A stretch of DNA of 64,000 bases. Origin: Clostridiales bacterium (GTDB lineage Bacteria; Bacillota; Clostridia; Oscillospirales; Acutalibacteraceae). The position numbers were made by a program, and so were the translations under genes. The stretch spans positions 1 through 64,000 of the forward strand of contig JAAWQC010000006.1 of NCBI GenBank assembly GCA_022800315.1. Reading direction: 5' to 3'. Shown here one piece after another: positions 1 to 64,000 of the stretch (its first letter is position 1; every line of letters starts with the position of its first letter). The notes under the pieces were generated by a model. It was not told where the DNA came from and did no database searches. It worked only from the letters and a program-made list of their open reading frames with translations.

Positions 1-148
1 AGAGTAAAGGAAGAATTGCGAAGGAATTCTTCGGCACCGGTTCCAGGCGGCGTAACTCGTTTTGAGAAGGGAAAGGAACCGGTGTATGGGATAAATAGAA
101 AAAACGGCGCTTATTTCACGAGTGAAACAGAAATGAGGATACATAACC

Positions 149-1564
149 ATGACCTTGCAGAAAAATCAGTTGATTCCCCTGACCATCACCGGTATGACCG
201 CCGAAGGCAGCGGCGTGGGCCGTGCGGCCGCTTCCGAGGGGGAGGACGGGCCGGCAATGGCTGTGTTCGTCCCCTTTACCGCGCCGGGGGATGTGATTGA
301 ATGCCGCATCCTCAAGGTGATGCCTAATCGGGCGTACGGCCGGGTGGAGCGGCTGATAACCCCCTCGCCGGACCGGGAACCTGCCGATAAAGGAGACTCC
401 CCCGACAGTGAAGCGGCAGGGGACAGCTGCTCGGTTTTCGGCAAATGTGGCGGCTGTGTTTACCGCCATGTGACCTATGAGGCGGAGCTGCGCTATAAGT
501 GGCAGAGGGTGGCCGACGCGGTTGATCGGATCGCCGGCCTTGCGGTAAGACCAAAGCCCATCGTTCCCTGCGATCGGCCGGAGCATTACCGCAACAAGGC
601 CCAATATCCGGTGGCGCCAGGCCCCTACCGGCCGATGGCGGGCTTTTTTGCCCCTCGCAGCCACCGGATCGTCGAGCAGCACGACTGCGCGCTCCAGCCG
701 CCGGTCTTTCGCGAGGCGGTGGATGCCGTAATCTGGTGGGCGAAAAAGACCGGGCTTACCGCCTATGACGAAGAAGCGGGGACCGGTGTGCTGCGGCATA
801 TATACCTGCGGATGGCGGAAGCTACCGGTGAGGTCATGGTCTGCCTGGTGTGTACGACGGGAAAGCTGCCCGACACACGGCTGCTGACCGATAAATTGAT
901 GGATAAGGTTCCGGGACTGGCCTCGGTCATGATCAATGTCAACCGGGAGAAGACCAATGTGGTTCTGGGGCGGGATACCTTTACGCTCTGGGGGAAGGAC
1001 GCTATCACCGACGAGCTGTGCGGGCTGCACTTCCGTCTGTCGCCCCGCTCTTTTTATCAGGTGAACCGGCCGCAGGCGGAGAAGCTGTACGGACTTGCCG
1101 CCGAGGCCGCCGCACTGACCGGCCGGGAAACACTGCTCGATCTGTACTGCGGCACCGGTACCATCGGCCTCTCCATGGCAGCGCGGGCCGGACAGGTCAT
1201 CGGGGTGGAAACGGTGGAGGACGCGGTAGAGGACGCCCGCCGCAACGCAAAGGAAAACGGGATCGGCAACGCCCGTTTCCTCTGCGCCGATGCGGGCCGG
1301 GCCGCCGCCCAGCTGGCACAGGAAGGCGTGAAACCCGATGTGGTGATCCTCGACCCGCCACGCAAGGGCTGCGACGAAGCCGTCATCTCGGCGGTCGCTG
1401 ATATGGAGCCGGCGCGGGTGGTGTACGTGTCCTGCGACCCTGCCACTCTGGCGCGGGACCTGAAGCGTTTTGCCGACCAGGGGTACTGGACCGAAGAAAT
1501 CACACCGGTGGATATGTTCCCCCGTACCCCCCATGTGGAGTGTGTCGCGCTGTTGGTGAAATAA
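149..1564 (+). CDS. rlmD: 23S rRNA (uracil-C5)-methyltransferase, RlmD/RumA family
   Basis: S-adenosylmethionine-dependent methylation of uracil C5 in 23S rRNA. The 471-residue protein has an N-terminal TRAM-like RNA-binding domain (about residues 5-70). A 4Fe-4S cysteine set follows: C94, C100 and C103 in a C-x5-C-x2-C pattern and C180. The SAM-binding motif is DLYCGTGTIGL, then DPPRKGC, and the nucleophilic cysteine is C429 in YVSCDPATL. Length fits the family. The ATG follows a GAGGA site by about 9 bases. In Firmicutes one such enzyme (RlmCD) can modify two positions, so the exact uridine is not decided by sequence. The gene runs alone, 38 bases before the GGDEF gene. Confidence 0.93.
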   Translation: MTLQKNQLIPLTITGMTAEGSGVGRAAASEGEDGPAMAVFVPFTAPGDVIECRILKVMPNRAYGRVERLITPSPDREPADKGDSPDSEAAGDSCSVFGKCGGCVYRHVTYEAELRYKWQRVADAVDRIAGLAVRPKPIVPCDRPEHYRNKAQYPVAPGPYRPMAGFFAPRSHRIVEQHDCALQPPVFREAVDAVIWWAKKTGLTAYDEEAGTGVLRHIYLRMAEATGEVMVCLVCTTGKLPDTRLLTDKLMDKVPGLASVMINVNREKTNVVLGRDTFTLWGKDAITDELCGLHFRLSPRSFYQVNRPQAEKLYGLAAEAAALTGRETLLDLYCGTGTIGLSMAARAGQVIGVETVEDAVEDARRNAKENGIGNARFLCADAGRAAAQLAQEGVKPDVVILDPPRKGCDEAVISAVADMEPARVVYVSCDPATLARDLKRFADQGYWTEEITPVDMFPRTPHVECVALLVK

Positions 1565-1602
1565 CAAATGCCTGTCGTGAGGCGATTTGACAAGGAGAAA
1601 AT

Positions 1603-2796
1603 ATGGCGGCTTTGATTCCGATTTTGATGGACCTGTGCGTGGTTTTTTTCGATTTGCTTATTTTTACCCGGATGATCACGCTGAAAAGGGACAGCCGAAG
1701 GACCCGCTTACTGATGTATGGAGGCTGTGCGGTCATTCTCTGCTGTTATTTCCTCTGCACGTATTGGTGGGAGTGGCCGGCGTCCATTGCCTCGGCAGTC
1801 TGCATGACACTGCCGAGCCTGATCCTGTTTTTCGTATTATCGAAATATAAAGACGCCCGGTTTTTCCTTACCTTCTGCTTCGTGGATTCCTGTACCCTGA
1901 TTATCGCTTTTCTGGGACGCTATATCGGGGTGCTGACAGGGGATATCGGCAATATCGCCGCCCTGCTGTTTATATTTGCGGCTTTTCTGACGGTATACCT
2001 TGTCGGAAGGCCCTATTTCAGCCGATATCATGAATTGCTGGAATATGTGGATGCCGGCTGGCGGTCGATGATGGTCTCTTCGATCCTTATCTACGCGTCC
2101 CTTATTTTTCTGGCGGCGTATCCCCGCCCGCTGATCGAACGGCTGGAATACGCGCCGGTTTATCTTCTGTTTTCCGCAGTGGTTCTTTCCTGTTACGCTG
2201 TGTTTATCACCTCGGCGCTGAAAACCAGTAAAATCTATGAACAGAGCTGTCAGCTGCAAAAGGAAAAGAAGTGGCACCGCATCGCCTATGTCGATGCCCT
2301 TACCGGCGTAGCCAACCGTACCGCTTACATAGAAAAAATAAACGATATCGAGCGTACTCGTCATGCAGATACCGCGATCGGTGTGTTTGTGATTGATATC
2401 GACCGATTCAAAGCGGTAAACGACAGCTATGGCCATAACGCCGGAGATACGGTCCTGCAGATAACCGCCAGCCTGCTCACCGATACGTTCGCCGGGGAAT
2501 CGTATTCTGTTTTCCGCATCGGGGGAGACGAGTTTGCTGTTATCGCTGAAAATATCGAGGAGGAGGAAGCCCTCAATAAGCTGCGTATTCTGGAAAGCAC
2601 GGTGGAGAAACAGCGGGGCGGAATCCCGTTCTCGGTCTCGGTGGGTTATGCCGGTATCGACCGGGGGCAGAACAACGCGGTGGAAAATGCGTTTGCCGCT
2701 GCGGACAAACAGATGTATTGGCATAAAAGGGAAAAAGTCCGGCAGCAGGGGATGCCTGCCGAGCCGGCTGATGTTACAAAAGACTGTAAAGAATAG
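1603..2796 (+). CDS. Membrane-bound diguanylate cyclase (GGDEF)
   Basis: Predicted to make cyclic di-GMP from two GTP at the inner face of the membrane. Residues 1-215 hold about six hydrophobic segments, which form an unrecognised sensor region. The GGDEF domain covers about 225-385, with DALTGVANR at its start and an intact GGDEF signature at 307-311, so catalysis is plausible. The allosteric I-site (RxxD, normally five residues before the signature) is absent; the sequence there is GESY. The start has a clear AAGGAG site 6 bases upstream. No EAL domain and no partner gene lie nearby. Confidence 0.9.
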   Translation: MAALIPILMDLCVVFFDLLIFTRMITLKRDSRRTRLLMYGGCAVILCCYFLCTYWWEWPASIASAVCMTLPSLILFFVLSKYKDARFFLTFCFVDSCTLIIAFLGRYIGVLTGDIGNIAALLFIFAAFLTVYLVGRPYFSRYHELLEYVDAGWRSMMVSSILIYASLIFLAAYPRPLIERLEYAPVYLLFSAVVLSCYAVFITSALKTSKIYEQSCQLQKEKKWHRIAYVDALTGVANRTAYIEKINDIERTRHADTAIGVFVIDIDRFKAVNDSYGHNAGDTVLQITASLLTDTFAGESYSVFRIGGDEFAVIAENIEEEEALNKLRILESTVEKQRGGIPFSVSVGYAGIDRGQNNAVENAFAAADKQMYWHKREKVRQQGMPAEPADVTKDCKE

Positions 2797-2941
2797 CCTG
2801 TGGTAAATTCACAGCACATGTACGGTGAATTTATAGGATACGACATCGTCACTAAATATCCCTCATCAGCTCCGCCGCGCCGCCGCAAGAGGGAAAACGG
2901 ATAAGCAGAGGCAAATGGGTCAAAATGGAACGGGATACAAG

Positions 2942-2970
2942 TTGCATTGAACAGTGAAAACTGATATAAT
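2942..2970 (+). promoter_or_regulatory. Sigma-A promoter for the SGNH hydrolase gene
   Basis: TTGCAT, 17-base spacer, TATAAT. The -10 is perfect and ends 45 bases before the hydrolase start. The rest of the 219-base gap after the GGDEF gene shows nothing else clear. Confidence 0.75.
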
Positions 2971-3015
2971 CAGAAAATCATGTCGAAATACCGCATAAAT
3001 AATAGATAAACGGTC

Positions 3016-3825
3016 GTGTTACAGTTGGCGAAACATGAAAAGAGACAACAGAAAAAGAGCAAGGTGCCCGCGATCCTCCTCGTTTTGTTCCTGTTTTGTC
3101 TGGCGGGTCTGTGTCTGGCGGGGGCCTATCTGGTTTACAGCCAACAGGTGGATCTGCCCTTTTTAACCCCGCAGGCGACCCTGTCGGTGCCCGAAGGGCC
3201 GTCCGCCTCCTCCGCCACCCGGCCGCAGAGCACCGGGACACTTCAGGATTTCATTGATGAGACGATTTTCGTCGGAGATTCCCGTACCAACGGACTGGCG
3301 AAATACGGGTTTGTGGACAGCGATCGGGTATATGCCATCGACGGGGCAAACCATTCGACTGCGCGGACCGAGCGATTCATTCAGTTGAAAAAGGGCGGCA
3401 AGCTCCTCACCATTGCCGATGCGGTGGGGACGGTTAAGCCGAAATATCTGATGGTGTCCTTTGGCATCAACGGGGTCGCGTTCATGGAGGAGGATACCTT
3501 CTTTTCCGAATACGCCCTGTTTCTGGACGAACTGAAGGCAAAAACCCCCGACAGCGTTCTCATTGTCCAGTCCATTCTGCCGGTTTCCGCCGCGTACCAG
3601 CAGAGGGAACCTCGCATGACCAACGACAAGATCAAACGGTATAACCGTAAACTGGCGCAGCTGGCCGAACAGAAGGGCGGACTGTATTTCGACACCTTTA
3701 CCCTGTTCAAGGACGGCAAGGGGAATCTGTCCTCTACTTACGATTCGGGGGACGGCCTGCACTTCAACAGTCGGGCGTATCAGGCATGGCTGGACAATCT
3801 GGATACTTACCGCAAGACGATTTGA
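3016..3825 (+). CDS. Membrane-anchored SGNH/GDSL-type hydrolase
   Basis: Probable esterase or acetylesterase acting outside the cell. One hydrophobic segment (about residues 17-38) anchors or exports the 269-residue protein, followed by a Ser/Pro/Thr-rich linker. The SGNH triad is visible: Ser89 in VGDSRTNG, Asn152 in SFGINGV, and Asp246/His249 in GDGLHF. This arrangement is typical of clostridial cell-surface SGNH proteins, but the substrate is not known. The start is a GTG with a weak ribosome site; an in-frame stop lies only 9 bases upstream, so nothing earlier is possible. A TTGCAT-17-TATAAT promoter lies just upstream and a strong hairpin follows. Confidence 0.82.
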   Translation: MLQLAKHEKRQQKKSKVPAILLVLFLFCLAGLCLAGAYLVYSQQVDLPFLTPQATLSVPEGPSASSATRPQSTGTLQDFIDETIFVGDSRTNGLAKYGFVDSDRVYAIDGANHSTARTERFIQLKKGGKLLTIADAVGTVKPKYLMVSFGINGVAFMEEDTFFSEYALFLDELKAKTPDSVLIVQSILPVSAAYQQREPRMTNDKIKRYNRKLAQLAEQKGGLYFDTFTLFKDGKGNLSSTYDSGDGLHFNSRAYQAWLDNLDTYRKTI

Positions 3826-3864
3826 ACAGGATGCGGCAGGTATGGTTCAGAATAAAAAGACGAA

Positions 3865-3895
3865 AACCTCCGGTCACTGTGACCGGAGGTTCTTT
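3865..3895. terminator. Bidirectional terminator hairpin
   Basis: A 13-bp perfect stem (AACCTCCGGTCAC with its complement) sits between the convergent SGNH hydrolase and epimerase genes, followed by TTCTTT on the plus strand and preceded by an A-rich run. Confidence 0.85.
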
Positions 3896-3912
3896 ATAGC
3901 GCCTCACGGCCG

Positions 3913-4782
3913 TCAAAGCCGGCGTGCCTGGCGGATATAACTGTCCAGCAGAGGATAGAGCCATTCCTTCAGCGGGGTGAAGTGAAAGCCGAGGGCGCCG
4001 GCGCGGCCGGTATCGAGGCTGTAGGAGGGGGTGCCGTTATAGGGGGCCTGATCGCCGTCTGCCGAATAGAGGGGGACACGGCCGGTTTGCTGCCGGACAT
4101 ATTCGCCGATTTCCCGCAGAGAGACTGTCCCGCCGCTGGAGCCGTTGAACGGCCCTGTTTCGGTTTGTCCGGCCAGAAAGGCGAGAAACCGTCCCGCCTC
4201 GTCGGAGCGCACCCATTCCATCCGGCTGTCAGGATTGTCCACCGCCATCGGCACGCCTGTGACGATGTGCTCCACGTAGAAATACAGGCGGCGGGTGTAG
4301 TCGTCCTCCCCAGCTACGAAAGGGAACCGGGCGGCAGCGGCGGGCTGGCCGGCAAAGGGGCCGAAAAGGGCGCATTCCGCCTGCCGTTTGACCTCCCGAT
4401 AGGGAAAATAGATGCGGGAGCACCAGCGCAGGGGGTAGGAAAGGGGATCAAAATCCTCCTCCCGCAGACCGGGGCGCAGGTCGTACACGGCGGCGGATGA
4501 AATGGTGACGTATCGGCCGCAGCAGACGCGGTCCAGCAGCAGGCGCACATCCTCAGAACTATAGGCGAGACTGTCACAGATCACATCATATTCCCGACCT
4601 GACAGGGCTTTGCTGAGGCTCTCTCCATCCAGACGGTTCAGAGTCAGCCGCTCCACCTGGCCGCCGAAGGAATCGGGGGTCTGTCCGCGGTTGCCCAGCG
4701 TGACCCGATGGCCCGCTTCCAGCAGGGTGCGGGTGAGATGGCGGCCCATCAGGCGGGTGCCGCCCAGTATCAGTACATTCAT
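3913..4782 (-). CDS. NAD(P)-dependent epimerase/dehydratase-like reductase (SDR)
   Basis: Atypical or extended short-chain dehydrogenase fold, 289 residues. It opens with MNVLILGGTRLMGRHL, a Rossmann dinucleotide motif of the GGTxxxG type. SSAAVY follows at the position of the catalytic Ser, and a YPLRW...YREVK region supplies a Tyr and Lys. It resembles the RNA-binding-protein-like/CSP41-like epimerases common in Clostridia; the substrate is unknown. A longer open frame continues upstream, but the ATG chosen here follows an AAAGGGAGG site by 7 bases. It is transcribed after the glycosylase gene with a 46-base gap, so the two may form an operon. Confidence 0.82.
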   Translation of the reverse strand: MNVLILGGTRLMGRHLTRTLLEAGHRVTLGNRGQTPDSFGGQVERLTLNRLDGESLSKALSGREYDVICDSLAYSSEDVRLLLDRVCCGRYVTISSAAVYDLRPGLREEDFDPLSYPLRWCSRIYFPYREVKRQAECALFGPFAGQPAAAARFPFVAGEDDYTRRLYFYVEHIVTGVPMAVDNPDSRMEWVRSDEAGRFLAFLAGQTETGPFNGSSGGTVSLREIGEYVRQQTGRVPLYSADGDQAPYNGTPSYSLDTGRAGALGFHFTPLKEWLYPLLDSYIRQARRL

Positions 4783-4828
4783 CGTTGACCTCCCTTTAAG
4801 CGGACAAGGGCAATAGACGGCAGTCCCT

Positions 4829-5473
4829 TCAGTGTTTGAAAGCGGCGGCGGGGTCGCGAAGCCCCTCGATGGCTCCGCCGGCCACCGCCCACAGATACAG
4901 GCTGGCCACCGAGGCGCAGGGGGAATACCGCCGCTGGTATCGCTCGAAACGCGGCCGGTCGATCTGGCAGTGGCGGTACAGCATCCGCAAACCCCGCTGG
5001 ATGGCCAGATCACCGAAGCTGAGGATGTTCGGCCGCTGCATTGAGAAAATCATCAGCATTTCCGCCGTCCAAACCCCCACCCCGTTCAGGGAGGACAGCT
5101 CCCGGCAGACTTCCTCATCGGGCAGGGTGACTAGGGCGGACAGATTGAGCCCGCCGTCCAGTATTTTTTCAGCGGCCTGCCGGATATAGGTCGTTTTGCG
5201 GGCGGAAATGCCCATTCCCTGAATTTCCTCGGGCGGCAGTGCGGCGATGAGCGAGGGGGTCACCGCTCCCCACGTGCTTTTCATCCGGTTCCAGATGGTG
5301 ACCTGAGCCTTGGTGGCGATCTGCTGTCCCACGATGGAGTGGACCAGCGCCTCGAACAGATCGGGGATCACCTCCCGCCGGACAGGGCCGATGGCGTCAA
5401 TAGCGCGGCCCAGCACCGGGTCCCGGGATTTCAGGTAGTCGGTCTCCCGGTCACCATAAACGAAGCAGGGCAT
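4829..5473 (-). CDS. DNA-3-methyladenine glycosylase II-like (HhH-GPD)
   Basis: Base-excision repair glycosylase that removes alkylated bases. The 214-residue protein has the helix-hairpin-helix LNGVGVWTAEM at about 129-139 and the catalytic aspartate D155 in SFGDLAIQRG. The early signature ALVHSIVGQQIA is typical of AlkA-like enzymes. It lacks the N-terminal beta domain of E. coli AlkA, so it matches the compact AlkA-like group. The chosen ATG follows a GGGGGAGG site by 6 bases; an upstream in-frame ATG has no such site. It lies divergent to another glycosylase-like gene, and together they look like a small repair locus. Confidence 0.88.
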   Translation of the reverse strand: MPCFVYGDRETDYLKSRDPVLGRAIDAIGPVRREVIPDLFEALVHSIVGQQIATKAQVTIWNRMKSTWGAVTPSLIAALPPEEIQGMGISARKTTYIRQAAEKILDGGLNLSALVTLPDEEVCRELSSLNGVGVWTAEMLMIFSMQRPNILSFGDLAIQRGLRMLYRHCQIDRPRFERYQRRYSPCASVASLYLWAVAGGAIEGLRDPAAAFKH

Positions 5474-5661
5474 GTGGTTCCTCCCCCCTGAGTTTTCATA
5501 CAATATCAACGGTTACCATACACCTATTCCCGATCGCTTTTGAATCGGAATATGCCGCCCGGAACCACTGTCCGTTAGCGCTGTTCCGGCGGCTGCGGAC
5601 AGTATACCACGATGACGGGAAACGTTACAACCAGCTGGATGAAAATAAAAAACAAATGTTC

Positions 5662-5690
5662 TTGACGCGGGCGGCGAAATACAGTACACT
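5662..5690 (+). promoter_or_regulatory. Sigma-A promoter for the Fpg-like gene
   Basis: TTGACG, 17-base spacer, TACACT, ending 49 bases before the start of the Fpg-like gene. It lies in the 266-base gap between divergent repair-like genes. Confidence 0.7.
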
Positions 5691-5739
5691 GAACATAGTG
5701 GATCAATTAACCGAAGCAATAGAGAAAGAGGTGCCGACG

Positions 5740-6561
5740 ATGATTGAACTGCCGGAAGGACTGGTGTTGGCCCGTCAGATGGATCAGGAGCTGACAGGGA
5801 AGAGGATCGCTCAAATCGCTGCAAACACCTCCCCCCACAAGTTTGCGTGGTATACCGGCGACCCCGCCGATTACCCGGTACTGTTCACCGGCAAGATGGT
5901 GGAAGGTGCCCATTCCTACGGGGGGAATGTACACCTGCGGGTCAGCGAGGACTGCGGGCTGATGTTCTGCGACGGCACCTGCCTGCGGTATTATACCGCG
6001 GCTGATAAAGCGCCGAAAAAGCACCAGCTCTGCATCACCTTTGACGATGGTACCTGTCTGGTGGGAACGGTCCAGATGTACGGGTCGCTGGCCTCCTATA
6101 CCGGTAACTACGACAATCCCTACGACGAGGCGGCCCGCACCAGACCTTCCCCGCTGAGCGACGCCTTCGACCGTGCTTATTTTCAGGCGCTGGTGCCCGC
6201 CGATAAGCCGAAGCTGTCGGCCAAGGCGCTCCTTGCCACCGAACAGCGGATACCTGGCCTGGGAAACGGGGTGGCGCAGGATATTCTGTTCGCCGCCGGC
6301 GTTCAGCCCCGGCGGCCGGTATCCGATATGAGTGCGGAGGAGTTCGACCGCTTGTTTGGCGCTGTGAAGGAGACGCTGCGGGCCATGACCGAGAAGGGGG
6401 GACGGGATGTGGAGAGAGACCTGTACGGCGCTCCCGGTGGCTATCGCACCCGGCTGAGCAAGAACACCTGGCGTTCCCCCTGTCCCCAATGCGGCGGCGC
6501 TATCGTCAAGGAAGCCTATCTCGGCGGCAGTGTGTATTATTGTCCCCGGTGTCAAAAATAG
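5740..6561 (+). CDS. Fpg/Nei-family DNA glycosylase-like protein without catalytic proline
   Basis: A 273-residue protein with the full Fpg/Nei layout. It has an N-terminal beta-sandwich, the helix-two-turn-helix region with RIPGLGNGVAQDIL, and a C-terminal zinc finger with C248, C251, C268 and C271. It starts MIELPEG where active Fpg starts MPELPE. The proline that forms the Schiff base after Met removal is therefore isoleucine, while Glu3 and Glu6 remain. The zinc-finger arginine of the GRSTFYC motif is also missing (GGSVYYC). The ATG follows AGAAAGAGG. It may be a noncatalytic lesion-binding protein or use another nucleophile; classical Fpg chemistry is not expected. Confidence 0.85.
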   Translation: MIELPEGLVLARQMDQELTGKRIAQIAANTSPHKFAWYTGDPADYPVLFTGKMVEGAHSYGGNVHLRVSEDCGLMFCDGTCLRYYTAADKAPKKHQLCITFDDGTCLVGTVQMYGSLASYTGNYDNPYDEAARTRPSPLSDAFDRAYFQALVPADKPKLSAKALLATEQRIPGLGNGVAQDILFAAGVQPRRPVSDMSAEEFDRLFGAVKETLRAMTEKGGRDVERDLYGAPGGYRTRLSKNTWRSPCPQCGGAIVKEAYLGGSVYYCPRCQK

Positions 6562-6684
6562 GGACGGGTAGGAAAAATAAGGCTGTACAGAGAAACCGCT
6601 TTGTGGTAAAATAACCGACAGGGAAGAATGACATTCGCCGTCGTTCTCAGAGTGAAAAAGTCGTATTGACAACTGCATATTTGA

Positions 6685-6788
6685 TCTGCGGCGCTGTCTC
6701 ACACACGCTGTGAAGTTGAGGGAAGTACGGTGCAAATCCGTCGCAACCGCCATTACCGTGACAGTCGGGCTACTCAACGCGCCGCAGA
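6685..6788 (+). promoter_or_regulatory. Cobalamin riboswitch aptamer
   Basis: The aptamer is closed by a 10-bp P1 helix (TCTGCGGCGC at 6685-6694 with GCGCCGCAGA at 6779-6788) and an inner GTTGAG/CTCAAC helix. The core carries the family signature GGAAG, then GGTGCAAATCC, a CGCAACCGCC segment and GTGACAGTC. It is followed by a terminator and then by seven genes for B12-type capture and ECF transport, the expected regulon. Ligand subtype (adenosyl- or other cobalamin) is not decided here. Confidence 0.88.
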
Positions 6789-6834
6789 GGATCGTTCACT
6801 TTTTGGGCAGGGGCGCCGGAGGCGTCTTGGAAAA

Positions 6835-6842
6835 GGTGGAGG
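6835..6842 (+). promoter_or_regulatory. Candidate anti-terminator segment of the riboswitch
   Basis: GGTGGAGG can pair, with a one-base bulge, with CCTCCTCACC in the left arm of the downstream terminator. This offers an alternative fold for the ligand-free state. It is inferred from complementarity only. The rest of 6789-6906 also holds long pairing segments (CAATACA...TGTATTG and GGATG...CATCC). Confidence 0.4.
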
Positions 6843-6906
6843 CAATACACAAACAAAGGATGTCTGATGGTCATAGCGGGCATCCTCTCCGATCGTTTGT
6901 ATTGAA

Positions 6907-6941
6907 GACCTCCTCACCCACGGGTGAGGAGGTCTTTTGTT
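6907..6941 (+). terminator. Rho-independent terminator of the cobalamin riboswitch
   Basis: A 13-bp stem (GACCTCCTCACCC / GGGTGAGGAGGTC) is followed by TTTTGTT, 24 bases before the first gene. It makes the riboswitch an OFF switch when ligand is bound. Confidence 0.88.
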
Positions 6942-6965
6942 ATGCGGAGAAAGGAGGGCAGAAGG

Positions 6966-8447
6966 ATGGCGCCGATCGTCAAAGGGTTCATACAGCGGTT
7001 TGTCCCCCTGTTCCTCCTGCTGCTTCTCCTCCTGGGGGGATCGATACCGACGAAGGCAGAAGCGGCCGTCTCCGTCCGAGCCAGCCTGACAGACGGCAGT
7101 GTGCAGAGGGGGCGGAAACGGACGGTGGAGGTCTGGGCGCGGGACGGCGCGGGCCGCAAAATCGCCTCCCGTCTGACCCTGAACGGGAAAGAGATGCCTT
7201 CCGCCTGGGAGGATGAGGAGAAAGCGAGCTATGTCCTGGCCTTTGACCGGGAAGGAGAGAACATCGTCGTCGTCTCCGCCGGAGCAGGCGGACAGGCTGT
7301 TTCGGCAACCTACCGCCTGCAATACCGGAAGGCACGGCAGGGTGAGGTTATCGGACAGGCGGTGGTGGCGGTCGAGCTCTTCACCATCGGCTGCGGTTAT
7401 CTGGTGGAACCGGCGTTTACGGATATACGGGAGGGAGAGAACGGGGCGGAGCTGCTGCTGCGCGTGCTGCATGACAGCGGGTACGCCGCCTATTACGGCG
7501 GAACGCCCCGGAGCTCCTTTTATCTCGGCTATATCGCCGACGGGGATAAAACGGCGCCTCGGTTTAACGCGTATACGCTGTCGGGCACGGGCGGGGTCGG
7601 GCGGCCTCTCGCACTGACGCCGGCGATTCCGCCGCTGCTGGTGCCCAATCTGCAGCGAGATATGTCGTTTTATGATCCGCTGGACTATGAGAAAAACTGG
7701 GCGGGTACGGTGGGAGAATTTGTTTTTACCGACCAGTCCGGATGGATGTACGCGGTGAACGGACGATTCCCCAACGTGAGCCTCTCCGACTGTTATCTGT
7801 CCGACGGGGATGTGATTCGGATGCAGTTCACCCTTGCCTGCGGGGCGGATATCGGTGGTTCCGGGGCGCTACGCGGCGGGCTGTCGGCGGATTATTACCC
7901 GGCAGCGGACAAGGAGGGGCTTACCGCTGCGTTAGCTCGAGCTACTGCGGTAGCTCGGGCCGGCGGCAGCGGCCGCTTGGAAGAACCCCGTCTGGCGGCA
8001 GCTTACAGCGCCGCCGTCGCCGCCGCGCAAAAGCTCGATCTGACCCAGCGGGAGGCGGACGCCGCCCGGGAAGACCTGGAGGCCGCTCTCTCAGCATCCG
8101 GCGAGCCGACGGTTATGCCGCCGCTCTCGAGGACAACGGGTGAACCGACAGGGGCGCCGAAGACCTCCGCGGCGGGGGAACCGGTGACCGGGACGACGGA
8201 CAGCCTCTCAACCGGCGAAACCACCGCTGCCGGGACGACGGAAACCGGCCGGGTTACGGAGGATGCCGCCGGACCAGAGTCCGGCGCAGCCGGGACATTG
8301 ATGACAGGGGCAACCCCCGCGGCTGCGGAGGATGCCGGTCTCAAAGCGAAACCCACCGCTGCCGGAACAGGCGTGTGCATGACAGCACTCGCACTGCTGG
8401 CCGCGTTTATGATAGTCCGCGTTATTCAAGGAAAAAGGGAGGATTAA
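6966..8447 (+). CDS. Secreted DUF4430 (transcobalamin beta-domain-like) protein
   Basis: First gene of the riboswitch operon, 493 residues. It has a Sec signal peptide (residues 1-33, ending AEAA) and an immunoglobulin-like stretch to about 125. A DUF4430-type domain follows at about 145-300, with REGENGAELLLRVL, GWMYAVNG and SDGDVIRMQF. DUF4430 is the C-terminal domain of intrinsic factor and transcobalamin. A short helical FIVAR-like segment (about 318-380), a Thr/Gly-rich spacer and a C-terminal hydrophobic helix with a basic tail (KRED end) follow. The ATG chosen has an AAGGAGG site 8 bases away; earlier in-frame starts lie inside the terminator hairpin. Likely cell-surface B12 capture, inferred. 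Confidence 0.82.
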   Translation: MAPIVKGFIQRFVPLFLLLLLLLGGSIPTKAEAAVSVRASLTDGSVQRGRKRTVEVWARDGAGRKIASRLTLNGKEMPSAWEDEEKASYVLAFDREGENIVVVSAGAGGQAVSATYRLQYRKARQGEVIGQAVVAVELFTIGCGYLVEPAFTDIREGENGAELLLRVLHDSGYAAYYGGTPRSSFYLGYIADGDKTAPRFNAYTLSGTGGVGRPLALTPAIPPLLVPNLQRDMSFYDPLDYEKNWAGTVGEFVFTDQSGWMYAVNGRFPNVSLSDCYLSDGDVIRMQFTLACGADIGGSGALRGGLSADYYPAADKEGLTAALARATAVARAGGSGRLEEPRLAAAYSAAVAAAQKLDLTQREADAAREDLEAALSASGEPTVMPPLSRTTGEPTGAPKTSAAGEPVTGTTDSLSTGETTAAGTTETGRVTEDAAGPESGAAGTLMTGATPAAAEDAGLKAKPTAAGTGVCMTALALLAAFMIVRVIQGKRED

Positions 8448-8449
8448 CA

Positions 8450-11446
8450 ATGATGATGAAAATGAAACGCAACGCCACGCGGCTGCTGTCCCTGCTGCTG
8501 ACGGCAGTATTTCTGCTGACGGCGGCGCCGCTGTCCGTTTGGGCGGCTCCTGCCGGCAGGCCGGCTGCTGTCGCGGCGGTGGAGGAGGCATATCAGCAGG
8601 CTGTGAGGCATCCCTACGGCAGAGAAAAACGGGAGGGGATCGTCTCGGCCTATCAGGCGGGACTGGCCGCTCTTGAGAAGGCGCTGACCGACAGTGAGCT
8701 TGCTGCGGCGAAGGATGAGGCCGTCGCCGCTATTGAGGACGCCGCGGCCGTCACCTATCGTCTGCCCGGCGAGGCGGCGGGAACTGTCTGGGCCGGCGTG
8801 ACTGACAACGGCGTACGCGACGAGGAGGACGACAACAACTATCCCGATCCGCTGGGGGAAATCGTCCCGCTGGTACAGGTGCCCTACTGCGAGGGGGAAA
8901 ACATCGCAGCGGTCACCCTGCGTATGCTGGAAGCCTATGGCATCGACTGCTACTATACCGGCAACGCCGCCAGCGGCTTCTATCTTTCGGCGCTGAAGGA
9001 TTTCTATCTGGCAGACGGCACCTACATCGACTCCTTCGGCGAATACGACGGGGGCTTCATGTCGGGCTGGATGGTCACCTGCAACAACTGGTTTTTGGAC
9101 CGGGGAGCATCGGATTTCCAGGTGGAGGCGGACGATGTTGTCCGCTGGCAGTTCACCTGTATGTACGGTTCGGATATCGGCAACGACTGGTTCAATCCCT
9201 CCGCCAAAATCACCGGCGTCCGTGTGGTGAGCAGCGGGGCGGCGCTCGCCCCCTCGTTCTCCGACACGGTGAAGGAATACACCCTGCGGGTGGACGGCGA
9301 GACCGACACGGTGCGGCTGGAAGCCCTGCAGGAAAACTACGGAGCTACCCTGACCTACCGGGTGGGGAACAAAACCTATAAGCTGCTGCAGGAGATACCG
9401 GTTATAGACGGCACCGAGATCGTGATCGAATGCACCTATCCCGGCGGCAGCCCCGACGCCGACAGGGTGACCCTGACGGTGACGAAGGAGCCCTCCGCCG
9501 CTGAACGGTTGGAGCAGGCGAAACGGGCAGCCGTGATCGAACTGGAGAACTATACGGACCCCGCCGGCTACCGGCCGGCGCAGCGTGACGAGAGGGAACA
9601 GGCGCTGGCCGCCGGCAAAGCGGCTATCGAAGCCGCCGGGAGTTTCGAAGCGGTTGAAGCGGCTCTGACCGCGGCTAAAGAAGCCCTGGACACCATCCCC
9701 ACCGACGGGGAGCTTTCGGCCGGCGAGCTGAACGAGGCCCGAAAAACCGCGGCGGAGGAGTTGAAGGGCTATAAGGACCCCACCGACTACCGCCCGGCAC
9801 AGCAGCGCGAGCTGGAGCAGGCCGTCGCCGACGGCTTGGTGGCCATCGCGGCCGCCGGGACGGCGGAAGAGGTCGGACAGGCGCTGGCTGCCGCCAAAGC
9901 AGTGCTGGATGGGGTGAAAACCAACGCCCAGTTGACCGACGAGGAACGGCAGACCCTCTCCGACCGGCTGGAAACCGCTATTCGGGGAGTGATACAGGGA
10001 CGGAAAATCAATGACCAGCTCACCGGCGACAGCGTGCTGGGCAGCAGGGAGTTTACCGATCCCGCCACCGGGGCCAGCAGTACGTGGAGCGACTGGCTCG
10101 CTATGGCCATGGGGCGGTATTCCTTCGTCCGCAGCGACGGCAGCATCAATTTTTGCTACGATGACGGCAGCGGCTACCAGAATTACCGGGAGGCACTGGA
10201 GCGTTTCGTCACCGCGGCTTATGAAGAAAACGGCGGCAGCCTGAGCAAGGTGAAAGCCACCGAATGGCACCGCCTGATCCTGACTGTGGCCGCCCTGGGA
10301 GGGGACCCCACCCGGTTCGGTACCTATGAGGGCAGGCCCATCGATCTGGTTGCGGACGGCACCTATAACTGTGTGGTGAACGGCGGCCCCGCGCGACAGG
10401 GGATCAATGGCGTCATCTACGCCCTGCTGGCGAAAAACGCCGTGATCGACGGCCAGCCGGAGCAGGCTCTGTATACCGACGAATATCTGATCGGCTGCCT
10501 GCTGGAAAATCAGCTGGCCGACGGCCCTGAGGGTGCTTATGGCGGCTGGGCTCTGCGCGGGAACGAATCCGATCCCGATATCACCGCCATGGCGGTGCAG
10601 GCGCTGGCCCCTTATTACCACAGCGAAAAGACCTACAGCTGTCAGAACAAGGCTACCGGTCAAATCGTGGCCAAAACGGCCGCCCGGATGATAGACGAGG
10701 CGCTGGCCGTTCTCTCCTCCCGGCAGCTTCCCGGCGGCGATTACGCTTCCTGGGGAACCGAAAATGCCGAGAGTACAGCACAGGTGCTGATCGCCTTGTG
10801 TGAGCTGGGCATCGACCCGGCGGCGGACTCCCGCTTCATCACCGCCGAGGGCAAGACCCTGCTGGACGGCCTGATGAAATACCGTCTGGCGGACGGCAGC
10901 TTTACCCATGCTTTTGCGACGGACGCACAGAACCCGGAGGCGGCTCCCGGCGCCTACAATCAAATGGCCACCGATCAGGCGGGCTGTGCGCTGGTGGCCT
11001 ATTGGCGATATGTGGGCGGCAGGAACTCCCTGTACAATATGCGGTCGGACGAAGCGGCAGCCGACCGGACGGCGGCACAGAAGGTTTCCGCCCTGATCGA
11101 CGCTATCGGCGAGGTGAACCTCGACAGCGAAGAGGCGATCCGCACCGCCCGGCAGGCTTATAATACCCTGACGGCGGAACAGAAGGTGCTGGTGGACAAC
11201 TATGCCGTACTGGAGGCCGCGGAAGAAGCGCTGGCCGCGCTGAAAGCGGCCGGCTCTACCGATTCAACGACCGATGGCACCGGCGGGGACAGGAGCGAAA
11301 CCACCCGGCCCGACGGGGAAAAGGGTCCGGACGGCAGTCCTGCCACCGGCGAAACCGGTGTGTGTTCTCTGTTCATCTTCGCCGCCGCCCTGTTCACCAT
11401 GGGCGGCACCCTGCTCGCGGCACAAAAACGGCAGAAATCCCGATAA
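8450..11446 (+). CDS. Large surface protein: DUF4430 plus alpha/alpha-barrel, LPxTG-like anchor
   Basis: 998 residues with a signal peptide (about 1-35). The domain order is: helical segment, DUF4430 (about 138-250, with SGWMVTCNN and DDVVRWQF), cadherin-like beta-sandwich (252-345), two FIVAR-type helical repeats (352-490), alpha/alpha-barrel (about 504-862, with DPDITAMAVQALAPYY and ESTAQVLIALCELG), helical segment (875-934). It ends with SPATGETG, a hydrophobic stretch and KRQKSR, a sortase-like tail. The barrel belongs to the prenyltransferase/transcobalamin-like toroid class. Intrinsic factor has the same two folds in the reverse order. It starts 2 bases after the previous stop, so translation is coupled. 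Probable extracellular cobalamin binder, inferred from riboswitch and ECF context. Confidence 0.83.
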   Translation: MMMKMKRNATRLLSLLLTAVFLLTAAPLSVWAAPAGRPAAVAAVEEAYQQAVRHPYGREKREGIVSAYQAGLAALEKALTDSELAAAKDEAVAAIEDAAAVTYRLPGEAAGTVWAGVTDNGVRDEEDDNNYPDPLGEIVPLVQVPYCEGENIAAVTLRMLEAYGIDCYYTGNAASGFYLSALKDFYLADGTYIDSFGEYDGGFMSGWMVTCNNWFLDRGASDFQVEADDVVRWQFTCMYGSDIGNDWFNPSAKITGVRVVSSGAALAPSFSDTVKEYTLRVDGETDTVRLEALQENYGATLTYRVGNKTYKLLQEIPVIDGTEIVIECTYPGGSPDADRVTLTVTKEPSAAERLEQAKRAAVIELENYTDPAGYRPAQRDEREQALAAGKAAIEAAGSFEAVEAALTAAKEALDTIPTDGELSAGELNEARKTAAEELKGYKDPTDYRPAQQRELEQAVADGLVAIAAAGTAEEVGQALAAAKAVLDGVKTNAQLTDEERQTLSDRLETAIRGVIQGRKINDQLTGDSVLGSREFTDPATGASSTWSDWLAMAMGRYSFVRSDGSINFCYDDGSGYQNYREALERFVTAAYEENGGSLSKVKATEWHRLILTVAALGGDPTRFGTYEGRPIDLVADGTYNCVVNGGPARQGINGVIYALLAKNAVIDGQPEQALYTDEYLIGCLLENQLADGPEGAYGGWALRGNESDPDITAMAVQALAPYYHSEKTYSCQNKATGQIVAKTAARMIDEALAVLSSRQLPGGDYASWGTENAESTAQVLIALCELGIDPAADSRFITAEGKTLLDGLMKYRLADGSFTHAFATDAQNPEAAPGAYNQMATDQAGCALVAYWRYVGGRNSLYNMRSDEAAADRTAAQKVSALIDAIGEVNLDSEEAIRTARQAYNTLTAEQKVLVDNYAVLEAAEEALAALKAAGSTDSTTDGTGGDRSETTRPDGEKGPDGSPATGETGVCSLFIFAAALFTMGGTLLAAQKRQKSR

Positions 11447-11476
11447 ACGTCCCACAGGGGAGAAAGGCGGAGACAG

Positions 11477-13120
11477 ATGAAACGGTTGCGGGCGATATTC
11501 GGTTTTTGGCTGGCCCTGTGTCTCTGCCTTTCCCCGCTGGCGGCGGCGGAAGGAGGCGGGGCCTCTTATACGGCGGCGGACTATCGGTCGGCCGCTGAAG
11601 ATATCCTCCGCTGGAAAAAGGCGGAGAACAGCGCTGGGGGGGAGCTGCTCAGCGGATCCCTGCTGGCAAAAGCGGGAACCACCGCCGCCGACTGGTACGC
11701 CATCGGATTGGGGCGTTGGGGATTCGCGGACGATTACGAGGCCTATCGGGCGATGCTGGAGCAGGCGGTGTCCAGCCGGTATGCCGAGTCGGGCGGGCTG
11801 TCCCCGGTCAAGGCCACCGAATGGCATCGGATCATCCTCGCCCTGCTGGCGGCAGGGGGCGACCCCACCGCCGCAGCAAGGGAGGGGGAAGGGAAAACGA
11901 TCGACCTCGTCGCGGACGGTACTTACAACCGGGGGAAAACGGCTTCTTTGGGGCGTCAGGGCCTTAACGGCTGGATATGGGCGCTCATCGCACTGGATGC
12001 CATGCGGTATCCCGTGCCCGACGGGGCTTACAACACGCGGGAGGATATGATCGGGGAGATTCTGCGCCGGCAGCTGGCCGACGGAGGCTTTGCGTTGACA
12101 GGGCAGGAAGCCGACCCCGACATGACGGCCATGGCGGTACAGGCGCTGGCACCCTATTGCGATGACGAAAAGGGAATAACCTTTACAGAATTGGAAGGCC
12201 GGGAGACGGTCAAAACGGTCAAAACGGCGGTGGACGAGGCGCTTTCCTGTCTGTCCGCCCTGCAGGAGGACACGGGGGATTACGCCAGCTGGGGCACCCG
12301 TAACGTGGAGAGCACGGCGCAGGTGGCGATAGCCCTGTGCTGCCTGGGTATCGACCCTCTGACCGACAGCCGCTTCATTAAAAACGGCCGCACCGTGGTG
12401 GACGGCGTGATGCTTTACCGTCAGGCGGACGGCGGCTTTGCCCATTCGTATACGGCGGACCCCGAAAATCCCGACGCACAGCCCGGCGTCTCCAACTCCA
12501 TGGCAGGGGAGCAGGTCCTGTGTGCCCTGAACGCCCTCTGGCGGCAGCGGGAGGGCCTGCGTACCCTTTACGACTTTCTGCCGGAGGCGGGGGAGGGCGG
12601 CGAAGTATCGGCCGCCTTTACCGACGCCGACCGGGAGACAATACGGGAGCTGGACGGAAAGGCCAATACCGACGATTATCCGACGGTGGTGGCGCTGCTG
12701 GATAAGCTCAGCCGGACGGCGGATTTCGAGGGGAAAGAGGATTGTCTCGCACGGCTGAGGAACCTGAAGGACCGTATCGACGGCATCCAGCGGGAGATCG
12801 ACGACATCAACGCGTTGGTGCTGGTGCGCCTGTATCCCTTCGAGCAGCTGTCGCTGGGGGATAAGCCCCTTCTCGATGGGCTGATTCGGAGGCACGACGC
12901 GCTGGACGCCACCGATCAGCGGAAAATCGACCGGTGGGAGGATGTGCTGCGGGCGAAGGCACAGGTAGACAGCCAGTGGCGCGCCCTGCTGATCGGGGCC
13001 ACACTTACGCTGCTGGGGGCGATGTGTCTGTTGCTGCTAATCCGCCGAGTACGCCGTCGGCGGACTCAAAAGCGGCGGGCGATGGACGAGCTGGCCGCCC
13101 GGTGTGAGGACGAAGAATGA
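11477..13120 (+). CDS. Membrane-anchored alpha/alpha-barrel (transcobalamin alpha-domain-like) protein
   Basis: 547 residues: signal peptide (1-24), a toroidal alpha/alpha-barrel (about 29-385), a coiled-coil-like stretch (about 427-445), one membrane helix (501-521) and a very basic cytoplasmic tail. It is a paralog of the barrel in the preceding gene. Shared motifs include KATEWHR, IDLVADGTYN, DPDMTAMAVQALAPY and ESTAQVAIALC. It has no DUF4430 domain of its own, so it may pair with the DUF4430 protein encoded next, whose start overlaps its stop (ATGA). The role as a B12-handling alpha-domain is inferred from family and operon. Confidence 0.8.
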   Translation: MKRLRAIFGFWLALCLCLSPLAAAEGGGASYTAADYRSAAEDILRWKKAENSAGGELLSGSLLAKAGTTAADWYAIGLGRWGFADDYEAYRAMLEQAVSSRYAESGGLSPVKATEWHRIILALLAAGGDPTAAAREGEGKTIDLVADGTYNRGKTASLGRQGLNGWIWALIALDAMRYPVPDGAYNTREDMIGEILRRQLADGGFALTGQEADPDMTAMAVQALAPYCDDEKGITFTELEGRETVKTVKTAVDEALSCLSALQEDTGDYASWGTRNVESTAQVAIALCCLGIDPLTDSRFIKNGRTVVDGVMLYRQADGGFAHSYTADPENPDAQPGVSNSMAGEQVLCALNALWRQREGLRTLYDFLPEAGEGGEVSAAFTDADRETIRELDGKANTDDYPTVVALLDKLSRTADFEGKEDCLARLRNLKDRIDGIQREIDDINALVLVRLYPFEQLSLGDKPLLDGLIRRHDALDATDQRKIDRWEDVLRAKAQVDSQWRALLIGATLTLLGAMCLLLLIRRVRRRRTQKRRAMDELAARCEDEE

Positions 13121-13677
13121 AAAAAGACCTGCTGGCGGCATTTTTCATCCTACTGGCGGCCGCCGTCCTGTTGTCGGGGACCCGTATCCAGTCGGTGGAG
13201 GAATACTACCTGACCCATGTGGACGATATCACGGCGGAGAGCGAGACGGTATTTATTTCGATTCGATGCGATACAATCCGGCAGAATTATGATAAACTGG
13301 ACAAAGAGCTGCGCGAGGGAGATTATCTCCCGGCCGACGGTGTGATTCTGCCCGCCACCGAGGTGGTGCTGCGGCCGGGGGATACCGTGTTCGACCAGCT
13401 GGACCGGGTGGCCCGCGCCAACCGGATCCCCATGGAATATCAGGGGGCGGACGAGAACGGTTTCGGCTCGGTCTACATACAGGGCATCCAGTATCTCTAC
13501 GAGTATTCCTGCGGCCCGCTGTCGGGCTGGATGTACCGGGTCAACGGGGAATTCCCCGGCTACGGCTGTTCCCGCTATGTCCTGGAGGATGGGGATGTGG
13601 TGGAATGGGTGTATACCTGCGACCTGGGACGGGATATCGGCAGCCAGGAGATCGAAGGGGGAGGCGGGACATCATGA
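13117..13677 (+). CDS. Membrane-anchored DUF4430 (transcobalamin beta-domain-like) protein
   Basis: 186 residues with an N-terminal hydrophobic anchor (about 5-22) and one DUF4430 domain. The domain shows PGDTVFDQLDRVAR, SGWMYRVNGEFPGYG and EDGDVVEWVYTCDLGRDIG, the same core motifs as the two upstream DUF4430 proteins. There is no lipobox cysteine, so it is probably held by an uncleaved helix. Start and stop overlap the neighbouring genes by 4 bases on both sides, tying it translationally to the barrel protein and to EcfT. It could hand substrate from the surface binders to the transporter, which is inference. Confidence 0.82.
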   Translation: MKKDLLAAFFILLAAAVLLSGTRIQSVEEYYLTHVDDITAESETVFISIRCDTIRQNYDKLDKELREGDYLPADGVILPATEVVLRPGDTVFDQLDRVARANRIPMEYQGADENGFGSVYIQGIQYLYEYSCGPLSGWMYRVNGEFPGYGCSRYVLEDGDVVEWVYTCDLGRDIGSQEIEGGGGTS

Positions 13678-14555
13678 AGGTGCTGCAGGCGGCTCATCCG
13701 GCCGTGTTGTTGGTGTATTTTCTGGCGGTAACGCTGGTGGCTATGTTCGTATGGAACCCCGCGATTCAGCTGCTCGCGCTGGCGGGAGGGGCGGGATACG
13801 CTTTCCTGATACGGAAGAGAGGGGAGCTGAAAGGGGACCTTGCCTTTTATCTGCTCCTGTTTCTCCTGATCGCGGTGACCAATCCTCTGTTTTCCCACAA
13901 CGGGGTCACCCCTCTGTTTTTTCTCAACGGCAATCCTGTGACAAAAGAAGCGATCGTTTACGGCGTCGCTATCGCGGGGATGATGCTGTCGGTACTCCTG
14001 TGGTGCCGGTGCTACAGCCGGATCATGACCAGTGACAAGTTTCTGTTTTTGTTCGGCAAAGCGATCCCCCGCCTGTCGCTGGTATTATCCATGGCTTTGC
14101 GCTTTATCCCCCTGTTCCGGCGGCAGATGAAGCGGGTGGGACGGGCGCAGAAAACGATGGGGCTTTACGCCTCGGGGGGGTATGTGGACCGGGTGCGCGG
14201 CGGCCTGCGCGTTTTTTCCGCCCTGATCACCTGGTCGCTGGAGAACGCTATGGACACCGCCGCCTCCATGAAAGCGCGGGGTTACGGGTTGAAAGGGCGC
14301 AGCCATTTCGCCCTGTTCCGCTTCGACCGGCGGGACGCCCTGCTGCTTCTGGTAAGCGGTTTGCTGCTGCTGCTCACCCTGTGCGGCGTGGGGGCCGGCC
14401 TCACCGATTTTTCGTTTTATCCCACGATCGGCGAACTGCGGCGTTCCCCGGCAGCGTACCTGACCTACGGGACTTACGGGGCGCTTTCGTTTTTGCCCTT
14501 TATCCTGGAAATCGAGGAGAACCTGAAATGGACATATTACAGATCGAAGGCCTGA
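13674..14555 (+). CDS. ecfT: ECF transporter transmembrane component (EcfT)
   Basis: 293 residues with several membrane helices and the EcfT coupling signature: an Ala-Arg-Gly motif in SMKARGYGLKGR (about 197-208), which contacts the ATPases. It joins the substrate-binding S component to the two ATPase domains in the membrane. The start overlaps the previous stop (ATGA) and is preceded by GGGGGAGG. Its end overlaps the ATPase gene by 28 bases. Its place inside a riboswitch operon together with A and S subunits suggests a dedicated (group I) ECF module rather than a shared one. Confidence 0.9.
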   Translation: MKVLQAAHPAVLLVYFLAVTLVAMFVWNPAIQLLALAGGAGYAFLIRKRGELKGDLAFYLLLFLLIAVTNPLFSHNGVTPLFFLNGNPVTKEAIVYGVAIAGMMLSVLLWCRCYSRIMTSDKFLFLFGKAIPRLSLVLSMALRFIPLFRRQMKRVGRAQKTMGLYASGGYVDRVRGGLRVFSALITWSLENAMDTAASMKARGYGLKGRSHFALFRFDRRDALLLLVSGLLLLLTLCGVGAGLTDFSFYPTIGELRRSPAAYLTYGTYGALSFLPFILEIEENLKWTYYRSKA

Positions 14556-16204
14556 GTTTTTCCTATCCGGGGGCGGCGCAACGGGCGGTGGATAATTTCT
14601 CCCTCACTGTCGACAGCGGCGAGTTCCTCGTTCTCTGCGGGGAATCGGGCTGCGGTAAAACCACCCTGCTTCGCCTGCTGAAACGGGAACTGGCCCCGGC
14701 CGGAGAAAGAAGCGGGCGTATTCTGTACGACGGCGTCCCCCAGGAAGAGCTGGAGGCCCGGGTCAGCGCCCATGAGATCGGGTATGTACAGCAGAATCCC
14801 GACAGTCAAATCGTTACCGACAAGGTGTGGCACGAATTGGCCTTCGGTCTTGAAAACCTCGGCGTCCCCACCGCTTCTATCCGACGGCGGGTGGGGGAAA
14901 TGGCCAGCTATTTCGGCATACAGGACTGGTTCCGGCGGGATACCGATGAGCTGTCGGGCGGGCAGAAGCAGCTGCTCAACCTGGCATCGGTGATGGTCAT
15001 GCAGCCCCGGGTGCTGATCCTGGACGAACCCACCAGCCAGCTGGACCCCATCGCCGCCGCCGATTTCATCGCCACCCTGCACAAGCTCAACCGGGAGCTG
15101 GGTCTGACCATCCTGCTGGTGGAGCACCGGCTGGAGGAGGTGTTCCCGCTGGCCGACCGGGTGGTGCTGATGGAGCGGGGACGGCTGTTGCTGTGCGATA
15201 CCCCCCGGGCGGTGGGGGAGCGGCTGCGCGGCCGGGATATCGAACATCCCATGCTGGCGGGGCTTCCCAGTGCGGTGAGGATTTACCAGGCGCTGACGGC
15301 GAAAGGGGAGTGCCCCCTCACCGTCAAGGAGGGGCGGCAGTTCCTCAGCGCTCATTACCGGCCGGCGAAACCGGAACCGCCGGCCGCTCCCCTTCCCGCC
15401 GGCACACCGGCGGTGGAGCTGCGGGAGGTGTGGTTCCGGTACGAGCGGGACCTGCCCGATGTGCTGCGGGGGGTAAACCTGCGGGTATATCCGGGGGAGA
15501 TTTTTTGTCTGCTGGGCGGCAACGGCACCGGCAAGACCACCACCCTGAATGTGGCCGCGGGCCTGGACCGGGCTTATCGGGGCAAGGTGCTCATCGAGGG
15601 CAGGCCTATTCGGGAGTATAAGGGAAACACCCTGTATCGTCATCTTCTGGCCGCGCTGCCCCAGAATCCCCAGAGTGTCTTTCTGAAGAACAGCGTGGAG
15701 GAGGACCTGGAGGAGATTCCGGGGGCTATGGGGTTACCTCCCCACGAGCGGAAAACCCGCGTCGCGGATATGGCGGAGCGGCTGTGTATTGCGCCGCTGC
15801 TCAACCAACATCCTTACGATCTGAGCGGTGGTGAGCAGCAGAAATGCGCGTTGGCGAAAATGCTGCTGCTTCAGCCCCGCATCCTGCTGTTGGACGAGCC
15901 CACCAAGGGGCTGGACGCCGGTTTCAAACGGCAGCTGGGGGGACTGCTGGAGGAACTGAAGCGGGACGGCGCCGCTATCCTCATGGTGACCCACGATGTG
16001 GAGTTCGCCGCTGAGACCGCCGACCGCTGCGCCCTCTTTTTTGACGGGGAGGTGTTATCCGCCGCCCCGCCGCCCCTGTTCTTTGCGGACAACACGTTTT
16101 ATACCACGGCGGCCAGCCGCATGGCGCGGCATCTGTACCCCTACGCCGTCACCTGTGCCGGGGTGGCCGAAGAATGCAGGAAAGGCGGAATGATTGATGA
16201 TTAA
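14528..16204 (+). CDS. ECF transporter ATPase, fused A-A' (two ABC domains)
   Basis: 558 residues carrying two complete ABC ATPase domains in one chain. The first has Walker A GESGCGKTT (38-46), Q-loop QQNPDSQ, signature LSGGQ (about 142) and Walker B ILDEPTSQLD. The second has GGNGTGKTT (about 331), LPQNPQS, LSGGEQQ (about 432) and LLLDEPTKGLD. In most Firmicutes EcfA1 and EcfA2 are separate proteins; the fusion fits dedicated modules. It powers uptake through EcfT and the S component. The GAGGAG site lies inside the end of ecfT, and its stop overlaps the S-component gene. Confidence 0.92.
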   Translation: MDILQIEGLSFSYPGAAQRAVDNFSLTVDSGEFLVLCGESGCGKTTLLRLLKRELAPAGERSGRILYDGVPQEELEARVSAHEIGYVQQNPDSQIVTDKVWHELAFGLENLGVPTASIRRRVGEMASYFGIQDWFRRDTDELSGGQKQLLNLASVMVMQPRVLILDEPTSQLDPIAAADFIATLHKLNRELGLTILLVEHRLEEVFPLADRVVLMERGRLLLCDTPRAVGERLRGRDIEHPMLAGLPSAVRIYQALTAKGECPLTVKEGRQFLSAHYRPAKPEPPAAPLPAGTPAVELREVWFRYERDLPDVLRGVNLRVYPGEIFCLLGGNGTGKTTTLNVAAGLDRAYRGKVLIEGRPIREYKGNTLYRHLLAALPQNPQSVFLKNSVEEDLEEIPGAMGLPPHERKTRVADMAERLCIAPLLNQHPYDLSGGEQQKCALAKMLLLQPRILLLDEPTKGLDAGFKRQLGGLLEELKRDGAAILMVTHDVEFAAETADRCALFFDGEVLSAAPPPLFFADNTFYTTAASRMARHLYPYAVTCAGVAEECRKGGMIDD

Positions 16205-16874
16205 AAAAGGGCTGCGGTACGGCCTGCTTCTTCTGGTGATCCCGGCGATTCTGCTGACCGGCGCGCTGCTGTTCCGCGACAAACAGTATGCCTGGATGTC
16301 CCTCGGCATCGCGGTGGCGGCCTGCATCCCGTTTTTCCTCACCTTTGAAAAGGGAAAGGCGGGAACCCGGCAGATGATCGCGGTGGCGGTCATGATCGCC
16401 ATTGCCGTGGTGGGACGGCTGATTTTCGCCCCCCTTCCCGGTTTCAAGCCGGTGACGGCGATCGTGGTGATCGCCGCCCTGTATCTGGGCGGCGAGGCGG
16501 GCTTCGTCACCGGGGCGCTGGCGGCCCTCGTCTCCAACTTCTTTTTCGGCCAGGGGCCGTGGACCCCATTCCAGATGTTCACCTGGGGCCTCATCGGCCT
16601 GGCCGCGGGACTGCTGGCGGCGCCGCTGAAAAAGCATCTCGTCCTGCTGCTGATTTATGGGGCGGCGGCGGGGGTGTTTTTTTCCCTGCTGATGGACGTT
16701 TGGACCACCTTGTGGTACGACGGCGCCTTCAATTTGACGCGCTATCTTGCCGCCGTCGTTACGGCGGGGCCTTTTACCCTGGAATACGGGATATCCAACG
16801 TGATTTTTCTGCTGGTACTGGCAAAACCGGTGGGGGGGAAGCTGGAACGCATCAAAACGAAATACGGCCTGTGA
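16197..16874 (+). CDS. ECF transporter S component, probably for cobalamin (CbrT-like)
   Basis: 225 residues with about six membrane helices. It shows the S-component pattern GRLIFAPLPGFKPVTAIVVIAALYLGGEAGF followed by SNFFFGQGPWTPFQM, here quoted in parts, which marks the CbrT-like group that includes a cobalamin transporter. The S subunit sets substrate choice; cobalamin is inferred from the riboswitch and the transcobalamin-like partners. ATG is preferred over an adjacent in-frame TTG and follows GGAAAGGCGG. It overlaps the end of the ATPase gene by 8 bases and is the last gene of the operon. Confidence 0.86.
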   Translation: MIKKGLRYGLLLLVIPAILLTGALLFRDKQYAWMSLGIAVAACIPFFLTFEKGKAGTRQMIAVAVMIAIAVVGRLIFAPLPGFKPVTAIVVIAALYLGGEAGFVTGALAALVSNFFFGQGPWTPFQMFTWGLIGLAAGLLAAPLKKHLVLLLIYGAAAGVFFSLLMDVWTTLWYDGAFNLTRYLAAVVTAGPFTLEYGISNVIFLLVLAKPVGGKLERIKTKYGL

Positions 16875-16882
16875 GGAAAGGA

Positions 16883-16911
16883 TTGACAGACCCTTCCGCC
16901 ACGCTTAGAAT
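16883..16911 (+). promoter_or_regulatory. Sigma-A promoter for the amidohydrolase gene
   Basis: TTGACA, 17-base spacer, TAGAAT, 33 bases before the amidohydrolase start. It separates this gene from the B12 operon. Confidence 0.8.
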
Positions 16912-16944
16912 AGGGTCATCTTCGCCACAGAATCGAGGTTGACT

Positions 16945-17745
16945 ATGAAAATTTATGCCAATCACGCCCATGTTTTTCCGAAATCGGTGCGGGAGGACGG
17001 TACGGTGGACGTCCTGCTGCGCACCATGGACGACTGCGGTATCGAGAAGGCCGTGACCTTCGCCGCCTTCCCCAGTCAGCTGGGGCCGGGCGACGAGGAA
17101 CCCAACGCGGCGCTGGCCCGCCGCATACGGTCGGAGGACCGGCTCCGCGCTTTCGGCGTCATCGACTTTTCCCGTGGCGATCTGGAGGATCAGGTGGAGG
17201 CCATCTATCAGCTGGGGTTCCCCGGCATCAAGCTCCATCCCGCGTATCAGCATTTTCGCGTCGACGGGGAAGCGGCCTGCCGTGTATACGCCGCCGCACA
17301 GGAGCGGGACCTGTTTCTCAGCTTCCACACAGGGATCCACTGGCACCGCATCTCCGACTACAACGTGCTGCTGTTCGACGAGGTTGCCTATCGTTACCGC
17401 CAACTGCGCTTTAGCATGGAGCATGTGGGAGGCTATTGCTTTTTCCACGACGCGGTGGCGGTGATGCTGAACAATGGGGCCAACCCGCCCCGTATATACG
17501 CCGGTTTGACCAGTGTGTTCGACCGGGAGGAGAATCGGTTTTGGTTTCAAAGCGACGAGCGCATCCGCGACCTTCTCTGGCAGACGGGGGAGGAAGCCAG
17601 TATCTTTGGGCTGGATTTCCCCTATAACAGCACCGAAAAGATTCAGGCGGCCATCCGGCATATTCGGCAGATGGATATTTCCGAATCGGCGAAGGAGAAA
17701 ATCCTCGGCGGCAATCTCCGCCGGGTGCTGTCGTGGGACGAATAA
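16945..17745 (+). CDS. Amidohydrolase-family (TIM-barrel, metal-dependent) protein
   Basis: 266 residues of the amidohydrolase-2 type. The usual N-terminal HxH metal motif is NHAHVFP (H7, H9). A lysine/histidine pair, GIKLHPAYQHF, lies at about 92, later histidines are in SFHTGIHWHR and MEHVGG, and a terminal aspartate is in FGLDFPYNS. This is the pattern of metal-dependent hydrolases or decarboxylases; the substrate is unknown. ATG is chosen over an upstream TTG because of a GAGG site 6 bases before. It has its own promoter and a strong terminator. Confidence 0.82.
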   Translation: MKIYANHAHVFPKSVREDGTVDVLLRTMDDCGIEKAVTFAAFPSQLGPGDEEPNAALARRIRSEDRLRAFGVIDFSRGDLEDQVEAIYQLGFPGIKLHPAYQHFRVDGEAACRVYAAAQERDLFLSFHTGIHWHRISDYNVLLFDEVAYRYRQLRFSMEHVGGYCFFHDAVAVMLNNGANPPRIYAGLTSVFDREENRFWFQSDERIRDLLWQTGEEASIFGLDFPYNSTEKIQAAIRHIRQMDISESAKEKILGGNLRRVLSWDE

Positions 17746-17750
17746 GGAGG

Positions 17751-17780
17751 AAGAGGGACCGGCATTGCCGGTCCCTCTTG
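17751..17780. terminator. Terminator hairpin between convergent genes
   Basis: A 14-bp stem (AAGAGGGACCGGCA with its exact complement) lies directly after the amidohydrolase stop, facing the GNAT gene on the other strand. Confidence 0.8.
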
Positions 17781-17822
17781 CGCAATAGACAGGTCTTTTT
17801 TATTTTTTGTCAGGACGGTTAT

Positions 17823-18379
17823 CTACGACCTGAGTATATCCAACAGCCGCTCGGCGGGAATATCCCCTATCCATTTGACGGAGGGAGGATGGTCCACGCA
17901 GGGGCTGACACTTTTTTCGAGCCATGTCACGTCATGCCAGCTCCCCAGTTTATAGCCGGTGCGGCGATAGGTTCCGACAGGCGTAAAACCGAATTTCTCA
18001 TGAAATTTCCGGCTTTTTTCATTGGGGACGGTGTACCCCGCGTACGCATGACAGTATCCCAGATCGGTTAATATCCGAAACAGCTTTTGATACAGCAGCT
18101 CAGCGGCGCCGGTTCCGTGGTGCTGGGGGCTGACATAGATGGATACATCGACGTCGTAGTCGTAAGCCTGCCGCTTTCTGTGGCGGGAGGCATAGGCGTA
18201 TCCCACAATGACGCCGTCAAGGCAGCACACCAGATAGGGATACCGGCTGGTGATGCTTTCGATCCGTTGGGTAAATTCATCGACAGAGGGGACCTCTGTT
18301 TCGAAGGTTATGGCCGTGCCGCGGATAAAAGGTCCATAAATCTGCAGGATGTCACCCGCGTCGCCTGCGGCGAAGTCAT
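17823..18379 (-). pseudogene. GNAT N-acetyltransferase (phosphinothricin-type), 5' end frameshifted
   Basis: The open frame encodes a PAT-like GNAT core: ILQIYGPFIRGTAITFET, then VSIYVSPQHHGTGAAELLY (acetyl-CoA loop), NEKSRKFHEKFGF and GYKLGSWHDV. The N-terminal residues DDFAAGDAGDILQIY read in the same frame but have no start codon; a stop lies 10 residues before DILQIY-type homology begins. The only well-placed start, ATG at 18379 behind GGAGGTG, is in a different frame. One missing or extra base near 18340-18379 would restore a normal protein. Otherwise translation could begin only at an internal GTG (18230), removing part of the fold. Damaged gene or sequencing error. Confidence 0.6.
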
Positions 18380-18389
18380 CCGTTGTTCA

Positions 18390-18579
18390 CCTCCGTGCAC
18401 TGCATGTAAAAAGTTGCTGCGAGCGATAGATCACTTGCGGCGACTTGGCGGAGAAGGAATGGATGCGGGTCAGGGTGTGAAATCCACACAAAGAGGGCCA
18501 TGGGTGGACGAGTACGATCCGGACTGCCCAACCGAACTGCTGGTGGACGTGGAGGGGCCGCAGGAAAATATAAATAATA
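18390..18579. other. Gap with no supported gene
   Basis: 190 bases between the GNAT remnant and the next gene. Both strands stay open (one frame contains WVDEYDPDCPTELL), but no start with a ribosome site and no family signature is visible. The base composition changes from GC-rich to AT-rich close to here, so it may mark an island edge. Confidence 0.4.
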
Positions 18580-19260
18580 CTACTCCTTGAACAGCTTGGT
18601 TTTGCCGAAAAAGTTTTCGTCTGGAAAATGTTCTTCACGCCAGGTTTGCTCGTATTTCATTTCATACCTCGAAAATGTCCATGCCTTAATTGTTGTTGTC
18701 CCACTCGACATATGAAACCTGTGAGAATTGTTCCAATTGTCATAGTAGAGAACAAAAAAAGACAATAGGTCTCCTAACCGGGCGTAATCATCCAACAAAT
18801 AAATCTTATATCTGTTTTTATGATTGACTACGGTGAGATAACGCTCTACCAAAGCGACTTGTTCTCCGTCTAGATAGATGCTGATATACTCAAAACTGCC
18901 GCGCGTAATCGGGTAGGCGTGTAATGCCCCTACACAATCGGAGCCTGTAATGACATAAAAACTCTTTAGCAGAGCATGGCGCGAAAATATAAAGCGCCCC
19001 CAATCCTGCTCGTTTTTCCGGCACCGCATGATGCGGGTTATGCTTTCCCAACCCAATAGGTGCTTAAAGGGAATATAATTTGACCAATTAGAAAATACGT
19101 GCTTTCCTAAAATAACCACGTCATTGTGATTGTTGCGCATCCGAATACTCTGAAATTTGCTTGCGTTACCTAATGCTCCGGTAAAAGACAAATCGCCATT
19201 GCAGAACACTTCGAATCGCTGCGTGATATTTGAAGCGGTTTGCTCTATTTCTATAATCAT
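18580..19260 (-). CDS. Conserved hypothetical protein, possible tubby/LURP-like fold
   Basis: 226 residues, no signal peptide and no clear membrane helix. The closing part (YKIYLLDDYARLGDLLSFFVLYYD, quoted in parts, then a Trp/Tyr-rich end) resembles uncharacterised clostridial proteins that I associate with the LURP-one/tubby-like fold; this is memory of a pattern, not a demonstrated match. No catalytic motif is visible. The start is uncertain: an ATG 21 bases upstream is equally open but has no ribosome site. The gene is AT-richer than its left neighbours and belongs to the accessory stretch. Function unknown. Confidence 0.6.
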   Translation of the reverse strand: MIIEIEQTASNITQRFEVFCNGDLSFTGALGNASKFQSIRMRNNHNDVVILGKHVFSNWSNYIPFKHLLGWESITRIMRCRKNEQDWGRFIFSRHALLKSFYVITGSDCVGALHAYPITRGSFEYISIYLDGEQVALVERYLTVVNHKNRYKIYLLDDYARLGDLLSFFVLYYDNWNNSHRFHMSSGTTTIKAWTFSRYEMKYEQTWREEHFPDENFFGKTKLFKE

Positions 19261-19281
19261 AAAAGCACCGTCCACATCCAT

Positions 19282-19596
19282 GAATATATAGAACTATTGT
19301 ATCAGGTGCGAGCAAAAGAAGATACCCCGAATTAAATTACTAGGATACAATCCTTTTATATTCCGATTACGTGGATGCATCCAATCCCAGAAATGGCGTG
19401 AGAAGTGCTTCTCCGCCAGAAAATAGAGGCAAAGAAAAATCATCAACCAGCCTGAAACCGGTTGACGATTTTGTGAAAGGGCTACGAAAAAGATGCTTTG
19501 CTTTTTTCAATACGGTCAGCATCCCAAACCGTTGTCCTGTCTAATCAATCAATCGGCGCAATTCACATCACGCCTTATATGGGTATACCAATGATT
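19282..19596. other. Intergenic region holding an operon terminator
   Basis: 315 bases without a gene. The only clear element is the minus-strand terminator at 19437-19472. A promoter for the hypothetical gene to the left should also be here but is not obvious. Confidence 0.5.
19437..19472 (-). terminator. Terminator of the SipW/TasA-type surface operon
   Basis: On the minus strand AAATCGTCAACC pairs with GGTTGATGATTT (one mismatch), followed by TTCTTT. It lies about 125 bases after the last gene of the operon. Confidence 0.7.
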
Positions 19597-20289
19597 TCAT
19601 TCTTCAAGGGATTTCCTACGAGCTGCTGAAACGAGTTTTAGACCCCTGATTTTTTTCTTTATCGCTAACAGAACCACCATCATTCCAGCACTGAACAAGC
19701 AAGTCTCAACATACAGCCAGACGTCGGTGGAGTCGCCGGTTTGTGGCGGTTTCGGATCGTCCGGATCAATAGGAAGTTCCTCAACTTTAAAATGCCATTC
19801 CAACTTGCCGACAGCGTCTTGAAAATCATTGCCCATCTCAAGCGGAACATCCAGCTTCACATCTAAATTGACATCGGCCTCCGAATAGAAGGTGCCAAGG
19901 CACACCCAATCGGTCAGCCCGTCCGTCTGATCGGCGGGGGCGGCAAACAGCTTGGAATCTCCGTCCTGTGTAACCGTCAGGTTCATTTGAGAGAGAAAAT
20001 CCTCCGAACCCTCCTGCGCTCCGAGAGAACGCAGATAAATCTTTATCTTTACCTTGTTGGACACATCATTTATTACCGTGATTTTCTGCGTCAGACTGTC
20101 ACCCGGCATAACGCCTTTGAAGTTGTCAAACAAATCGGTAGGGGAATTATCGCTCCCCGGAGCAAAGATGAATTTCTGCGCGTTACCGTCATACTTGACA
20201 GAAGAGTCTGCGGCGCAAACAGGAAATGTCATGCCGACAGCTAATACAACAGCAAAGAGAGCAGATAAAACAGATTTCATTATTTTCAT
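19597..20289 (-). CDS. Surface protein with beta-sandwich and PPQTGD sorting-type signal
   Basis: Last gene of the operon, 230 residues. It has a type I signal peptide (about 1-26, VCAADS), a beta-rich body with [15 protein letters not shown], and a C-terminal PPQTGDS followed by a hydrophobic stretch and a basic tail, a variant of the LPxTG cell-wall sorting signal. Unlike the other small exported proteins here, its signal peptide is of the ordinary kind. It may tether the secreted fibre or adhesin to the wall. No sortase gene is in the window. ATG follows AAAGGGG by 9 bases. Confidence 0.75.
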
Positions 20290-20302
20290 AATATACGCCC
20301 CT

Positions 20303-20887
20303 TTACAGTTGGCTTGCGGCAGTCAAGTTGCCGTCCTCGGCAGCCTTAACCTCTGCCCATGCTGATTCTATCGTGTCGGAAGGCTGGCTCTGAATGGCTT
20401 CCGCTAAAATTTCCAGCACCTGCCCGTCCTGAAGTATACAGCTATCAATCAAATTATCGGTAAATTCACCCGGCTCCACAGGAAACTTATAATAGTAATA
20501 ATTACCCGCCTTGAACCAGCTCTCGTTGATTTTTACAGGAATATCCTTTAACCACTCGGCTATGTCTCCCACAATATGGCCCTCTGCATCTTTGTTGTAG
20601 CCTACCAGTCGGACGCGGATATATGCGGGAATATCCGAGGTATTTTTTATTTGAACGTTTTCTTTAACACCTGTAGCGGAATCAAAATCTTCCTGCACCT
20701 TGCAGTTTACCTGAGCTGGATTAAATTTGTTTTCCACTGGTTCCGTCTTAGCCGTAAGCCACGCCAGCGTTCCGCCGATCACGCAGCAGACTGCAAGGGA
20801 AAGTGAAGCGCACAGTACAGTGATCTTCGTTTGGAAACGCCTTTTCTTCCGGCTCCCTCTTCGAATATGTTTTCCTTCATACAGCAT
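20303..20887 (-). CDS. SipW-dependent TasA/camelysin-type protein (fourth copy)
   Basis: 194 residues. After a short basic N-terminus (RKKRRF) comes a membrane-type signal ending [21 protein letters not shown], quoted in parts; the LAWLTxKTxxVxNxF pattern is the SipW-class signal peptide. The body has [18 protein letters not shown] and [12 protein letters not shown], and a closing [10 protein letters not shown] helix typical of TasA/CalY-like subunits. Start codon and upstream stop overlap as TAATG, so it is coupled to the VWA gene. Probably a secreted fibre subunit; assembly is inferred. Confidence 0.8.
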
Positions 20888-23148
20888 TACCGTGTCCCTC
20901 CCTTCTCGTTGACCTTATGATCGTAGCCATTCAGCCATTGATTCTTTTCCTGCGTGTTGGTGCAGATAACGGAACCATCAGGCGTGTTTTTATTGATTTC
21001 TACTACGTTCTTATCAAACGTCGGATTCCAGCGCCAAGACCAACCGGTTTCCTCAGTGATGGTGTAGGTGCCCTTGGGGAGCTGCGTGATTGTCACCGAA
21101 CCGTTTCCAAAGGCGGTGACAGTCATATAATACTCGCCGTCTTTTTCGATATTGAAAACATACTTATCGCTCGCCAGGCCGCCGACTTTTGTAATAGTCA
21201 GCGTGCCTGACTTAACATGGACGGTAAAATCGGGGTCCCCTAACGTAAGGGATTCACAAGTCCCTGCATTCTTCGGTGTAACCGTACAGGTCACATCATA
21301 TTCCGTTGTCTTTTGCAGAGCAGGGGTACCGGATTGCCCAGCTTCCCATGTCCATGTACCGGTGGCATGTCCGGCGGGGATGGTATAGGTACCCACCAGT
21401 TCACCGCCAGTTTTTAATGTATAGACGATATCTACAAACTGATTCTTATGTCCATCGAGGTTATACGGTTCTTTCAATGAAAAGCGCCGGGTTAAATCGG
21501 CGGTTTCGCCAAGGAAAATGGTTTGATCTTCAGTAGCATATTCATACTGAATCAGCACATCTGTCGTGGGAATCTCGAAATTCTCCACCAGATTACCATC
21601 CTTATCATAAATACCGGAATCACTTCCGTTGGTTGGAACGGTATTGCCGCCGATAAATCCGTCACGGCGCTCAATGGGAATTTCAATAATCAGTTTCTTA
21701 CCGGGATGGACTTCTCCGCTGGATGTATTTTTTCCCACCCAATTTTTGCTGAAATCGAAACCGTTGACGCGGATGGTCTTTCTGTCAGCGTCAATGGTAG
21801 GGATCAGAGTGACAGGCTTCTCATTCGTCCAGACAGGTGTTTCGCCGTCAAAGGCGTAACAGTCTGCCATCTTGACGGCAATCTTGGAAGCATCCGCACC
21901 CGCAGGGAGCTGGAAGTAATCGGAAATCACATCTTTCACAACGGTCTCTGTGCCAAGTGTGACGGAAGCGCCGCCGATTTCATCGCTGATGGACTGAAAA
22001 ATATCCGACAAAGACTGCAAGTTGTCAGCAGACAGATAATAGCTCTTGCCGCCATTATACGGATCCGCATTTGGATTTAAAGTACCGCCATTCGTCATGC
22101 TTTCAGCGTTCGGATAGTTGCTGGATACATGGTGGAGATATTTATTGATATTTAGGTTATAATCCGTTGGATCAGCGCCTTCAACAACTCCAATGGTGTA
22201 AACGGTAGTGCCCTTGTTTTTCATTGATTTTGAAGCCGAAACGGTATCATTCGCCACAGAGGCATCAAAACCACTCCCATGATTTGGGTCGCCATCGGTG
22301 AACATAATTACGACTTTGTTGCTGTCTCTGTCAGCAGGAATGTCATCTATGATTTTTTGGGCATTCTGCATTCCATAATCCGCAGCCGTTGCGCCATTTT
22401 CCTGTAAGCTATTGATGGTATTTTTAAGGGCATCAGCTCCGTCCGGTACAGGTGTTAATTGATTTTTGATCGTTGAACTGCTTGCATAGGTAACAATAGC
22501 AATTTGATTATCGCCTTCCATTTGACTTGTTAAATCTATAAAATCATTTGCAGCAATTTTAATGGCGTTTATTTTTTTGATACCCACCGTATCGCCCAAC
22601 CAAGTACTATCGCAGTCCTGCCACCCCAAAATTGGAATATTATACTGCCATTTGTCATTTTGATACTGCATATCAAGCCATACTGCTCCGCCAAGCACTT
22701 TCCACTTATAATAGCTGGCATACTGGGGGTCAAGAATATTGAGTGAACCTTTGTCAGCAACATTGATATATTCCTTCATCGAGCCGGAAGTATCAAGAAC
22801 CAGTACGGTGTCGGTGGGTTTTTGTGTAACAGAAGTCATGGTGGACCCGGTGACGTAGGATTCAAGGCGGAGGGTATAAGTACCATCCTCATTTTTTGTA
22901 ACCGTCTTGCTTGTTTCAATGCCTGGATTATCTGTGCCAATCTTTGCATCGGTAAGTTTATTCATCTTGCGTACAGTAGGCACGACCGAGGACAGCGGCG
23001 CAACATTTGTGTAATTGACACAATCAAGCGTAGCAGTGCTTTCCTGCTCCGCTGCCCCTTGTGCCACCACAGCGTTTGCCGGTACAAGCGCCGCTACCGA
23101 TACTGACATTGCCAGTAGGAGAGATAGAACTTTACCTTTTATTTTCAT
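20887..23148 (-). CDS. Von Willebrand factor A-domain surface adhesin
   Basis: 753 residues with a signal peptide (about 1-29). A VWA domain carries a complete MIDAS: DTSGSM at 119-124 and VIMFTDGDPNH with D285. Beta-rich segments follow. The C-terminal domain (LTITKVGG ... YTITEETGW) looks like a prealbumin/Cna-B-type pilin fold. It ends KVNEKGGTR with no LPxTG signal, so anchoring depends on partners. The family includes tip adhesins of Gram-positive pili and fibres. AAGGAGGG precedes the ATG. Position between TasA-like genes suggests assembly into the same surface structure. Confidence 0.83.
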   Translation of the reverse strand: MKIKGKVLSLLLAMSVSVAALVPANAVVAQGAAEQESTATLDCVNYTNVAPLSSVVPTVRKMNKLTDAKIGTDNPGIETSKTVTKNEDGTYTLRLESYVTGSTMTSVTQKPTDTVLVLDTSGSMKEYINVADKGSLNILDPQYASYYKWKVLGGAVWLDMQYQNDKWQYNIPILGWQDCDSTWLGDTVGIKKINAIKIAANDFIDLTSQMEGDNQIAIVTYASSSTIKNQLTPVPDGADALKNTINSLQENGATAADYGMQNAQKIIDDIPADRDSNKVVIMFTDGDPNHGSGFDASVANDTVSASKSMKNKGTTVYTIGVVEGADPTDYNLNINKYLHHVSSNYPNAESMTNGGTLNPNADPYNGGKSYYLSADNLQSLSDIFQSISDEIGGASVTLGTETVVKDVISDYFQLPAGADASKIAVKMADCYAFDGETPVWTNEKPVTLIPTIDADRKTIRVNGFDFSKNWVGKNTSSGEVHPGKKLIIEIPIERRDGFIGGNTVPTNGSDSGIYDKDGNLVENFEIPTTDVLIQYEYATEDQTIFLGETADLTRRFSLKEPYNLDGHKNQFVDIVYTLKTGGELVGTYTIPAGHATGTWTWEAGQSGTPALQKTTEYDVTCTVTPKNAGTCESLTLGDPDFTVHVKSGTLTITKVGGLASDKYVFNIEKDGEYYMTVTAFGNGSVTITQLPKGTYTITEETGWSWRWNPTFDKNVVEINKNTPDGSVICTNTQEKNQWLNGYDHKVNEKGGTR

Positions 23149-23164
23149 TGTCTATTTTCCCTCC

Positions 23165-23731
23165 TTATGCTTCCGGCCAACCGGCTGCCTCTAGTGCGCT
23201 GTCCCCGTTGTTATCCGTCTGAACAGCGCCGGCTTTGACAGAGATTGTTGCCTTACTGTTTTGATATAGGTTGCTCATATCTTCGGAAAAGCTTACCTCG
23301 GTAAACAGCGGCTTGGTGGTCTCACTCGCAGCAAGCGGTTCGTTATAATAGTAATAGCCATCCTTTTCAGTCCAGTTTTCTCTGTCGATATTCAGCCCGA
23401 TCAGACCGAGATCGGCTTCTCCGACAGTTCCCTCCGCGAGAGCCAGTCCCTTCTCCAACTGGATGCGGATATAGGCGGTTTTGTCGCCGGTGTTTTTCAC
23501 CCCGACAATTTTGGATACCTTTCCACCTGGCATCACGCCGATCACGTCCTCAAAAGGAACGGGATCGGCGCCGTCCTCCGGAACGGCTGTTTCCTGCAAC
23601 TCGATCCGGACATTTCCGGTTGTGATAACATTGATAGCCGTATCCTCCGCCGTAAAATAAGCAATCGTTCCATAAGCAGCCAATGACAAACAGCTCACTG
23701 TCAAAGCCACAGCCACCAGTTTTCGTTTCAT
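23165..23731 (-). CDS. SipW-dependent TasA/camelysin-type protein (third copy)
   Basis: 188 residues. The N-terminus MKRKLVAVALTVSC...GTIAYFTAEDTAINVITTGNV is the SipW-class signal followed by the conserved GNV(R/D)I strand (quoted in parts). The body has MPGGKVSKIVGVKNTGDKTAYIRIQLE and YYYYNEPLAASE. Such proteins form amyloid-like matrix fibres (TasA in Bacillus subtilis) or surface layers; here this is by family. GAGGAGG precedes the start. A long hairpin occupies the 160-base gap upstream, possibly tuning its expression relative to the preceding copy. Confidence 0.82.
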   Translation of the reverse strand: MKRKLVAVALTVSCLSLAAYGTIAYFTAEDTAINVITTGNVRIELQETAVPEDGADPVPFEDVIGVMPGGKVSKIVGVKNTGDKTAYIRIQLEKGLALAEGTVGEADLGLIGLNIDRENWTEKDGYYYYNEPLAASETTKPLFTEVSFSEDMSNLYQNSKATISVKAGAVQTDNNGDSALEAAGWPEA

Positions 23732-23813
23732 AGTAGTTTTTCCTCCTCATTCATGATCATATTGCTTTATGTTTGGCTCAAATTTACCATCCGCCTTTTT
23801 CAGGCAAGGCATG

Positions 23814-23847
23814 TGTGGGCATTCCCGCACCCGCCGGAATGCCCACA
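23814..23847 (-). repeat. 12-bp perfect hairpin between two TasA-like genes
   Basis: TGTGGGCATTCC and its complement are separated by 10 GC-rich bases inside the operon. No T-run follows at once, so it is more likely an RNA-processing or stability element, or a small mobile palindrome, than a full terminator. Confidence 0.6.
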
Positions 23848-23891
23848 TACGCCCTGCCCTCAACCGAGGACAGGACAGTATGTAGGAAAGC

Positions 23892-24467
23892 TTATCCAAT
23901 GCAGGTGGCGAACCAAGCAGCGATTTCCTCAACGGTCATTGTCTGTACTTCAGCCCATTTGGTTCTGGCGCCCTGAGCTTGGACAGCCTCAGCTTTTACA
24001 ACGATGTCATAAATGCCGTCAAAACCGTTGGTGACGTCGGTGGAGAGAACGACCTGGTCGAACAAAGCGTCGGTGGTGTTACTTCCTTCTTCCGTGCCGA
24101 GAACCTTGCTGTAGTAGTAATAATCACCGTGTTTTACCCAGTTTTCACCCAGCTTACCATCTACATAATCAGTACGATAAGACAGGGCCACATTTTCCGG
24201 CCACTCCACTTTTATGCGGACAAATGCCGGGTTCTTGCCGGTATTCTCAACGGTGGGATCCTTAGCGACTGCCTCGCCCGGATACAGATCTTCGACTTCT
24301 TCTGCATCCCACTTCGGCTCGGTCAGAGTAATGTCAACATTGCCGATAGTGAGGGTGTTGTGCTTCTCATCCTTGTCGGTGAAATAGGCCAGAGAGGAGC
24401 CGACAACGGCGACGGCGACCAGAGAAGCGGCCAGTGCGATGGAGAGAATTTTTTTCTTTGCGTTCAT
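23892..24467 (-). CDS. SipW-dependent TasA/camelysin-type protein (second copy)
   Basis: 191 residues. The signal MNAKKKILSIALAASLVAVA... ends GSSLAYFTDKDEKHNTLTIGNV (quoted in parts), the closest match here to the classic SipW substrate pattern. DPTVENTGKNPAFVRIKVEWP, YYYYSKVL and a final AWFATCIG helix follow. A longer frame extends upstream, but this ATG has an AAAGGAAG site 9 bases before it. As a probable major fibre subunit it sits second after the peptidase. Identity as TasA proper is not claimed. Confidence 0.83.
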   Translation of the reverse strand: MNAKKKILSIALAASLVAVAVVGSSLAYFTDKDEKHNTLTIGNVDITLTEPKWDAEEVEDLYPGEAVAKDPTVENTGKNPAFVRIKVEWPENVALSYRTDYVDGKLGENWVKHGDYYYYSKVLGTEEGSNTTDALFDQVVLSTDVTNGFDGIYDIVVKAEAVQAQGARTKWAEVQTMTVEEIAAWFATCIG

Positions 24468-24563
24468 GGTACAATACTTCCTTTCAGAATATAAATTTAC
24501 TAACCAGTTAATAGGCCGGTTATTGCCTGTAAATAGGGAAAGAGGTTGGAAGCCTGTTTCCAA

Positions 24564-25112
24564 CTATGCGGCCGAAACTGTTTTCCAAGCCTCAGCGGGA
24601 CTGAAATCCGCTTCGCTGCTCTTGTGCTGCTGTACCGCATAGACGGTGAAGGTCAGGGTCGGGAACGTATCCGATTTCAAATCGTCCATCATGGCCTTGT
24701 CAACAGTATCATTGACAGTTACGCTGTTGTCTTTCAGAACAGCAAACGTCTGATCAGCCGCACTGTTTGTCACCTGACGGTAGAAAACACCGGATTCGCT
24801 CTCTAAGGGCGTCCAGCCATTCGCCATGTCATAGGTCATAAAGGTATCAAAGTTTTCAGATTTCTCAACTTTGACGAACAGCCAGCAGTCCTCGCTGTCC
24901 TTAGTAACAGTTACTGTCGGATCCTTTGCAATGGTACAGCCGGGAATCATCTTATAATTTTCAGTGGTTTCTTTTAATTTGATATCTACATTTCCCACCG
25001 TAAAGGTATTGACAACAGAATCTGTTTTATCGGTCAGCCAGGCCAGTGTCACGCAGTTCACAAAGCAAAGAACCAACGCCGCCGCAACAGAAGCTATGAC
25101 TTCCTTTTTCAT
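24564..25112 (-). CDS. SipW-dependent TasA/camelysin-type protein (first copy)
   Basis: 182 residues. The SipW-class signal ends VTLAWLTDKTDSVVNTFTVGNVDIKL (quoted in parts). The body has CTIAKDPTVTVTKDSEDCWLFVKVEKS and a closing SSEADFSPAEAWKTVSAA. Two cysteines lie in the mature part (near CTIAKDP and EDCWLF), which the other copies lack, so a disulfide is possible. AAAGGAGGAG precedes the ATG. It lies 84 bases after the sipW stop and is probably translated from the same transcript. Confidence 0.82.
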   Translation of the reverse strand: MKKEVIASVAAALVLCFVNCVTLAWLTDKTDSVVNTFTVGNVDIKLKETTENYKMIPGCTIAKDPTVTVTKDSEDCWLFVKVEKSENFDTFMTYDMANGWTPLESESGVFYRQVTNSAADQTFAVLKDNSVTVNDTVDKAMMDDLKSDTFPTLTFTVYAVQQHKSSEADFSPAEAWKTVSAA

Positions 25113-25196
25113 GTTTTCTCCTCCTTTCTCCTTGTTTTAATAAAATATCGTCCGAAAAATTCAGGCGGTATTTTCTTGAGTAAACAGTCCCGCCGG

Positions 25197-25724
25197 TCAG
25201 TCATGCTTTTCTATTTCGGACACTGCAGGCGGTTCCTTTTTCCAAGCGTTCAGCAGCTCGGGCAAAAGCAGCACGGCTCCTGCCGCAATAGCTATATACA
25301 GTCCCGGCGGATTTTGAATATAAGTGGAAACATAACCGAGATAAGGAATGGAAAATACCGGTATACCGATTAGATTATTGAAATGTACCGGTGCACCGTC
25401 GGCGTTTTCATTGGCATCGCCTTTGGTATAAAATCGCTGATTTTCCTTGTCAATTTCAATCACACGGTGAGTCGCTACCACCAAATCCTCATTCAGCACA
25501 AAGGTGATAGCCTGGCCGACCTTGACCTCCTCCGGCGTTACCTTCTTTACATAAATGAGGGAACCCGTTTGATAGGTCGGTTCCATACTGCCGGACAGGA
25601 CGGTGTACGGCTGTAATCCAACAAGGCGGACCCCCACCAAAAGGACGGCGAGGATCACCGCTATTACCACGAAAACGGTGGTGATAATATTCAGTGCTTT
25701 TAGGATTCGTTTGGATACGGCCAT
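25197..25724 (-). CDS. sipW: Signal peptidase I, SipW (ER) type
   Basis: 175 residues with an N-terminal membrane helix, catalytic Ser46 in VLSGSMEPTYQTGSLIYVK (quoted in part) and His86 in ATHRVIEI. A histidine in place of the usual lysine is the mark of the ER/SipW class that processes TasA-like proteins. A second membrane helix lies near the C-terminus (LYIAIAAGAVLLLP). ATG follows AAAGGA by 7 bases. First gene of the minus-strand surface operon, 71 bases from the near inverted repeat of the invertible segment, which therefore sits exactly where its promoter should be. Confidence 0.92.
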   Translation of the reverse strand: MAVSKRILKALNIITTVFVVIAVILAVLLVGVRLVGLQPYTVLSGSMEPTYQTGSLIYVKKVTPEEVKVGQAITFVLNEDLVVATHRVIEIDKENQRFYTKGDANENADGAPVHFNNLIGIPVFSIPYLGYVSTYIQNPPGLYIAIAAGAVLLLPELLNAWKKEPPAVSEIEKHD

Positions 25725-25795
25725 GATTTGATCCTTTCTGTGGATTTTATCATCCGGGGAAATTCGCATAAAGTATCGTTATAACCCGGCATAAA

Positions 25796-25817
25796 GACAT
25801 AAGGTTGATTATGTCGC
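25796..25817 (+). repeat. Left inverted repeat of the invertible segment (recombinase core site)
   Basis: 22 bp, exactly the reverse complement of 26026-26047. Within it, 7-bp arms GACATAA and TTATGTC flank an asymmetric 6-bp centre GGTTGA, the form of a tyrosine-recombinase crossover site. Confidence 0.9.
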
Positions 25818-25891
25818 CGGCAATAATGAAGACTTGGACAGTAGGCGGACTGTCAATCTTCTAAAAAGTCACTGGAATATCAGCGGCGGCT

Positions 25892-25961
25892 AAAAAGGGC
25901 GCAAAAGAACAGCCGGAGGAAAATCATGGATGATCCCGGCTTGTTTTTTCGCGCCCTTTTT
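25892..25961. terminator. Bidirectional terminator-like hairpin inside the invertible segment
   Basis: AAAAAGGGCGC pairs with GCGCCCTTTTT, and inside it GCCGG pairs with CCGGC with nearly matching sequence between. T-runs exist in both readings, so it would insulate sipW from recombinase transcription in either orientation. Confidence 0.75.
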
Positions 25962-25981
25962 AAACTTTTCAACGATATGTA

Positions 25982-26010
25982 TTGCAAAATCAGCTAGAAT
26001 ATGATATATT
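25982..26010 (+). promoter_or_regulatory. Promoter at the right end of the invertible segment (faces away from sipW)
   Basis: TTGCAA, 17-base spacer, TATATT in an AT-rich setting. As sequenced it reads antisense into the recombinase gene; after inversion it would drive sipW. No equally good promoter faces sipW now. Confidence 0.65.
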
Positions 26011-26025
26011 ATTTTAAATCGGATA

Positions 26026-26047
26026 GCGACATAATCAACCTTATGTC
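26026..26047 (-). repeat. Right inverted repeat of the invertible segment (recombinase core site)
   Basis: Exact 22-bp reverse complement of 25796-25817. It includes the TAA stop codon (26041-26043) and the last coding bases of the recombinase gene, so inversion leaves the coding sequence unchanged up to the crossover. Confidence 0.9.
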
Positions 26048-26862
26048 ATCAGCAGCTTTTCGACCCGTTCCAAACGGTGCCTGTGTTCGTTGCCGGTTTC
26101 CATTGTATAAATTCGGGTGGTATTCACGCTGCTGTGGCCGAGCAAATCGGCCAGACGAACGATGTCCTTATCCACGCTGTAAAATGTTCTGGCAAAGAGA
26201 TGCCGCAGATTGTGTGGAAACACCTTGTTCGGAGATATGCCCGCCCGTTCGCAGAGAAATTTCATGTCCCGCCAGATATTCCGGCGGTTCAGCGGCTTTC
26301 CGTTTCTTGTTACAAAGACTGTTCCGGCTGTAATGCCGGATTTTTTCATATATGGCTGCAACATCTTTTGAATTGACGTGGGGATGAAGATCACCCTCGT
26401 CTTATTTTTGCAGTTCACCACCGCTTTGCCTGCTCGTACTGCTTCCGCCGTAATATATTGCAGCTCGCTTACTCGAATACCGGTGCCGCAGATCGTCTGG
26501 ATCACCAGCGATATCCGGGTGTTTCCGGCTGCTTTCACCAGCCGTTGGTATTCTGCCTTTGTCAGTTCCTTGTCCTCTCGGCTGAAAATCTGCCGCTGAA
26601 TTTTAAGAGACTTCACGCAGCAGTCCTGCAATCCGATAAAACGCAGGAAACAGTTGAGAGCGATCAGCATAGAATTGACGCTGGACGGGGCATACCGTGC
26701 CCTCAGGTACTCTTTATATGCAATAGTTTTCTCTTTGCTGATTGGTCTGTCCGCCAGAAAAGCATAAAAGCAGCGAATATCCCGCCGGTATTTTTCAATG
26801 GTCGCCGCACTTTTTTCTTCTGTAATCAAATACTGTTCAAATTTTGAAATCTGTTCGTCCAT
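26041..26862 (-). CDS. Tyrosine recombinase (XerC/D-like), probable invertase of the adjacent switch
   Basis: 273 residues with an N-terminal SAM-like core-binding domain (about 1-85) and a catalytic domain with all expected residues: R130 in GTGIRVSEL, a lysine in CKNKTRV, H217 and R220 in PHNLRHLF, a histidine in LLGHSS and the nucleophile Y252 in RIYT. It lacks the arm-binding domain of phage integrases, so it suits short core sites such as the neighbouring 22-bp repeats. GGAGG lies 8 bases before the ATG. A role in inverting the segment is inferred from adjacency. Confidence 0.9.
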   Translation of the reverse strand: MDEQISKFEQYLITEEKSAATIEKYRRDIRCFYAFLADRPISKEKTIAYKEYLRARYAPSSVNSMLIALNCFLRFIGLQDCCVKSLKIQRQIFSREDKELTKAEYQRLVKAAGNTRISLVIQTICGTGIRVSELQYITAEAVRAGKAVVNCKNKTRVIFIPTSIQKMLQPYMKKSGITAGTVFVTRNGKPLNRRNIWRDMKFLCERAGISPNKVFPHNLRHLFARTFYSVDKDIVRLADLLGHSSVNTTRIYTMETGNEHRHRLERVEKLLMT

Positions 26863-27017
26863 ATTTCTTTCCTCCACAAGTTTATATATGGTTAGCATTC
26901 CCTTATTTCGTTTTACTATAAGGGGTCGTGGCGGAAAAAAGTGCGGCGGCGGGCCGTGAAGCAAGCCATAAAAAGAGAAATTTTATAAAAAAGCCTTGCT
27001 TTTTCGCCCGTGGTGCG

Positions 27018-27158
27018 TAAGATGTGACTCACATTAATCAGATCTTTAAGGAAGATGCGGCCATGCTGTAAATATCTGAGATTGTAAAGAAAATTGAGGA
27101 AATGTTCGAACTGTTCAACCAGCATTTTTACGGCGAAGAGTCTTTCGGGAGGAAATAA
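27018..27158 (+). pseudogene. Possible remnant of an unknown small protein
   Basis: Two consecutive in-frame pieces separated by one TAA: NQIFKEDAAML and EIVKKIEEMFELFNQHFYGEE, ending FGRK. The helical, charged sequence looks coding rather than random, but there is no clear start. I do not recognise the family. Confidence 0.3.
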
Positions 27159-27332
27159 AAGAAATTGTTAAAAAGTATCCAGGCCAAGATACTTTTTTAC
27201 GATTCCTTTGGTTTTTTACCTTACTTATATAGGGTGGGGTGCAAATCCGGAGCCTTTGGGGTATTCCCGGCAGTCAACTATGCCGCAGGCGAACTTTTTG
27301 GGCCGCCGTATTACCTCGTGAAAATAGAAAAA

Positions 27333-27366
27333 GCCCGGAAACCGTATGAATACACGGTTTTCGGGC
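27333..27366. terminator. Terminator-like hairpin
   Basis: GCCCGGAAACCGT pairs with ACGGTTTTCGGGC around an 8-base loop, in the gap between recombinase and VOC gene. No adjacent gene clearly needs it. Confidence 0.55.
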
Positions 27367-27374
27367 ATAGACGC

Positions 27375-27407
27375 AAAAACAGCCCTCCAAAACGGAAGGC
27401 TGTTTTT
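27375..27407. terminator. Terminator of the VOC gene region
   Basis: AAAAACAGCC pairs with GGCTGTTTTT, with CTCC/GGA pairing inside. T-runs occur on both strands. It lies about 115 bases after the minus-strand VOC gene. Confidence 0.7.
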
Positions 27408-27465
27408 ATATCAAAGTTTACGCTTTGATTTGTGAGAGGCACATAAAAAAGATAATTCCGGCTTT

Positions 27466-27487
27466 TCGGAGGTGGGAGTTGAACCCA
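27466..27487 (-). other. tRNA-like 3' fragment (T-arm plus acceptor strand)
   Basis: On the minus strand TGGG-TTCAACT-CCCA forms a T stem and canonical 7-base T loop, followed by CCTCCGA. No 5' half or matching acceptor strand is upstream. It could be an attachment-site scar or chance. Confidence 0.3.
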
Positions 27488-27521
27488 AACAAATACAACT
27501 GATGTGCATTTGATGAATAAA

Positions 27522-27902
27522 CTATTCATTGTAATACAGTGCCCAACAAACACCAAATTTATCTACTACTAGTCCTAACAACGTTGCCCACGGAAAAGGT
27601 CCTTCTAAACTACAATTTAAAGATTGTGCAGAAAGAATATCATATGCCTTTTTCAAATCGTTCTCACTGTCAAAATGAAATTCACAGCACATTGCGTTTT
27701 CAATGATTTTATCAACTTTTTCACCCGGGGCTAGGAGAATTTTAATTCCATCCAAGTCCATTACAATGTGAATATCTTTGCCATCTGGCGGTATATTCTC
27801 AGAAATCTTTTTAGCATGAAAAGCTTGTTGATACATTTCAAAGGCTTCAATTCTTTCTTCATTTGTCTTCCCGATGTTAAAAGCCATCGCAAATTTTCCC
27901 AT
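27522..27902 (-). CDS. VOC-superfamily protein (PhnB/glyoxalase-like)
   Basis: 126 residues of the vicinal-oxygen-chelate type. Paired beta-alpha-beta units, YQQAFHAKKI near the start and the closing VVDKFGVCWALYYNE are characteristic of PhnB-like proteins. Metal ligands are not obvious and the substrate is unknown; many such proteins bind drugs or small metabolites. GGAGG lies 7 bases before the ATG. Its codon use is clearly AT-rich compared with the housekeeping genes to the right, so it belongs to the transferred stretch that ends at the tRNA-Ser gene. Confidence 0.8.
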   Translation of the reverse strand: MGKFAMAFNIGKTNEERIEAFEMYQQAFHAKKISENIPPDGKDIHIVMDLDGIKILLAPGEKVDKIIENAMCCEFHFDSENDLKKAYDILSAQSLNCSLEGPFPWATLLGLVVDKFGVCWALYYNE

Positions 27903-27955
27903 ATTGTTTCCTCCAAAACTAATATAAATAACGGATTATTATATTATACAAAAAC

Positions 27956-28000
27956 AAAAAGCACAACACAGGAGTTTAACTCCACAATGCTGTGCTTTTT
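27956..28000 (-). terminator. Terminator after tRNA-Ser(GCT)
   Basis: AAAAAGCACA pairs with TGTGCTTTTT, with extra pairing inside (GGAGTT/AACTCC), directly downstream of the minus-strand tRNA. Confidence 0.8.
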
Positions 28001-28001
28001 C

Positions 28002-28092
28002 TGGCGGAGAAGGAGGGACTCGAACCCTCGCGCCAGTTGCCCGGCCTACGCCCTTAGCAGGGGCGCCTCGTCACCAACTTGAGTACTTCTCC
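28002..28092 (-). tRNA. tRNA-Ser (GCT)
   Basis: 91 nt including encoded CCA. Acceptor stem GGAGAAG/CTTCTCC, anticodon stem-loop CGCCC-CTGCTAA-GGGCG, a long variable arm and T arm GAGGG-TTCGAGT-CCCTC. It reads AGC/AGU codons and marks the right edge of the AT-rich island. Confidence 0.95.
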
Positions 28093-28099
28093 GTATGGT

Positions 28100-28130
28100 A
28101 AAACCGCGTGTGGTAAACAGGCGGTTTTAT
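28100..28130 (-). terminator. Terminator-like hairpin after ddh
   Basis: AAAACCGC pairs with GCGGTTTT just downstream of the dehydrogenase stop and upstream of tRNA-Ser(GCT). Confidence 0.6.
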
Positions 28131-28149
28131 CTATTCAATTGTTAAGGAA

Positions 28150-29034
28150 TCAGACAAGCCGTCGAATCAGGGATTCCCGCTCGCCCGCCAAAAGGTCGAT
28201 GGGGGGGAGCTCAATCATGGTGTAACATCCGGGCGTCTGCTTTTTGACGGCGCGGGCGGCGGCCACCAGGATCTGGCCGGTGAGGGCGGGGTTGTTGATG
28301 CTCATCTGAAAGCGCATATTCTGATTCTGAGTAGAACCGGAGACACCTTTGCGGGTGAGATCGACGCCGTGTCCCATATCCTTGAGCGCATCCACGCTTT
28401 CCACCGCGATGACATGGGTCTCATCGTGGATGAAGTAGGGATCGGCCTTGATCGCGGCGGCGGCCGTTTCGTAATCGGCGCCGGGCTCCAGCTCGATGTA
28501 CACCATGCGGCGATGGAGACCGGTACCAACGGGGATGGTCATGGACAGGGCGTTTTTAACACCGGCGATCGCTTTGACAGCCACGGTGTGACCCATGCTC
28601 ATACCAGGGCCGAAGTTGGTATAGGTAAGGCCTTTGGGAGCCATGGCTTCCAGAATGGCCCGCACCATGGAATCGGTGCCGGGGTCCCAGCCGGCGGACA
28701 TGACAGCCGCCGTACCGTTTGCTTTGGCCACCGCGTCAAGGCGCTGGCGGACCTCATACACCGAGGAGTGGATGTCGTAGCTGTCCACCGTGCAGATCCC
28801 TTTCGCCAGCAGATCGGCGGCGAGATCGGGGACGGCGCGGCTTGGGGAACAGAGGATGGCCACATCCACGGGGAGAAGGGCATCGATCGACCGAGCCACC
28901 GGGATATTCCCCAGTGCGCCGGGCTCCAGCGATCCGCTGACGACGCCGGCGATTTCGAAATCGGGGCTTTCCTTCAGCGCGTCCAGAGCGAAATGACCAA
29001 TGTTTCCATATCCGTAAACGACGGCTCTCAGCAT
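28150..29034 (-). CDS. ddh: meso-Diaminopimelate D-dehydrogenase
   Basis: NADPH-dependent enzyme that reductively aminates tetrahydrodipicolinate to meso-diaminopimelate in one step, feeding lysine and peptidoglycan synthesis. The 294-residue protein shows a Rossmann start (VVYGYGNIGHFAL), SAGWDPGTDSM, the substrate loop GPGMSMGHTVAVKAI and GTGLHRRMVYIELEPG, all marks of this family. The ATG chosen lies 8 bases after AAAGGA; the ATG three codons earlier overlaps that site. Flanked by two tRNA-Ser genes on the same strand. Confidence 0.9.
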   Translation of the reverse strand: MLRAVVYGYGNIGHFALDALKESPDFEIAGVVSGSLEPGALGNIPVARSIDALLPVDVAILCSPSRAVPDLAADLLAKGICTVDSYDIHSSVYEVRQRLDAVAKANGTAAVMSAGWDPGTDSMVRAILEAMAPKGLTYTNFGPGMSMGHTVAVKAIAGVKNALSMTIPVGTGLHRRMVYIELEPGADYETAAAAIKADPYFIHDETHVIAVESVDALKDMGHGVDLTRKGVSGSTQNQNMRFQMSINNPALTGQILVAAARAVKKQTPGCYTMIELPPIDLLAGERESLIRRLV

Positions 29035-29087
29035 GTAGTCCATCCTTTGCTGTTAACGTGTGTCCGCCAGCACTGGCGGGAAAAGTG

Positions 29088-29174
29088 TGGCGGAGAGGAA
29101 GGGATTCGAACCCTTGGCTCTGACGAGTCACTGGTTTTCAAGACCAGCTCCTTAAACCGCTCGGACACCTCTCC
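29088..29174 (-). tRNA. tRNA-Ser (TGA)
   Basis: 87 nt with encoded CCA. Acceptor GGAGAGG/CCTCTCC, anticodon arm CTGGT-CTTGAAA-ACCAG, long variable arm and T arm AAGGG-TTCGAAT-CCCTT. It reads UCN codons. Confidence 0.95.
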
Positions 29175-29192
29175 ATTTTGCTGACGCAGATC

Positions 29193-29221
29193 ATAATAGC
29201 ATGTTTGATTCCTGCTGTCAA
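29193..29221 (-). promoter_or_regulatory. Promoter of tRNA-Ser(TGA)
   Basis: On the minus strand TTGACA, 17-base spacer, TATTAT, ending 18 bases before the tRNA. Confidence 0.85.
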
Positions 29222-29334
29222 TCGCTGGATGAGAGGTTTCTCGCAGAATTGACAGAAAACGGACTTCCCGTTTCTATAAAGCTGGCCTGCCTGTTCCTGT
29301 GACAAATATACCGGCGGCGTATGCGGAAGCAGCA

Positions 29335-29925
29335 TCAGCGCAGGTCTATCACGATCTCCGTATCGTTTCGACGGGATTCGGCGCTGCCGGTCAGGACGGC
29401 GAGAACGCTGCGGTAGAGCAGGACCGGATCGGTGAGGAAATGTTCACGAATCAACTGGGCCTGCAGGTCGTCCGCCACCTTGAGGCTGAGGGAGAGCAGC
29501 GGCGCGCCGTCGTCCTTGACGGTACAGGTGACCGTAATGCCGTTTTCCAGCTTCTCCATCGTGACGGTATTCTCCCGCTCCCGCCGGATGCGGGTAAGCA
29601 GCTGAAGGGCGGCTTTGACCGAACGCTCCCGCAGGGTATACGGGATCAGGCCGGACAGGGTCGAGGCGGCCTGACGGCCCGTGTCGGTTAGGTCGAGGCG
29701 GCCGTCGGCATCTTCGGTCAGGTTCTCCAGACGGAGGAGTTCGTCGATGGCCCCCCCGGTTTCAAAAAAGTTGGCCATGCCGCCGCCGGCGATGATATCG
29801 AGCACAGCCTGACGGGGCATGGGCTCCCCCGCGCCGTTGAGCATGTAACAAATCAGAATTTTAATTTCCTGTGACGAATACAGGCCACCGGGTTCCACTC
29901 CGGCGGAAAAAGCGTCGTTATTCAT
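29335..29925 (-). CDS. DUF4364 family protein
   Basis: 196 residues matching the DUF4364 pattern of Clostridia. The start has a winged-helix-like arrangement (SSQEIKILICYMLNGAG ... ANFFETGGAIDELLRLENL ... YTLRERSVKAALQLLTRIR, quoted in parts), which suggests a DNA-binding or regulatory role. A beta-rich C-terminal half follows (NGITVTCTVKDDG). The function is not established. GGAGG lies 5 bases before the ATG. It is divergent from the lipoprotein gene and in its own transcription unit. Confidence 0.78.
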   Translation of the reverse strand: MNNDAFSAGVEPGGLYSSQEIKILICYMLNGAGEPMPRQAVLDIIAGGGMANFFETGGAIDELLRLENLTEDADGRLDLTDTGRQAASTLSGLIPYTLRERSVKAALQLLTRIRRERENTVTMEKLENGITVTCTVKDDGAPLLSLSLKVADDLQAQLIREHFLTDPVLLYRSVLAVLTGSAESRRNDTEIVIDLR

Positions 29926-30083
29926 GGTATCCTCCGCATGTGTCTTTGCTATTCACTTTACCATAAATCATGTGAAAAATACAGTGGTGAATTCCGACAA
30001 GGTTGGTGCGGGAGACCTCTTTCTTTTGGTTTCTCCTGCGGGAAGGACCTCTGGGAATGATTCCCTGCCACCGGGGGGAGCCC

Positions 30084-30112
30084 TTGTCGTCTTCGGCGGA
30101 TTCTGCTATAAT
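30084..30112 (+). promoter_or_regulatory. Promoter of the lipoprotein gene
   Basis: TTGTCG, 17-base spacer, perfect TATAAT, 46 bases before the ATG. Confidence 0.8.
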
Positions 30113-30158
30113 ACAACTGCATACAACACGAACATTTGGTTCTGAAAGGAGCTTATTT

Positions 30159-30689
30159 ATGCACCGTCACGGTCGTTTACTGCCGCTGATAGCGGTTGGG
30201 CTGGCCGGCCTGCTCTTAGCCGCCGGCCTTACCGGCTGTTCGGAGGGCAAGCCGGCGGACGAGCCTTCCTCCAGCACGCTGACGACGGTCAGTGTGCCCC
30301 CGGCCATCGATGTGGACATCATCCAGCTGCTGCCGGCGGAGCAGGTGGCTTCCGTCTTGGGGGTGGAGTCGGTTACGTCGCAGATATATGAGGAAGGCAC
30401 CTGGGTGAATTACGCTTCTGACGACAGGCTGACCACGGCGGATATCCATCTGAACAAATGCGACCGGGAAGTGTACGACGCCACCCTGTCCCTTTATACC
30501 GATCTGGCGGAGGCGCCCAACATCGGGGACACAGGCAGCTGGAGCCCTTCGACCAGGGAGCTGCTGGTATATGGACAGGGATATATGATCGGCATCGTGA
30601 CCGATAAGCCGGAGGCGGACGACGACAACATGCTGGTGGCCTCCCGCGATCTGGCGGCCCGCCTGCTGGAGGCGCTGGCCAGCCGATGA
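30159..30689 (+). CDS. Predicted lipoprotein of unknown function
   Basis: 176 residues with a signal peptide and lipobox LTGC (about residues 22-25), so the mature protein is lipid-anchored on the outer face of the membrane. The body has no motif I recognise. It is acidic and ends DLAARLLEALASR. The layout (IDIIQLLPAEQVASVLG, then short beta segments) resembles small extracytoplasmic domains that bind a partner. AAAGGAG precedes the ATG by 8 bases. A single-gene unit with its own promoter and a strong terminator. Confidence 0.75.
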   Translation: MHRHGRLLPLIAVGLAGLLLAAGLTGCSEGKPADEPSSSTLTTVSVPPAIDVDIIQLLPAEQVASVLGVESVTSQIYEEGTWVNYASDDRLTTADIHLNKCDREVYDATLSLYTDLAEAPNIGDTGSWSPSTRELLVYGQGYMIGIVTDKPEADDDNMLVASRDLAARLLEALASR

Positions 30690-30704
30690 CCGTAAAAGAG
30701 AAGA

Positions 30705-30741
30705 GCCGGCGGACTACGAAAAAGTAGTTCGCCGGCCTTTT
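30705..30741. terminator. Bidirectional terminator
   Basis: GCCGGCGGACTAC pairs with GTAGTTCGCCGGC (one mismatch), loop GAAAAA, then CTTTT. It lies between the convergent lipoprotein and RNHCP genes. Confidence 0.85.
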
Positions 30742-30770
30742 GTCTGTCTGGACACAGTTTATCCGGATGC

Positions 30771-31196
30771 TCACGTCAGCTTCCCGTCACCGGCCATCAG
30801 CGCGGTCATCTCTTCAATTTTTTCAAGAGGGAAGGGCGGAAGCGCCACGGGTTTCATGGCGATGGACATCAGTTTCATCGGATTGTCATCCGCCGCTATG
30901 CGGTTGGAAGAAAGCTCCCCGCACTGGCGGCAACGATGAATGACCGCCCATTCGCCATTTTTGCGCGCCCACACGGCGATGGGCTCCATAATGCCGCCGC
31001 AGCCGGATTCACGGTCGCCCGGTTCTATGTCCACATGAAGGCTGCTCAGGCAGTTCGGGCAATGGTTGCGATGGCTGCTTCCGGCGCCTGCCGGCACCAC
31101 CGGCCTGCCGCATACCTTACAGGTAAAGCTGTCGCCGCACGGGTGAGTTTTATAATATCCTTTTTGGAATTGTTTCCGTTTGTTTTCTCTATTCAC
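30771..31196 (-). CDS. RNHCP-domain zinc-binding protein
   Basis: 141 residues with the eponymous motif SSHRNHCPNCL and paired cysteines CKVCG, CPNC, CGG and CRQCG, consistent with a zinc-ribbon protein of the RNHCP family. The family's function is unknown; nucleic-acid binding is a reasonable guess only. Translation starts at GTG, 8 bases after AGGAGG. It lies downstream of the TetR gene, with a hairpin between them. Confidence 0.82.
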   Translation of the reverse strand: MNRENKRKQFQKGYYKTHPCGDSFTCKVCGRPVVPAGAGSSHRNHCPNCLSSLHVDIEPGDRESGCGGIMEPIAVWARKNGEWAVIHRCRQCGELSSNRIAADDNPMKLMSIAMKPVALPPFPLEKIEEMTALMAGDGKLT

Positions 31197-31230
31197 GAGA
31201 ATATCCTCCTAAAAGTTTACAGATCCTTTT

Positions 31231-31268
31231 GGGAGGTTTGGCAGAGTTGATTTTTACGCAAACCTCCC
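31231..31268 (-). terminator. Hairpin between tetR-type gene and RNHCP gene
   Basis: GGGAGGTTTG pairs with CAAACCTCCC around an 18-base loop, 55 bases after the regulator stop. Confidence 0.55.
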
Positions 31269-31323
31269 GGTCAGCGCACAATCTCCAGCCATATACGTTT
31301 TTTCATAAAGCCTTACTCCTGTT

Positions 31324-31947
31324 TTACAGATGGATACGAACCGCGTTGTTTTGGATAAAGCGGTCAATGTGTTCCGACAGTCTTCTTTCGGCGTCGGCAT
31401 CGCCGATATCCGCGTCGGACATATGGATGAGCAGAAACAGCGGCGCAAAATACTCGATGGCAAGCTGCCGGGGATCGTTTTTTTTCAGGGTCCCGGCAGC
31501 CATCATTTCCCGGAAGATGTCTTCCATATAGCGGACAGGGCCGCCCACAATACAGTTGTGATACCGTTCATTCATTTCGGGATTGCGGTATTGTTCCAGC
31601 GCCAGCATTTTACGCAGGTTGGAGGTAAACTCATCCTCTGTCCAAAATCGGTATTGGGCGAGCGTAAACTGTTTGAGATTCTCGAGCTCTGTCTTGCGAT
31701 ACGGCTCCGGTGTGTCCGCAAAGGATTCCGCCGGTACGGCGTATGCCTGCGCCCGCTCCCGGTCCAGCTCAAAAATGCGGGCTACGATGCTGTCAAAAAT
31801 ATCCCGTTTACTGTGATAGTGCCGATACAGCGCACCTTTGGTCATACCCAGCTCTCCGGCGATCTTACTGACCGAGACCGCTTCGTAGCCGTCACGTGCG
31901 AACAGCCGAAGCGCCGTCATCGCTATTTGTTCCCTTGTGTCCGCCAT
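31324..31947 (-). CDS. TetR/AcrR-family transcriptional regulator
   Basis: 207 residues. The N-terminal helix-turn-helix (about 5-52) reads AMTALRLFARDGYEAVSVSKIAGELGMTKGALYRHYHSKRDIF in parts, the textbook TetR pattern. The C-terminal ligand domain is of the type seen in multidrug-responsive members. A longer frame runs upstream, but the chosen ATG has AGGAGG 9 bases before and follows a consensus promoter. A 20-bp-arm palindrome over that promoter indicates tight autoregulation. No obvious target gene, such as a pump, is adjacent on either side. Confidence 0.9.
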   Translation of the reverse strand: MADTREQIAMTALRLFARDGYEAVSVSKIAGELGMTKGALYRHYHSKRDIFDSIVARIFELDRERAQAYAVPAESFADTPEPYRKTELENLKQFTLAQYRFWTEDEFTSNLRKMLALEQYRNPEMNERYHNCIVGGPVRYMEDIFREMMAAGTLKKNDPRQLAIEYFAPLFLLIHMSDADIGDADAERRLSEHIDRFIQNNAVRIHL

Positions 31948-31965
31948 CCTCGGAGGCCTCCTGCG

Positions 31966-32016
31966 AAGTAAACGATCGTTCACTACCATTATAGTGAACG
32001 ATCGTTTACTTGTCAA
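31966..32016 (-). promoter_or_regulatory. Consensus promoter overlapped by a TetR-type operator
   Basis: On the minus strand TTGACA (32016-32011), 17-base spacer, TATAAT (31993-31988). Perfect 20-bp inverted arms at 31966-31985 and 31992-32011 each hold the palindrome AACGATCGTT. One arm fills the promoter spacer, so a bound repressor would block RNA polymerase. Confidence 0.92.
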
Positions 32017-32092
32017 GGTGCAATCGGCGGTTTTGGAGGAGATAATGGGGAAACAGTCAGTCTTCCCACCGGCATCGCCTGTTATGGGCTGT

Positions 32093-32872
32093 TTATAGTA
32101 AATCGTCCGGCGCGATGCCAAAGAGGCGGCAGGCGTTTTCCCGCGTGAGCGCATAGATATCGTCGGGGGATACGCCGCGGATATCCGCGAGGCGTGCGGC
32201 GGTATGCGCGAGGTAGTCGGAACGGTTCCGTTTGCCGCGGAGGGGGACGGGAGTCATATACGGCGCGTCGGTTTCCAGCAGCAGTCGGTCGGGGGGGATC
32301 GCCGCCGCCACCTGAACCGGCCGCCGTGCGTTTTTGAAGGTGACCGCTCCGCCAAGGCCGATATACATGCCCAGCCGCACGATCTCCTTCGCCATTTCGG
32401 CGCTGCCGCTGAAGCAGTGGACCACCCCCTTCGGCTGATAGCGGCGCAGCAGGCGAAAGACATCCTCGTGGGCGTCCCGGTCGTGGACGATGACCGGGAG
32501 GTCAAGCTCCTTTGCCAGCGCCAGCTGTTCCTCAAACCAATCCGCCTGCAGGTCGCGGGCCGGTTCGTCGTAGTGGTAGTCAAGGCCGATTTCCCCAATA
32601 GCGACGACGCGGGGATGGCCGGCCAACCGTTTGATCTCCTCCAGTTCGGAGAGGTCAGCTCTGCCTGCCTCCTGCGGGTGGACGCCCACCGCGGCCCAGA
32701 AATACGGATAGCGTTCCGACAGGGCGATCCCCCGTCGGGAAGAGGCGAGATCACTGGCGGCGTTGACCACGGCGCACACATTCTGGCAGGGGAGGGCGGC
32801 CAGCAATTCCTCCCGGTCCTCGTCAAAGGCCTCGTCGTCGTAATGGGCATGAGAATCAAAAATAGCGTTCAT
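32093..32872 (-). CDS. tatD: TatD-family metal-dependent hydrolase (DNase)
   Basis: 259 residues with the family's metal ligands: FDSHAH (D6, H8, H10), GEIGLDYH, VIVHDRDA, VVHCFSG and LLLETDAPYMTP. TatD proteins are 3'-5' exonucleases or D-aminoacyl-type hydrolases with a TIM barrel. It follows metG on the same strand, a very common bacterial pairing, although a terminator-like hairpin separates the two. AAAGGA lies 9 bases before the ATG. Confidence 0.92.
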   Translation of the reverse strand: MNAIFDSHAHYDDEAFDEDREELLAALPCQNVCAVVNAASDLASSRRGIALSERYPYFWAAVGVHPQEAGRADLSELEEIKRLAGHPRVVAIGEIGLDYHYDEPARDLQADWFEEQLALAKELDLPVIVHDRDAHEDVFRLLRRYQPKGVVHCFSGSAEMAKEIVRLGMYIGLGGAVTFKNARRPVQVAAAIPPDRLLLETDAPYMTPVPLRGKRNRSDYLAHTAARLADIRGVSPDDIYALTRENACRLFGIAPDDLL

Positions 32873-32903
32873 ATCGTCGTATCCTTTCCTGATCGGGAGA
32901 GAA

Positions 32904-32942
32904 AACCCGTCCGCCCCTGCCGATGAACAGGGAGGACGGGTT
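32904..32942 (-). terminator. Terminator after metG
   Basis: AACCCGTCC pairs with GGACGGGTT and CCCTG with CAGGG around a short loop. T-rich sequence follows on the minus strand. Confidence 0.7.
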
Positions 32943-32962
32943 ATTTTTTCACAGGGAACCGT

Positions 32963-34912
32963 TCAGCGAACCTTGCTGCCGGGAGCGACGCCGTCCACGA
33001 ACAGCACCCGGACGTCGTCGCCGTCGTCCGCCGCCAGTATCATGCCGCAGCTTTCCACCCCGCAGAGCCTGGCGGGTTTCAGGTTGGATACCAGCACGAT
33101 CCGTTTGCCCTTCAGATCGTCGGGGGCGTACCAGGGCGCGATGCCCGAGCAGACGGTGCGGGGTACGCCGGTACCGTCGTTGAGGGTGAGTTTCAGCAGC
33201 TTTTTCGCCTTCTTGATCGGCTCGCAGTCGGTGATTTCCGCGACCCGCAGGTCCACCCTGGCAAAATCGTCGATGGTGACCTCCGGCAGGAAGGCGATTC
33301 CTTCAGGAGTTTCCTCCGCCTTTTGGGCCGCCGCTTGTTCTTGCTGTTCCTTCTGCATTTCGGCCAGGACTTTCTCCGCGTCGATACGGGCGAAGAGGGG
33401 AGTGGGGGTCCCCACATCGAAGGCGGGGGTGGCGCCGAAACCGGTCTCCGCCGATTCCAGTGTGGTGAGTTCCTCCGCCGTCCGCAGCTGGGCGAAGATG
33501 CTGTCCGCCGTGGCGGGGAGGAAGGGACGCAGCAGCACCCCCAGGACGCGGATGCATTCCAGCAGATGGTACAGCACCGCGTTCAGGCGGGGCAGGGACG
33601 CTTCCTCCTTGGCCAGGACCCAAGGGGCGGTTTCGTCGATGTATTTGTTGCAGCGGCGGGCCAGCGCGATCAGGATGTCCAGTGCCTCCGCGTTGCGGTA
33701 GATTTCCATCAGCCGGCGATAGTCGGCCAGCGTTTTGGCGGCCGTGTCCAGCAGGTCCTGATCGGGGCCTTCCAGTGTGGCGGGCCGGGCGGCGTGGCCG
33801 CCAAAATATTTATTGGTCATGGCGATGCTGCGGTTGACCAGATTTCCCAGCGTGTTGGCCAGGTCGGTGTTGTATTTGGCGATAAAGCTTTCATGGGTGA
33901 TGGAGCCGTCCTGGGCGAAGGGAATCTCGGACAGCAGATAATAGCGCACCGCGTCGGTGCCGAAACGGGCTGCCAGTTCGTCGGCGTAGAGCACGTTGCC
34001 CCGCGACTTGCTCATTTTGTCTTCCCCGAACAGCATCCACGGGTGACCCAGCACCTGTTTGGGAAGGGGCTCGCCCAGCGCCATCAGGATAATGGGCCAG
34101 TAGATGGTGTGGAAGCGGACGATATCCTTGCCGATGACGTGGAGGTCGGCCGGCCAGTAATGATCGTACGCCGGGGCGGAACCGTCGGGATCGTAGCCCA
34201 GGGCGGTGATGTAGTTGGACAGCGCGTCCAGCCACACATAGACCACGTGCCGCTGATCGAAGGTCACCGGGATACCCCAGGTGAAGGAGGTGCGGGAGAC
34301 GCACAGATCCTCCAGCCCCGGTTTCAAAAAGTTATTGATCATTTCGCTGCGGCGGGACTCTGGCTGGAAAAAGCCGGGATTTTCCTCGTAATACGCCATC
34401 AGGCGGTCACTGTATTTGCTCAGGCGAAGAAAATAAGCCTCCTCATTGGCGTCGATTACCTCCCGGCCGCAGTCGGGGCACTTTCCCTCCTTGAGCTGGG
34501 AGGCGGTGAAAAAGGATTCACAGGGTACGCAGTATTTACCCACGTATTCCCCTTTATAAATGTCCCCCTGGTCATACAGCTTTTTAAATATTTTCTGCAC
34601 CGTTTTCTCATGGTTCTCATCGGTGGTGCGGATGAACTGGTCGTAGGTGACGTTCATGGAATCCCACACGGCGCGTATCTGGGAGGAGACGCGGTCCACG
34701 TATTCCTGAGGGGTGATGCCCTCCGCTTTCGCGTATTCCTCGATCTTCTGACCGTGCTCGTCCGAACCGGTGAGAAAATAGACATCGTGGCCGGTCATGC
34801 GCTTGTAGCGGGCGATCATGTCGGCCAGCACGATGTCGTAGGTGTTGCCGATATGGGGCTTGCGCGAGGTATAGGCGATGGCGGTGGTCAGATAGAACTT
34901 GGGTTTGCTCAT
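32963..34912 (-). CDS. metG: Methionyl-tRNA synthetase
   Basis: 649 residues. Class I synthetase with the HIGH-type motif KPHIGNTYD (18-26), zinc-binding cysteines CVPC and CPDC, KMSKS in EDKMSKSRGN (about 297-304) and a C-terminal tRNA-binding (EMAP II/Trbp111-like) domain from about 540 (IDDFARVDLRVAEI). It charges tRNA-Met. The longer frame upstream is rejected because this ATG has GAGGAGG 8 bases before it. No T-box leader is visible upstream. Confidence 0.96.
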   Translation of the reverse strand: MSKPKFYLTTAIAYTSRKPHIGNTYDIVLADMIARYKRMTGHDVYFLTGSDEHGQKIEEYAKAEGITPQEYVDRVSSQIRAVWDSMNVTYDQFIRTTDENHEKTVQKIFKKLYDQGDIYKGEYVGKYCVPCESFFTASQLKEGKCPDCGREVIDANEEAYFLRLSKYSDRLMAYYEENPGFFQPESRRSEMINNFLKPGLEDLCVSRTSFTWGIPVTFDQRHVVYVWLDALSNYITALGYDPDGSAPAYDHYWPADLHVIGKDIVRFHTIYWPIILMALGEPLPKQVLGHPWMLFGEDKMSKSRGNVLYADELAARFGTDAVRYYLLSEIPFAQDGSITHESFIAKYNTDLANTLGNLVNRSIAMTNKYFGGHAARPATLEGPDQDLLDTAAKTLADYRRLMEIYRNAEALDILIALARRCNKYIDETAPWVLAKEEASLPRLNAVLYHLLECIRVLGVLLRPFLPATADSIFAQLRTAEELTTLESAETGFGATPAFDVGTPTPLFARIDAEKVLAEMQKEQQEQAAAQKAEETPEGIAFLPEVTIDDFARVDLRVAEITDCEPIKKAKKLLKLTLNDGTGVPRTVCSGIAPWYAPDDLKGKRIVLVSNLKPARLCGVESCGMILAADDGDDVRVLFVDGVAPGSKVR

Positions 34913-34995
34913 GGACAGTTCCTCCTCAGAGGGCGCGGATGCGCCGCTGGATTGATATACGAATTTAAAGACAAACAATTGAGATGATCCCTGCT

Positions 34996-35023
34996 ATTTT
35001 AACACAATTTATGGGAAATACAA
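34996..35023 (-). promoter_or_regulatory. Promoter of metG
   Basis: On the minus strand TTGTAT, 16-base spacer, TAAAAT, 84 bases before the start codon. Confidence 0.55.
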
Positions 35024-35151
35024 GCATACGTCCCAAAACGGCTGAAGGGAGGACGGCCTCGGGAAGCCCGGCGCTACCGGTAACATAGACGAAGATTGTC
35101 GACAGCCGGAAGGCGTCTGCCGGTGAAAGTGACGAAAATATGTTCGGCGTG

Positions 35152-35180
35152 TTGACAAACATGGACACCGGCCCTATCCT
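35152..35180 (+). promoter_or_regulatory. Promoter of the MATE transporter gene
   Basis: TTGACA, 17-base spacer, TATCCT, 31 bases before the GTG start. Confidence 0.7.
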
Positions 35181-35210
35181 TTTATACAGTAATAAAGGAG
35201 TGGGAGTATT

Positions 35211-36632
35211 GTGAGTAAATTCCAGCGCGACCTGACAGAGGGCAGCGTGATGAAGCAGTTGCTGCGGTTTTCCCTGCCATTCCTGCTGTCCAACCTGCTG
35301 CAGGCGCTGTACAATCTGGCCGACATGCTCATTGTCGGCAATTACTGCGGGCCGGTGGGAACTTCCGCCGTGGGGATCGGCGGGCAGGTGACCATCCTGC
35401 TCATCAATCTGATCAGCGGACTCGCCGTGGGCGGCACCGTCATGATCGCCCAGTTCATCGGTTCCAAAAAGCAGGAGGAAGTAGCCCGTACCATCGGTAC
35501 CATGTTCTCCCTGTACGCCATCGCCGGCGTGGTGATGACGGTGGTTATGCTGCTGTCCAACCACGCGATTCTCGTTCTGATGGGCACGCCGCAGGAATCC
35601 TTCGCGGATGCCTATGCTTATCTCACCATCTGTATGAGCGGCACTATCTTCATCTTCGGCTACAACGCGGTGGCCGCCGTGCTGCGCGGCATGGGGGATT
35701 CCCGCCACCCGCTCATATTCGTCGCCATCGCCGCCGTGGTCAATGTGGTGCTCGATTTCGTCATGGTGGGCGGCATGGGCATGGGCCCCGCCGGCGCCGC
35801 CTGGGCCACCATCATCGCACAGGCGGTCAGCTTCCTCCTGTCGGTGGTATTTCTCCGCCGCAGCGATTTTATCTTCGATTTCAAGCTGAAAAGCTTCCGC
35901 ATCCATAAACGGCTGGCGGTCCAGCTGCTGAAGATTGGCCTGCCCTCCTCGCTGCAGGGGACGCTGGTGTGTTTTTCCTTCATGGCCCTGACCCGCATGG
36001 GCAACGATATCGGCGGATTGGTGGGCTCCAACGCCCTGAGCATCGCGGGCAAGGTCAACAGTATCGGTATCCTGCCCTCCATGGCCATGCAGGCGTCGGT
36101 ATCCTCAATGGTGGGGCAGAACATGGGGGCTGGCAAGCCGGAGCGGGCGAAAAAGACCATGTTCTGCGCCATCGGCATCGCTTTCGCCGTGTCCGCCCTG
36201 CTGTTTGCCGGGGTGAACCTGTTCCCTCAGCAGATCGTCGGCCTGTTCCTCGGTTCTCCCGAAGGGAGCGCCCTCGACCCGGTGATCTTCCGCCGCTGTA
36301 TCGTGGAGGGGGCCGAGTACCTGCAATATATCAGTATGGATTACATCGTGGCCAGCGTGGTCTTCTGTATCAACGGGCTGGCCATCGGGGTGGGACAGAC
36401 CACCTTCTCCCTGCTCAACAGCTTTGTCAGTTCCCTGCTGCTGCGGGTGCCGCTGGCGTGGCTGCTGGGTGTGCAGCTGGGTTACGGCCTGCCGGGCATC
36501 GGCGTGGCCGCGCCGCTGGCGGAGGTGGGCTCCCTCATCGTGGGGATCATCTACCTGAGCACCGGCCGGTGGAAAAAACACCGGCTGGCGGTGCTTGGCG
36601 GGGGAAATCCTCCGCCAAGGGAAGCCAATTGA
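35211..36632 (+). CDS. MATE-family efflux transporter
   Basis: 473 residues with about twelve membrane helices in two repeated halves, as in MATE exporters that expel drugs or metabolites by Na+ or H+ antiport. The early helix LLRFSLPFLLSNLLQALYNLADML (in parts) and the pairs GIGGQVT and GMGDSRHPL are characteristic. Translation starts with GTG behind AAAGGAG. It has its own promoter and terminator and is divergent from metG. The substrate is unknown; a link to the TetR regulator 3 kb away is not supported because no operator copy lies here. Confidence 0.9.
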   Translation: MSKFQRDLTEGSVMKQLLRFSLPFLLSNLLQALYNLADMLIVGNYCGPVGTSAVGIGGQVTILLINLISGLAVGGTVMIAQFIGSKKQEEVARTIGTMFSLYAIAGVVMTVVMLLSNHAILVLMGTPQESFADAYAYLTICMSGTIFIFGYNAVAAVLRGMGDSRHPLIFVAIAAVVNVVLDFVMVGGMGMGPAGAAWATIIAQAVSFLLSVVFLRRSDFIFDFKLKSFRIHKRLAVQLLKIGLPSSLQGTLVCFSFMALTRMGNDIGGLVGSNALSIAGKVNSIGILPSMAMQASVSSMVGQNMGAGKPERAKKTMFCAIGIAFAVSALLFAGVNLFPQQIVGLFLGSPEGSALDPVIFRRCIVEGAEYLQYISMDYIVASVVFCINGLAIGVGQTTFSLLNSFVSSLLLRVPLAWLLGVQLGYGLPGIGVAAPLAEVGSLIVGIIYLSTGRWKKHRLAVLGGGNPPPREAN

Positions 36633-36653
36633 TTTTCGGCTGAAAACCGTATA

Positions 36654-36694
36654 AAAACCGGCCGCCGGGCTTGCTTTTTCCGGCGGCCGGTTTT
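36654..36694 (+). terminator. Terminator after the MATE gene
   Basis: A 15-bp perfect stem (AAAACCGGCCGCCGG and complement), 11-base loop, then a T-rich end. Confidence 0.88.
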
Positions 36695-36701
36695 ATAATC
36701 A

Positions 36702-36728
36702 GATCATGAATCCATCCGATTCATGATC
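36702..36728. repeat. 11-bp palindrome upstream of the aminotransferase gene
   Basis: GATCATGAATC, 5-base gap, GATTCATGATC. It lies 62 bases before the gene and could be an operator or part of the leader. Confidence 0.45.
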
Positions 36729-36790
36729 CTCACTATACTTTATCAAAATAACGCGTTACCCAAAGCTTATGAAACAGGAAGTGTTGCGCC

Positions 36791-37864
36791 ATGCAGGATA
36801 TCCGCGTCGAACGGACCAAACAGCCGAAAGCCAAGCCCGCCGACTCTGACCGTCTGGGATTTGGCCAGTATTTTACCGATCACATGTTCCTGATGAACTA
36901 CGACGCCGGACAGGGCTGGCACGACCCCCGCATCGTCCCCTACGGCCCGCTCCAGATGGACCCCGCGGCCATGTGCCTGCATTACGGGCAGGAGGTATTC
37001 GAGGGGATGAAGGCGTATCGCGGACCGGACGGCGGTGTCGTTCTTTTTCGTCCCGACCGCAATATGGCCCGTCTGAATCTGTCCAACGAGCGGCTGTGCA
37101 TCCCCCTCATCGATGAAGCGCTGGGCGTCGAAGCGGTGAAAAAACTGGTGGAGATCGATCAGGACTGGATTCCCCAGGCGAAGGATACCGCCCTGTATAT
37201 CCGGCCGTTCATCATCGCGGTAGATCCCCATCTGGGTGTTCACCCCGCGTCCCAGCTGCTGTTTATGATCATCCTGTCACCGGTGGGCGCCTATTATCCC
37301 GAGGGACTCAATCCGGTGAAAATCTATGTGGAGCGCCACTATGTCCGCGCGGTGCGCGGCGGCATGGGCTTCACCAAAACCGGCGGCAACTATGCCGCAT
37401 CTCTGAAGGCCCAGGACGAGGCGGAGAAAAAGGGCTATACCCAGGTACTCTGGCTGGACGGCATCGAGCGCAAATACATCGAGGAAGTCGGTACCATGAA
37501 CGTCTTCTTCAAGATAAACGGTGAGATCGTCACCCCGGCGCTGCAGGGGAGTATCCTCGGCGGCATCACCCGTCTCTCTGCCATCGAAATGCTCCGTTCG
37601 TGGGGCTACACCGTCAACGAACGGAAAATATCGCTGGACGAAGTGGTGAAGAGCGCAAAGGACGGCACACTGGAGGAAGCCTTCGGCACCGGTACGGCGG
37701 CGGTGATATCCCCCATCGGTGAGCTGATGGTGGACGAGGACCGCCTGATTATCAATCAGGGCGAAATCGGCCCGGTGGCCCAGCGGCTGTACGATACCCT
37801 GACCGACATCCAGAACTGCCGGATTCCCGATCCGTTCGGCTGGGTGGTCCGTGTCGATCAGTAA
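36791..37864 (+). CDS. ilvE: Branched-chain amino acid aminotransferase
   Basis: 357 residues of fold-type IV PLP enzymes. It shows YGPLQMDPAA, HYGQEVFEGMKAY, LYIRPFI, the PLP-lysine region TGGNYAASLKAQ and the signature VLWLDG...YIEEVGTMNVFF. It exchanges amino groups between 2-oxoglutarate and valine, leucine or isoleucine, in the cytoplasm. AGGAAG lies 9 bases before the ATG. No T-box or attenuator is recognised. The next gene begins 104 bases later with its own ribosome site. Confidence 0.93.
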   Translation: MQDIRVERTKQPKAKPADSDRLGFGQYFTDHMFLMNYDAGQGWHDPRIVPYGPLQMDPAAMCLHYGQEVFEGMKAYRGPDGGVVLFRPDRNMARLNLSNERLCIPLIDEALGVEAVKKLVEIDQDWIPQAKDTALYIRPFIIAVDPHLGVHPASQLLFMIILSPVGAYYPEGLNPVKIYVERHYVRAVRGGMGFTKTGGNYAASLKAQDEAEKKGYTQVLWLDGIERKYIEEVGTMNVFFKINGEIVTPALQGSILGGITRLSAIEMLRSWGYTVNERKISLDEVVKSAKDGTLEEAFGTGTAAVISPIGELMVDEDRLIINQGEIGPVAQRLYDTLTDIQNCRIPDPFGWVVRVDQ

Positions 37865-37968
37865 AATCCGCAAAGGCCATGACGATATAACCGATAAGGG
37901 GGGGCGGGCATTCACCGAAAGGGAATCCCCGCCTTCGCTTTACCCATTTGCAGAAAGGGGGCGCCGCC

Positions 37969-38886
37969 GTGCAGGAACTGACTTTTACAGTGCCGGAGGA
38001 ATACGACGGCGGTACCGTGCAGGCCTTTCTGCGGCGGGGCTGCGGCCTGTCCTCCCGCATGCTGGCGCGTTTCCGCCAGGTGGACCGGGGGATTCTGGCG
38101 GACGGGGTTCCGCTGCGTACCATCGACCCCATCCGGACGGGACAGGTGTTGACCCTTCGGCTGCCGCAGGATACGCTGCGGGTGGAGCCGGCCGACCTGC
38201 CGCTGTCGGTGGCATACGAGGACGAGAGTGTGCTGGTGGTGGACAAGCCTCCCTATCTGGCGGTGCATCCCTCCGCGGGAAAACCGGAACCCACACTGGC
38301 GGCGGCGGTGGTGGCCCATTACCAGCGCGGCGGGCAGAGCCTTTCCTTCCGCCCGCTGAACCGGCTGGACCGCAACACCAGCGGGCTGCTGCTGGCGGCG
38401 AAGAATGCCCATGCCGCCTTTGTCCTGTCCCCTCAGAACCCCCACGTGCAGGAAGGGACCCGCCGGGTGGAAAAGGAATACCTTGCCATCGCGCTCGGCA
38501 GGTTGGAGGGGGAGGGGGTCGTCGATCAGCCCATTCGTGTGCGGGAGGGCAGCTGCATCACCCGCGAGGTGGGGGAGGGCGGCAAGCCCAGCCTGACCCG
38601 CTGGAAGGCATTGGCGGGGAACGATGCCGTCACCCTGCTGCATGTAGTTATCGAGACCGGGCGGACCCACCAGATCCGGGTGCACATGGCGTGGCTGGGC
38701 CATCCGCTGGCGGGGGACACCCTGTACGGCTTCGACGACGGGCTGCTTCCCCGCCACGGCCTGCACTGCGCGGCGCTGCGTTTCCAGCATCCCATGACCG
38801 GTGAAACGGTGGGGCTGAAAAGCCGGCTGCCGGAGGACATGCGCCGTCTTCTTGCGGAACAGGGGCTGCCCCATACCGCTGATTGA
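37969..38886 (+). CDS. RluA-family pseudouridine synthase
   Basis: 305 residues. The S4-like N-terminal part (about 15-70) is followed by the catalytic domain with the family motif RLDRNTSGLLL (Asp is the nucleophile). ESVLVVDKPPYLAVHPS comes before it, and TGRTHQIRVHMAWLGHPLAGD is the closing motif (in parts). It isomerises uridine to pseudouridine in rRNA or tRNA; the exact site cannot be told. GTG is chosen over an upstream TTG because AAAGGGGG lies 7 bases before it. Confidence 0.92.
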   Translation: MQELTFTVPEEYDGGTVQAFLRRGCGLSSRMLARFRQVDRGILADGVPLRTIDPIRTGQVLTLRLPQDTLRVEPADLPLSVAYEDESVLVVDKPPYLAVHPSAGKPEPTLAAAVVAHYQRGGQSLSFRPLNRLDRNTSGLLLAAKNAHAAFVLSPQNPHVQEGTRRVEKEYLAIALGRLEGEGVVDQPIRVREGSCITREVGEGGKPSLTRWKALAGNDAVTLLHVVIETGRTHQIRVHMAWLGHPLAGDTLYGFDDGLLPRHGLHCAALRFQHPMTGETVGLKSRLPEDMRRLLAEQGLPHTAD

Positions 38887-38991
38887 ATCCGCCGGCGGGA
38901 CGAAAGACAAGGAAGATTTCCCATATTGCATAAAAAACGGTTATACTAGGATACGGATTCCACCACATTGTAACGGTTAGGAGAGGGTTCA

Positions 38992-39936
38992 ATGCCGGCT
39001 ATGGTGACCCATTATCTGTTTACTCACCGTGTGTTTTACCGGCTGAAACGCCGGGGAATACCGGTGGCGGATCAGCGGGCGGCCCTCATCGGGACGCAGG
39101 GACCGGATATTTTCTTTTTCCATCGGGTGATGCCGTGGCAGTCCGGCGTCAGCTATGCCAGGGAGGGCGGCCGTCTGCACCATATGAGCCCTGCCCGCCT
39201 GTTCGAAACGTTCCGCTCGGTACTGAACGCGGAAAGGGACCCGAAGCGGCGGGAGCAGATGCTTGGGTACGTCGAGGGCTTTTTCTGCCATTATGCCCTG
39301 GACAGGGCGGCCCACCCCTACGTTTTCTGGTTTCAGGAGGTGCTGCGGCAGGATCAGCCTCATTATGGCAGGAAGTCGTGGCAATACCACTTCCATATCG
39401 AGAGCGCGCTGGATAATCTAGTCCTTCAGCGGGACACCGGCCGGCGCATCCGTGACTTTCGCCTGTCCACCGTACTCCCCCCCGATGGGGAGGGGCTGTA
39501 CGCAGCGGTGGGCCGCCTGTATCAGCCGGTTTTCCGCCTGCTGCTGAAGGTGCCGGCGGAGGCGGAGCGGCTGGCACTGGCGCCGGGGGATATGCGCCGG
39601 GCCATGTCCCTCATGACCGACCGGTCGGCCCTGCGGCAGGCCCTGCTGCGTCCGGTGGAGGTGCTGTCGGGGCAGGGACACTTTGCGACCTCCCTGCTGC
39701 GTCCGCTGGACGTATCCGACTGGGATTATGCCAACGAAGCACGGCGGGAATGGAAGAATCCTTTCGATGAAGCCTATGTGAGCCGGGACAGCTTTTTTGA
39801 GCTGTACGACCGGGCGGCCGACGAAGCGGCGGATATGATCGCCGCGTTCCGGGAGGCTCTTCCCCAGGGAAAATCCATGGCGGAAATCACGCAGGACCGG
39901 GGGTTCCCCAGCGATCTGCCCGGTATCTACGAATGA
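38992..39936 (+). CDS. Zinc-dependent phospholipase C-like protein
   Basis: 314 residues resembling the zinc-dependent phospholipase C/S1-P1 nuclease group. It starts with MPAMVTHYLF, has GTQGPDIFFFH and a histidine-rich helix, GFFCHYALDRAAHPYVFW, plus HFHIESALDNL (in parts); these His and Asp residues are the expected metal ligands. There is no signal peptide, so unlike classic PLC toxins it is probably intracellular, as for many clostridial relatives of unknown role. GGAGAGG precedes the ATG. luxS follows after 14 bases, suggesting a two-gene operon. Confidence 0.78.
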   Translation: MPAMVTHYLFTHRVFYRLKRRGIPVADQRAALIGTQGPDIFFFHRVMPWQSGVSYAREGGRLHHMSPARLFETFRSVLNAERDPKRREQMLGYVEGFFCHYALDRAAHPYVFWFQEVLRQDQPHYGRKSWQYHFHIESALDNLVLQRDTGRRIRDFRLSTVLPPDGEGLYAAVGRLYQPVFRLLLKVPAEAERLALAPGDMRRAMSLMTDRSALRQALLRPVEVLSGQGHFATSLLRPLDVSDWDYANEARREWKNPFDEAYVSRDSFFELYDRAADEAADMIAAFREALPQGKSMAEITQDRGFPSDLPGIYE

Positions 39937-39950
39937 CAGGAGAATAGTGA

Positions 39951-40433
39951 ATGAAACAGATAGCCAGCTTTCAGATCGACCACGACCGGCTGCTCCCCGG
40001 GATGTATGTGTCGCGGGTCGACGGGGATGTCGTGACCTATGACCTCCGTTTCGTGCGGCCAAACACGCCCCCTTTTTTATCGAACGGTTCGCTGCATACC
40101 ATCGAGCACCTGTTCGCCACCTATGTGCGCAGCAGCGCCTATGCCGACCAGGTCGTTTATTTTGGGCCGATGGGCTGCCGGACGGGCTTCTATTTCCTGA
40201 CGCGGGGCCTGTCTCACGACAAGGCCATTGCCCTTACGCAAGAGGCTCTGCGCTTTATTGCTGGCTATACGGGGGAGATACCCGGCGCCACCGCCCGAGA
40301 GTGCGGCAATTATCGAGAGCACGACCTTGAACAGGCTCGTCTGGACGCGCGGAATATGGAAAAGGCCCTCGAGGGATGGCAGGAAAACAAACTTTCTTAT
40401 ACGGCGGGCCGGATGGAAACACATCGGGCCTAA
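39951..40433 (+). CDS. luxS: S-ribosylhomocysteine lyase (AI-2 synthesis)
   Basis: 160 residues with the complete iron/zinc site: H49 and H53 in SLHTIEHLF and C118 in ECGNYREHDL, plus the catalytic cysteine C76 in MGCRTGFY. It splits S-ribosylhomocysteine into homocysteine and DPD, the precursor of autoinducer-2, as part of the activated methyl cycle. AGGAG lies 8 bases before the ATG. No mtn (nucleosidase) gene is adjacent. Confidence 0.97.
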   Translation: MKQIASFQIDHDRLLPGMYVSRVDGDVVTYDLRFVRPNTPPFLSNGSLHTIEHLFATYVRSSAYADQVVYFGPMGCRTGFYFLTRGLSHDKAIALTQEALRFIAGYTGEIPGATARECGNYREHDLEQARLDARNMEKALEGWQENKLSYTAGRMETHRA

Positions 40434-40523
40434 CCCTTTGGTATCACTGGCTTTTTTCGATCCTTTCCCTGTCGGAAAAGCGGGTTGGAAAATCGTTCCC
40501 GACGAAGAATCTGCGAATAAGGG

Positions 40524-40551
40524 TTGCATTTTTGTAGCATTTGAGTATAAT
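40524..40551 (+). promoter_or_regulatory. Promoter of the M23 endopeptidase gene
   Basis: TTGCAT, 16-base spacer, perfect TATAAT; the likely transcription start falls just before the WalR-type box. Confidence 0.75.
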
Positions 40552-40561
40552 GAACTAGAGT

Positions 40562-40578
40562 TGTTACAAAGTTGTAAC
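40562..40578 (+). promoter_or_regulatory. WalR (YycF)-type operator
   Basis: TGTTAC-N5-TGTAAC is a full match to the Firmicutes WalR consensus (TGTWAH-N5-TGTWAH). It begins 10 bases after the -10 hexamer of a peptidoglycan-hydrolase gene, a typical WalR target; a position over the start suggests repression. Confidence 0.65.
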
Positions 40579-40629
40579 TTTTGAGGCCCCTCTTGGCCAG
40601 TATGATTTGTGTGAGGAAGTGAGCCGGGT

Positions 40630-42363
40630 TTGTTTCAATTGGGTGACAATGCAAGTGAAATTGCCAAACAGATAGGGCGCCGGCTGATGGAGCTGATAAC
40701 AGCAGCTGGACACGGCCTTTATCGTATCAGTTATATTACCGGTATCCGCACGGTGCGAATCGTCCGGTATATGGGTCGTCGGATCGTTCACGTGCTGACT
40801 CCGGTCGGACGTGTGCTGTATAAGGGGCTGGACTGGCTCGTGCTTCGCCACGGGCGGAACATCGGACACGAATTCGTCCGCATCGGCCAGGGGTTCCGCA
40901 TCGCCGGTCGACAGCTCAAGGCGGCTTTCCGCCGCCATCCGCTGCTGACCGTTCCCCAGCTGCTGACCCTGCCCTTCAAGGCGCTCCGGCGCCATGGGCG
41001 CGCGCTCATCAGCGTGCTGAATCTGGCGGCGCCGGTGGCCGCGGCCTTCGTGCTGGCGGGAACGGTTCAATACTGGAGCAACCTGACCTTCGCCCTGTCG
41101 CTGGAATACGACGGGCAGCAGGTGGGATACATCTCCAGCGAAGCGGTCTTCGACACGGCGGCCACCATGGCGGTCGAACGGGTCATCAACACCGACAATT
41201 CCTTCGAGGTGCAGCGGATTCCCAAGATGACGCTGGCCGTGGTGGAAAAATCGGATATCCTGAACGAGACCGAGGTGTGCGACCAGATACTGAAATCCTC
41301 CAGCGGCTCCATCCGGCAGGCCAGCGGCCTGTATATCGACGGGCGGTTCGAGGGTTCCATGAATTCCCGTGAGGAGCTGGATGGCCTGCTGAACGCGATC
41401 CTGTCCGAGTATACCGACGGCAGTTCGGGCGAGCGGGCGGAATTCATCCAGAACGTGGACATCGTCGACGGGCTGTATCCGGTTTCCTCGGTGGTTGCCG
41501 CCGAAGCGATGGATCAGAAGCTGTCCGCCTCGATGGTGGTCGAGCGCCGCTACACGGTGGAGGCGGGGGACACGCCCATCGGTATTGCGGCGAAAAACAG
41601 CATGACGCTGGAGGAGCTGCGGTCCCTGAATGCCAACCTGGACGATCTCATGCTGGCGGGAAAAGAAGTGCTGGTTCAGCGTGCGCAGCCATACCTCCGG
41701 GTACAGGTGGTCCGCACCATCGAATATACCGAGCCCATCGCCTACAGCACCGAGAAGGTGGAGGATACCACCCAGTATCTCGGCTATGAAAAGGAGCGCA
41801 ATGGCGGACAGAACGGTGAGAGAAAAATCACCGCCGAGGTCACGCTGGTGGACGGCATCGAGCAGTCCCGCAGCATTCTGGCCACCGAGACCATCAGCAA
41901 TCCGGTCAACCGAGTTGTGGTAGTAGGCGCCAAGAAGATGAACGCCAACGCCAACATCGGCGACGGGGTATCCACCGGCAAATTCGTCTGGCCGCTGCCC
42001 AGCTGCCGCCGCATTTCTTCCGACTACGGCAATCGAGGCAGCTTCCACGCGGGCATCGACATCTCGGGCAACGGTGTGTACGGCAAGGACATCATCGCGG
42101 CCGACGGCGGCACGGTAGTCGAGGTCAACAGCACCAACTGGTGGGGCCAGGGCTACGGCTACTATGTCATGATCGATCACGGCGGCGGATATGTCACCCG
42201 CTACGCCCACTGCAGTTCGGTCCTGGTGACCAAGGGCCAGAAGGTTACGCAGGGCCAGCTGATCGCCAAGGCAGGCGATTCGGGCAACAGCCAGGGCGCC
42301 CATCTCCACTTTGAGATTCGCGTCAATGGCAAAGCTGTCGATCCCAAACCGTATCTGTATTAA
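40630..42363 (+). CDS. Membrane-anchored LysM-G5-M23 peptidoglycan endopeptidase
   Basis: 577 residues: a basic amphipathic N-terminal part, one membrane helix (about 133-150), an extracytoplasmic spacer, a LysM domain (about 307-354, VEAGDTPIGIAAKNSMTLEEL in parts), a G5 domain (about 356-435) and a C-terminal M23 metallopeptidase. The zinc ligands are H474 and D478 in HAGIDI and H558/H560 in HLHFE. It should cut peptide cross-links in the wall during growth. The start is TTG behind GAGGAAG, and none better is in frame nearby. A WalR box lies in its leader. Strong terminator downstream. Confidence 0.9.
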   Translation: MFQLGDNASEIAKQIGRRLMELITAAGHGLYRISYITGIRTVRIVRYMGRRIVHVLTPVGRVLYKGLDWLVLRHGRNIGHEFVRIGQGFRIAGRQLKAAFRRHPLLTVPQLLTLPFKALRRHGRALISVLNLAAPVAAAFVLAGTVQYWSNLTFALSLEYDGQQVGYISSEAVFDTAATMAVERVINTDNSFEVQRIPKMTLAVVEKSDILNETEVCDQILKSSSGSIRQASGLYIDGRFEGSMNSREELDGLLNAILSEYTDGSSGERAEFIQNVDIVDGLYPVSSVVAAEAMDQKLSASMVVERRYTVEAGDTPIGIAAKNSMTLEELRSLNANLDDLMLAGKEVLVQRAQPYLRVQVVRTIEYTEPIAYSTEKVEDTTQYLGYEKERNGGQNGERKITAEVTLVDGIEQSRSILATETISNPVNRVVVVGAKKMNANANIGDGVSTGKFVWPLPSCRRISSDYGNRGSFHAGIDISGNGVYGKDIIAADGGTVVEVNSTNWWGQGYGYYVMIDHGGGYVTRYAHCSSVLVTKGQKVTQGQLIAKAGDSGNSQGAHLHFEIRVNGKAVDPKPYLY

Positions 42364-42372
42364 GCGATAACC

Positions 42373-42402
42373 AAAGCGGCGGACTTCGTCCGCCGCTTTT
42401 TT
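42373..42402 (+). terminator. Terminator after the M23 gene
   Basis: AAAGCGGCGGAC, loop TTC, GTCCGCCGCTTTTTT: a 12-bp stem with a six-T tail. Confidence 0.93.
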
Positions 42403-42411
42403 ACGTCCACA

Positions 42412-42440
42412 TTGCGTTCAGGCGGCGAAACGGTTATAAT
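42412..42440 (+). promoter_or_regulatory. Promoter of the esterase operon
   Basis: TTGCGT, 17-base spacer, perfect TATAAT, 45 bases before the esterase start. Confidence 0.8.
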
Positions 42441-42485
42441 AAAATTATCAGGCTATGCCGGACCGACGGCGGAAGGAGCGAATCC

Positions 42486-43619
42486 ATGCCCAGCTTTAAA
42501 AGCAAACTGCTCAGCGGCACCATCAAAAGTGTGAAACCCCTGTTGTCCGGCATTGATATATCCCGGCAGCGCAAGGGGATGACCATGCTGGGCCGCCTGC
42601 TTCCCAAGCCGAAGGACGTGAAGCTGGAAAAGGCGGATGATGACTGCCCGCTGCCCGCTCGGTGGGCGATACCGGAGGGACGGGTACCGGATAAGGTGAT
42701 CCTCTATACCCACGGCGGCTCCTATGTCTCCGGTTCCCCCGAAACCCACGAGCCGTTGATCTGCCGGCTGGCGGAGCGGTGCCGGGTAGCGGTATTCGCC
42801 TACGATTACCGCCTGGCGCCGGAGCATCCCTATCCCGCGGCCCTGCAGGACGCGCAGGCGGCTTACGACTATCTGCTGGGGGCCGGGTATGCCGCCGGCA
42901 ACATCGTAATCTGCGGGGACTCCGCCGGCGGGGGGCTGACCCTGGCGCTGGCCATGTCACTACAGGAAAGGGAAACCCCTTTACCGGCATCCATCGTCCT
43001 GCTGTCACCCTGGACCGACCTGAGTGAGAGCCTGGATTCCCACTACAGCCGGGCGGCCGACGACCCGATTCTGTCCAGTGAGGAGCTGCGGGAAACCGCC
43101 CTGCTCTACGCCGGCGGGGAGGATTTGAAAAACCCCTATCTGTCACCCCTGCACGGGGATTTCAGCGGGTTCCCTCCCGTGCTCATCCAGGTGGGGACCG
43201 ACGAGGTGCTGCTGGACGATTCCCGTGAGCTGGCGGTCCGCATGGACGCCCAGGGTCTCGACGTGGATATCGATATATACGAGGGCATGTGGCACGTCTG
43301 GCATCTCTACGATGTGCCGGAATCCCATCAGGCCATGGATAAGATCAAATGGTTCGTGTGCGTGACCACCCATATTGACGGGCTGGAAAAGCGCGTTATC
43401 CATCCCGGCGGAATCTACCGCCACTTCAAGGGACGGCGGTACCGGGTGCTCCACGTGGCGCGGCACAGTGAGACGCTGGAAGAGCTGGTGGTGTATCAGC
43501 AGCTCTACGGCGAGCACGGTATATGGGTCCGCCCGCTGGAGATGTTCCTGGGGACAGTGGAGCGGGACGGCAAAATGCGCTATCGTTTTGAAGAAGAGAC
43601 GGAAGACCCCATCGAATAG
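42486..43619 (+). CDS. HSL-type alpha/beta hydrolase fused to a DUF1653 domain
   Basis: 377 residues. Residues 1-300 are a hormone-sensitive-lipase-type esterase: oxyanion motif HGGSY (H76), nucleophile S146 in GDSAGG, acid D239 in GTDEVLLDD and the base at H270 or H273 in MWHVWH. From about 308 a DUF1653 domain follows (GIYRHFKGRRYRVLHVARHSETLEELVVYQ in parts), normally a separate small protein. It probably acts on a short acyl ester in the cytoplasm. First gene of a three-gene operon with an acyltransferase and a DUF6320 membrane protein. The start has GGAGCGAATCC upstream. Confidence 0.85.
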   Translation: MPSFKSKLLSGTIKSVKPLLSGIDISRQRKGMTMLGRLLPKPKDVKLEKADDDCPLPARWAIPEGRVPDKVILYTHGGSYVSGSPETHEPLICRLAERCRVAVFAYDYRLAPEHPYPAALQDAQAAYDYLLGAGYAAGNIVICGDSAGGGLTLALAMSLQERETPLPASIVLLSPWTDLSESLDSHYSRAADDPILSSEELRETALLYAGGEDLKNPYLSPLHGDFSGFPPVLIQVGTDEVLLDDSRELAVRMDAQGLDVDIDIYEGMWHVWHLYDVPESHQAMDKIKWFVCVTTHIDGLEKRVIHPGGIYRHFKGRRYRVLHVARHSETLEELVVYQQLYGEHGIWVRPLEMFLGTVERDGKMRYRFEEETEDPIE

Positions 43620-43685
43620 CCGGTGTAAAGCGGAATAGCATTACGCATAGACGGCAGTCAATAAAACACGGGAAAGGGCGGCCAC

Positions 43686-44960
43686 ATGAACAAACCCGAA
43701 AGCGGCTGGATGTCGCTGGACAATTCAGCCAAAATTTATCCGGCGGTGACTTCCCGCAACTGGGCGGCGGTGTTCCGCGTCAGTGTGACCCTGCGGGAGA
43801 CGGTGGAACCGGAAACCTTGCAGGCGGCGTTGGAGGATACGGTACGGCGGATGCCATCCTTCTGTCTGTCTCTCCACCGGGGACTTTTCTGGTATTATTT
43901 CGATGCCAACCGTCAGATGCCCCGGGTGGAGCCGGACGTGGCCAATCCCTGCAAAAAGATTGATAAAAAAGAAAACGGGGGCTATTGCTTCCGGGTGCGG
44001 TATTATCGGGAACGGATTGCGGTGGAGCTGTTCCACTCCATCGCGGACGGCACTGGCGCCATGGTGTTTATCAAGACGCTGGCCGCCCGTTACCTGCAGC
44101 TGCGGGGGTTTCCTTTTACCGCCGGGGAGGGGGTGCTGGACTGCGACCAGCCGCCCCAACCGGTGGAATGGGAGGACAGCCATACCCGCTACGCCCGCTT
44201 CCAGCATATTGAAGGAAGGCGGGAAGCGAAGGCGTACCATCCCCGAATGGATCGGCAGCCGCCGCCCGCGCTGCGCATCATCACCGGCACCCTTCCGGTG
44301 GAAGCGGTGCGGGACCGGGCGCGGGAACTGAAGGTCACGGTCAACGATTATCTGGCCGGTGTGATCTGCTATTCCTTCTGCCGCCTGCAGCAGGCGGAGG
44401 GCAACCGGCGGCAGTACCCGGTTAAGCTCAGTGTGCCGGTCAACCTGCGCTCTTATTATCCGTCGGAAACGGTGCGGAATTTCGCCACCTTCATCAATCC
44501 CGGGGTGGACCCCAATTACGGGGAATACGCCTTTGAAGAGATCGTCCAGCACATCCATCACTTTATGCGGCTGCGGCTTAACGAGAAATATCTCAACGCC
44601 GTCCTCTCCGCCAATGTAGGCAACGAGACCAACAAGGCCATGCGGGTGGTGCCGTTGGTATTCAAGAACTGGGCCATGGCCTTCGGCTACCGTCTGTATG
44701 GAGAAAGCCGGTACACGGCGGCCTTTTCCAACCTGGGTGTGATACGGGTCCCTTCCGCCATGATCCCCCACGTGGAACGCTTTGATTTCATCATGGGGCC
44801 GCCGCGCACCAACCTGCACGGCGCGACGGCGGTGAGCTATGGCGGCAAGCTGAACCTCACCCTCTCCAGTGTGGCGGACCAGACCGACGCCGAGCGCCTG
44901 ATCTTTACCGAACTGGTGAAAAGAGGGGTGCCGGTAACCATTGAAAGCAACCGGTATTGA
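43686..44960 (+). CDS. Condensation-domain/alcohol acetyltransferase-like protein
   Basis: 424 residues resembling the chloramphenicol-acetyltransferase-like fold of alcohol acetyltransferases and NRPS condensation domains. The active-site motif HxxxDG reads FHSIADGTG and a later NLRSYYPSETVRNF...INP strand fits the solvent-channel region. A small-molecule acyl transfer is expected; neither substrate nor acyl donor is known. It is coupled with an esterase before and a zinc-ribbon membrane protein after (21-base gap). The same trio is familiar from other Clostridia, which suggests a lipid or envelope-modification step, by inference. Confidence 0.75.
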   Translation: MNKPESGWMSLDNSAKIYPAVTSRNWAAVFRVSVTLRETVEPETLQAALEDTVRRMPSFCLSLHRGLFWYYFDANRQMPRVEPDVANPCKKIDKKENGGYCFRVRYYRERIAVELFHSIADGTGAMVFIKTLAARYLQLRGFPFTAGEGVLDCDQPPQPVEWEDSHTRYARFQHIEGRREAKAYHPRMDRQPPPALRIITGTLPVEAVRDRARELKVTVNDYLAGVICYSFCRLQQAEGNRRQYPVKLSVPVNLRSYYPSETVRNFATFINPGVDPNYGEYAFEEIVQHIHHFMRLRLNEKYLNAVLSANVGNETNKAMRVVPLVFKNWAMAFGYRLYGESRYTAAFSNLGVIRVPSAMIPHVERFDFIMGPPRTNLHGATAVSYGGKLNLTLSSVADQTDAERLIFTELVKRGVPVTIESNRY

Positions 44961-44981
44961 CCGGTGAAAGCAGGTGAATCC

Positions 44982-45689
44982 ATGTCTTACTGTGTCAACT
45001 GCGGGGTGGAGCTCGCCCCGTCGGAGCGGGTTTGTCCCCTGTGCGGCACCGAGGTAAACAATCCCCGGCAGCCCTACGACCCGGCGGCGCCCAAACCTTT
45101 TCCCAATGAGATCGATCTGTTTGCCCCCAGCACCGACCGCACCTATCTGGCGGCGATCCTGACCCTGCTGATGGCACTGCCCGCGGCGATCTGCCTGGCC
45201 TGTGACCTGGCCTATACCCACGGGGCGGGCTGGTCGATGCTGGTGGCGGGGGCCATGGGGCTGTTGTGGATCGCCACAGCGCCGCTGGTACTCATCCGCC
45301 GCCACCGGGTACTGGTGGGTGTCGTGCTGGACGGCGCGGGGGTGCTGGGGTATCTGTGGCTCATCGAACGGTACGCGGCGCCGGGGGACTGGTACCTCCG
45401 TCTGGCGGTACCCATCGTCGTGCTGCTGGCCGTCCTGATTGCGGGCGACACCCTGCTGGTGACCAGGGTGGTCACGGGCAAGATGCGGCAGATGGCCGCG
45501 GCGGTGGCTTCCTCTGTCCTGCTGCTCGTCGGGATCGAAATCTGTGTGGACAATTTCCTCAGCGGTTCGGTCTCCCTTTTCTGGTCGCTGCTGGTGTCGG
45601 TGCCCTGCCTTATCCTCGCCCTGCTGCTGCTGGCCTTTGACCGGCGCAAGCGGTTCAAGGAGCAAATGAAAAAGCGGCTGCATCTGTAG
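44982..45689 (+). CDS. DUF6320-type zinc-ribbon membrane protein
   Basis: 235 residues. An N-terminal zinc ribbon (CVNC ... CPLC, residues 4-24) is followed by about six hydrophobic segments from residue 47 to 220 and a short basic end. This is the DUF6320 layout. AGGTG precedes the ATG; an upstream in-frame ATG lacks a site. Probably the membrane partner of the preceding acyltransferase, like many two-component acylation systems with a soluble transferase and a membrane protein, but this is inference. Confidence 0.72.
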   Translation: MSYCVNCGVELAPSERVCPLCGTEVNNPRQPYDPAAPKPFPNEIDLFAPSTDRTYLAAILTLLMALPAAICLACDLAYTHGAGWSMLVAGAMGLLWIATAPLVLIRRHRVLVGVVLDGAGVLGYLWLIERYAAPGDWYLRLAVPIVVLLAVLIAGDTLLVTRVVTGKMRQMAAAVASSVLLLVGIEICVDNFLSGSVSLFWSLLVSVPCLILALLLLAFDRRKRFKEQMKKRLHL

Positions 45690-45726
45690 GGAAAAGCGCC
45701 CGGCGGCCGGTAAAACCAAGAAAAAC

Positions 45727-45755
45727 TTGTCCTATCGGACAAAAAGTGCTATAAT
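45727..45755 (+). promoter_or_regulatory. Promoter of typA
   Basis: TTGTCC, 17-base spacer, perfect TATAAT, 45 bases before the start. The -35 region also forms an imperfect palindrome (TTGTCC/GGACAA). Confidence 0.8.
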
Positions 45756-45800
45756 GCATCGGTTGTAAAAAAGAAATGACGGCGAGGAATGGGGCAGACC

Positions 45801-47624
45801 ATGGCAAAACGAGAGAATCTACGCAACGTGGCGATCATCGCCCACGTTGATCACGGCAAAACGACACTGGTGGACCAGATGCTGCGGCAGAGCGGTATTT
45901 TCCGCGAAAACGAGCAGGTGGCCGAACGGGTCATGGATTCGGGCGATCTGGAGAGGGAACGGGGAATCACCATTCTCGCCAAGAACACCGCCGTTAAATA
46001 CGGTGATACGAAAATCAATATCGTGGACACTCCCGGCCACGCCGACTTCGGCGGCGAGGTGGAGCGCATCCTGACCATGGTGGACGGCGTCGTACTGCTG
46101 GTGGACGCCTTCGAGGGCTGCATGCCCCAGACCCGCTTCGTGCTGAAAAAGGCGCTGGGCCTCGGCAAAAAGCCGCTGGTGGTGATCAATAAGATCGACC
46201 GCGACGGCGCCCGCCCGGCGGAGGTGATCGACGAATTGATCGATCTGTTTATCGAATTAGGCGCCGACGAGGACCAGCTGGAATTCCCGGTGATCTACGC
46301 ATCGGGCCGCGACGGCTACTCCTCTACCGACCCCGACGCGCGGGAGGGGGACATGACCCCGCTGTTCGAGGCGATTATGGAGCACGTTCCCGCCCCCGAA
46401 GGGGAGCTGGACGGCCCCCTGCAGATTCTGTTCTCCAACATCGATTACGACGATTACGTGGGCCGCATCGGCATCGGCCGGGTGGAGCGGGGCAGCGTGC
46501 GCAACGGCCAGCAGGTCGTCTTGTGCAAAGCCGACGGCACCACCAAAACCGAACGGATCGGCAAGCTGTATCAGTTCGAAGGGCTCAAGAGGGTGGAGCA
46601 CGATTCCGCCGCTCTGGGCGACCTGGTGGCCGTCACCGGCATCACCGACCTGAATATCGGCGAGACTGCCTGCGATCCGGAGCACCCCGAACCCCTGCCC
46701 TTCGTCCGTATCGACGAGCCCACCATCTCCATGATCTTCCAGGTCAACAACAGCCCCTTCGCCGGGCGGGAGGGCAAGTTCGTCACCAGCCGGAACCTGC
46801 GCGACCGCCTGTTCAAAGAGGTGGAGACCAACGTCAGCATGCGGGTCAGAGAGACCGATACCACCGACGCCTTCGAGGTGTCGGGGCGCGGTGAGCTCCA
46901 CCTGTCCATCCTGATCGAAACCATGCGCCGGGAGGGCTTCGAATTTGCGGTCAGCTGCCCCCGCGTCATCTTCAAGAAGGATGAAAGCGGCAGGACGCTG
47001 GAGCCGATGGAGCTGCTCATGATCGAGGTGCCGGAGCAGTATGTGGGCCCCGTTATGGAAAAGCTGGGAGCCCGCCGGGCGGAAATCGTCAACATGGGCA
47101 CCCGCGACACCGGCATGAGCCATCTGGAATTCAAGGTTCCCTCCCGCGGGCTGATGGGCTACCGCCAGATTTTTCTGACCGATACCAACGGCAACGGGAT
47201 CATGAACAGCGTGTTTGACGGCTACGAGCCGTATAAGGGGGATATCCCCCGCCGGGTGCAGGGCTCCCTCGTGGTGTTCGAGACGGGTGAAACCTCCACC
47301 TACGGCCTGTTCAACGCCCAGGAACGCGGCACCCTCTTCATCGGCGCGGGCGTGCCGGTATACGAGGGCATGATCGTGGGGGAATCGCCCCGCGACGAGG
47401 ATATCGCCGTCAACGTGTGCAAGAAAAAGCACGTGACCAATACCCGCGCGTCCGGCTCCGACGACGCGCTGCGGCTGACGCCGCCCACCGTGCTGTCCCT
47501 GGAACAGTCGCTGGAATTCATCAACGAGGACGAGCTGGTGGAGATCACACCGGACAATATTCGGCTGCGCAAGGTCATCCTGTCCAAGGAACAGCGGATG
47601 AAACAGCAGTCGAAAAAGAAATAA
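45801..47624 (+). CDS. typA: Translational GTPase TypA/BipA
   Basis: 607 residues, normal for the family. The G domain has AHVDHGKTT (P loop, 15-22), the switch region around RERGITI, DTPGHADF and NKIDR. EF-G-like domains and the TypA-specific C-terminus follow. It binds ribosomes, aids 50S assembly and stress growth. A second in-frame ATG is preferred over one 12 bases earlier because of spacing to the ribosome site and the usual MAKREN start. It heads an apparent operon with a phosphoribosyltransferase. Confidence 0.95.
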   Translation: MAKRENLRNVAIIAHVDHGKTTLVDQMLRQSGIFRENEQVAERVMDSGDLERERGITILAKNTAVKYGDTKINIVDTPGHADFGGEVERILTMVDGVVLLVDAFEGCMPQTRFVLKKALGLGKKPLVVINKIDRDGARPAEVIDELIDLFIELGADEDQLEFPVIYASGRDGYSSTDPDAREGDMTPLFEAIMEHVPAPEGELDGPLQILFSNIDYDDYVGRIGIGRVERGSVRNGQQVVLCKADGTTKTERIGKLYQFEGLKRVEHDSAALGDLVAVTGITDLNIGETACDPEHPEPLPFVRIDEPTISMIFQVNNSPFAGREGKFVTSRNLRDRLFKEVETNVSMRVRETDTTDAFEVSGRGELHLSILIETMRREGFEFAVSCPRVIFKKDESGRTLEPMELLMIEVPEQYVGPVMEKLGARRAEIVNMGTRDTGMSHLEFKVPSRGLMGYRQIFLTDTNGNGIMNSVFDGYEPYKGDIPRRVQGSLVVFETGETSTYGLFNAQERGTLFIGAGVPVYEGMIVGESPRDEDIAVNVCKKKHVTNTRASGSDDALRLTPPTVLSLEQSLEFINEDELVEITPDNIRLRKVILSKEQRMKQQSKKK

Positions 47625-47651
47625 CAAGCGCTTGAGGGGGATCATCTGACC

Positions 47652-48200
47652 ATGGAAAACGAGAACCGGACGTATACCATGACCATTGCCGGTTTGGAGC
47701 GGGAGCTGCCGCTGTGTAAGCTGAACGAACAGCTGAGTATCGCAGCCTTCGTGATTTTCGGCGATGTGGAGCTTACCATTGCGGCGGCCGACGAACTGCT
47801 GAAAAAGGCGCCGGAGTTCGATGTGCTCATCACGGCGGAGGCTAAAGGCATTCCGCTGGTATATGAGATGGCGCGCCAGAGCGGCAGGAAATACTTCATC
47901 GCCCGTAAGTACCCCAAGCTTTACATGTCCAACCCCATCTCGGTGGACGTGCGCTCCATCACCACCGATAAGGAGCAGACGCTGTATCTCGATGAGACCG
48001 AGATGCGGTACATACGCGGGAAACGGGTACTGATCGTGGACGACGTGATCAGCACCGGGGAATCGCTCCGTGCCATGGAGGCGCTGGTGGAACGGTCGGA
48101 GGGCAAAATCGCCGGCCAGTGCGCCATCCTGGCAGAAGGGGACGCCATCGACCGGCAGGATATTTTCTATCTGGAGCCCCTGCCCCTGTTTTCCAACTGA
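47652..48200 (+). CDS. Adenine phosphoribosyltransferase-like protein
   Basis: 182 residues of the type I phosphoribosyltransferase fold. The PRPP-binding motif is VLIVDDVISTGESL, preceded by LITAEAKGIPLVYEMARQSG (in parts) and YIRGK. It resembles apt but lies in a distinct branch seen in Clostridia, so the base (adenine, xanthine or other) is not certain. It follows typA by 27 bases and precedes comEC by 82. Confidence 0.82.
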   Translation: MENENRTYTMTIAGLERELPLCKLNEQLSIAAFVIFGDVELTIAAADELLKKAPEFDVLITAEAKGIPLVYEMARQSGRKYFIARKYPKLYMSNPISVDVRSITTDKEQTLYLDETEMRYIRGKRVLIVDDVISTGESLRAMEALVERSEGKIAGQCAILAEGDAIDRQDIFYLEPLPLFSN

Positions 48201-48282
48201 ATCGGGAAGGGTTTCCCACCATCGTCTTTCGCGCCGTCCGGCCCCTGTGGATTAACCGCAGTTGCAGAGAAAGGGGAGACGT

Positions 48283-50565
48283 ATGAAACGGCCGCTTGCC
48301 ACGCTGGGTATCGTCTTTTTTCTGTCCCTGATCGCCGCCATGCTGATGGGACTCAATCTGTCGATGACCGCGGCGGCCGTTTTTCTGACGGTATTCCTTT
48401 TTCTGCTAATATGCCGGCGCATGCCCGGCGGCCGCGAGGCGGCACGGACCAGTTTACCAGCGGCGCTGCTGTCGGCAGTGGCCGCTTTTTCCTTATTTTG
48501 CTGCTTTGAGGTATTTGTTTACCGGCCCGTCCTGCCGCTGGCAGAGGGGAGAGCGTTAGTCCGCATGCAGGTGACCGAGCTGCCGCGGGAATTGGGCGGC
48601 GATACGGTTCGGTGTGAGGTGCGGGTGCTGGAGGATACGCCGGTGCAGGTGGAGGGGCAGGGAGTTCCCTATCTCATGATGCCGAAAGGTACTCGGCTAC
48701 TTTTTACCTTCTCATCCGAGACAGTGCCCGACGCTTATGATATACTGGAGGCGGAGGTCGGACTCTATCAGCCGTGGGAAACCTGGTGGGACGAGCAGCA
48801 GTGCAAGGCGGACGGCATCTATCTGGGGGCTGGGACGTACAGCTACGGCGGCGAGGTGAAAATCCGGAAGCCGGACAGCGTGCCGCTCTACTATCACTTC
48901 ATACAGCTGCGTAAAAAAGCGCTGGACACGGTGATGGAACGGCTGCCGGGCGATCCCGGCGCGCTGGTGTGCAGCATCTCTTATGGTTATAAAGGCGACC
49001 TGTCCGACCAGCTGAAGGAAAATTTCCGCGTCGCCGGCATCTATCACCTGCTGGCGGTGTCGGGCCTGCATGTGGGACTGGTCGCCCAGGCTTTTTGGGG
49101 GCTGCTGCTGATGCTGAAGGTGAACCGGCGGCTGGCGGCCGTCCTGGCCGCGGGCGCCGCGGTCTTTTTCATGGCGCTGACCGGTTTCTCGCCCTCGGTG
49201 ATGCGGGCGGGCATCATGTGCGTCGTGTACTTTGGCGGCCTCGCCCTGCGGCGGGAGGCGGACAGCCTCAATTCACTGGGCTTTGCCCTGCTGGTGATGA
49301 CCGTCGCCAGTCCCTTTGCCGCCGGGGACGTTGGTTTGCTGTTGTCGGCGGGGTCCACCGGTGGCCTGCTCCTGATCCTGCCGGTATTCAATAAACTGCT
49401 GGTGGAGCCGGTGCGGCGGCGGGAAGGGTGGCGCCGGATGCTGGCGAAGCCGGTGAGCGCCCTGTGCGTCACCTTCGCGGCGACGCTGCCCACCCTGCCG
49501 ATACTGGCCGTCGTCATGCGGCGGATATCCCTGGCGGCGCCGCTGTGCAACCTGCTGGCCGTCTTTCCCGCCTCGGTTATGATGGCGATGGGGTGTCTGG
49601 TGCTGCCGCTGTCCTTTTCCCCCTTTGCGGGCCCGCTGATACGGGGGCTGCTGTTTCTGGCCGGTATCATCGCCCGATACCTGACCGGGCTGGTCAATCT
49701 GGTTGCCTCCTGGGAATTTGCCGCCGTGTCTGTCAACGAACTGTATGTGGTGATGTGGATACTGGCGGGGCTGCCGGTCCTGTATGCCGGTTGGCGGCTG
49801 TCGAAGAAGAAAGGACTCCGCCTGGGCGTGTGCGCGTGTGTGCTGGCATTGACGGGTGGGCTGCTGGTCAATCAAACCATGATGCGGGGCGTGACTTCCC
49901 TCACCGTCCTGGATGTGGGTGACGGGTCCGCTCTTCTGCTCCAAAGGGGCGGCCACGCGGGTCTGATCCTGGCGGAGGGGGGACGGCGTACCCCCCTGCT
50001 GGCGGCACGCGCCCTCCGTCAGCGCGGTGTGGGACGACTGGATTTTCTCCTGTGTCCCGATGTCGAATCGAATGCTGTCAGCGGCATCGGGTACCTCACC
50101 CGGCAGATACCCATCGATACGGTAGCGCAGGGGGAGATGGGGTATTACAGCGGCACCCTGGAGCATATTCCCGCCGAACAGGAGCTGCTGACGGTGGACG
50201 GCGGGGCGTTCATCTTCTGGGACGACGGGAAGGCGGTACTGCGGGACGGATTCGTACAGATACGGGTGGGGGATACGTCGGTGCTGCTGTGTCCCTCCGT
50301 CTCCAACGCGGCGGCGCTCACCGAACGGGAGCGCTGCGCCAACCTGCTGATCTTCACCCAGACGCCGCCGCTGCACGCTGCCGCCTTCACCGCCCAGGCG
50401 GGGGTGCTCAGCTGTAATAAGGAAACGATACCCGCCGTGACCAAGGCGGTGCCGTGGGGAATCTATCCCATCAAAATAACCGGGAACGATGGGGATGTGA
50501 CCCTGTATACGAGAGGCCGGGGCGACGTGGAATTCCAGCGATACGCTCTGCCGGAAGGATGGTAA
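48283..50565 (+). CDS. comEC: ComEC/Rec2-family DNA-uptake channel with degenerate metallo-beta-lactamase domain
   Basis: 760 residues. An N-terminal extracytoplasmic domain is followed by the membrane channel (Competence domain) with HLLAVSGLHVGLV (about 255) and many helices, then a C-terminal metallo-beta-lactamase-like domain from about 543 (LDVGDGSALLL). In active ComEC this domain has DVGQGD and an HxHxDH-type metal site; here the latter reads LLCPDVESNAVSG and holds no histidines. ATG behind AAAGGGGAG is chosen over an upstream TTG. No comEA is adjacent. The channel may work while the nuclease-like function is lost. holA follows at once. Confidence 0.85.
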   Translation: MKRPLATLGIVFFLSLIAAMLMGLNLSMTAAAVFLTVFLFLLICRRMPGGREAARTSLPAALLSAVAAFSLFCCFEVFVYRPVLPLAEGRALVRMQVTELPRELGGDTVRCEVRVLEDTPVQVEGQGVPYLMMPKGTRLLFTFSSETVPDAYDILEAEVGLYQPWETWWDEQQCKADGIYLGAGTYSYGGEVKIRKPDSVPLYYHFIQLRKKALDTVMERLPGDPGALVCSISYGYKGDLSDQLKENFRVAGIYHLLAVSGLHVGLVAQAFWGLLLMLKVNRRLAAVLAAGAAVFFMALTGFSPSVMRAGIMCVVYFGGLALRREADSLNSLGFALLVMTVASPFAAGDVGLLLSAGSTGGLLLILPVFNKLLVEPVRRREGWRRMLAKPVSALCVTFAATLPTLPILAVVMRRISLAAPLCNLLAVFPASVMMAMGCLVLPLSFSPFAGPLIRGLLFLAGIIARYLTGLVNLVASWEFAAVSVNELYVVMWILAGLPVLYAGWRLSKKKGLRLGVCACVLALTGGLLVNQTMMRGVTSLTVLDVGDGSALLLQRGGHAGLILAEGGRRTPLLAARALRQRGVGRLDFLLCPDVESNAVSGIGYLTRQIPIDTVAQGEMGYYSGTLEHIPAEQELLTVDGGAFIFWDDGKAVLRDGFVQIRVGDTSVLLCPSVSNAAALTERERCANLLIFTQTPPLHAAAFTAQAGVLSCNKETIPAVTKAVPWGIYPIKITGNDGDVTLYTRGRGDVEFQRYALPEGW

Positions 50566-50566
50566 T

Positions 50567-51619
50567 ATGCCGATAACCGAAAGTGAACTGAAAAAGCATC
50601 TTAAGGAGGGGAAACTGTCCTCCCTCTACTTCCTGTATGGGGAGGAGAGCTATCTGACCGCCCATTACGCCTCCCTGATTGCCGAAAAGGCGGCGGGCGG
50701 TTCCGATTTCGATGAATTCAATTTGCAGAAGTTCGACGGGCAGGACAGTGATTTACGTGCCATTGAAGAGGCGGTGGAGGCGCTGCCCCTGATGGCCGAC
50801 CGCAAATGCGTGGTGGTGCGGGACTGGGACGCCGCCGCGGGAGGCCAGGCCGGACAGGAACGCCTGCTGGCGCTGGTCGCCGACCTGCCCGACACCTGCA
50901 CCCTGATTTTCTGGCAGGATTCGGTGCCGGCGGAGGTCAAAAAAAACGCCAAGTGGAAGGCCTTTGCCGCCGCTGCAGAAAAACAGGGGGTGGTCGCGGC
51001 CTTCCCGCGCAAATCGGCGGCGGATATCGTCCGCCTGCTGGTCACGGGAGCGGGACGCAGGGGCTGTACCCTGTCCCAGGACAACGCCCGTTTGATGGTG
51101 GAGCGGAGCGGGGACGACCTGAACCTCCTGCTCAATGAGCTGGACAAGCTGTGCGCTCTGGCGGGGGAGGGGGAGATCACCCGCCAGCACATCGAAACGG
51201 CGGGTATGCGCAATCTGGAGGCGTCGGTGTTCGACCTGGCCAAGGCCATCCTCCAGGGGCAGTACGAGCGGGCTTACGGCATCATCTACCGCCTGATGGA
51301 TCAGCGGGAGGAACCGGTGTCGGTGCTGTCGGTGCTGTCCTCCGCCTACGCGGACCTGTACCGGGCGAAGGTGGCGGCCGCCGGCGGAGTGCCTGCCGCG
51401 TCCCTGTCCGCCGACTTCCAGTACAGGGGGCGGGAATTCCGCCTGCGCAACGCGGCGCGGGACTGCGCCCGGTTGTCCCTGCCGGTGCTGCGGGATAGTC
51501 TGGAGGTGCTGGCTCAGGCCGACCTCAAGCTGAAATCCAGCCGCACCGACAAACGCACGGTACTGGAGCAGACGGCGGCAGAGCTGATCGTGCTGGCGAA
51601 GGGCGGCGCCGTCCGATGA
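50567..51619 (+). CDS. holA: DNA polymerase III subunit delta
   Basis: 350 residues. It opens with LYFLYGEESYLT, a degenerate P-loop region of the clamp loader delta subunit. The RNLEASVFDLAKAIL stretch (in parts) and a C-terminal collar domain follow, normal for HolA. It opens the beta clamp during loading. It starts one base after the comEC stop, the usual comEC-holA linkage, and its own end overlaps the next gene as ATGA. Confidence 0.92.
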   Translation: MPITESELKKHLKEGKLSSLYFLYGEESYLTAHYASLIAEKAAGGSDFDEFNLQKFDGQDSDLRAIEEAVEALPLMADRKCVVVRDWDAAAGGQAGQERLLALVADLPDTCTLIFWQDSVPAEVKKNAKWKAFAAAAEKQGVVAAFPRKSAADIVRLLVTGAGRRGCTLSQDNARLMVERSGDDLNLLLNELDKLCALAGEGEITRQHIETAGMRNLEASVFDLAKAILQGQYERAYGIIYRLMDQREEPVSVLSVLSSAYADLYRAKVAAAGGVPAASLSADFQYRGREFRLRNAARDCARLSLPVLRDSLEVLAQADLKLKSSRTDKRTVLEQTAAELIVLAKGGAVR

Positions 51620-52257
51620 AGAAGCGGCTGCGCGAAGCGCTGGTGGTCGAAGGGCGGTACGACCGCATCCGCCTGTTATCGGTGGTGGACGCCCTCATCG
51701 TGGAAACCGACGGCTTCGGTATCTTCCGCGATAAGGAAAAGCGCGCCCTGCTGCGAAGACTGGCGGAGGAGCGCGGCCTGCTGGTGCTGACCGACAGCGA
51801 TGCCGCCGGTTTTGTAATCCGGGATCATCTGGCGGGCTTTCTGCCGCCGGAGAAAATACGGCACGCCTATATCCCGGAGCTGAGAGGCAAGGAACGGCGC
51901 AAAACCGCGCCGTCTAAAGAGGGGCTGCTGGGCGTGGAGGGCGTACCGGGTGAGGTGATCCTCGAAGCGCTGCGGCGGGCGGGGGCTACCTTTGAGGAGG
52001 ACGCGGCGCCGGCCGCCCCCGATGATGCCCCGCGGGCCGGCGCGCCGATCACCAAACAGGATTTTTACGCGGACGGCCTGACCGGCTCCCCCGACAGCGC
52101 GGCCCGGCGGGAAGCGCTGCTGCGCCGCCTGTCCCTGCCAAGCCGGTTGTCTGCCAACCGGATGCTTCAGGTGCTCAACGCGCTGTACACGCGGGAGGAA
52201 TACCGCGAACTGCTGAGGGAATCGGAGAGCGGGAAAGGGGAGGACATCCCCCGGTGA
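51616..52257 (+). CDS. Toprim-domain nuclease, RNase M5-like (DUF4093)
   Basis: 213 residues. The N-terminal Toprim domain has the glutamate in LVVEGRYD (E12) and the aspartates in LTDSDAAG (D60, D62). GKERRKTAPSKEGLLGVEG (in parts) and a DUF4093 C-terminal part follow, the layout of RNase M5-type enzymes that mature 5S rRNA. The usual genomic partner of rnmV is ksgA, but here it is coupled to holA through ATGA, so orthology to RNase M5 is likely but not certain. Confidence 0.8.
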   Translation: MKKRLREALVVEGRYDRIRLLSVVDALIVETDGFGIFRDKEKRALLRRLAEERGLLVLTDSDAAGFVIRDHLAGFLPPEKIRHAYIPELRGKERRKTAPSKEGLLGVEGVPGEVILEALRRAGATFEEDAAPAAPDDAPRAGAPITKQDFYADGLTGSPDSAARREALLRRLSLPSRLSANRMLQVLNALYTREEYRELLRESESGKGEDIPR

Positions 52258-52329
52258 AGGGGGATATATCCTCTGCCTGCGGCGGTATTTTAGACGGCGG
52301 ACCGCCGATAAAATTTTCAAAGAATCCTA

Positions 52330-52358
52330 TTGACAAACCCCTGCCGATTCGGTATAAT
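52330..52358 (+). promoter_or_regulatory. Consensus promoter of tRNA-Leu
   Basis: TTGACA, 17-base spacer, TATAAT: both hexamers perfect, 45 bases before the tRNA. Confidence 0.92.
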
Positions 52359-52402
52359 AACACTCGTCGCTTGAGGGAATACCTCTTAGACACATACCAT
52401 AT

Positions 52403-52489
52403 GCGGATATGGCGGAACTGGCAGACGCGTTAGATTCAGGTTCTAATGAGCGCAAGCTCATGGAGGTTCAAGTCCTCTTATCCGCACCA
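52403..52489 (+). tRNA. tRNA-Leu (CAG)
   Basis: 87 nt with encoded CCA. Acceptor GCGGATA/TATCCGC, anticodon arm TTAGA-TTCAGGT-TCTAA, long variable arm and T arm GAGG-TTCAAGT-CCTC. It sits at the left edge of the second AT-rich patch. Confidence 0.95.
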
Positions 52490-52497
52490 AATCCTTT

Positions 52498-52540
52498 AAA
52501 TCCGAACCCTTCACCGATTGGTGAAGGGTTCGGATTTATT
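52498..52540 (+). terminator. Terminator of tRNA-Leu
   Basis: An 18-bp perfect stem (AAATCCGAACCCTTCACC and complement) with a 4-base loop, followed by ATTCTTTATTT. Confidence 0.9.
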
Positions 52541-52570
52541 CTTTATTTGCAGTATTCCTCAATAAAAAAA

Positions 52571-52604
52571 GGACGAAACCTTGTTTTAAGGTTTCGTCCC
52601 TTTT
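52571..52604. terminator. Second terminator, bidirectional
   Basis: GGACGAAACCTT, loop GTTTT, AAGGTTTCGTCC, with an A-run before and T-run after. It serves the minus-strand peptide/ArsR unit as well. Confidence 0.88.
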
Positions 52605-52628
52605 TCAGTTTTGATTACCGGCCTCCGA

Positions 52629-52742
52629 TTATCTCCCAACAGGAATACAACCACCCGACCATGCGGCGGCCAGAATATGTTTGCTAATCTGTTTCGACGA
52701 TTGAGAGAGAATAACGGGCTTACGCCAATGCAACTTTTTCAT
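52629..52742 (-). CDS. Small peptide gene, 37 residues, unknown
   Basis: Starts MKKLHWRKPVILSQSS and ends AAAWSGGCIPVGR. The ATG has AGGAG 7 bases before it, the frame is closed by TAA, and a terminator follows 25 bases later. It begins 15 bases after the stop of the ArsR-like gene, so both share a transcript. The basic start, central amphipathic stretch and a Gly-Gly before a lone cysteine recall leader-core peptides (RiPP or signalling precursors), but no modifying enzyme or transporter is near. I do not recognise a family. Confidence 0.55.
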   Translation of the reverse strand: MKKLHWRKPVILSQSSKQISKHILAAAWSGGCIPVGR

Positions 52743-52757
52743 AACGATTCTCCTAGT

Positions 52758-53798
52758 CTATAAAAGTAGTTTATCTAAATATACATTTATCATAGAACGC
52801 GCTGAATTTAAAAAATCACAATTCAGGGTATAGTATTTTTCAGGCCCTACTCTGCGGCTGATTTTGACAAATCCTAAATCACGTAGCCACAGCAATTGCG
52901 CATTTAGAGATTGACGCGTCACATTTACCTGCTCACTAAGCAGAGTGGCTGTGGATTCCTTTTCCTTAAGGCTTTCCAGAATTTCTCTTTTCACAGGATG
53001 CGCCAGTGCGGTGAATAGATCCTGTATATCCAGGAAGGTATAGTTTACTCTTTTAGTAAGCAGGGAGTTTACCCCGTCTGGCTGACTTCCCAAAATAAAA
53101 GCATATCGATTTTCATATACAGTATAAAAAATAACGACAACATTGAAATAACTGATCGCAGCCATTTGCCTTTTCAAAGGAACCGCCGCGTCCATCTGGC
53201 AAAACTCTCGAATCAGTGGTTCATACTTGGGGGTACTAAACTCAGTTAGAAGATTTCCGCTATTAGTATAGAGGGAAGTATGTAAATTTACAATAGGGAC
53301 ATACACTTTCTTCATGATTTCAAGGAGTGTCGACAGTGCCGTTTCAAACTGCGTCAATACATTCAATATTTCGATTTTCAAACGATCCTCCATTTCGGTA
53401 CTGATGATGGCCGGAATGAGAGGAAAGAAATCCTGTGTTTCAATACAGTGGTCAACTAGCGCTTCATCCGATAGATAGTACAACAGGAAGTTCCGCTTTA
53501 CATCGGGGTCGTTACCCAACTGCTCCGCATAATCATCAAACGTGTCGCTGAAGAAATTCCAATAGTCACACATATACTGAATCAGAAATGACATCCGCGA
53601 AAAATCACTATAGAAAAACGGGTAAAGAAGAGAAGGAATTTCCGGCGCATCTTTCAATACCAGTTCATAATACTCAAACAGATTTTCCGTAGTAGAATAT
53701 GAATTCTCAAAAATTCTTTTCACGCTGTCGTGATTGAAATAGATAATCCCGAAAAAAATCGTGTCGTACATAACGCCTAATCTATCGTCGAGCTTCAC
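52758..53798 (-). CDS. ArsR-like winged-helix regulator with large N-terminal domain
   Basis: 346 residues. The C-terminal 85 residues form an ArsR-type winged helix: FTALAHPVKREILESLKEK, the recognition helix SEQVNVTRQSLNAQLLWLRDLG (in parts) and the wing VKISRRVGPEKYY. About 250 residues precede it, an acidic and aromatic-rich domain without known motifs that may bind a ligand or peptide. Translation starts at GTG behind GGGAGG; upstream frame lacks a site. AT-rich codon use marks it as accessory. A 37-residue peptide gene follows on the same transcript. Confidence 0.75.
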   Translation of the reverse strand: MKLDDRLGVMYDTIFFGIIYFNHDSVKRIFENSYSTTENLFEYYELVLKDAPEIPSLLYPFFYSDFSRMSFLIQYMCDYWNFFSDTFDDYAEQLGNDPDVKRNFLLYYLSDEALVDHCIETQDFFPLIPAIISTEMEDRLKIEILNVLTQFETALSTLLEIMKKVYVPIVNLHTSLYTNSGNLLTEFSTPKYEPLIREFCQMDAAVPLKRQMAAISYFNVVVIFYTVYENRYAFILGSQPDGVNSLLTKRVNYTFLDIQDLFTALAHPVKREILESLKEKESTATLLSEQVNVTRQSLNAQLLWLRDLGFVKISRRVGPEKYYTLNCDFLNSARSMINVYLDKLLL

Positions 53799-54003
53799 AC
53801 TTGGCCCCTCCCATCGTTCAGGCTTGCAACTGTGACAGAATATCTGTCGCCACATTGAACGGTCAAATCGTTTGCTCTGTGTTTGATGGGAATACAATAC
53901 ACATGTATGTTTATTGTATATTACCATGAAACTTACAGGAAGACCAACTAATTCTTGTGATTTTTGTAATTCTGTGTATCAAAACAAAATATACCTGATA
54001 TTT

Positions 54004-54028
54004 TTGGAACTTGTGACATTAGTTCCAA
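54004..54028. promoter_or_regulatory. Candidate operator palindrome upstream of the ArsR-like gene
   Basis: TTGGAACT and AGTTCCAA, exact 8-bp arms 9 bases apart, 206 bases before the start codon. Repressor identity is inferred only from proximity. Confidence 0.4.
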
Positions 54029-54102
54029 TAACATGATTTCCACAGGTACTTCTTTCCGCTTTGCTCCCCAGGGGGACAGGAGCCGCCCGCCCCCGCCAAA
54101 CG

Positions 54103-54144
54103 GTGTTGTATATGCGCCGCCGGATAGCGGCGCATATACAACAC
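54103..54144. repeat. 18-bp perfect hairpin within a larger inverted repeat
   Basis: GTGTTGTATATGCGCCGC, loop CGGATA, exact complement. Outside it, CTCC...GGGGGACA near 54062-54080 pairs imperfectly with TGTCCCCCGGAG near 54187-54199. No T-run follows, so a plain terminator is doubtful; a small non-autonomous element is possible. Confidence 0.6.
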
Positions 54145-54215
54145 TCTGCTTGCAGAGGGCAGTATCATCCCCCTGCGGCCGCGATTGTCCCCCGGAGACC
54201 TGCGTTTTTTACTTA

Positions 54216-56930
54216 TTATACCGTTTCGTCCGATAGAAGAACGTCCTGCTGTTTTTGCATTTCGTAATAGCGGTTGAAAAGCAGGGAGATTCGGCCGTCG
54301 TCATCAGCAGGAGCCCCGTAAAGCTCGTCCAATATCTCGTCGAGGGCCCGGTGGGCAAGCAAAAGCGGTTCGGGCATACTGTCGGCACCGTATAATTCCC
54401 GCAGGGACAGGTCGGGATACATTCTTCTAATTTGGAGTATTTTATCCGTCAAAACAGCCACCATCTGCATCTGATCGGCCGTCGCATCGGGCCAGGGAAA
54501 ATTATTGTAAACCCAACGGCGGGAATATCGCAGTTCATCGTTCAGGCGTGAACCCACAGATCGCAGCCATAACATATGAATAGAGGAGCTGATGACGCCC
54601 AGATGATAGAGGGTCGCTTCCGGCAGTATCAGGAGATTATCGCCAGGTATCGTCTGCGGGGAGCAGTACGCTCCCGGGATCAGCCGCAATTCCTTCTCCT
54701 GTATGCGGGGAAAGGCCACATAAGAGGTTTTCAGCAGGGGTTCTATCTGAAAATGAGTAGGGGTCTCCGCCAATGCCCGGGTGGTTTTGCGTTTGCTCAG
54801 CCGCCGTTTCTCACGCACCTGCTCAACTCGTTGAGCCAACAGAGGCATTTTCTTCAGCTGGTCCGGCGGACAGTTTTTCAGGTACAGGCAATAGCGGGGC
54901 TGACAGGACAGCAGCTCATCCGCTCCCAGATAAGGGTGAAGCCAATCAGCGGCCTGCGGCTCTTCTTCGAGCAGCGCGTCACGTTCCGCCGCAGTGAACA
55001 GGTACCGGCCGCTGTCGAGTATCAAGGCCCCTGTCTGCAAAGGGGGAACACAACAGAGCGGTTTGTTTCGGGCGGTCAGGTAGACGGGGGATGAGGCGAC
55101 CAGATAGGCGTTGATATTCTCAACGGAAACCGGATCGGGCAGCGGACGATTCTCCCGCACACGATACAGTTGTTTGATTTGCTGTCCTGTTCCTGTGATA
55201 CAGGACAGTCCCGTAATGATGCGCTGTTCGGACGGTGGGGTGGATTCAGGATCCTGCCATTCAATGGGTGGATAGGCGAAGTTTGATTCGATTTGATGGT
55301 GTTCGTTCAGCAGCTGCCAGAGAAAGGCGGCCTGCTCCCCGTGACTCAATCCCTCAGGCGCGACAAAAGCACATCGTATGCGGGTTCCCCGCATATAGGC
55401 GGCGGCTTTGATATACCAGCCGGTGGCATAATCCAGATTGCCGCAGGCGCGGATACCGTATAGCAGCTGGCCCAGCTCCGCTTTATGCCTGGCTTGCAGC
55501 GCACGGGCCGGGGTATTGGGCAGGTCGGCAAAAATATAATCGACCGCACGAGGGGCCGTGGCCTCTTCCCAGGAACAGCTCAGGGAATTCAGTGCCTGGA
55601 TATCGGCGCGTTCACGGCGTCCCTGCTGTACCGATATTCTTTTTTCTATCGCTTCACAATCGCATAGATGCCGGGTCATTTCCATAACCATCTGGGCAAT
55701 TTGAACCGATTCCTCCTGTAAATCGGTGCCGTAGAACTGGGACAGGGCAACCTGTGCGGAAACGGCTGGGTCATTCAGGAGGGCCAGAGCTTCCATCTCC
55801 AGACGACGCAGCTCACGATACGCGACGGCCAGCATGGTACCACTGCGGCAGACTGGATCATAAAAGCGCAGTGAAGACAGTTCCCCCAGAAAACGGAGAA
55901 GGGCGTATCGGTCGAAAGCGGAATCCTTCAATTTCCTGGCAAGAGGATCGATGAACAGCGGACGCAGCACATACTGTATTTTTTCCTCAGAGATAAAGAA
56001 ACGGCTCTGATGATATCGGTAGCCGGGTTTGAGGGCTGCCTGAAGCAGAGGTCCGAAAGAAACGGGATCGAGAATTCCCCAATCGAGAAAGGAACACATC
56101 AGCACCCGTTCCCTCAGATCGGGTGACCAGTCGACCGGCGAACCCTTTTCGTGGAACAGGGTACCGCCGACATAGGGGAGGGACATCAGCTCGGAAGGAA
56201 GAGCGCTGCCGCGCTTATCCAAAGGGGTGTTAAGTGTGCTGAAAAATTCACCCAGACGTAAATTCATCAGCCGCGGTTCCGTATTCAGCAGGTAGTCATA
56301 AAACGCGTGCTTATGTAATAGTCCCGTATTTTCGGCAAAAAAACAAAAGGAGAGACGGATAATCCATTGGAGCAGATCAGAACCTTCGGCCCCTGCTTTT
56401 TTCAGCCCTTTCATTAAGTGATACAGCATCTGTACGATCTTGAAGCCGGCGTCGGTACGCGCCTGGCTGCCGTCGTCGCCGGAGGGAAGGGATTCCACTC
56501 CCGCCAGGAAGAAAAAGACATTTATATGCTGTTCCAATTCGCACAGGGGGAAGTGTATGGTACGATCTTTAATTTTATCGTGGAGTATGAGACGCTTCTC
56601 ACTGCAGGATAAATTATAGCGGGGGAGCTCAAAATCGCGCAGAGATGCAAAATAATGACTGGCATGCATATCTGCTGCATCGAGCAGCCGCTCATCTGGT
56701 CCGACCGTGAGCATAATCAGTCCCTTCCACAGAACGGCGGCGTAAATCCGTGATTCCTGATCGTTGCTGGTATAATAGAGAAAACGGTCGGTTTGTGATG
56801 GGTTTGTCCCCCATATTTGTAAAAAGGAGGACAAAAAGGGAAGGGCGTTTTGGAGGGTAACGTGAAAGTCCCGCTGAGATGACATAAAAGCGCGTGCCCT
56901 GTCATGCAAAATATCCGTATTTAGCATCAT
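54216..56930 (-). CDS. MmeI-like restriction-modification protein with lost catalytic motifs
   Basis: 904 residues, the usual length of MmeI-type single-chain enzymes, with the family landmarks in order. The N-terminal nuclease-like part has VLWKGLIML near 66-76 but not the E-x-K pair. Next come a helical spacer and the methylase core (FYDPVCRSGTMLAVAYRELRRLE in parts, 357-380, then YGTDLQEESVQIAQ). LDYATGWYIKAA and AFVAPEGLSHGEQAAFLW match closely. The C-terminal part has HLGVISSSIHMLW and YSRRWVYNNFPWP. Motif I is DPVCRSG rather than DPACGSG, and the NPP(F/Y) motif is DLPN (469-472). Both activities look dead though the frame is intact. Own promoter upstream; ArsR-like gene downstream. Confidence 0.8.
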   Translation of the reverse strand: MMLNTDILHDRARAFMSSQRDFHVTLQNALPFLSSFLQIWGTNPSQTDRFLYYTSNDQESRIYAAVLWKGLIMLTVGPDERLLDAADMHASHYFASLRDFELPRYNLSCSEKRLILHDKIKDRTIHFPLCELEQHINVFFFLAGVESLPSGDDGSQARTDAGFKIVQMLYHLMKGLKKAGAEGSDLLQWIIRLSFCFFAENTGLLHKHAFYDYLLNTEPRLMNLRLGEFFSTLNTPLDKRGSALPSELMSLPYVGGTLFHEKGSPVDWSPDLRERVLMCSFLDWGILDPVSFGPLLQAALKPGYRYHQSRFFISEEKIQYVLRPLFIDPLARKLKDSAFDRYALLRFLGELSSLRFYDPVCRSGTMLAVAYRELRRLEMEALALLNDPAVSAQVALSQFYGTDLQEESVQIAQMVMEMTRHLCDCEAIEKRISVQQGRRERADIQALNSLSCSWEEATAPRAVDYIFADLPNTPARALQARHKAELGQLLYGIRACGNLDYATGWYIKAAAYMRGTRIRCAFVAPEGLSHGEQAAFLWQLLNEHHQIESNFAYPPIEWQDPESTPPSEQRIITGLSCITGTGQQIKQLYRVRENRPLPDPVSVENINAYLVASSPVYLTARNKPLCCVPPLQTGALILDSGRYLFTAAERDALLEEEPQAADWLHPYLGADELLSCQPRYCLYLKNCPPDQLKKMPLLAQRVEQVREKRRLSKRKTTRALAETPTHFQIEPLLKTSYVAFPRIQEKELRLIPGAYCSPQTIPGDNLLILPEATLYHLGVISSSIHMLWLRSVGSRLNDELRYSRRWVYNNFPWPDATADQMQMVAVLTDKILQIRRMYPDLSLRELYGADSMPEPLLLAHRALDEILDELYGAPADDDGRISLLFNRYYEMQKQQDVLLSDETV

Positions 56931-57249
56931 GGAACACCTTCTCACTTCATGAATATTGTACACTATATTGTCAGTATAAACATTTTAATCACATCAATCA
57001 AGTGCTTTTGATAAAATACGTTAAAAAATTTAGATAAAAGTGTGGAATTATATCCCGCCTATGCTATCCTTAATACAACTCAAACACTTATGAGATATTT
57101 CACAGTGGGTGAGGTATCAGGATAACCGGGAGAGTACTAATAGTGTAATATCAGAGGAATATATTGAGAGGTTAATGAAATGACGCTATCACTTAAATGG
57201 AATAATCAGGAGTTTTGAAAAAGAGGAAGATTTGTGCTATACTAACACA
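56931..57249. other. AT-rich divergent intergenic region
   Basis: Between the MmeI-like gene and the uvrB promoter. It holds the minus-strand promoter at 56973-57001. A 12-codon frame (57180-57218) lacks support. Nothing else recognised; base composition returns to GC-rich only inside uvrB. Confidence 0.5.
56973..57001 (-). promoter_or_regulatory. Promoter of the MmeI-like gene
   Basis: On the minus strand TTGATT, 17-base spacer, TATACT, 43 bases before the start codon. Confidence 0.7.
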
Positions 57250-57278
57250 TTGACAAACAGGGTATTGTGGAGTAATAT
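57250..57278 (+). promoter_or_regulatory. Promoter of uvrBA
   Basis: TTGACA, 17-base spacer, TAATAT, followed immediately by the LexA box. Confidence 0.85.
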
Positions 57279-57287
57279 AAGGAAGTG

Positions 57288-57301
57288 CGAACATTCGTTC
57301 T
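57288..57301 (+). promoter_or_regulatory. LexA (DinR) operator
   Basis: CGAACATTCGTTCT contains GAAC-N4-GTTC, the Gram-positive LexA core. It lies 10 bases after the -10 hexamer, at the transcription start of the SOS genes uvrBA. Confidence 0.85.
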
Positions 57302-57413
57302 AAAACAGTTTGACGAGCAATTTCGCGGTATGTGTAAATCAATCTGGAAACATATCAATATACAAGAGTATGTATTGGCCTATCAGGAGTCATAAAAACA
57401 GGAGATAATGCCT

Positions 57414-59393
57414 ATGAGTGAACAAAATGATAAAGAATTATTCAAATTGGTAGCGCCCTACAAGCCTACCGGAGACCAGCCGGAGGCGATTGCCCATCTG
57501 GTGGAGGGGATCGACCGCGGCGATAAGGAGCAGACACTGCTGGGTGTCACCGGTTCGGGTAAAACGTTTACCATGGCCAACGTGATCGCGCGGGTGAACC
57601 GGCCCACGCTGGTGCTGGCGCATAACAAAACACTGGCGGCGCAGCTGTGCAGTGAATTCCGCGAATTTTTCCCCCACAACGCGGTGGAATACTTCGTCTC
57701 TTATTACGATTATTATCAGCCGGAGGCCTATATTGCCTCCACTGATACCTATATTGAAAAAGACTCCGCTATCAATGACGAAATCGATAAGCTGCGCCAT
57801 TCCGCCACCTCGGCGCTGTCCGAGCGGCGGGACGTGATTATCGTCGCCAGCGTATCCTGTATTTACAGTCTGGGTGACCCCATCGACTATCGGAATATGG
57901 TCATTTCCCTGCGTCCCGGCATGACGAAAAAACGGGACGAACTGCTGTCCAAGCTGGTGGAGCTCCAGTACGAGCGCAATGACATCAACTTTATCCGCAA
58001 CAAATTCCGCGTGCGCGGGGATGTGGTTGAAGTTCACCCGGCCTACGCCGGTGACAATGTGATACGGGTGGAGTTTTTCGGTGACGAGGTGGAGCGTATC
58101 AGCGAGGTAAACTCCCTGACCGGCGAGCTGAAAGGCGTGCTGGGCCACGTGGCGATCTATCCGGCCTCCCACTATATCGTGCCGCGGGACAAGATGGAAT
58201 CCGCCATCGGCGACATCGAGCAGGAGCTCGTGGAGCGGGTGGAATGGTTCAAGCAGAATGGCCAGCTGCTGGAGGCGCAGCGCATCCTCCAGCGCACCCG
58301 GTACGATGTCGAGATGCTGCGGGAAATCGGCATGTGCAAGGGCATTGAAAACTATTCCCGCGTGCTGTCGGGCCGGCCGGCGGGCAGCGCGCCGTTTACC
58401 CTGCTGGACTATTTCCCCGACGATTATTTGCTGATGGTAGACGAATCCCACGTGACCCTGTCACAGGTACGGGGCATGTTCGGTGGCGATTTTTCCCGCA
58501 AAAAGAACCTGATTGATTATGGATTCCGGCTCCCCAGCGCTTACGACAACCGCCCGCTGAACTTCGACGAGTTTTACGAGCGGGTCCATCAGGCGGTATT
58601 CGTCAGCGCCACGCCCGGTGTATTCGAGCGGGAACACAGCACCCAGGTGGTGGAGCAGGTAATCCGTCCCACCGGTCTGCTCGACCCCGAAGTGGTGGTC
58701 AAGCCGGTGGAGGGTCAGATCGACGACCTGATCGGCGAGATACGGCAGCGGTCGGAGAAGGGGGAACGGGTGCTGGTCACCACCCTGACCAAACGGATGG
58801 CCGAGGATTTGACCGATTATCTCGAAAACGTGGGTATCAAGGTACGGTATATGCATCATGATATTGATACTATGGAGCGTATGGAGATCATACGCGACCT
58901 GCGGCTGGGCGAATTCGACGTCCTGATCGGCATCAACCTGCTGCGCGAGGGTCTCGATCTGCCGGAGGTTTCCCTGGTGGCTATCCTCGACGCGGATAAG
59001 GAGGGCTTCCTGCGCTCCGAAACTTCCCTGATCCAGACAATCGGGCGGGCGGCCCGCAACGCCGGCGGCCAGGTGGTCATGTACGCGGACAGCGTCACCC
59101 CCTCCATGGAGCGGGCCATCTCCGAAACCAACCGCCGCCGCGCTATCCAGATGAAATACAACGAGGAACACGGCATCACGCCGAAAACCATTATCAAAGA
59201 AGTGCGGGACGTCATTGAGATCACCGCCAAGGATAAAACCAAGGAAAAACCCGATAAGAAGCTCAGCAAGATGGAACGCGTGCAGCTGATCGAGCAGCTG
59301 ACCCGGGAGATGAAAAACGCGGCAAAGCTGCTGGAATTCGAGCACGCGGCGTATCTCCGCGACCGCATCGAAAAGCTGCGGGCTGTCAAATAG
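57414..59393 (+). CDS. uvrB: Excinuclease ABC subunit B
   Basis: 659 residues. Helicase-like damage-verification subunit of nucleotide excision repair. It has the P loop GVTGSGKT, the beta-hairpin [11 protein letters not shown], motif DESHVTL, helicase motifs up to QTIGRAARN, and a C-terminal UVR domain ([14 protein letters not shown]) that contacts UvrC. The second of two close ATGs is preferred for ribosome-site spacing (AGGAG). Transcribed with uvrA from a LexA-controlled promoter; uvrC is not in the window. Confidence 0.97.
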
Positions 59394-59420
59394 ATATCGA
59401 ATGAATGGTGGATAAACGAG

Positions 59421-62261
59421 ATGCAGAATAATCAACTGATCGTCCAGGGGGCGAGGGAGCACAATCTGAAGGATGTGGATATCCAGATTCCGCGGGATAA
59501 GCTGGTGGTCTTTACCGGTCTGTCCGGTTCGGGAAAATCGTCGCTGGCGTTCGACACCATCTATGCCGAGGGGCAGCGGCGGTATGTGGAGAGCCTGTCT
59601 TCCTATGCCCGTCAGTTTCTGGGTCAGATGGACAAGCCCGACGTGGACCTGATTGAGGGGCTGTCGCCCGCGATATCCATCGATCAGAAAACCACCTCCA
59701 AAAACCCCCGTTCCACTGTGGGCACGGTGACGGAGATACATGACTATCTGCGTCTGCTGTACGCGCGCATCGGCATTCCGCACTGTCCCATCTGCGGACG
59801 GGAAATCCGTCAGCAGACGGTGGACCAGATCGTGGACAAGGTGATGGAACTGCCCCAGGGCACCCGTTTGCAGATTCTGTCTCCCATCGTGCGCGGGCGT
59901 AAAGGCGAATACGTCAAGGAATTTGAAAACGCCCGCAAATCGGGTTATGTCCGCGCGCGGGTGGACGGCATCATTTACGACCTGTCCGAACCGATTAAAC
60001 TGGAAAAAAACAAGAAGCATACCATCGAGATCGTGGTGGACCGTCTGGTCATCAACGACGATATCCACAGCCGTCTGGCCGACTCCATCGAAACGGCAAC
60101 CACCCTGTCGGGGGGGATCCTGACCGTCAATGTGCTGGACGACGGGGACGGTCGGGACATGACCTTCTCCCAGAATTATTCCTGCCCCGAGCACGGCGTC
60201 AGCATCGAAGAACTGTCCCCCCGCATGTTCTCCTTCAACAATCCCTTCGGCGCCTGTCCCAAGTGCACCGGCCTGGGCATCTACATGTCGATGGATCCCG
60301 ATCTGGTGGTGTCCAACCGCAGCCTTTCCATCCGGGAGGGGGCCATCCGGGCCAGCGGCTGGAGTTATATCGACGGCGGAACCATCGCGCAGATGTATTA
60401 CGAGGGGCTGGCGAAGCATTACGGCTTTTCGCTGGATACCCCCTTCAACCAGCTGCCCGACAAAATCGTCGATATCCTGATGTACGGCAGCAAAGGTGAA
60501 AAAATAGAGATGGTGCGCAAAAAAGAATACGGTACCGGCGTATACAAGACCGAATTCGAAGGCGTTATCAACAACCTCCAGCGGCGGTACAAGGAAACCA
60601 ACAGCGAGTGGATGAAGGAAGAGCTGGAAGCGTACATGAGCCAGATTCCCTGTCCGGAGTGCCACGGCCAGCGCCTGAAGCCGGAAAGCCTGGCCGTGAC
60701 GGTGGGCGGCCTCAACATCGCCAAATTTTCCAGCAAGTCGGTGGCCGACGCTCTCGCGTTTATCGACAAGCTGGATTTGACCGAACGGGAGCACATGATC
60801 GGGGACCGTATCCTCAAGGAGATCACCGAACGGCTGGGGTTCCTGAGAAGTGTGGGGCTGGAATACCTGACACTGTCCCGCGCCTCCGGTTCCCTGTCGG
60901 GCGGCGAGAGCCAGCGCATCCGGCTGGCCACCCAGATCGGTTCCTATCTGATGGGGGTTCTGTATATTCTGGACGAACCCAGCATCGGCCTGCATCAGCG
61001 GGACAACGACCGTCTGCTGGCGACCCTGCAGCGGCTGCGGGATTTGGGGAACACCCTGATCGTGGTGGAGCACGACGAGGACACCATGCGGGCGGCCGAC
61101 TGGATCGTCGACATCGGCCCCGGCGCGGGCATACACGGCGGCAGCGTCATTTTCAGCGGCACGCCGGATGAGATCGTCCATTGCCAGGAGTCGATCACCG
61201 GCCAATACCTGAGCGGCCGGCGGAAAATCCCGGTTCCGGAGCAGCGGCGGCCGGGCTCCGGCAAGCTGCTGACCGTACGGGGGGCCACCGAACACAACCT
61301 GAAGAATATCGACGTCTCCTTCCGGCTGGGGGCTTTCAACTGCGTCACCGGCGTATCGGGTTCAGGCAAATCCTCGCTGGTGAATGAGATCGTCTATAAG
61401 CGCCTGGTCACCGAGCTCAACGGCGCCCACGCGCGGGCGGGCGCCCACGCGGGGATGGATGGCATCGACGCGCTGGATAAGGTGATCGATATCGATCAGT
61501 CACCCATCGGGCGCACGCCCCGTTCCAACCCGGCTACCTATACCGGCGTGTTCAACGACATACGTGAGCTGTTCGCCTCGACGGCGGACGCGAAGATGCG
61601 GGGCTTCAACACCGGACGCTTTTCCTTCAACGTGAAGGGGGGGCGGTGCGAGGCCTGCCAGGGCGACGGTATCATTAAAATCGAGATGCACTTCCTGCCC
61701 GATATCTATGTTCCCTGCGAGGTTTGCAAAGGGCGCCGGTATAACCGGGAAACGCTGGAGGTCAAGTATAAAGGCAAAAGCATTTACGATGTGCTGGAGA
61801 TGACGGTGGAGGAAGGCGTCGAGTTTTTCGGCAGCATTCCCAAGATTGCCCGCAAGCTCCAGACCCTGTATGACGTGGGCCTCGGCTACGTCAAGATTGG
61901 GCAGCCCGCCACCACCCTTTCAGGAGGGGAGGCTCAGCGGGTGAAGCTGGCCACCGAGCTGTCCCGACGGGCTACCGGACGCACCGTCTATATCCTCGAC
62001 GAACCGACCACCGGCCTGCATACCGCCGATGTGCAGCAGCTTATCGACGTGCTGCAGCGGCTGGTAGACGGGGGCAATACAGTGATCGTCATCGAACACA
62101 ATCTGGATATGATCAAAACCGCGGATTATGTTATCGACCTGGGCCCCGAAGGCGGGGACAAGGGCGGTCAGGTGGTGGCCTGCGGCACGCCGGAAGAGAT
62201 CGTAAAAGTGAAAAAATCCTATACCGGCCAGTATCTGGCGCCGGTGCTGAAAAGAAAATAG
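59421..62261 (+). CDS. uvrA: Excinuclease ABC subunit A
   Basis: 946 residues. Damage-sensing ABC ATPase with two nucleotide-binding modules: Walker [10 protein letters not shown] (33-41) and GVSGSGKSS in the second half. Two signature motifs ([12 protein letters not shown] and [12 protein letters not shown]) and zinc-finger cysteines ([23 protein letters not shown]) are present. It loads UvrB on lesions. It starts 27 bases after uvrB and shares its promoter. Length and motif set are normal. Confidence 0.97.
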
Positions 62262-62576
62262 GCCGGCTTCAACGATACAGCGTGAATCTTTCCTGTCGGA
62301 GAGGGACGCGCTGTATTTGTTTGTCGAGCCTTATTTTATTCTGGTAGAGAGGGCTGTGTCCTCCCTCATTTTCGATCTGCTGCTGCCGTATGCTGTTACA
62401 TAAGGTTTTATCGAAAAGTGGGGCCGGGCGCCGCCGGCAAGCGGAATATTTACAAATCTTTCATATACTGACACAGCGTATAGGGTATGATAGCCAGAGG
62501 AACGTGGGAAAAGCTGTCCCGCGTCCAGAAATAACCATCTGTTTAGGAATGAAAACGGCGGGGAACAGGACAGACT
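62262..62576. other. Intergenic region after uvrA
   Basis: 315 bases with no gene. A hairpin at 62276-62325 is the likely uvrBA terminator. No clear promoter for the next gene was identified. Confidence 0.5.
62276..62325 (+). terminator. Probable terminator of uvrBA
   Basis: ATACAGCG pairs with CGCTGTAT around a long loop that can pair further; TTGTTTGT follows. Confidence 0.55.
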
Positions 62577-63479
62577 ATGTTTGGATACGTCCGCATTTAC
62601 AAACCGGAACTGAAAATGGGGGAATATGAGCAGTACCAGGGCGTTTACTGCTCGCTGTGCAAGCAGCTGGGCAAAAGCTGCGGCCACTTTTCCCGTATGA
62701 CCCTCAGTTATGACCTTACCTTTTTCGCCCTGTTCCGTATGGCACTGGACGAGGGCTGCCCCGGTTTTGAAAAAGGGCGCTGTTTTCTGCATCCCCTTAA
62801 AAAACGCGCCTGCTGCGGGGAAAACGAACATATCGCTTTTTCCGCCGACGCCTCCGCGCTGCTGACCTATTATAAGCTGCTGGACAATTTACAGGACGGG
62901 AGCTTTTTTCGACGGGCGGCGCTGCGCCTGACCCAGCCTTTTGCCGCCGGCGCGCGACGGCGGGCACAGCGCAGGCAGCCTCAGCTGGACGAAGAAATCC
63001 GCCGCTATATGGAGCGGCAGGCGGCATTGGAAACGGCGAATACGCCTTCCATCGACGCGGCGGCGGAACCCTCCGCCGATCTGCTCTCCTATATGGCACA
63101 GCTGTCCGCGCGGGATGAAAAAGAGCGGCGGGTGCTGGAACGGTTCGGCTATTGCCTGGGCCGCTGGATTTATCTGATCGACGCGATGGACGATCTGACG
63201 GACGACCTGAAAGAGGGCGGCTATAACCCCTATATCCTGTCCCGGAGGCTGAAAGCGGGGGAGGACGAGGCGGTCCGGGAGACGCGGGAATACGCACTGC
63301 TGACCCTGAACGCCTGCCTGGCGGAATGTATCGCCGCCTATAACCTGCTGCCCGTCCGCCGCTTCGACGGCATCCTGCGCAATGTGCTGGAACAGGGCAT
63401 GCCTGCCGCTCAGCGGCAGGCAGTGGATGGGAAGAAACAAGACAAGCGTCCGAAAGCGGTGGAAAGCGCCGCATCCTGA
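62577..63479 (+). CDS. DUF5685 family protein
   Basis: 300 residues matching the DUF5685 group of Clostridia. It opens MFGYVRIYKPELKMGEY and has a cysteine set YCSLCKQLGKSCG, LTYYKLLDNLQDG and LIDAMDDLTDDLKEGGYNP (in parts). The Asp-rich helices recall trans-prenyltransferase metal motifs, but no function is established. The helical protein has no signal peptide. It directly precedes a J-domain gene; such proteins often sit together in Clostridia, hinting at a shared but unknown role. Confidence 0.82.
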   Translation: MFGYVRIYKPELKMGEYEQYQGVYCSLCKQLGKSCGHFSRMTLSYDLTFFALFRMALDEGCPGFEKGRCFLHPLKKRACCGENEHIAFSADASALLTYYKLLDNLQDGSFFRRAALRLTQPFAAGARRRAQRRQPQLDEEIRRYMERQAALETANTPSIDAAAEPSADLLSYMAQLSARDEKERRVLERFGYCLGRWIYLIDAMDDLTDDLKEGGYNPYILSRRLKAGEDEAVRETREYALLTLNACLAECIAAYNLLPVRRFDGILRNVLEQGMPAAQRQAVDGKKQDKRPKAVESAAS

Positions 63480-63538
63480 TAGATTGAGTATGACTGAAAC
63501 AGTTGTTTTGGTTAGCCGGAAAGGCGTGGTCAAAAGCA

Positions 63539-64000
63539 ATGAGCGTTAACGATCCCTATAAGATACTGGGCGTCAATCCCAACGCCACTGATGACGAGGT
63601 GAAAACCGCCTATCGTGAGATGGCGCGAAAATATCACCCCGACAACTACAGCAATAATCCGCTGTCCGAGCTGGCGCAGGAGAAGATGCAGGAGGTCAAC
63701 GAGGCCTACGACACCATCGTCAATATGCGCAAGGGCCGCGGTTCCGGCTCCGGCGGATACGGCGGCGGCTCTGCTTCTTCCCGCTATGCGGATGTGCGCA
63801 ATATGATCAACAGCGGCCGCATACAGGACGCCGAAATGCTTATCGACGGGGTGCCGGCCGGTTCCCGCGACGCGGAGTGGTATTTTCTCAAGGGCAGCAT
63901 CCTGTATAAAAAGGGCTGGCTGGAAGATGCCTACCAGAACTTCGCTACGGCGTGCCGGATGGATCCCGGCAACGCGGAATATCAGGCGGCGATGAGTCAG
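63539..64000 (+). CDS. J-domain (DnaJ-like) protein with TPR-like repeats, cut by window edge
   Basis: The first 154 residues are visible. J domain at 4-70 with DPYKILGV, the HPD motif at 33-35 (KYHPDNY) and QEVNEAYDTI, so it can stimulate a DnaK ATPase. A Gly/Ser-rich linker (about 73-86) follows, then helical repeats of TPR type (AEWYFLKGSILYKKGWLEDAYQNF in parts). It has no zinc-finger cysteines so far, so it is not classic DnaJ. ATG has GGAAAGG upstream at long spacing. The C-terminus lies beyond the window. Confidence 0.88.
   Translation, partial: MSVNDPYKILGVNPNATDDEVKTAYREMARKYHPDNYSNNPLSELAQEKMQEVNEAYDTIVNMRKGRGSGSGGYGGGSASSRYADVRNMINSGRIQDAEMLIDGVPAGSRDAEWYFLKGSILYKKGWLEDAYQNFATACRMDPGNAEYQAAMSQ

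Follow-up and report, generated by a model that had tools for sequence, protein, structure and literature searches.

A 208-bp intergenic segment in a 64,000-nt stretch of a Clostridiales bacterium contig (JAAWQC010000006.1, hereafter the window) is very probably an invertible promoter (inverton), by which the adjacent tyrosine recombinase would switch a SipW/camelysin/BsaA/VWA operon ON and OFF. An earlier note had proposed such a phase-variable switch here, and this reading is supported by a predicted promoter inside the segment, conserved paired sites, both orientations among relatives and contigs ending at the site. In the proposed mechanism, which is deduced from conservation, the recombinase would bind both 20-22-bp dyad sites and exchange strands within their 6-bp centre, whereupon the segment is reversed. 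In the ON orientation, an extended -10 promoter would fire into sipW and the camelysin/BsaA/VWA operon; in the OFF orientation, that of the present assembly, it would transcribe the recombinase gene from its 3' end. Behind the promoter, a two-way terminator would halt read-through from the recombinase gene and keep the operon silent when OFF, and a SipW-dependent surface or matrix structure would thus be expressed reversibly. Three points are inferences from the sequence: in this strain, the recombinase would flip the segment, sipW would be transcribed from its promoter, and the proteins made would form a fibre or matrix.

Features of the predicted switch and the adjoining genes (positions in the window)
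Feature	Position	Strand	Basis or remark
Probable wall-anchored protein, last gene of the run	19597..20289	-	PPQTG motif near the C terminus, read by eye
BsaA-family SipW-dependent matrix protein	20303..20887	-	family match
Large VWA-domain surface protein	20887..23148	-	domain match
BsaA-family SipW-dependent matrix protein	23165..23731	-	family match
Camelysin / BsaA-family SipW-dependent matrix protein	23892..24467	-	family matches
Small secreted protein, paralogue of the next camelysin/TasA-type protein	24564..25112	-	36% identity to its neighbour
sipW-type signal peptidase, first gene of the putatively controlled operon	25197..25724	-	start codon inferred from Shine-Dalgarno AGAAAGGA
Left recombination site, inverted repeat	25796..25817	+	dyad GACATAA-ggttga-TTATGTC, sequence GACATAAGGTTGATTATGTCGC
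Predicted invertible segment, 208 bp	25818..26025	.	flipped homologue: G137:C61
Strong hairpin with U-tracts on both strands, predicted two-way terminator	25891..25962	.	z = -5.5 and -5.8
Promoter, TTGCAA-17-TATATT, TG-extended -10, OFF direction	25982..26010	+	sequence prediction, score 12.3
Right recombination site, left-site sequence inverted	26026..26047	-	holds the recombinase stop codon
Tyrosine recombinase, 273 aa, presumed local invertase	26041..26862	-	domain and family alignment evidence

The sequence at 26026-26047 is the exact reverse complement of GACATAAGGTTGATTATGTCGC at 25796-25817, with a spacing of 208 bp. The second-longest perfect inverted repeat around the switch has 15 bp (surrounding 4 kb), and chance alone would give about 5e-7 perfect 22-bp pairs in 4 kb, which we estimated as 4000^2/2 over 4^22. 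Each repeat is a dyad with the arms GACATAA/TTATGTC around the asymmetric centre ggttga, and the pattern GACATAA-N6-TTATGTC was found at the two switch sites and nowhere else when the whole 2.45-Mb genome was searched. Short perfect inverted repeats hence surround an intergenic segment, as in promoter invertons, with sipW on one flank and a complete tyrosine recombinase gene on the other. The stop codon TAA of the latter falls within the right-hand repeat; because both repeats are identical, its reading frame would be unaltered by inversion. On the minus strand, the sipW-side junction reads TTGCCGGCGACATAATCAACCTTATGTCTTTATGCCGG in the OFF state and would read CGGATAGCGACATAATCAACCTTATGTCTTTATGCCGG in the ON state. 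A perfect 15-bp inverted repeat (CGCCGCACTTTTTTC, 26803-26817 / 26934-26948) straddles the 5' end of the recombinase gene and was not seen in the relatives, except for an identical contig (G083:C83).

The recombinase comprises a core-binding (residues 5-75) and a catalytic domain (99-255) only. R130, K152/K154, H217, R220, H243 and Y252 are invariant in the alignment of the recombinase family, and this R-K-H-R-H-Y set, together with the two domains and without an arm-binding domain, is that of a simple, Xer-like tyrosine recombinase or invertase. The sites are likewise Xer-like, having two inverted binding arms around an exchange region of 6-8 bp which is the same in both partners. The protein is not a chromosomal XerC/XerD/XerA equivalog, since it scored 154.5 bits for XerA (cut-off 220) and ~114-117 bits for XerC and XerD (cut-offs > 329). 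The description in the earlier note held when checked: exact 22-bp inverted repeats which bound a 208-bp segment, repeats which are each a core site of 7-bp arms and the asymmetric centre GGTTGA, a position between sipW and a complete recombinase, and a recombinase with all catalytic residues which lacks an arm-binding domain.

The first gene of the operon encodes a SipW-type signal peptidase and later ones encode SipW-dependent camelysin/TasA/BsaA proteins, an arrangement of the SipW/TasA type. The peptidase exceeded the cut-off of TIGR02228 and reached 102 bits against a cut-off of 190 for the Bacillus SipW equivalog NF046067; it is related to the Bacillus protein without being that protein. 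Its start codon is likely at 25724 rather than at 25769, the former being preceded by a good Shine-Dalgarno sequence. TIGR04088 was above the cut-off in two proteins of the operon and PF12389 (Pfam) in one, and TIGR04090 remained below the cut-off in three (41-51 of 60 bits). For the probable wall-anchored protein, profile searches gave no family match. Operon and switch lie in a stretch which is missing from the congener G001 (approximate limits 17751-28008 of the window); the G001 contig starts at a tRNA-Ser gene (28008; tRNA 28002-28092). The stretch is possibly an accessory island adjoining the tRNA gene, and an empty site in one piece, which would give the island boundaries, was not found in the comparison with G001.

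Within the segment, an outward-facing promoter is predicted, which ends 15 bp short of the right repeat; its score was reached by none of 60 dinucleotide shuffles of the segment. As the predicted promoter faces away from sipW and enters the recombinase gene from its 3' end, antisense to it, the orientation in the window is OFF. The earlier note mentioned neither this OFF state nor the antisense direction of the promoter, nor the two-way terminator which would insulate the operon. The same orientation is present in both assemblies which hold the locus (2/2; G000, the genome of the window, and G083, whose bin includes a contig 99.98% identical to the window). Inversion would bring the promoter to 25833-25861 (minus strand), and the transcript would then begin ~100 nt before the sipW start codon. 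The hairpin has a folding energy of about -39 kcal/mol and T-runs on both strands. Since the recombinase gene reads toward sipW, it is the predicted terminator that would prevent expression of the operon in the OFF orientation; an additional operon promoter may exist. Concerning the contig in G083, a genome which is assigned to another genus and whose recombinase is 100% identical, horizontal transfer was considered and is disfavoured: the contig (G083:C83, locus L137) is 99.98% identical over all its 14,042 bp (window 15145-29186), and one flanking gene also exists in G083 as a separate, diverged copy. Mis-binning of the contig is likelier.

To examine conservation, the recombinase was searched in 148 related genomes, in GTDB species genomes (80 loci) and in IMG/VR (16 loci); the genome collections contain one genome per species. 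Most loci with enough downstream sequence have a pair of inverted repeats directly 3' of the recombinase gene, ~160-430 bp apart. In order to avoid circularity, sites were searched by their arms only (ACATAA-N6-TTATGT). Two or more such sites just 3' of the recombinase gene were found in at least 66 related loci, and none in 1.18 Mb of control flanking DNA. The centres are exact reverse complements of each other in 65 of the 66 loci; in the exception, L005, the far site has a mutated arm, so that two tandem near sites were compared and scored as direct. The loci have 50 distinct 6-nt centres, not one of which is self-complementary. Constant arms combined with a variable, yet matched and asymmetric centre fit homology-dependent strand exchange by a tyrosine recombinase. 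Loss of the repeats in strains carrying recombinase and operon, which the earlier note had named as an observation that would speak against a switch, was thus looked for, and paired sites with matched centres turned out to be kept.

A single dominant promoter was predicted in 76 of 81 distinct segments, directed toward the recombinase (OFF) in 56 and toward the downstream genes (ON) in 20. The mean best promoter score is 13.2, compared to 8.6 (sd 1.8) for shuffles. Most of the dominant promoters have 17-bp spacing and a TG-extended -10 box and lie 15-50 bp from the exit edge. In 73 of 80 segments, the best hairpin is located behind the promoter; significant stability (z below -2) is limited to 54.

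The earlier note had suggested a search for the flipped form in related genomes, and this form was found in six locus pairs with homologous recombinases and homologous downstream genes as well as in a more distant locus. The segments of L012 and L054 align in inverted orientation over the whole 240 bp (77%), while their flanks, with 82% DNA identity in the recombinase gene and 90% or more protein identity in the downstream gene, keep the gene order unchanged. Shorter stretches are flipped between L040/L048, L048/L104, L082/L108, L010/L067 and L011/L067. The more distant locus, G137:C61, belongs to another family of the order and has sites with the identical centre GGTTGA. Its segment is reversed compared to the window, and the recombinase remnant has the same orientation as in the window. 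The promoter (TTGTAA-17-TAAAAT, TG-extended, read by eye) faces a downstream operon encoding an LPXTG protein, a BsaA-type protein and a SipW-type peptidase; judged by this arrangement, G137:C61 looks like a switch caught ON. Its recombinase is internally deleted (residues 31-164 are gone), and an intact second paralogue in the same genome (L010) might act on it in trans. Both orientations of a promoter inverton are hence represented, in relatives with the same flanking genes and at a site with the same centre.

Assembly ends provide further evidence. On the inner side of the dyad, the contigs of L007, L019, L044, L053, L077, L092 and L107 stop 0-4 bp past its edge; an eighth contig (L033) stops at an imperfect dyad. 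A contig end lies ≤ 150 bp from the 3' end of the recombinase gene in 14 of 108 loci, and as close to its 5' end in one of 108. If both orientations are present, the assembly graph must branch at the site, and a 20-25-bp repeat alone should not halt an assembler using longer k-mers; contig ends at the site therefore point to mixed orientations. They indicate that the populations of several relatives probably hold both segment orientations.

Three other explanations were weighed against a functional switch. Sites and recombinase may have stayed intact merely by descent, with a segment which no longer flips in this lineage and an operon which is permanently OFF or driven from elsewhere. Both assemblies do run unbroken through the segment in the same OFF orientation, and the remnant in G137:C61 demonstrates that the recombinase can be lost in a relative. 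In the window, however, no catalytic residue is missing from the full-length recombinase, the sites are identical over 22 bp, and the predicted promoter and terminator are intact, which renders this explanation unlikely.

Tyrosine recombinases are commonly integrases, and recombinase and repeats might accordingly be transposon ends or an integrase with its attachment site instead of a regulatory switch. In line with this, relatives of the recombinase occur in IMG/VR contigs, and recombinase, sites and sipW are all missing from the two congeners. A mobile element is nevertheless very improbable: the repeats enclose only promoter and terminator, never the recombinase gene; they are inverted, ~160-430 bp apart, and stay beside the recombinase 3' end even where the genomic surroundings differ greatly; and the ends of an element would not yield both segment orientations between the same flanking genes. 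Least probable of all is a fixed RNA or protein-binding structure (attenuator, operator) with a promoter of constant direction. Each 22-bp repeat folds as a hairpin, as such a structure might, but it would neither retain identical, lineage-specific centres in inverted copies nor appear flipped beside the same neighbours. An invertible promoter is thus the preferred reading.

Promoter invertons with a nearby tyrosine recombinase are already established, Clostridia included. In Clostridioides difficile, RecV acts on more than one switch. The RecV switches (flagellar flgB, PMC5386303; cwpV, PMC3080850) resemble the one described here by mechanism, being located in a clostridium and combining a tyrosine recombinase, inverted repeats and surface-structure genes; in contrast, every cassette here comes with an adjacent recombinase and a centre of its own, and the segment carries a terminator besides the promoter. 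In the hCom2 gut community, inverton group 139 (invertase group 35) has 32 of its 33 invertons in Clostridia, and flipping was measured from reads (PMC11892184, Microbiome 2025). As described there, these invertons have short inverted repeats and nearly all are beside a tyrosine-type recombinase, whereas SipW is unmentioned in the main text; our guess is that they may be of the same family as the switch in the window. In Bacteroides, a tyrosine recombinase likewise flips promoters controlling surface traits (capsule and outer-membrane-vesicle loci, e.g. PMC4747536), but phylum and promoter type differ, and SipW/TasA-type operons are not among the described targets which we found. The sipW-bsaA operon of Clostridium perfringens, which is of the same type, shows bimodal ON/OFF expression and forms a filamentous matrix; there, bimodality results from the BsaRS two-component system and PilA2, not from DNA inversion (PMC7395162). 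In the open-access literature searched, no SipW/TasA-type operon was found described as phase-variable or as driven by an invertible promoter, and this cargo of an inverton appears to be undescribed before. An entire secreted fibre or matrix operon of uncultured gut Clostridia would be subject to a reversible genetic coin toss.

The related switches form a large set, situated before adhesins, collagen-like proteins, S-layer-type proteins and regulators. Among the first downstream genes of 73 loci, many encode surface proteins (S-layer homology, BspA-type LRR, List-Bact repeats, collagen-like, cohesin/dockerin), while nine are for TetR-type regulators and four for SPFH proteins. In ~16 loci (window, L009, L016, L036, L038, L040, L048, L057, L068, L075, L081, L095, L103, L104, L108 and G137:C61), a SipW-type peptidase or a BsaA/camelysin-type protein is encoded downstream on the same strand, and both directions of the predicted promoter are represented among them. 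L075 belongs to a cultured relative, Holdemania sp. Marseille-P2844. We infer that these genes belong to the switched operon in the relatives as well; several are not its first gene. A wider and tentative proposal, which we consider rather doubtful, is that of a portable switch cassette which is widespread among gut Clostridia (recombinase, sites with a private centre, promoter and two-way terminator) placed before unrelated surface operons, with SipW/TasA-type fibres among the commonest; the OFF promoter would produce antisense RNA across the recombinase gene, and the position of the switch would feed back on the rate at which it flips. This feedback is a suggestion from geometry alone. The rule seen in the set, with fixed ACATAA/TTATGT arms, a centre which varies between loci and is identical in both copies, a promoter near one edge and a terminator mid-segment, offers an easy way to detect such switches and, with no more than an assembled genome, to predict which state they are in.

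A TetR-type regulator is located directly downstream of the invertible promoter in L008, L040, L048, L057, L082, L108 and L125, and in this position it would render a whole regulon phase-variable. L005, L009, L040, L048, L055, L057, L079 and L081 carry a tandem duplication of the site, either to one side of the segment or to both; in L040 and L048, which are homologous but flipped, the doubled site is on opposite sides. The IMG/VR contigs L113-L126 encode recombinases closely related to that of the window, many of them accompanied by the same paired sites, and several contigs stop exactly at the recombinase stop codon, which suggests host flank at trimmed prophage ends; these loci are either phage-borne switches or such host flank. 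Finally, one genome has ~15 copies of a related recombinase, whose sites are of a separate type, ACATTA-N6-TAATGT (loci in G124: L130-L136, L142-L144, L162-L164; in G095: L129, L141). The centre TTGATA is common to most of the copies examined and TAGATA is found in a few, and recombination between these loci seems possible, unlike between cassettes with locus-specific centres.
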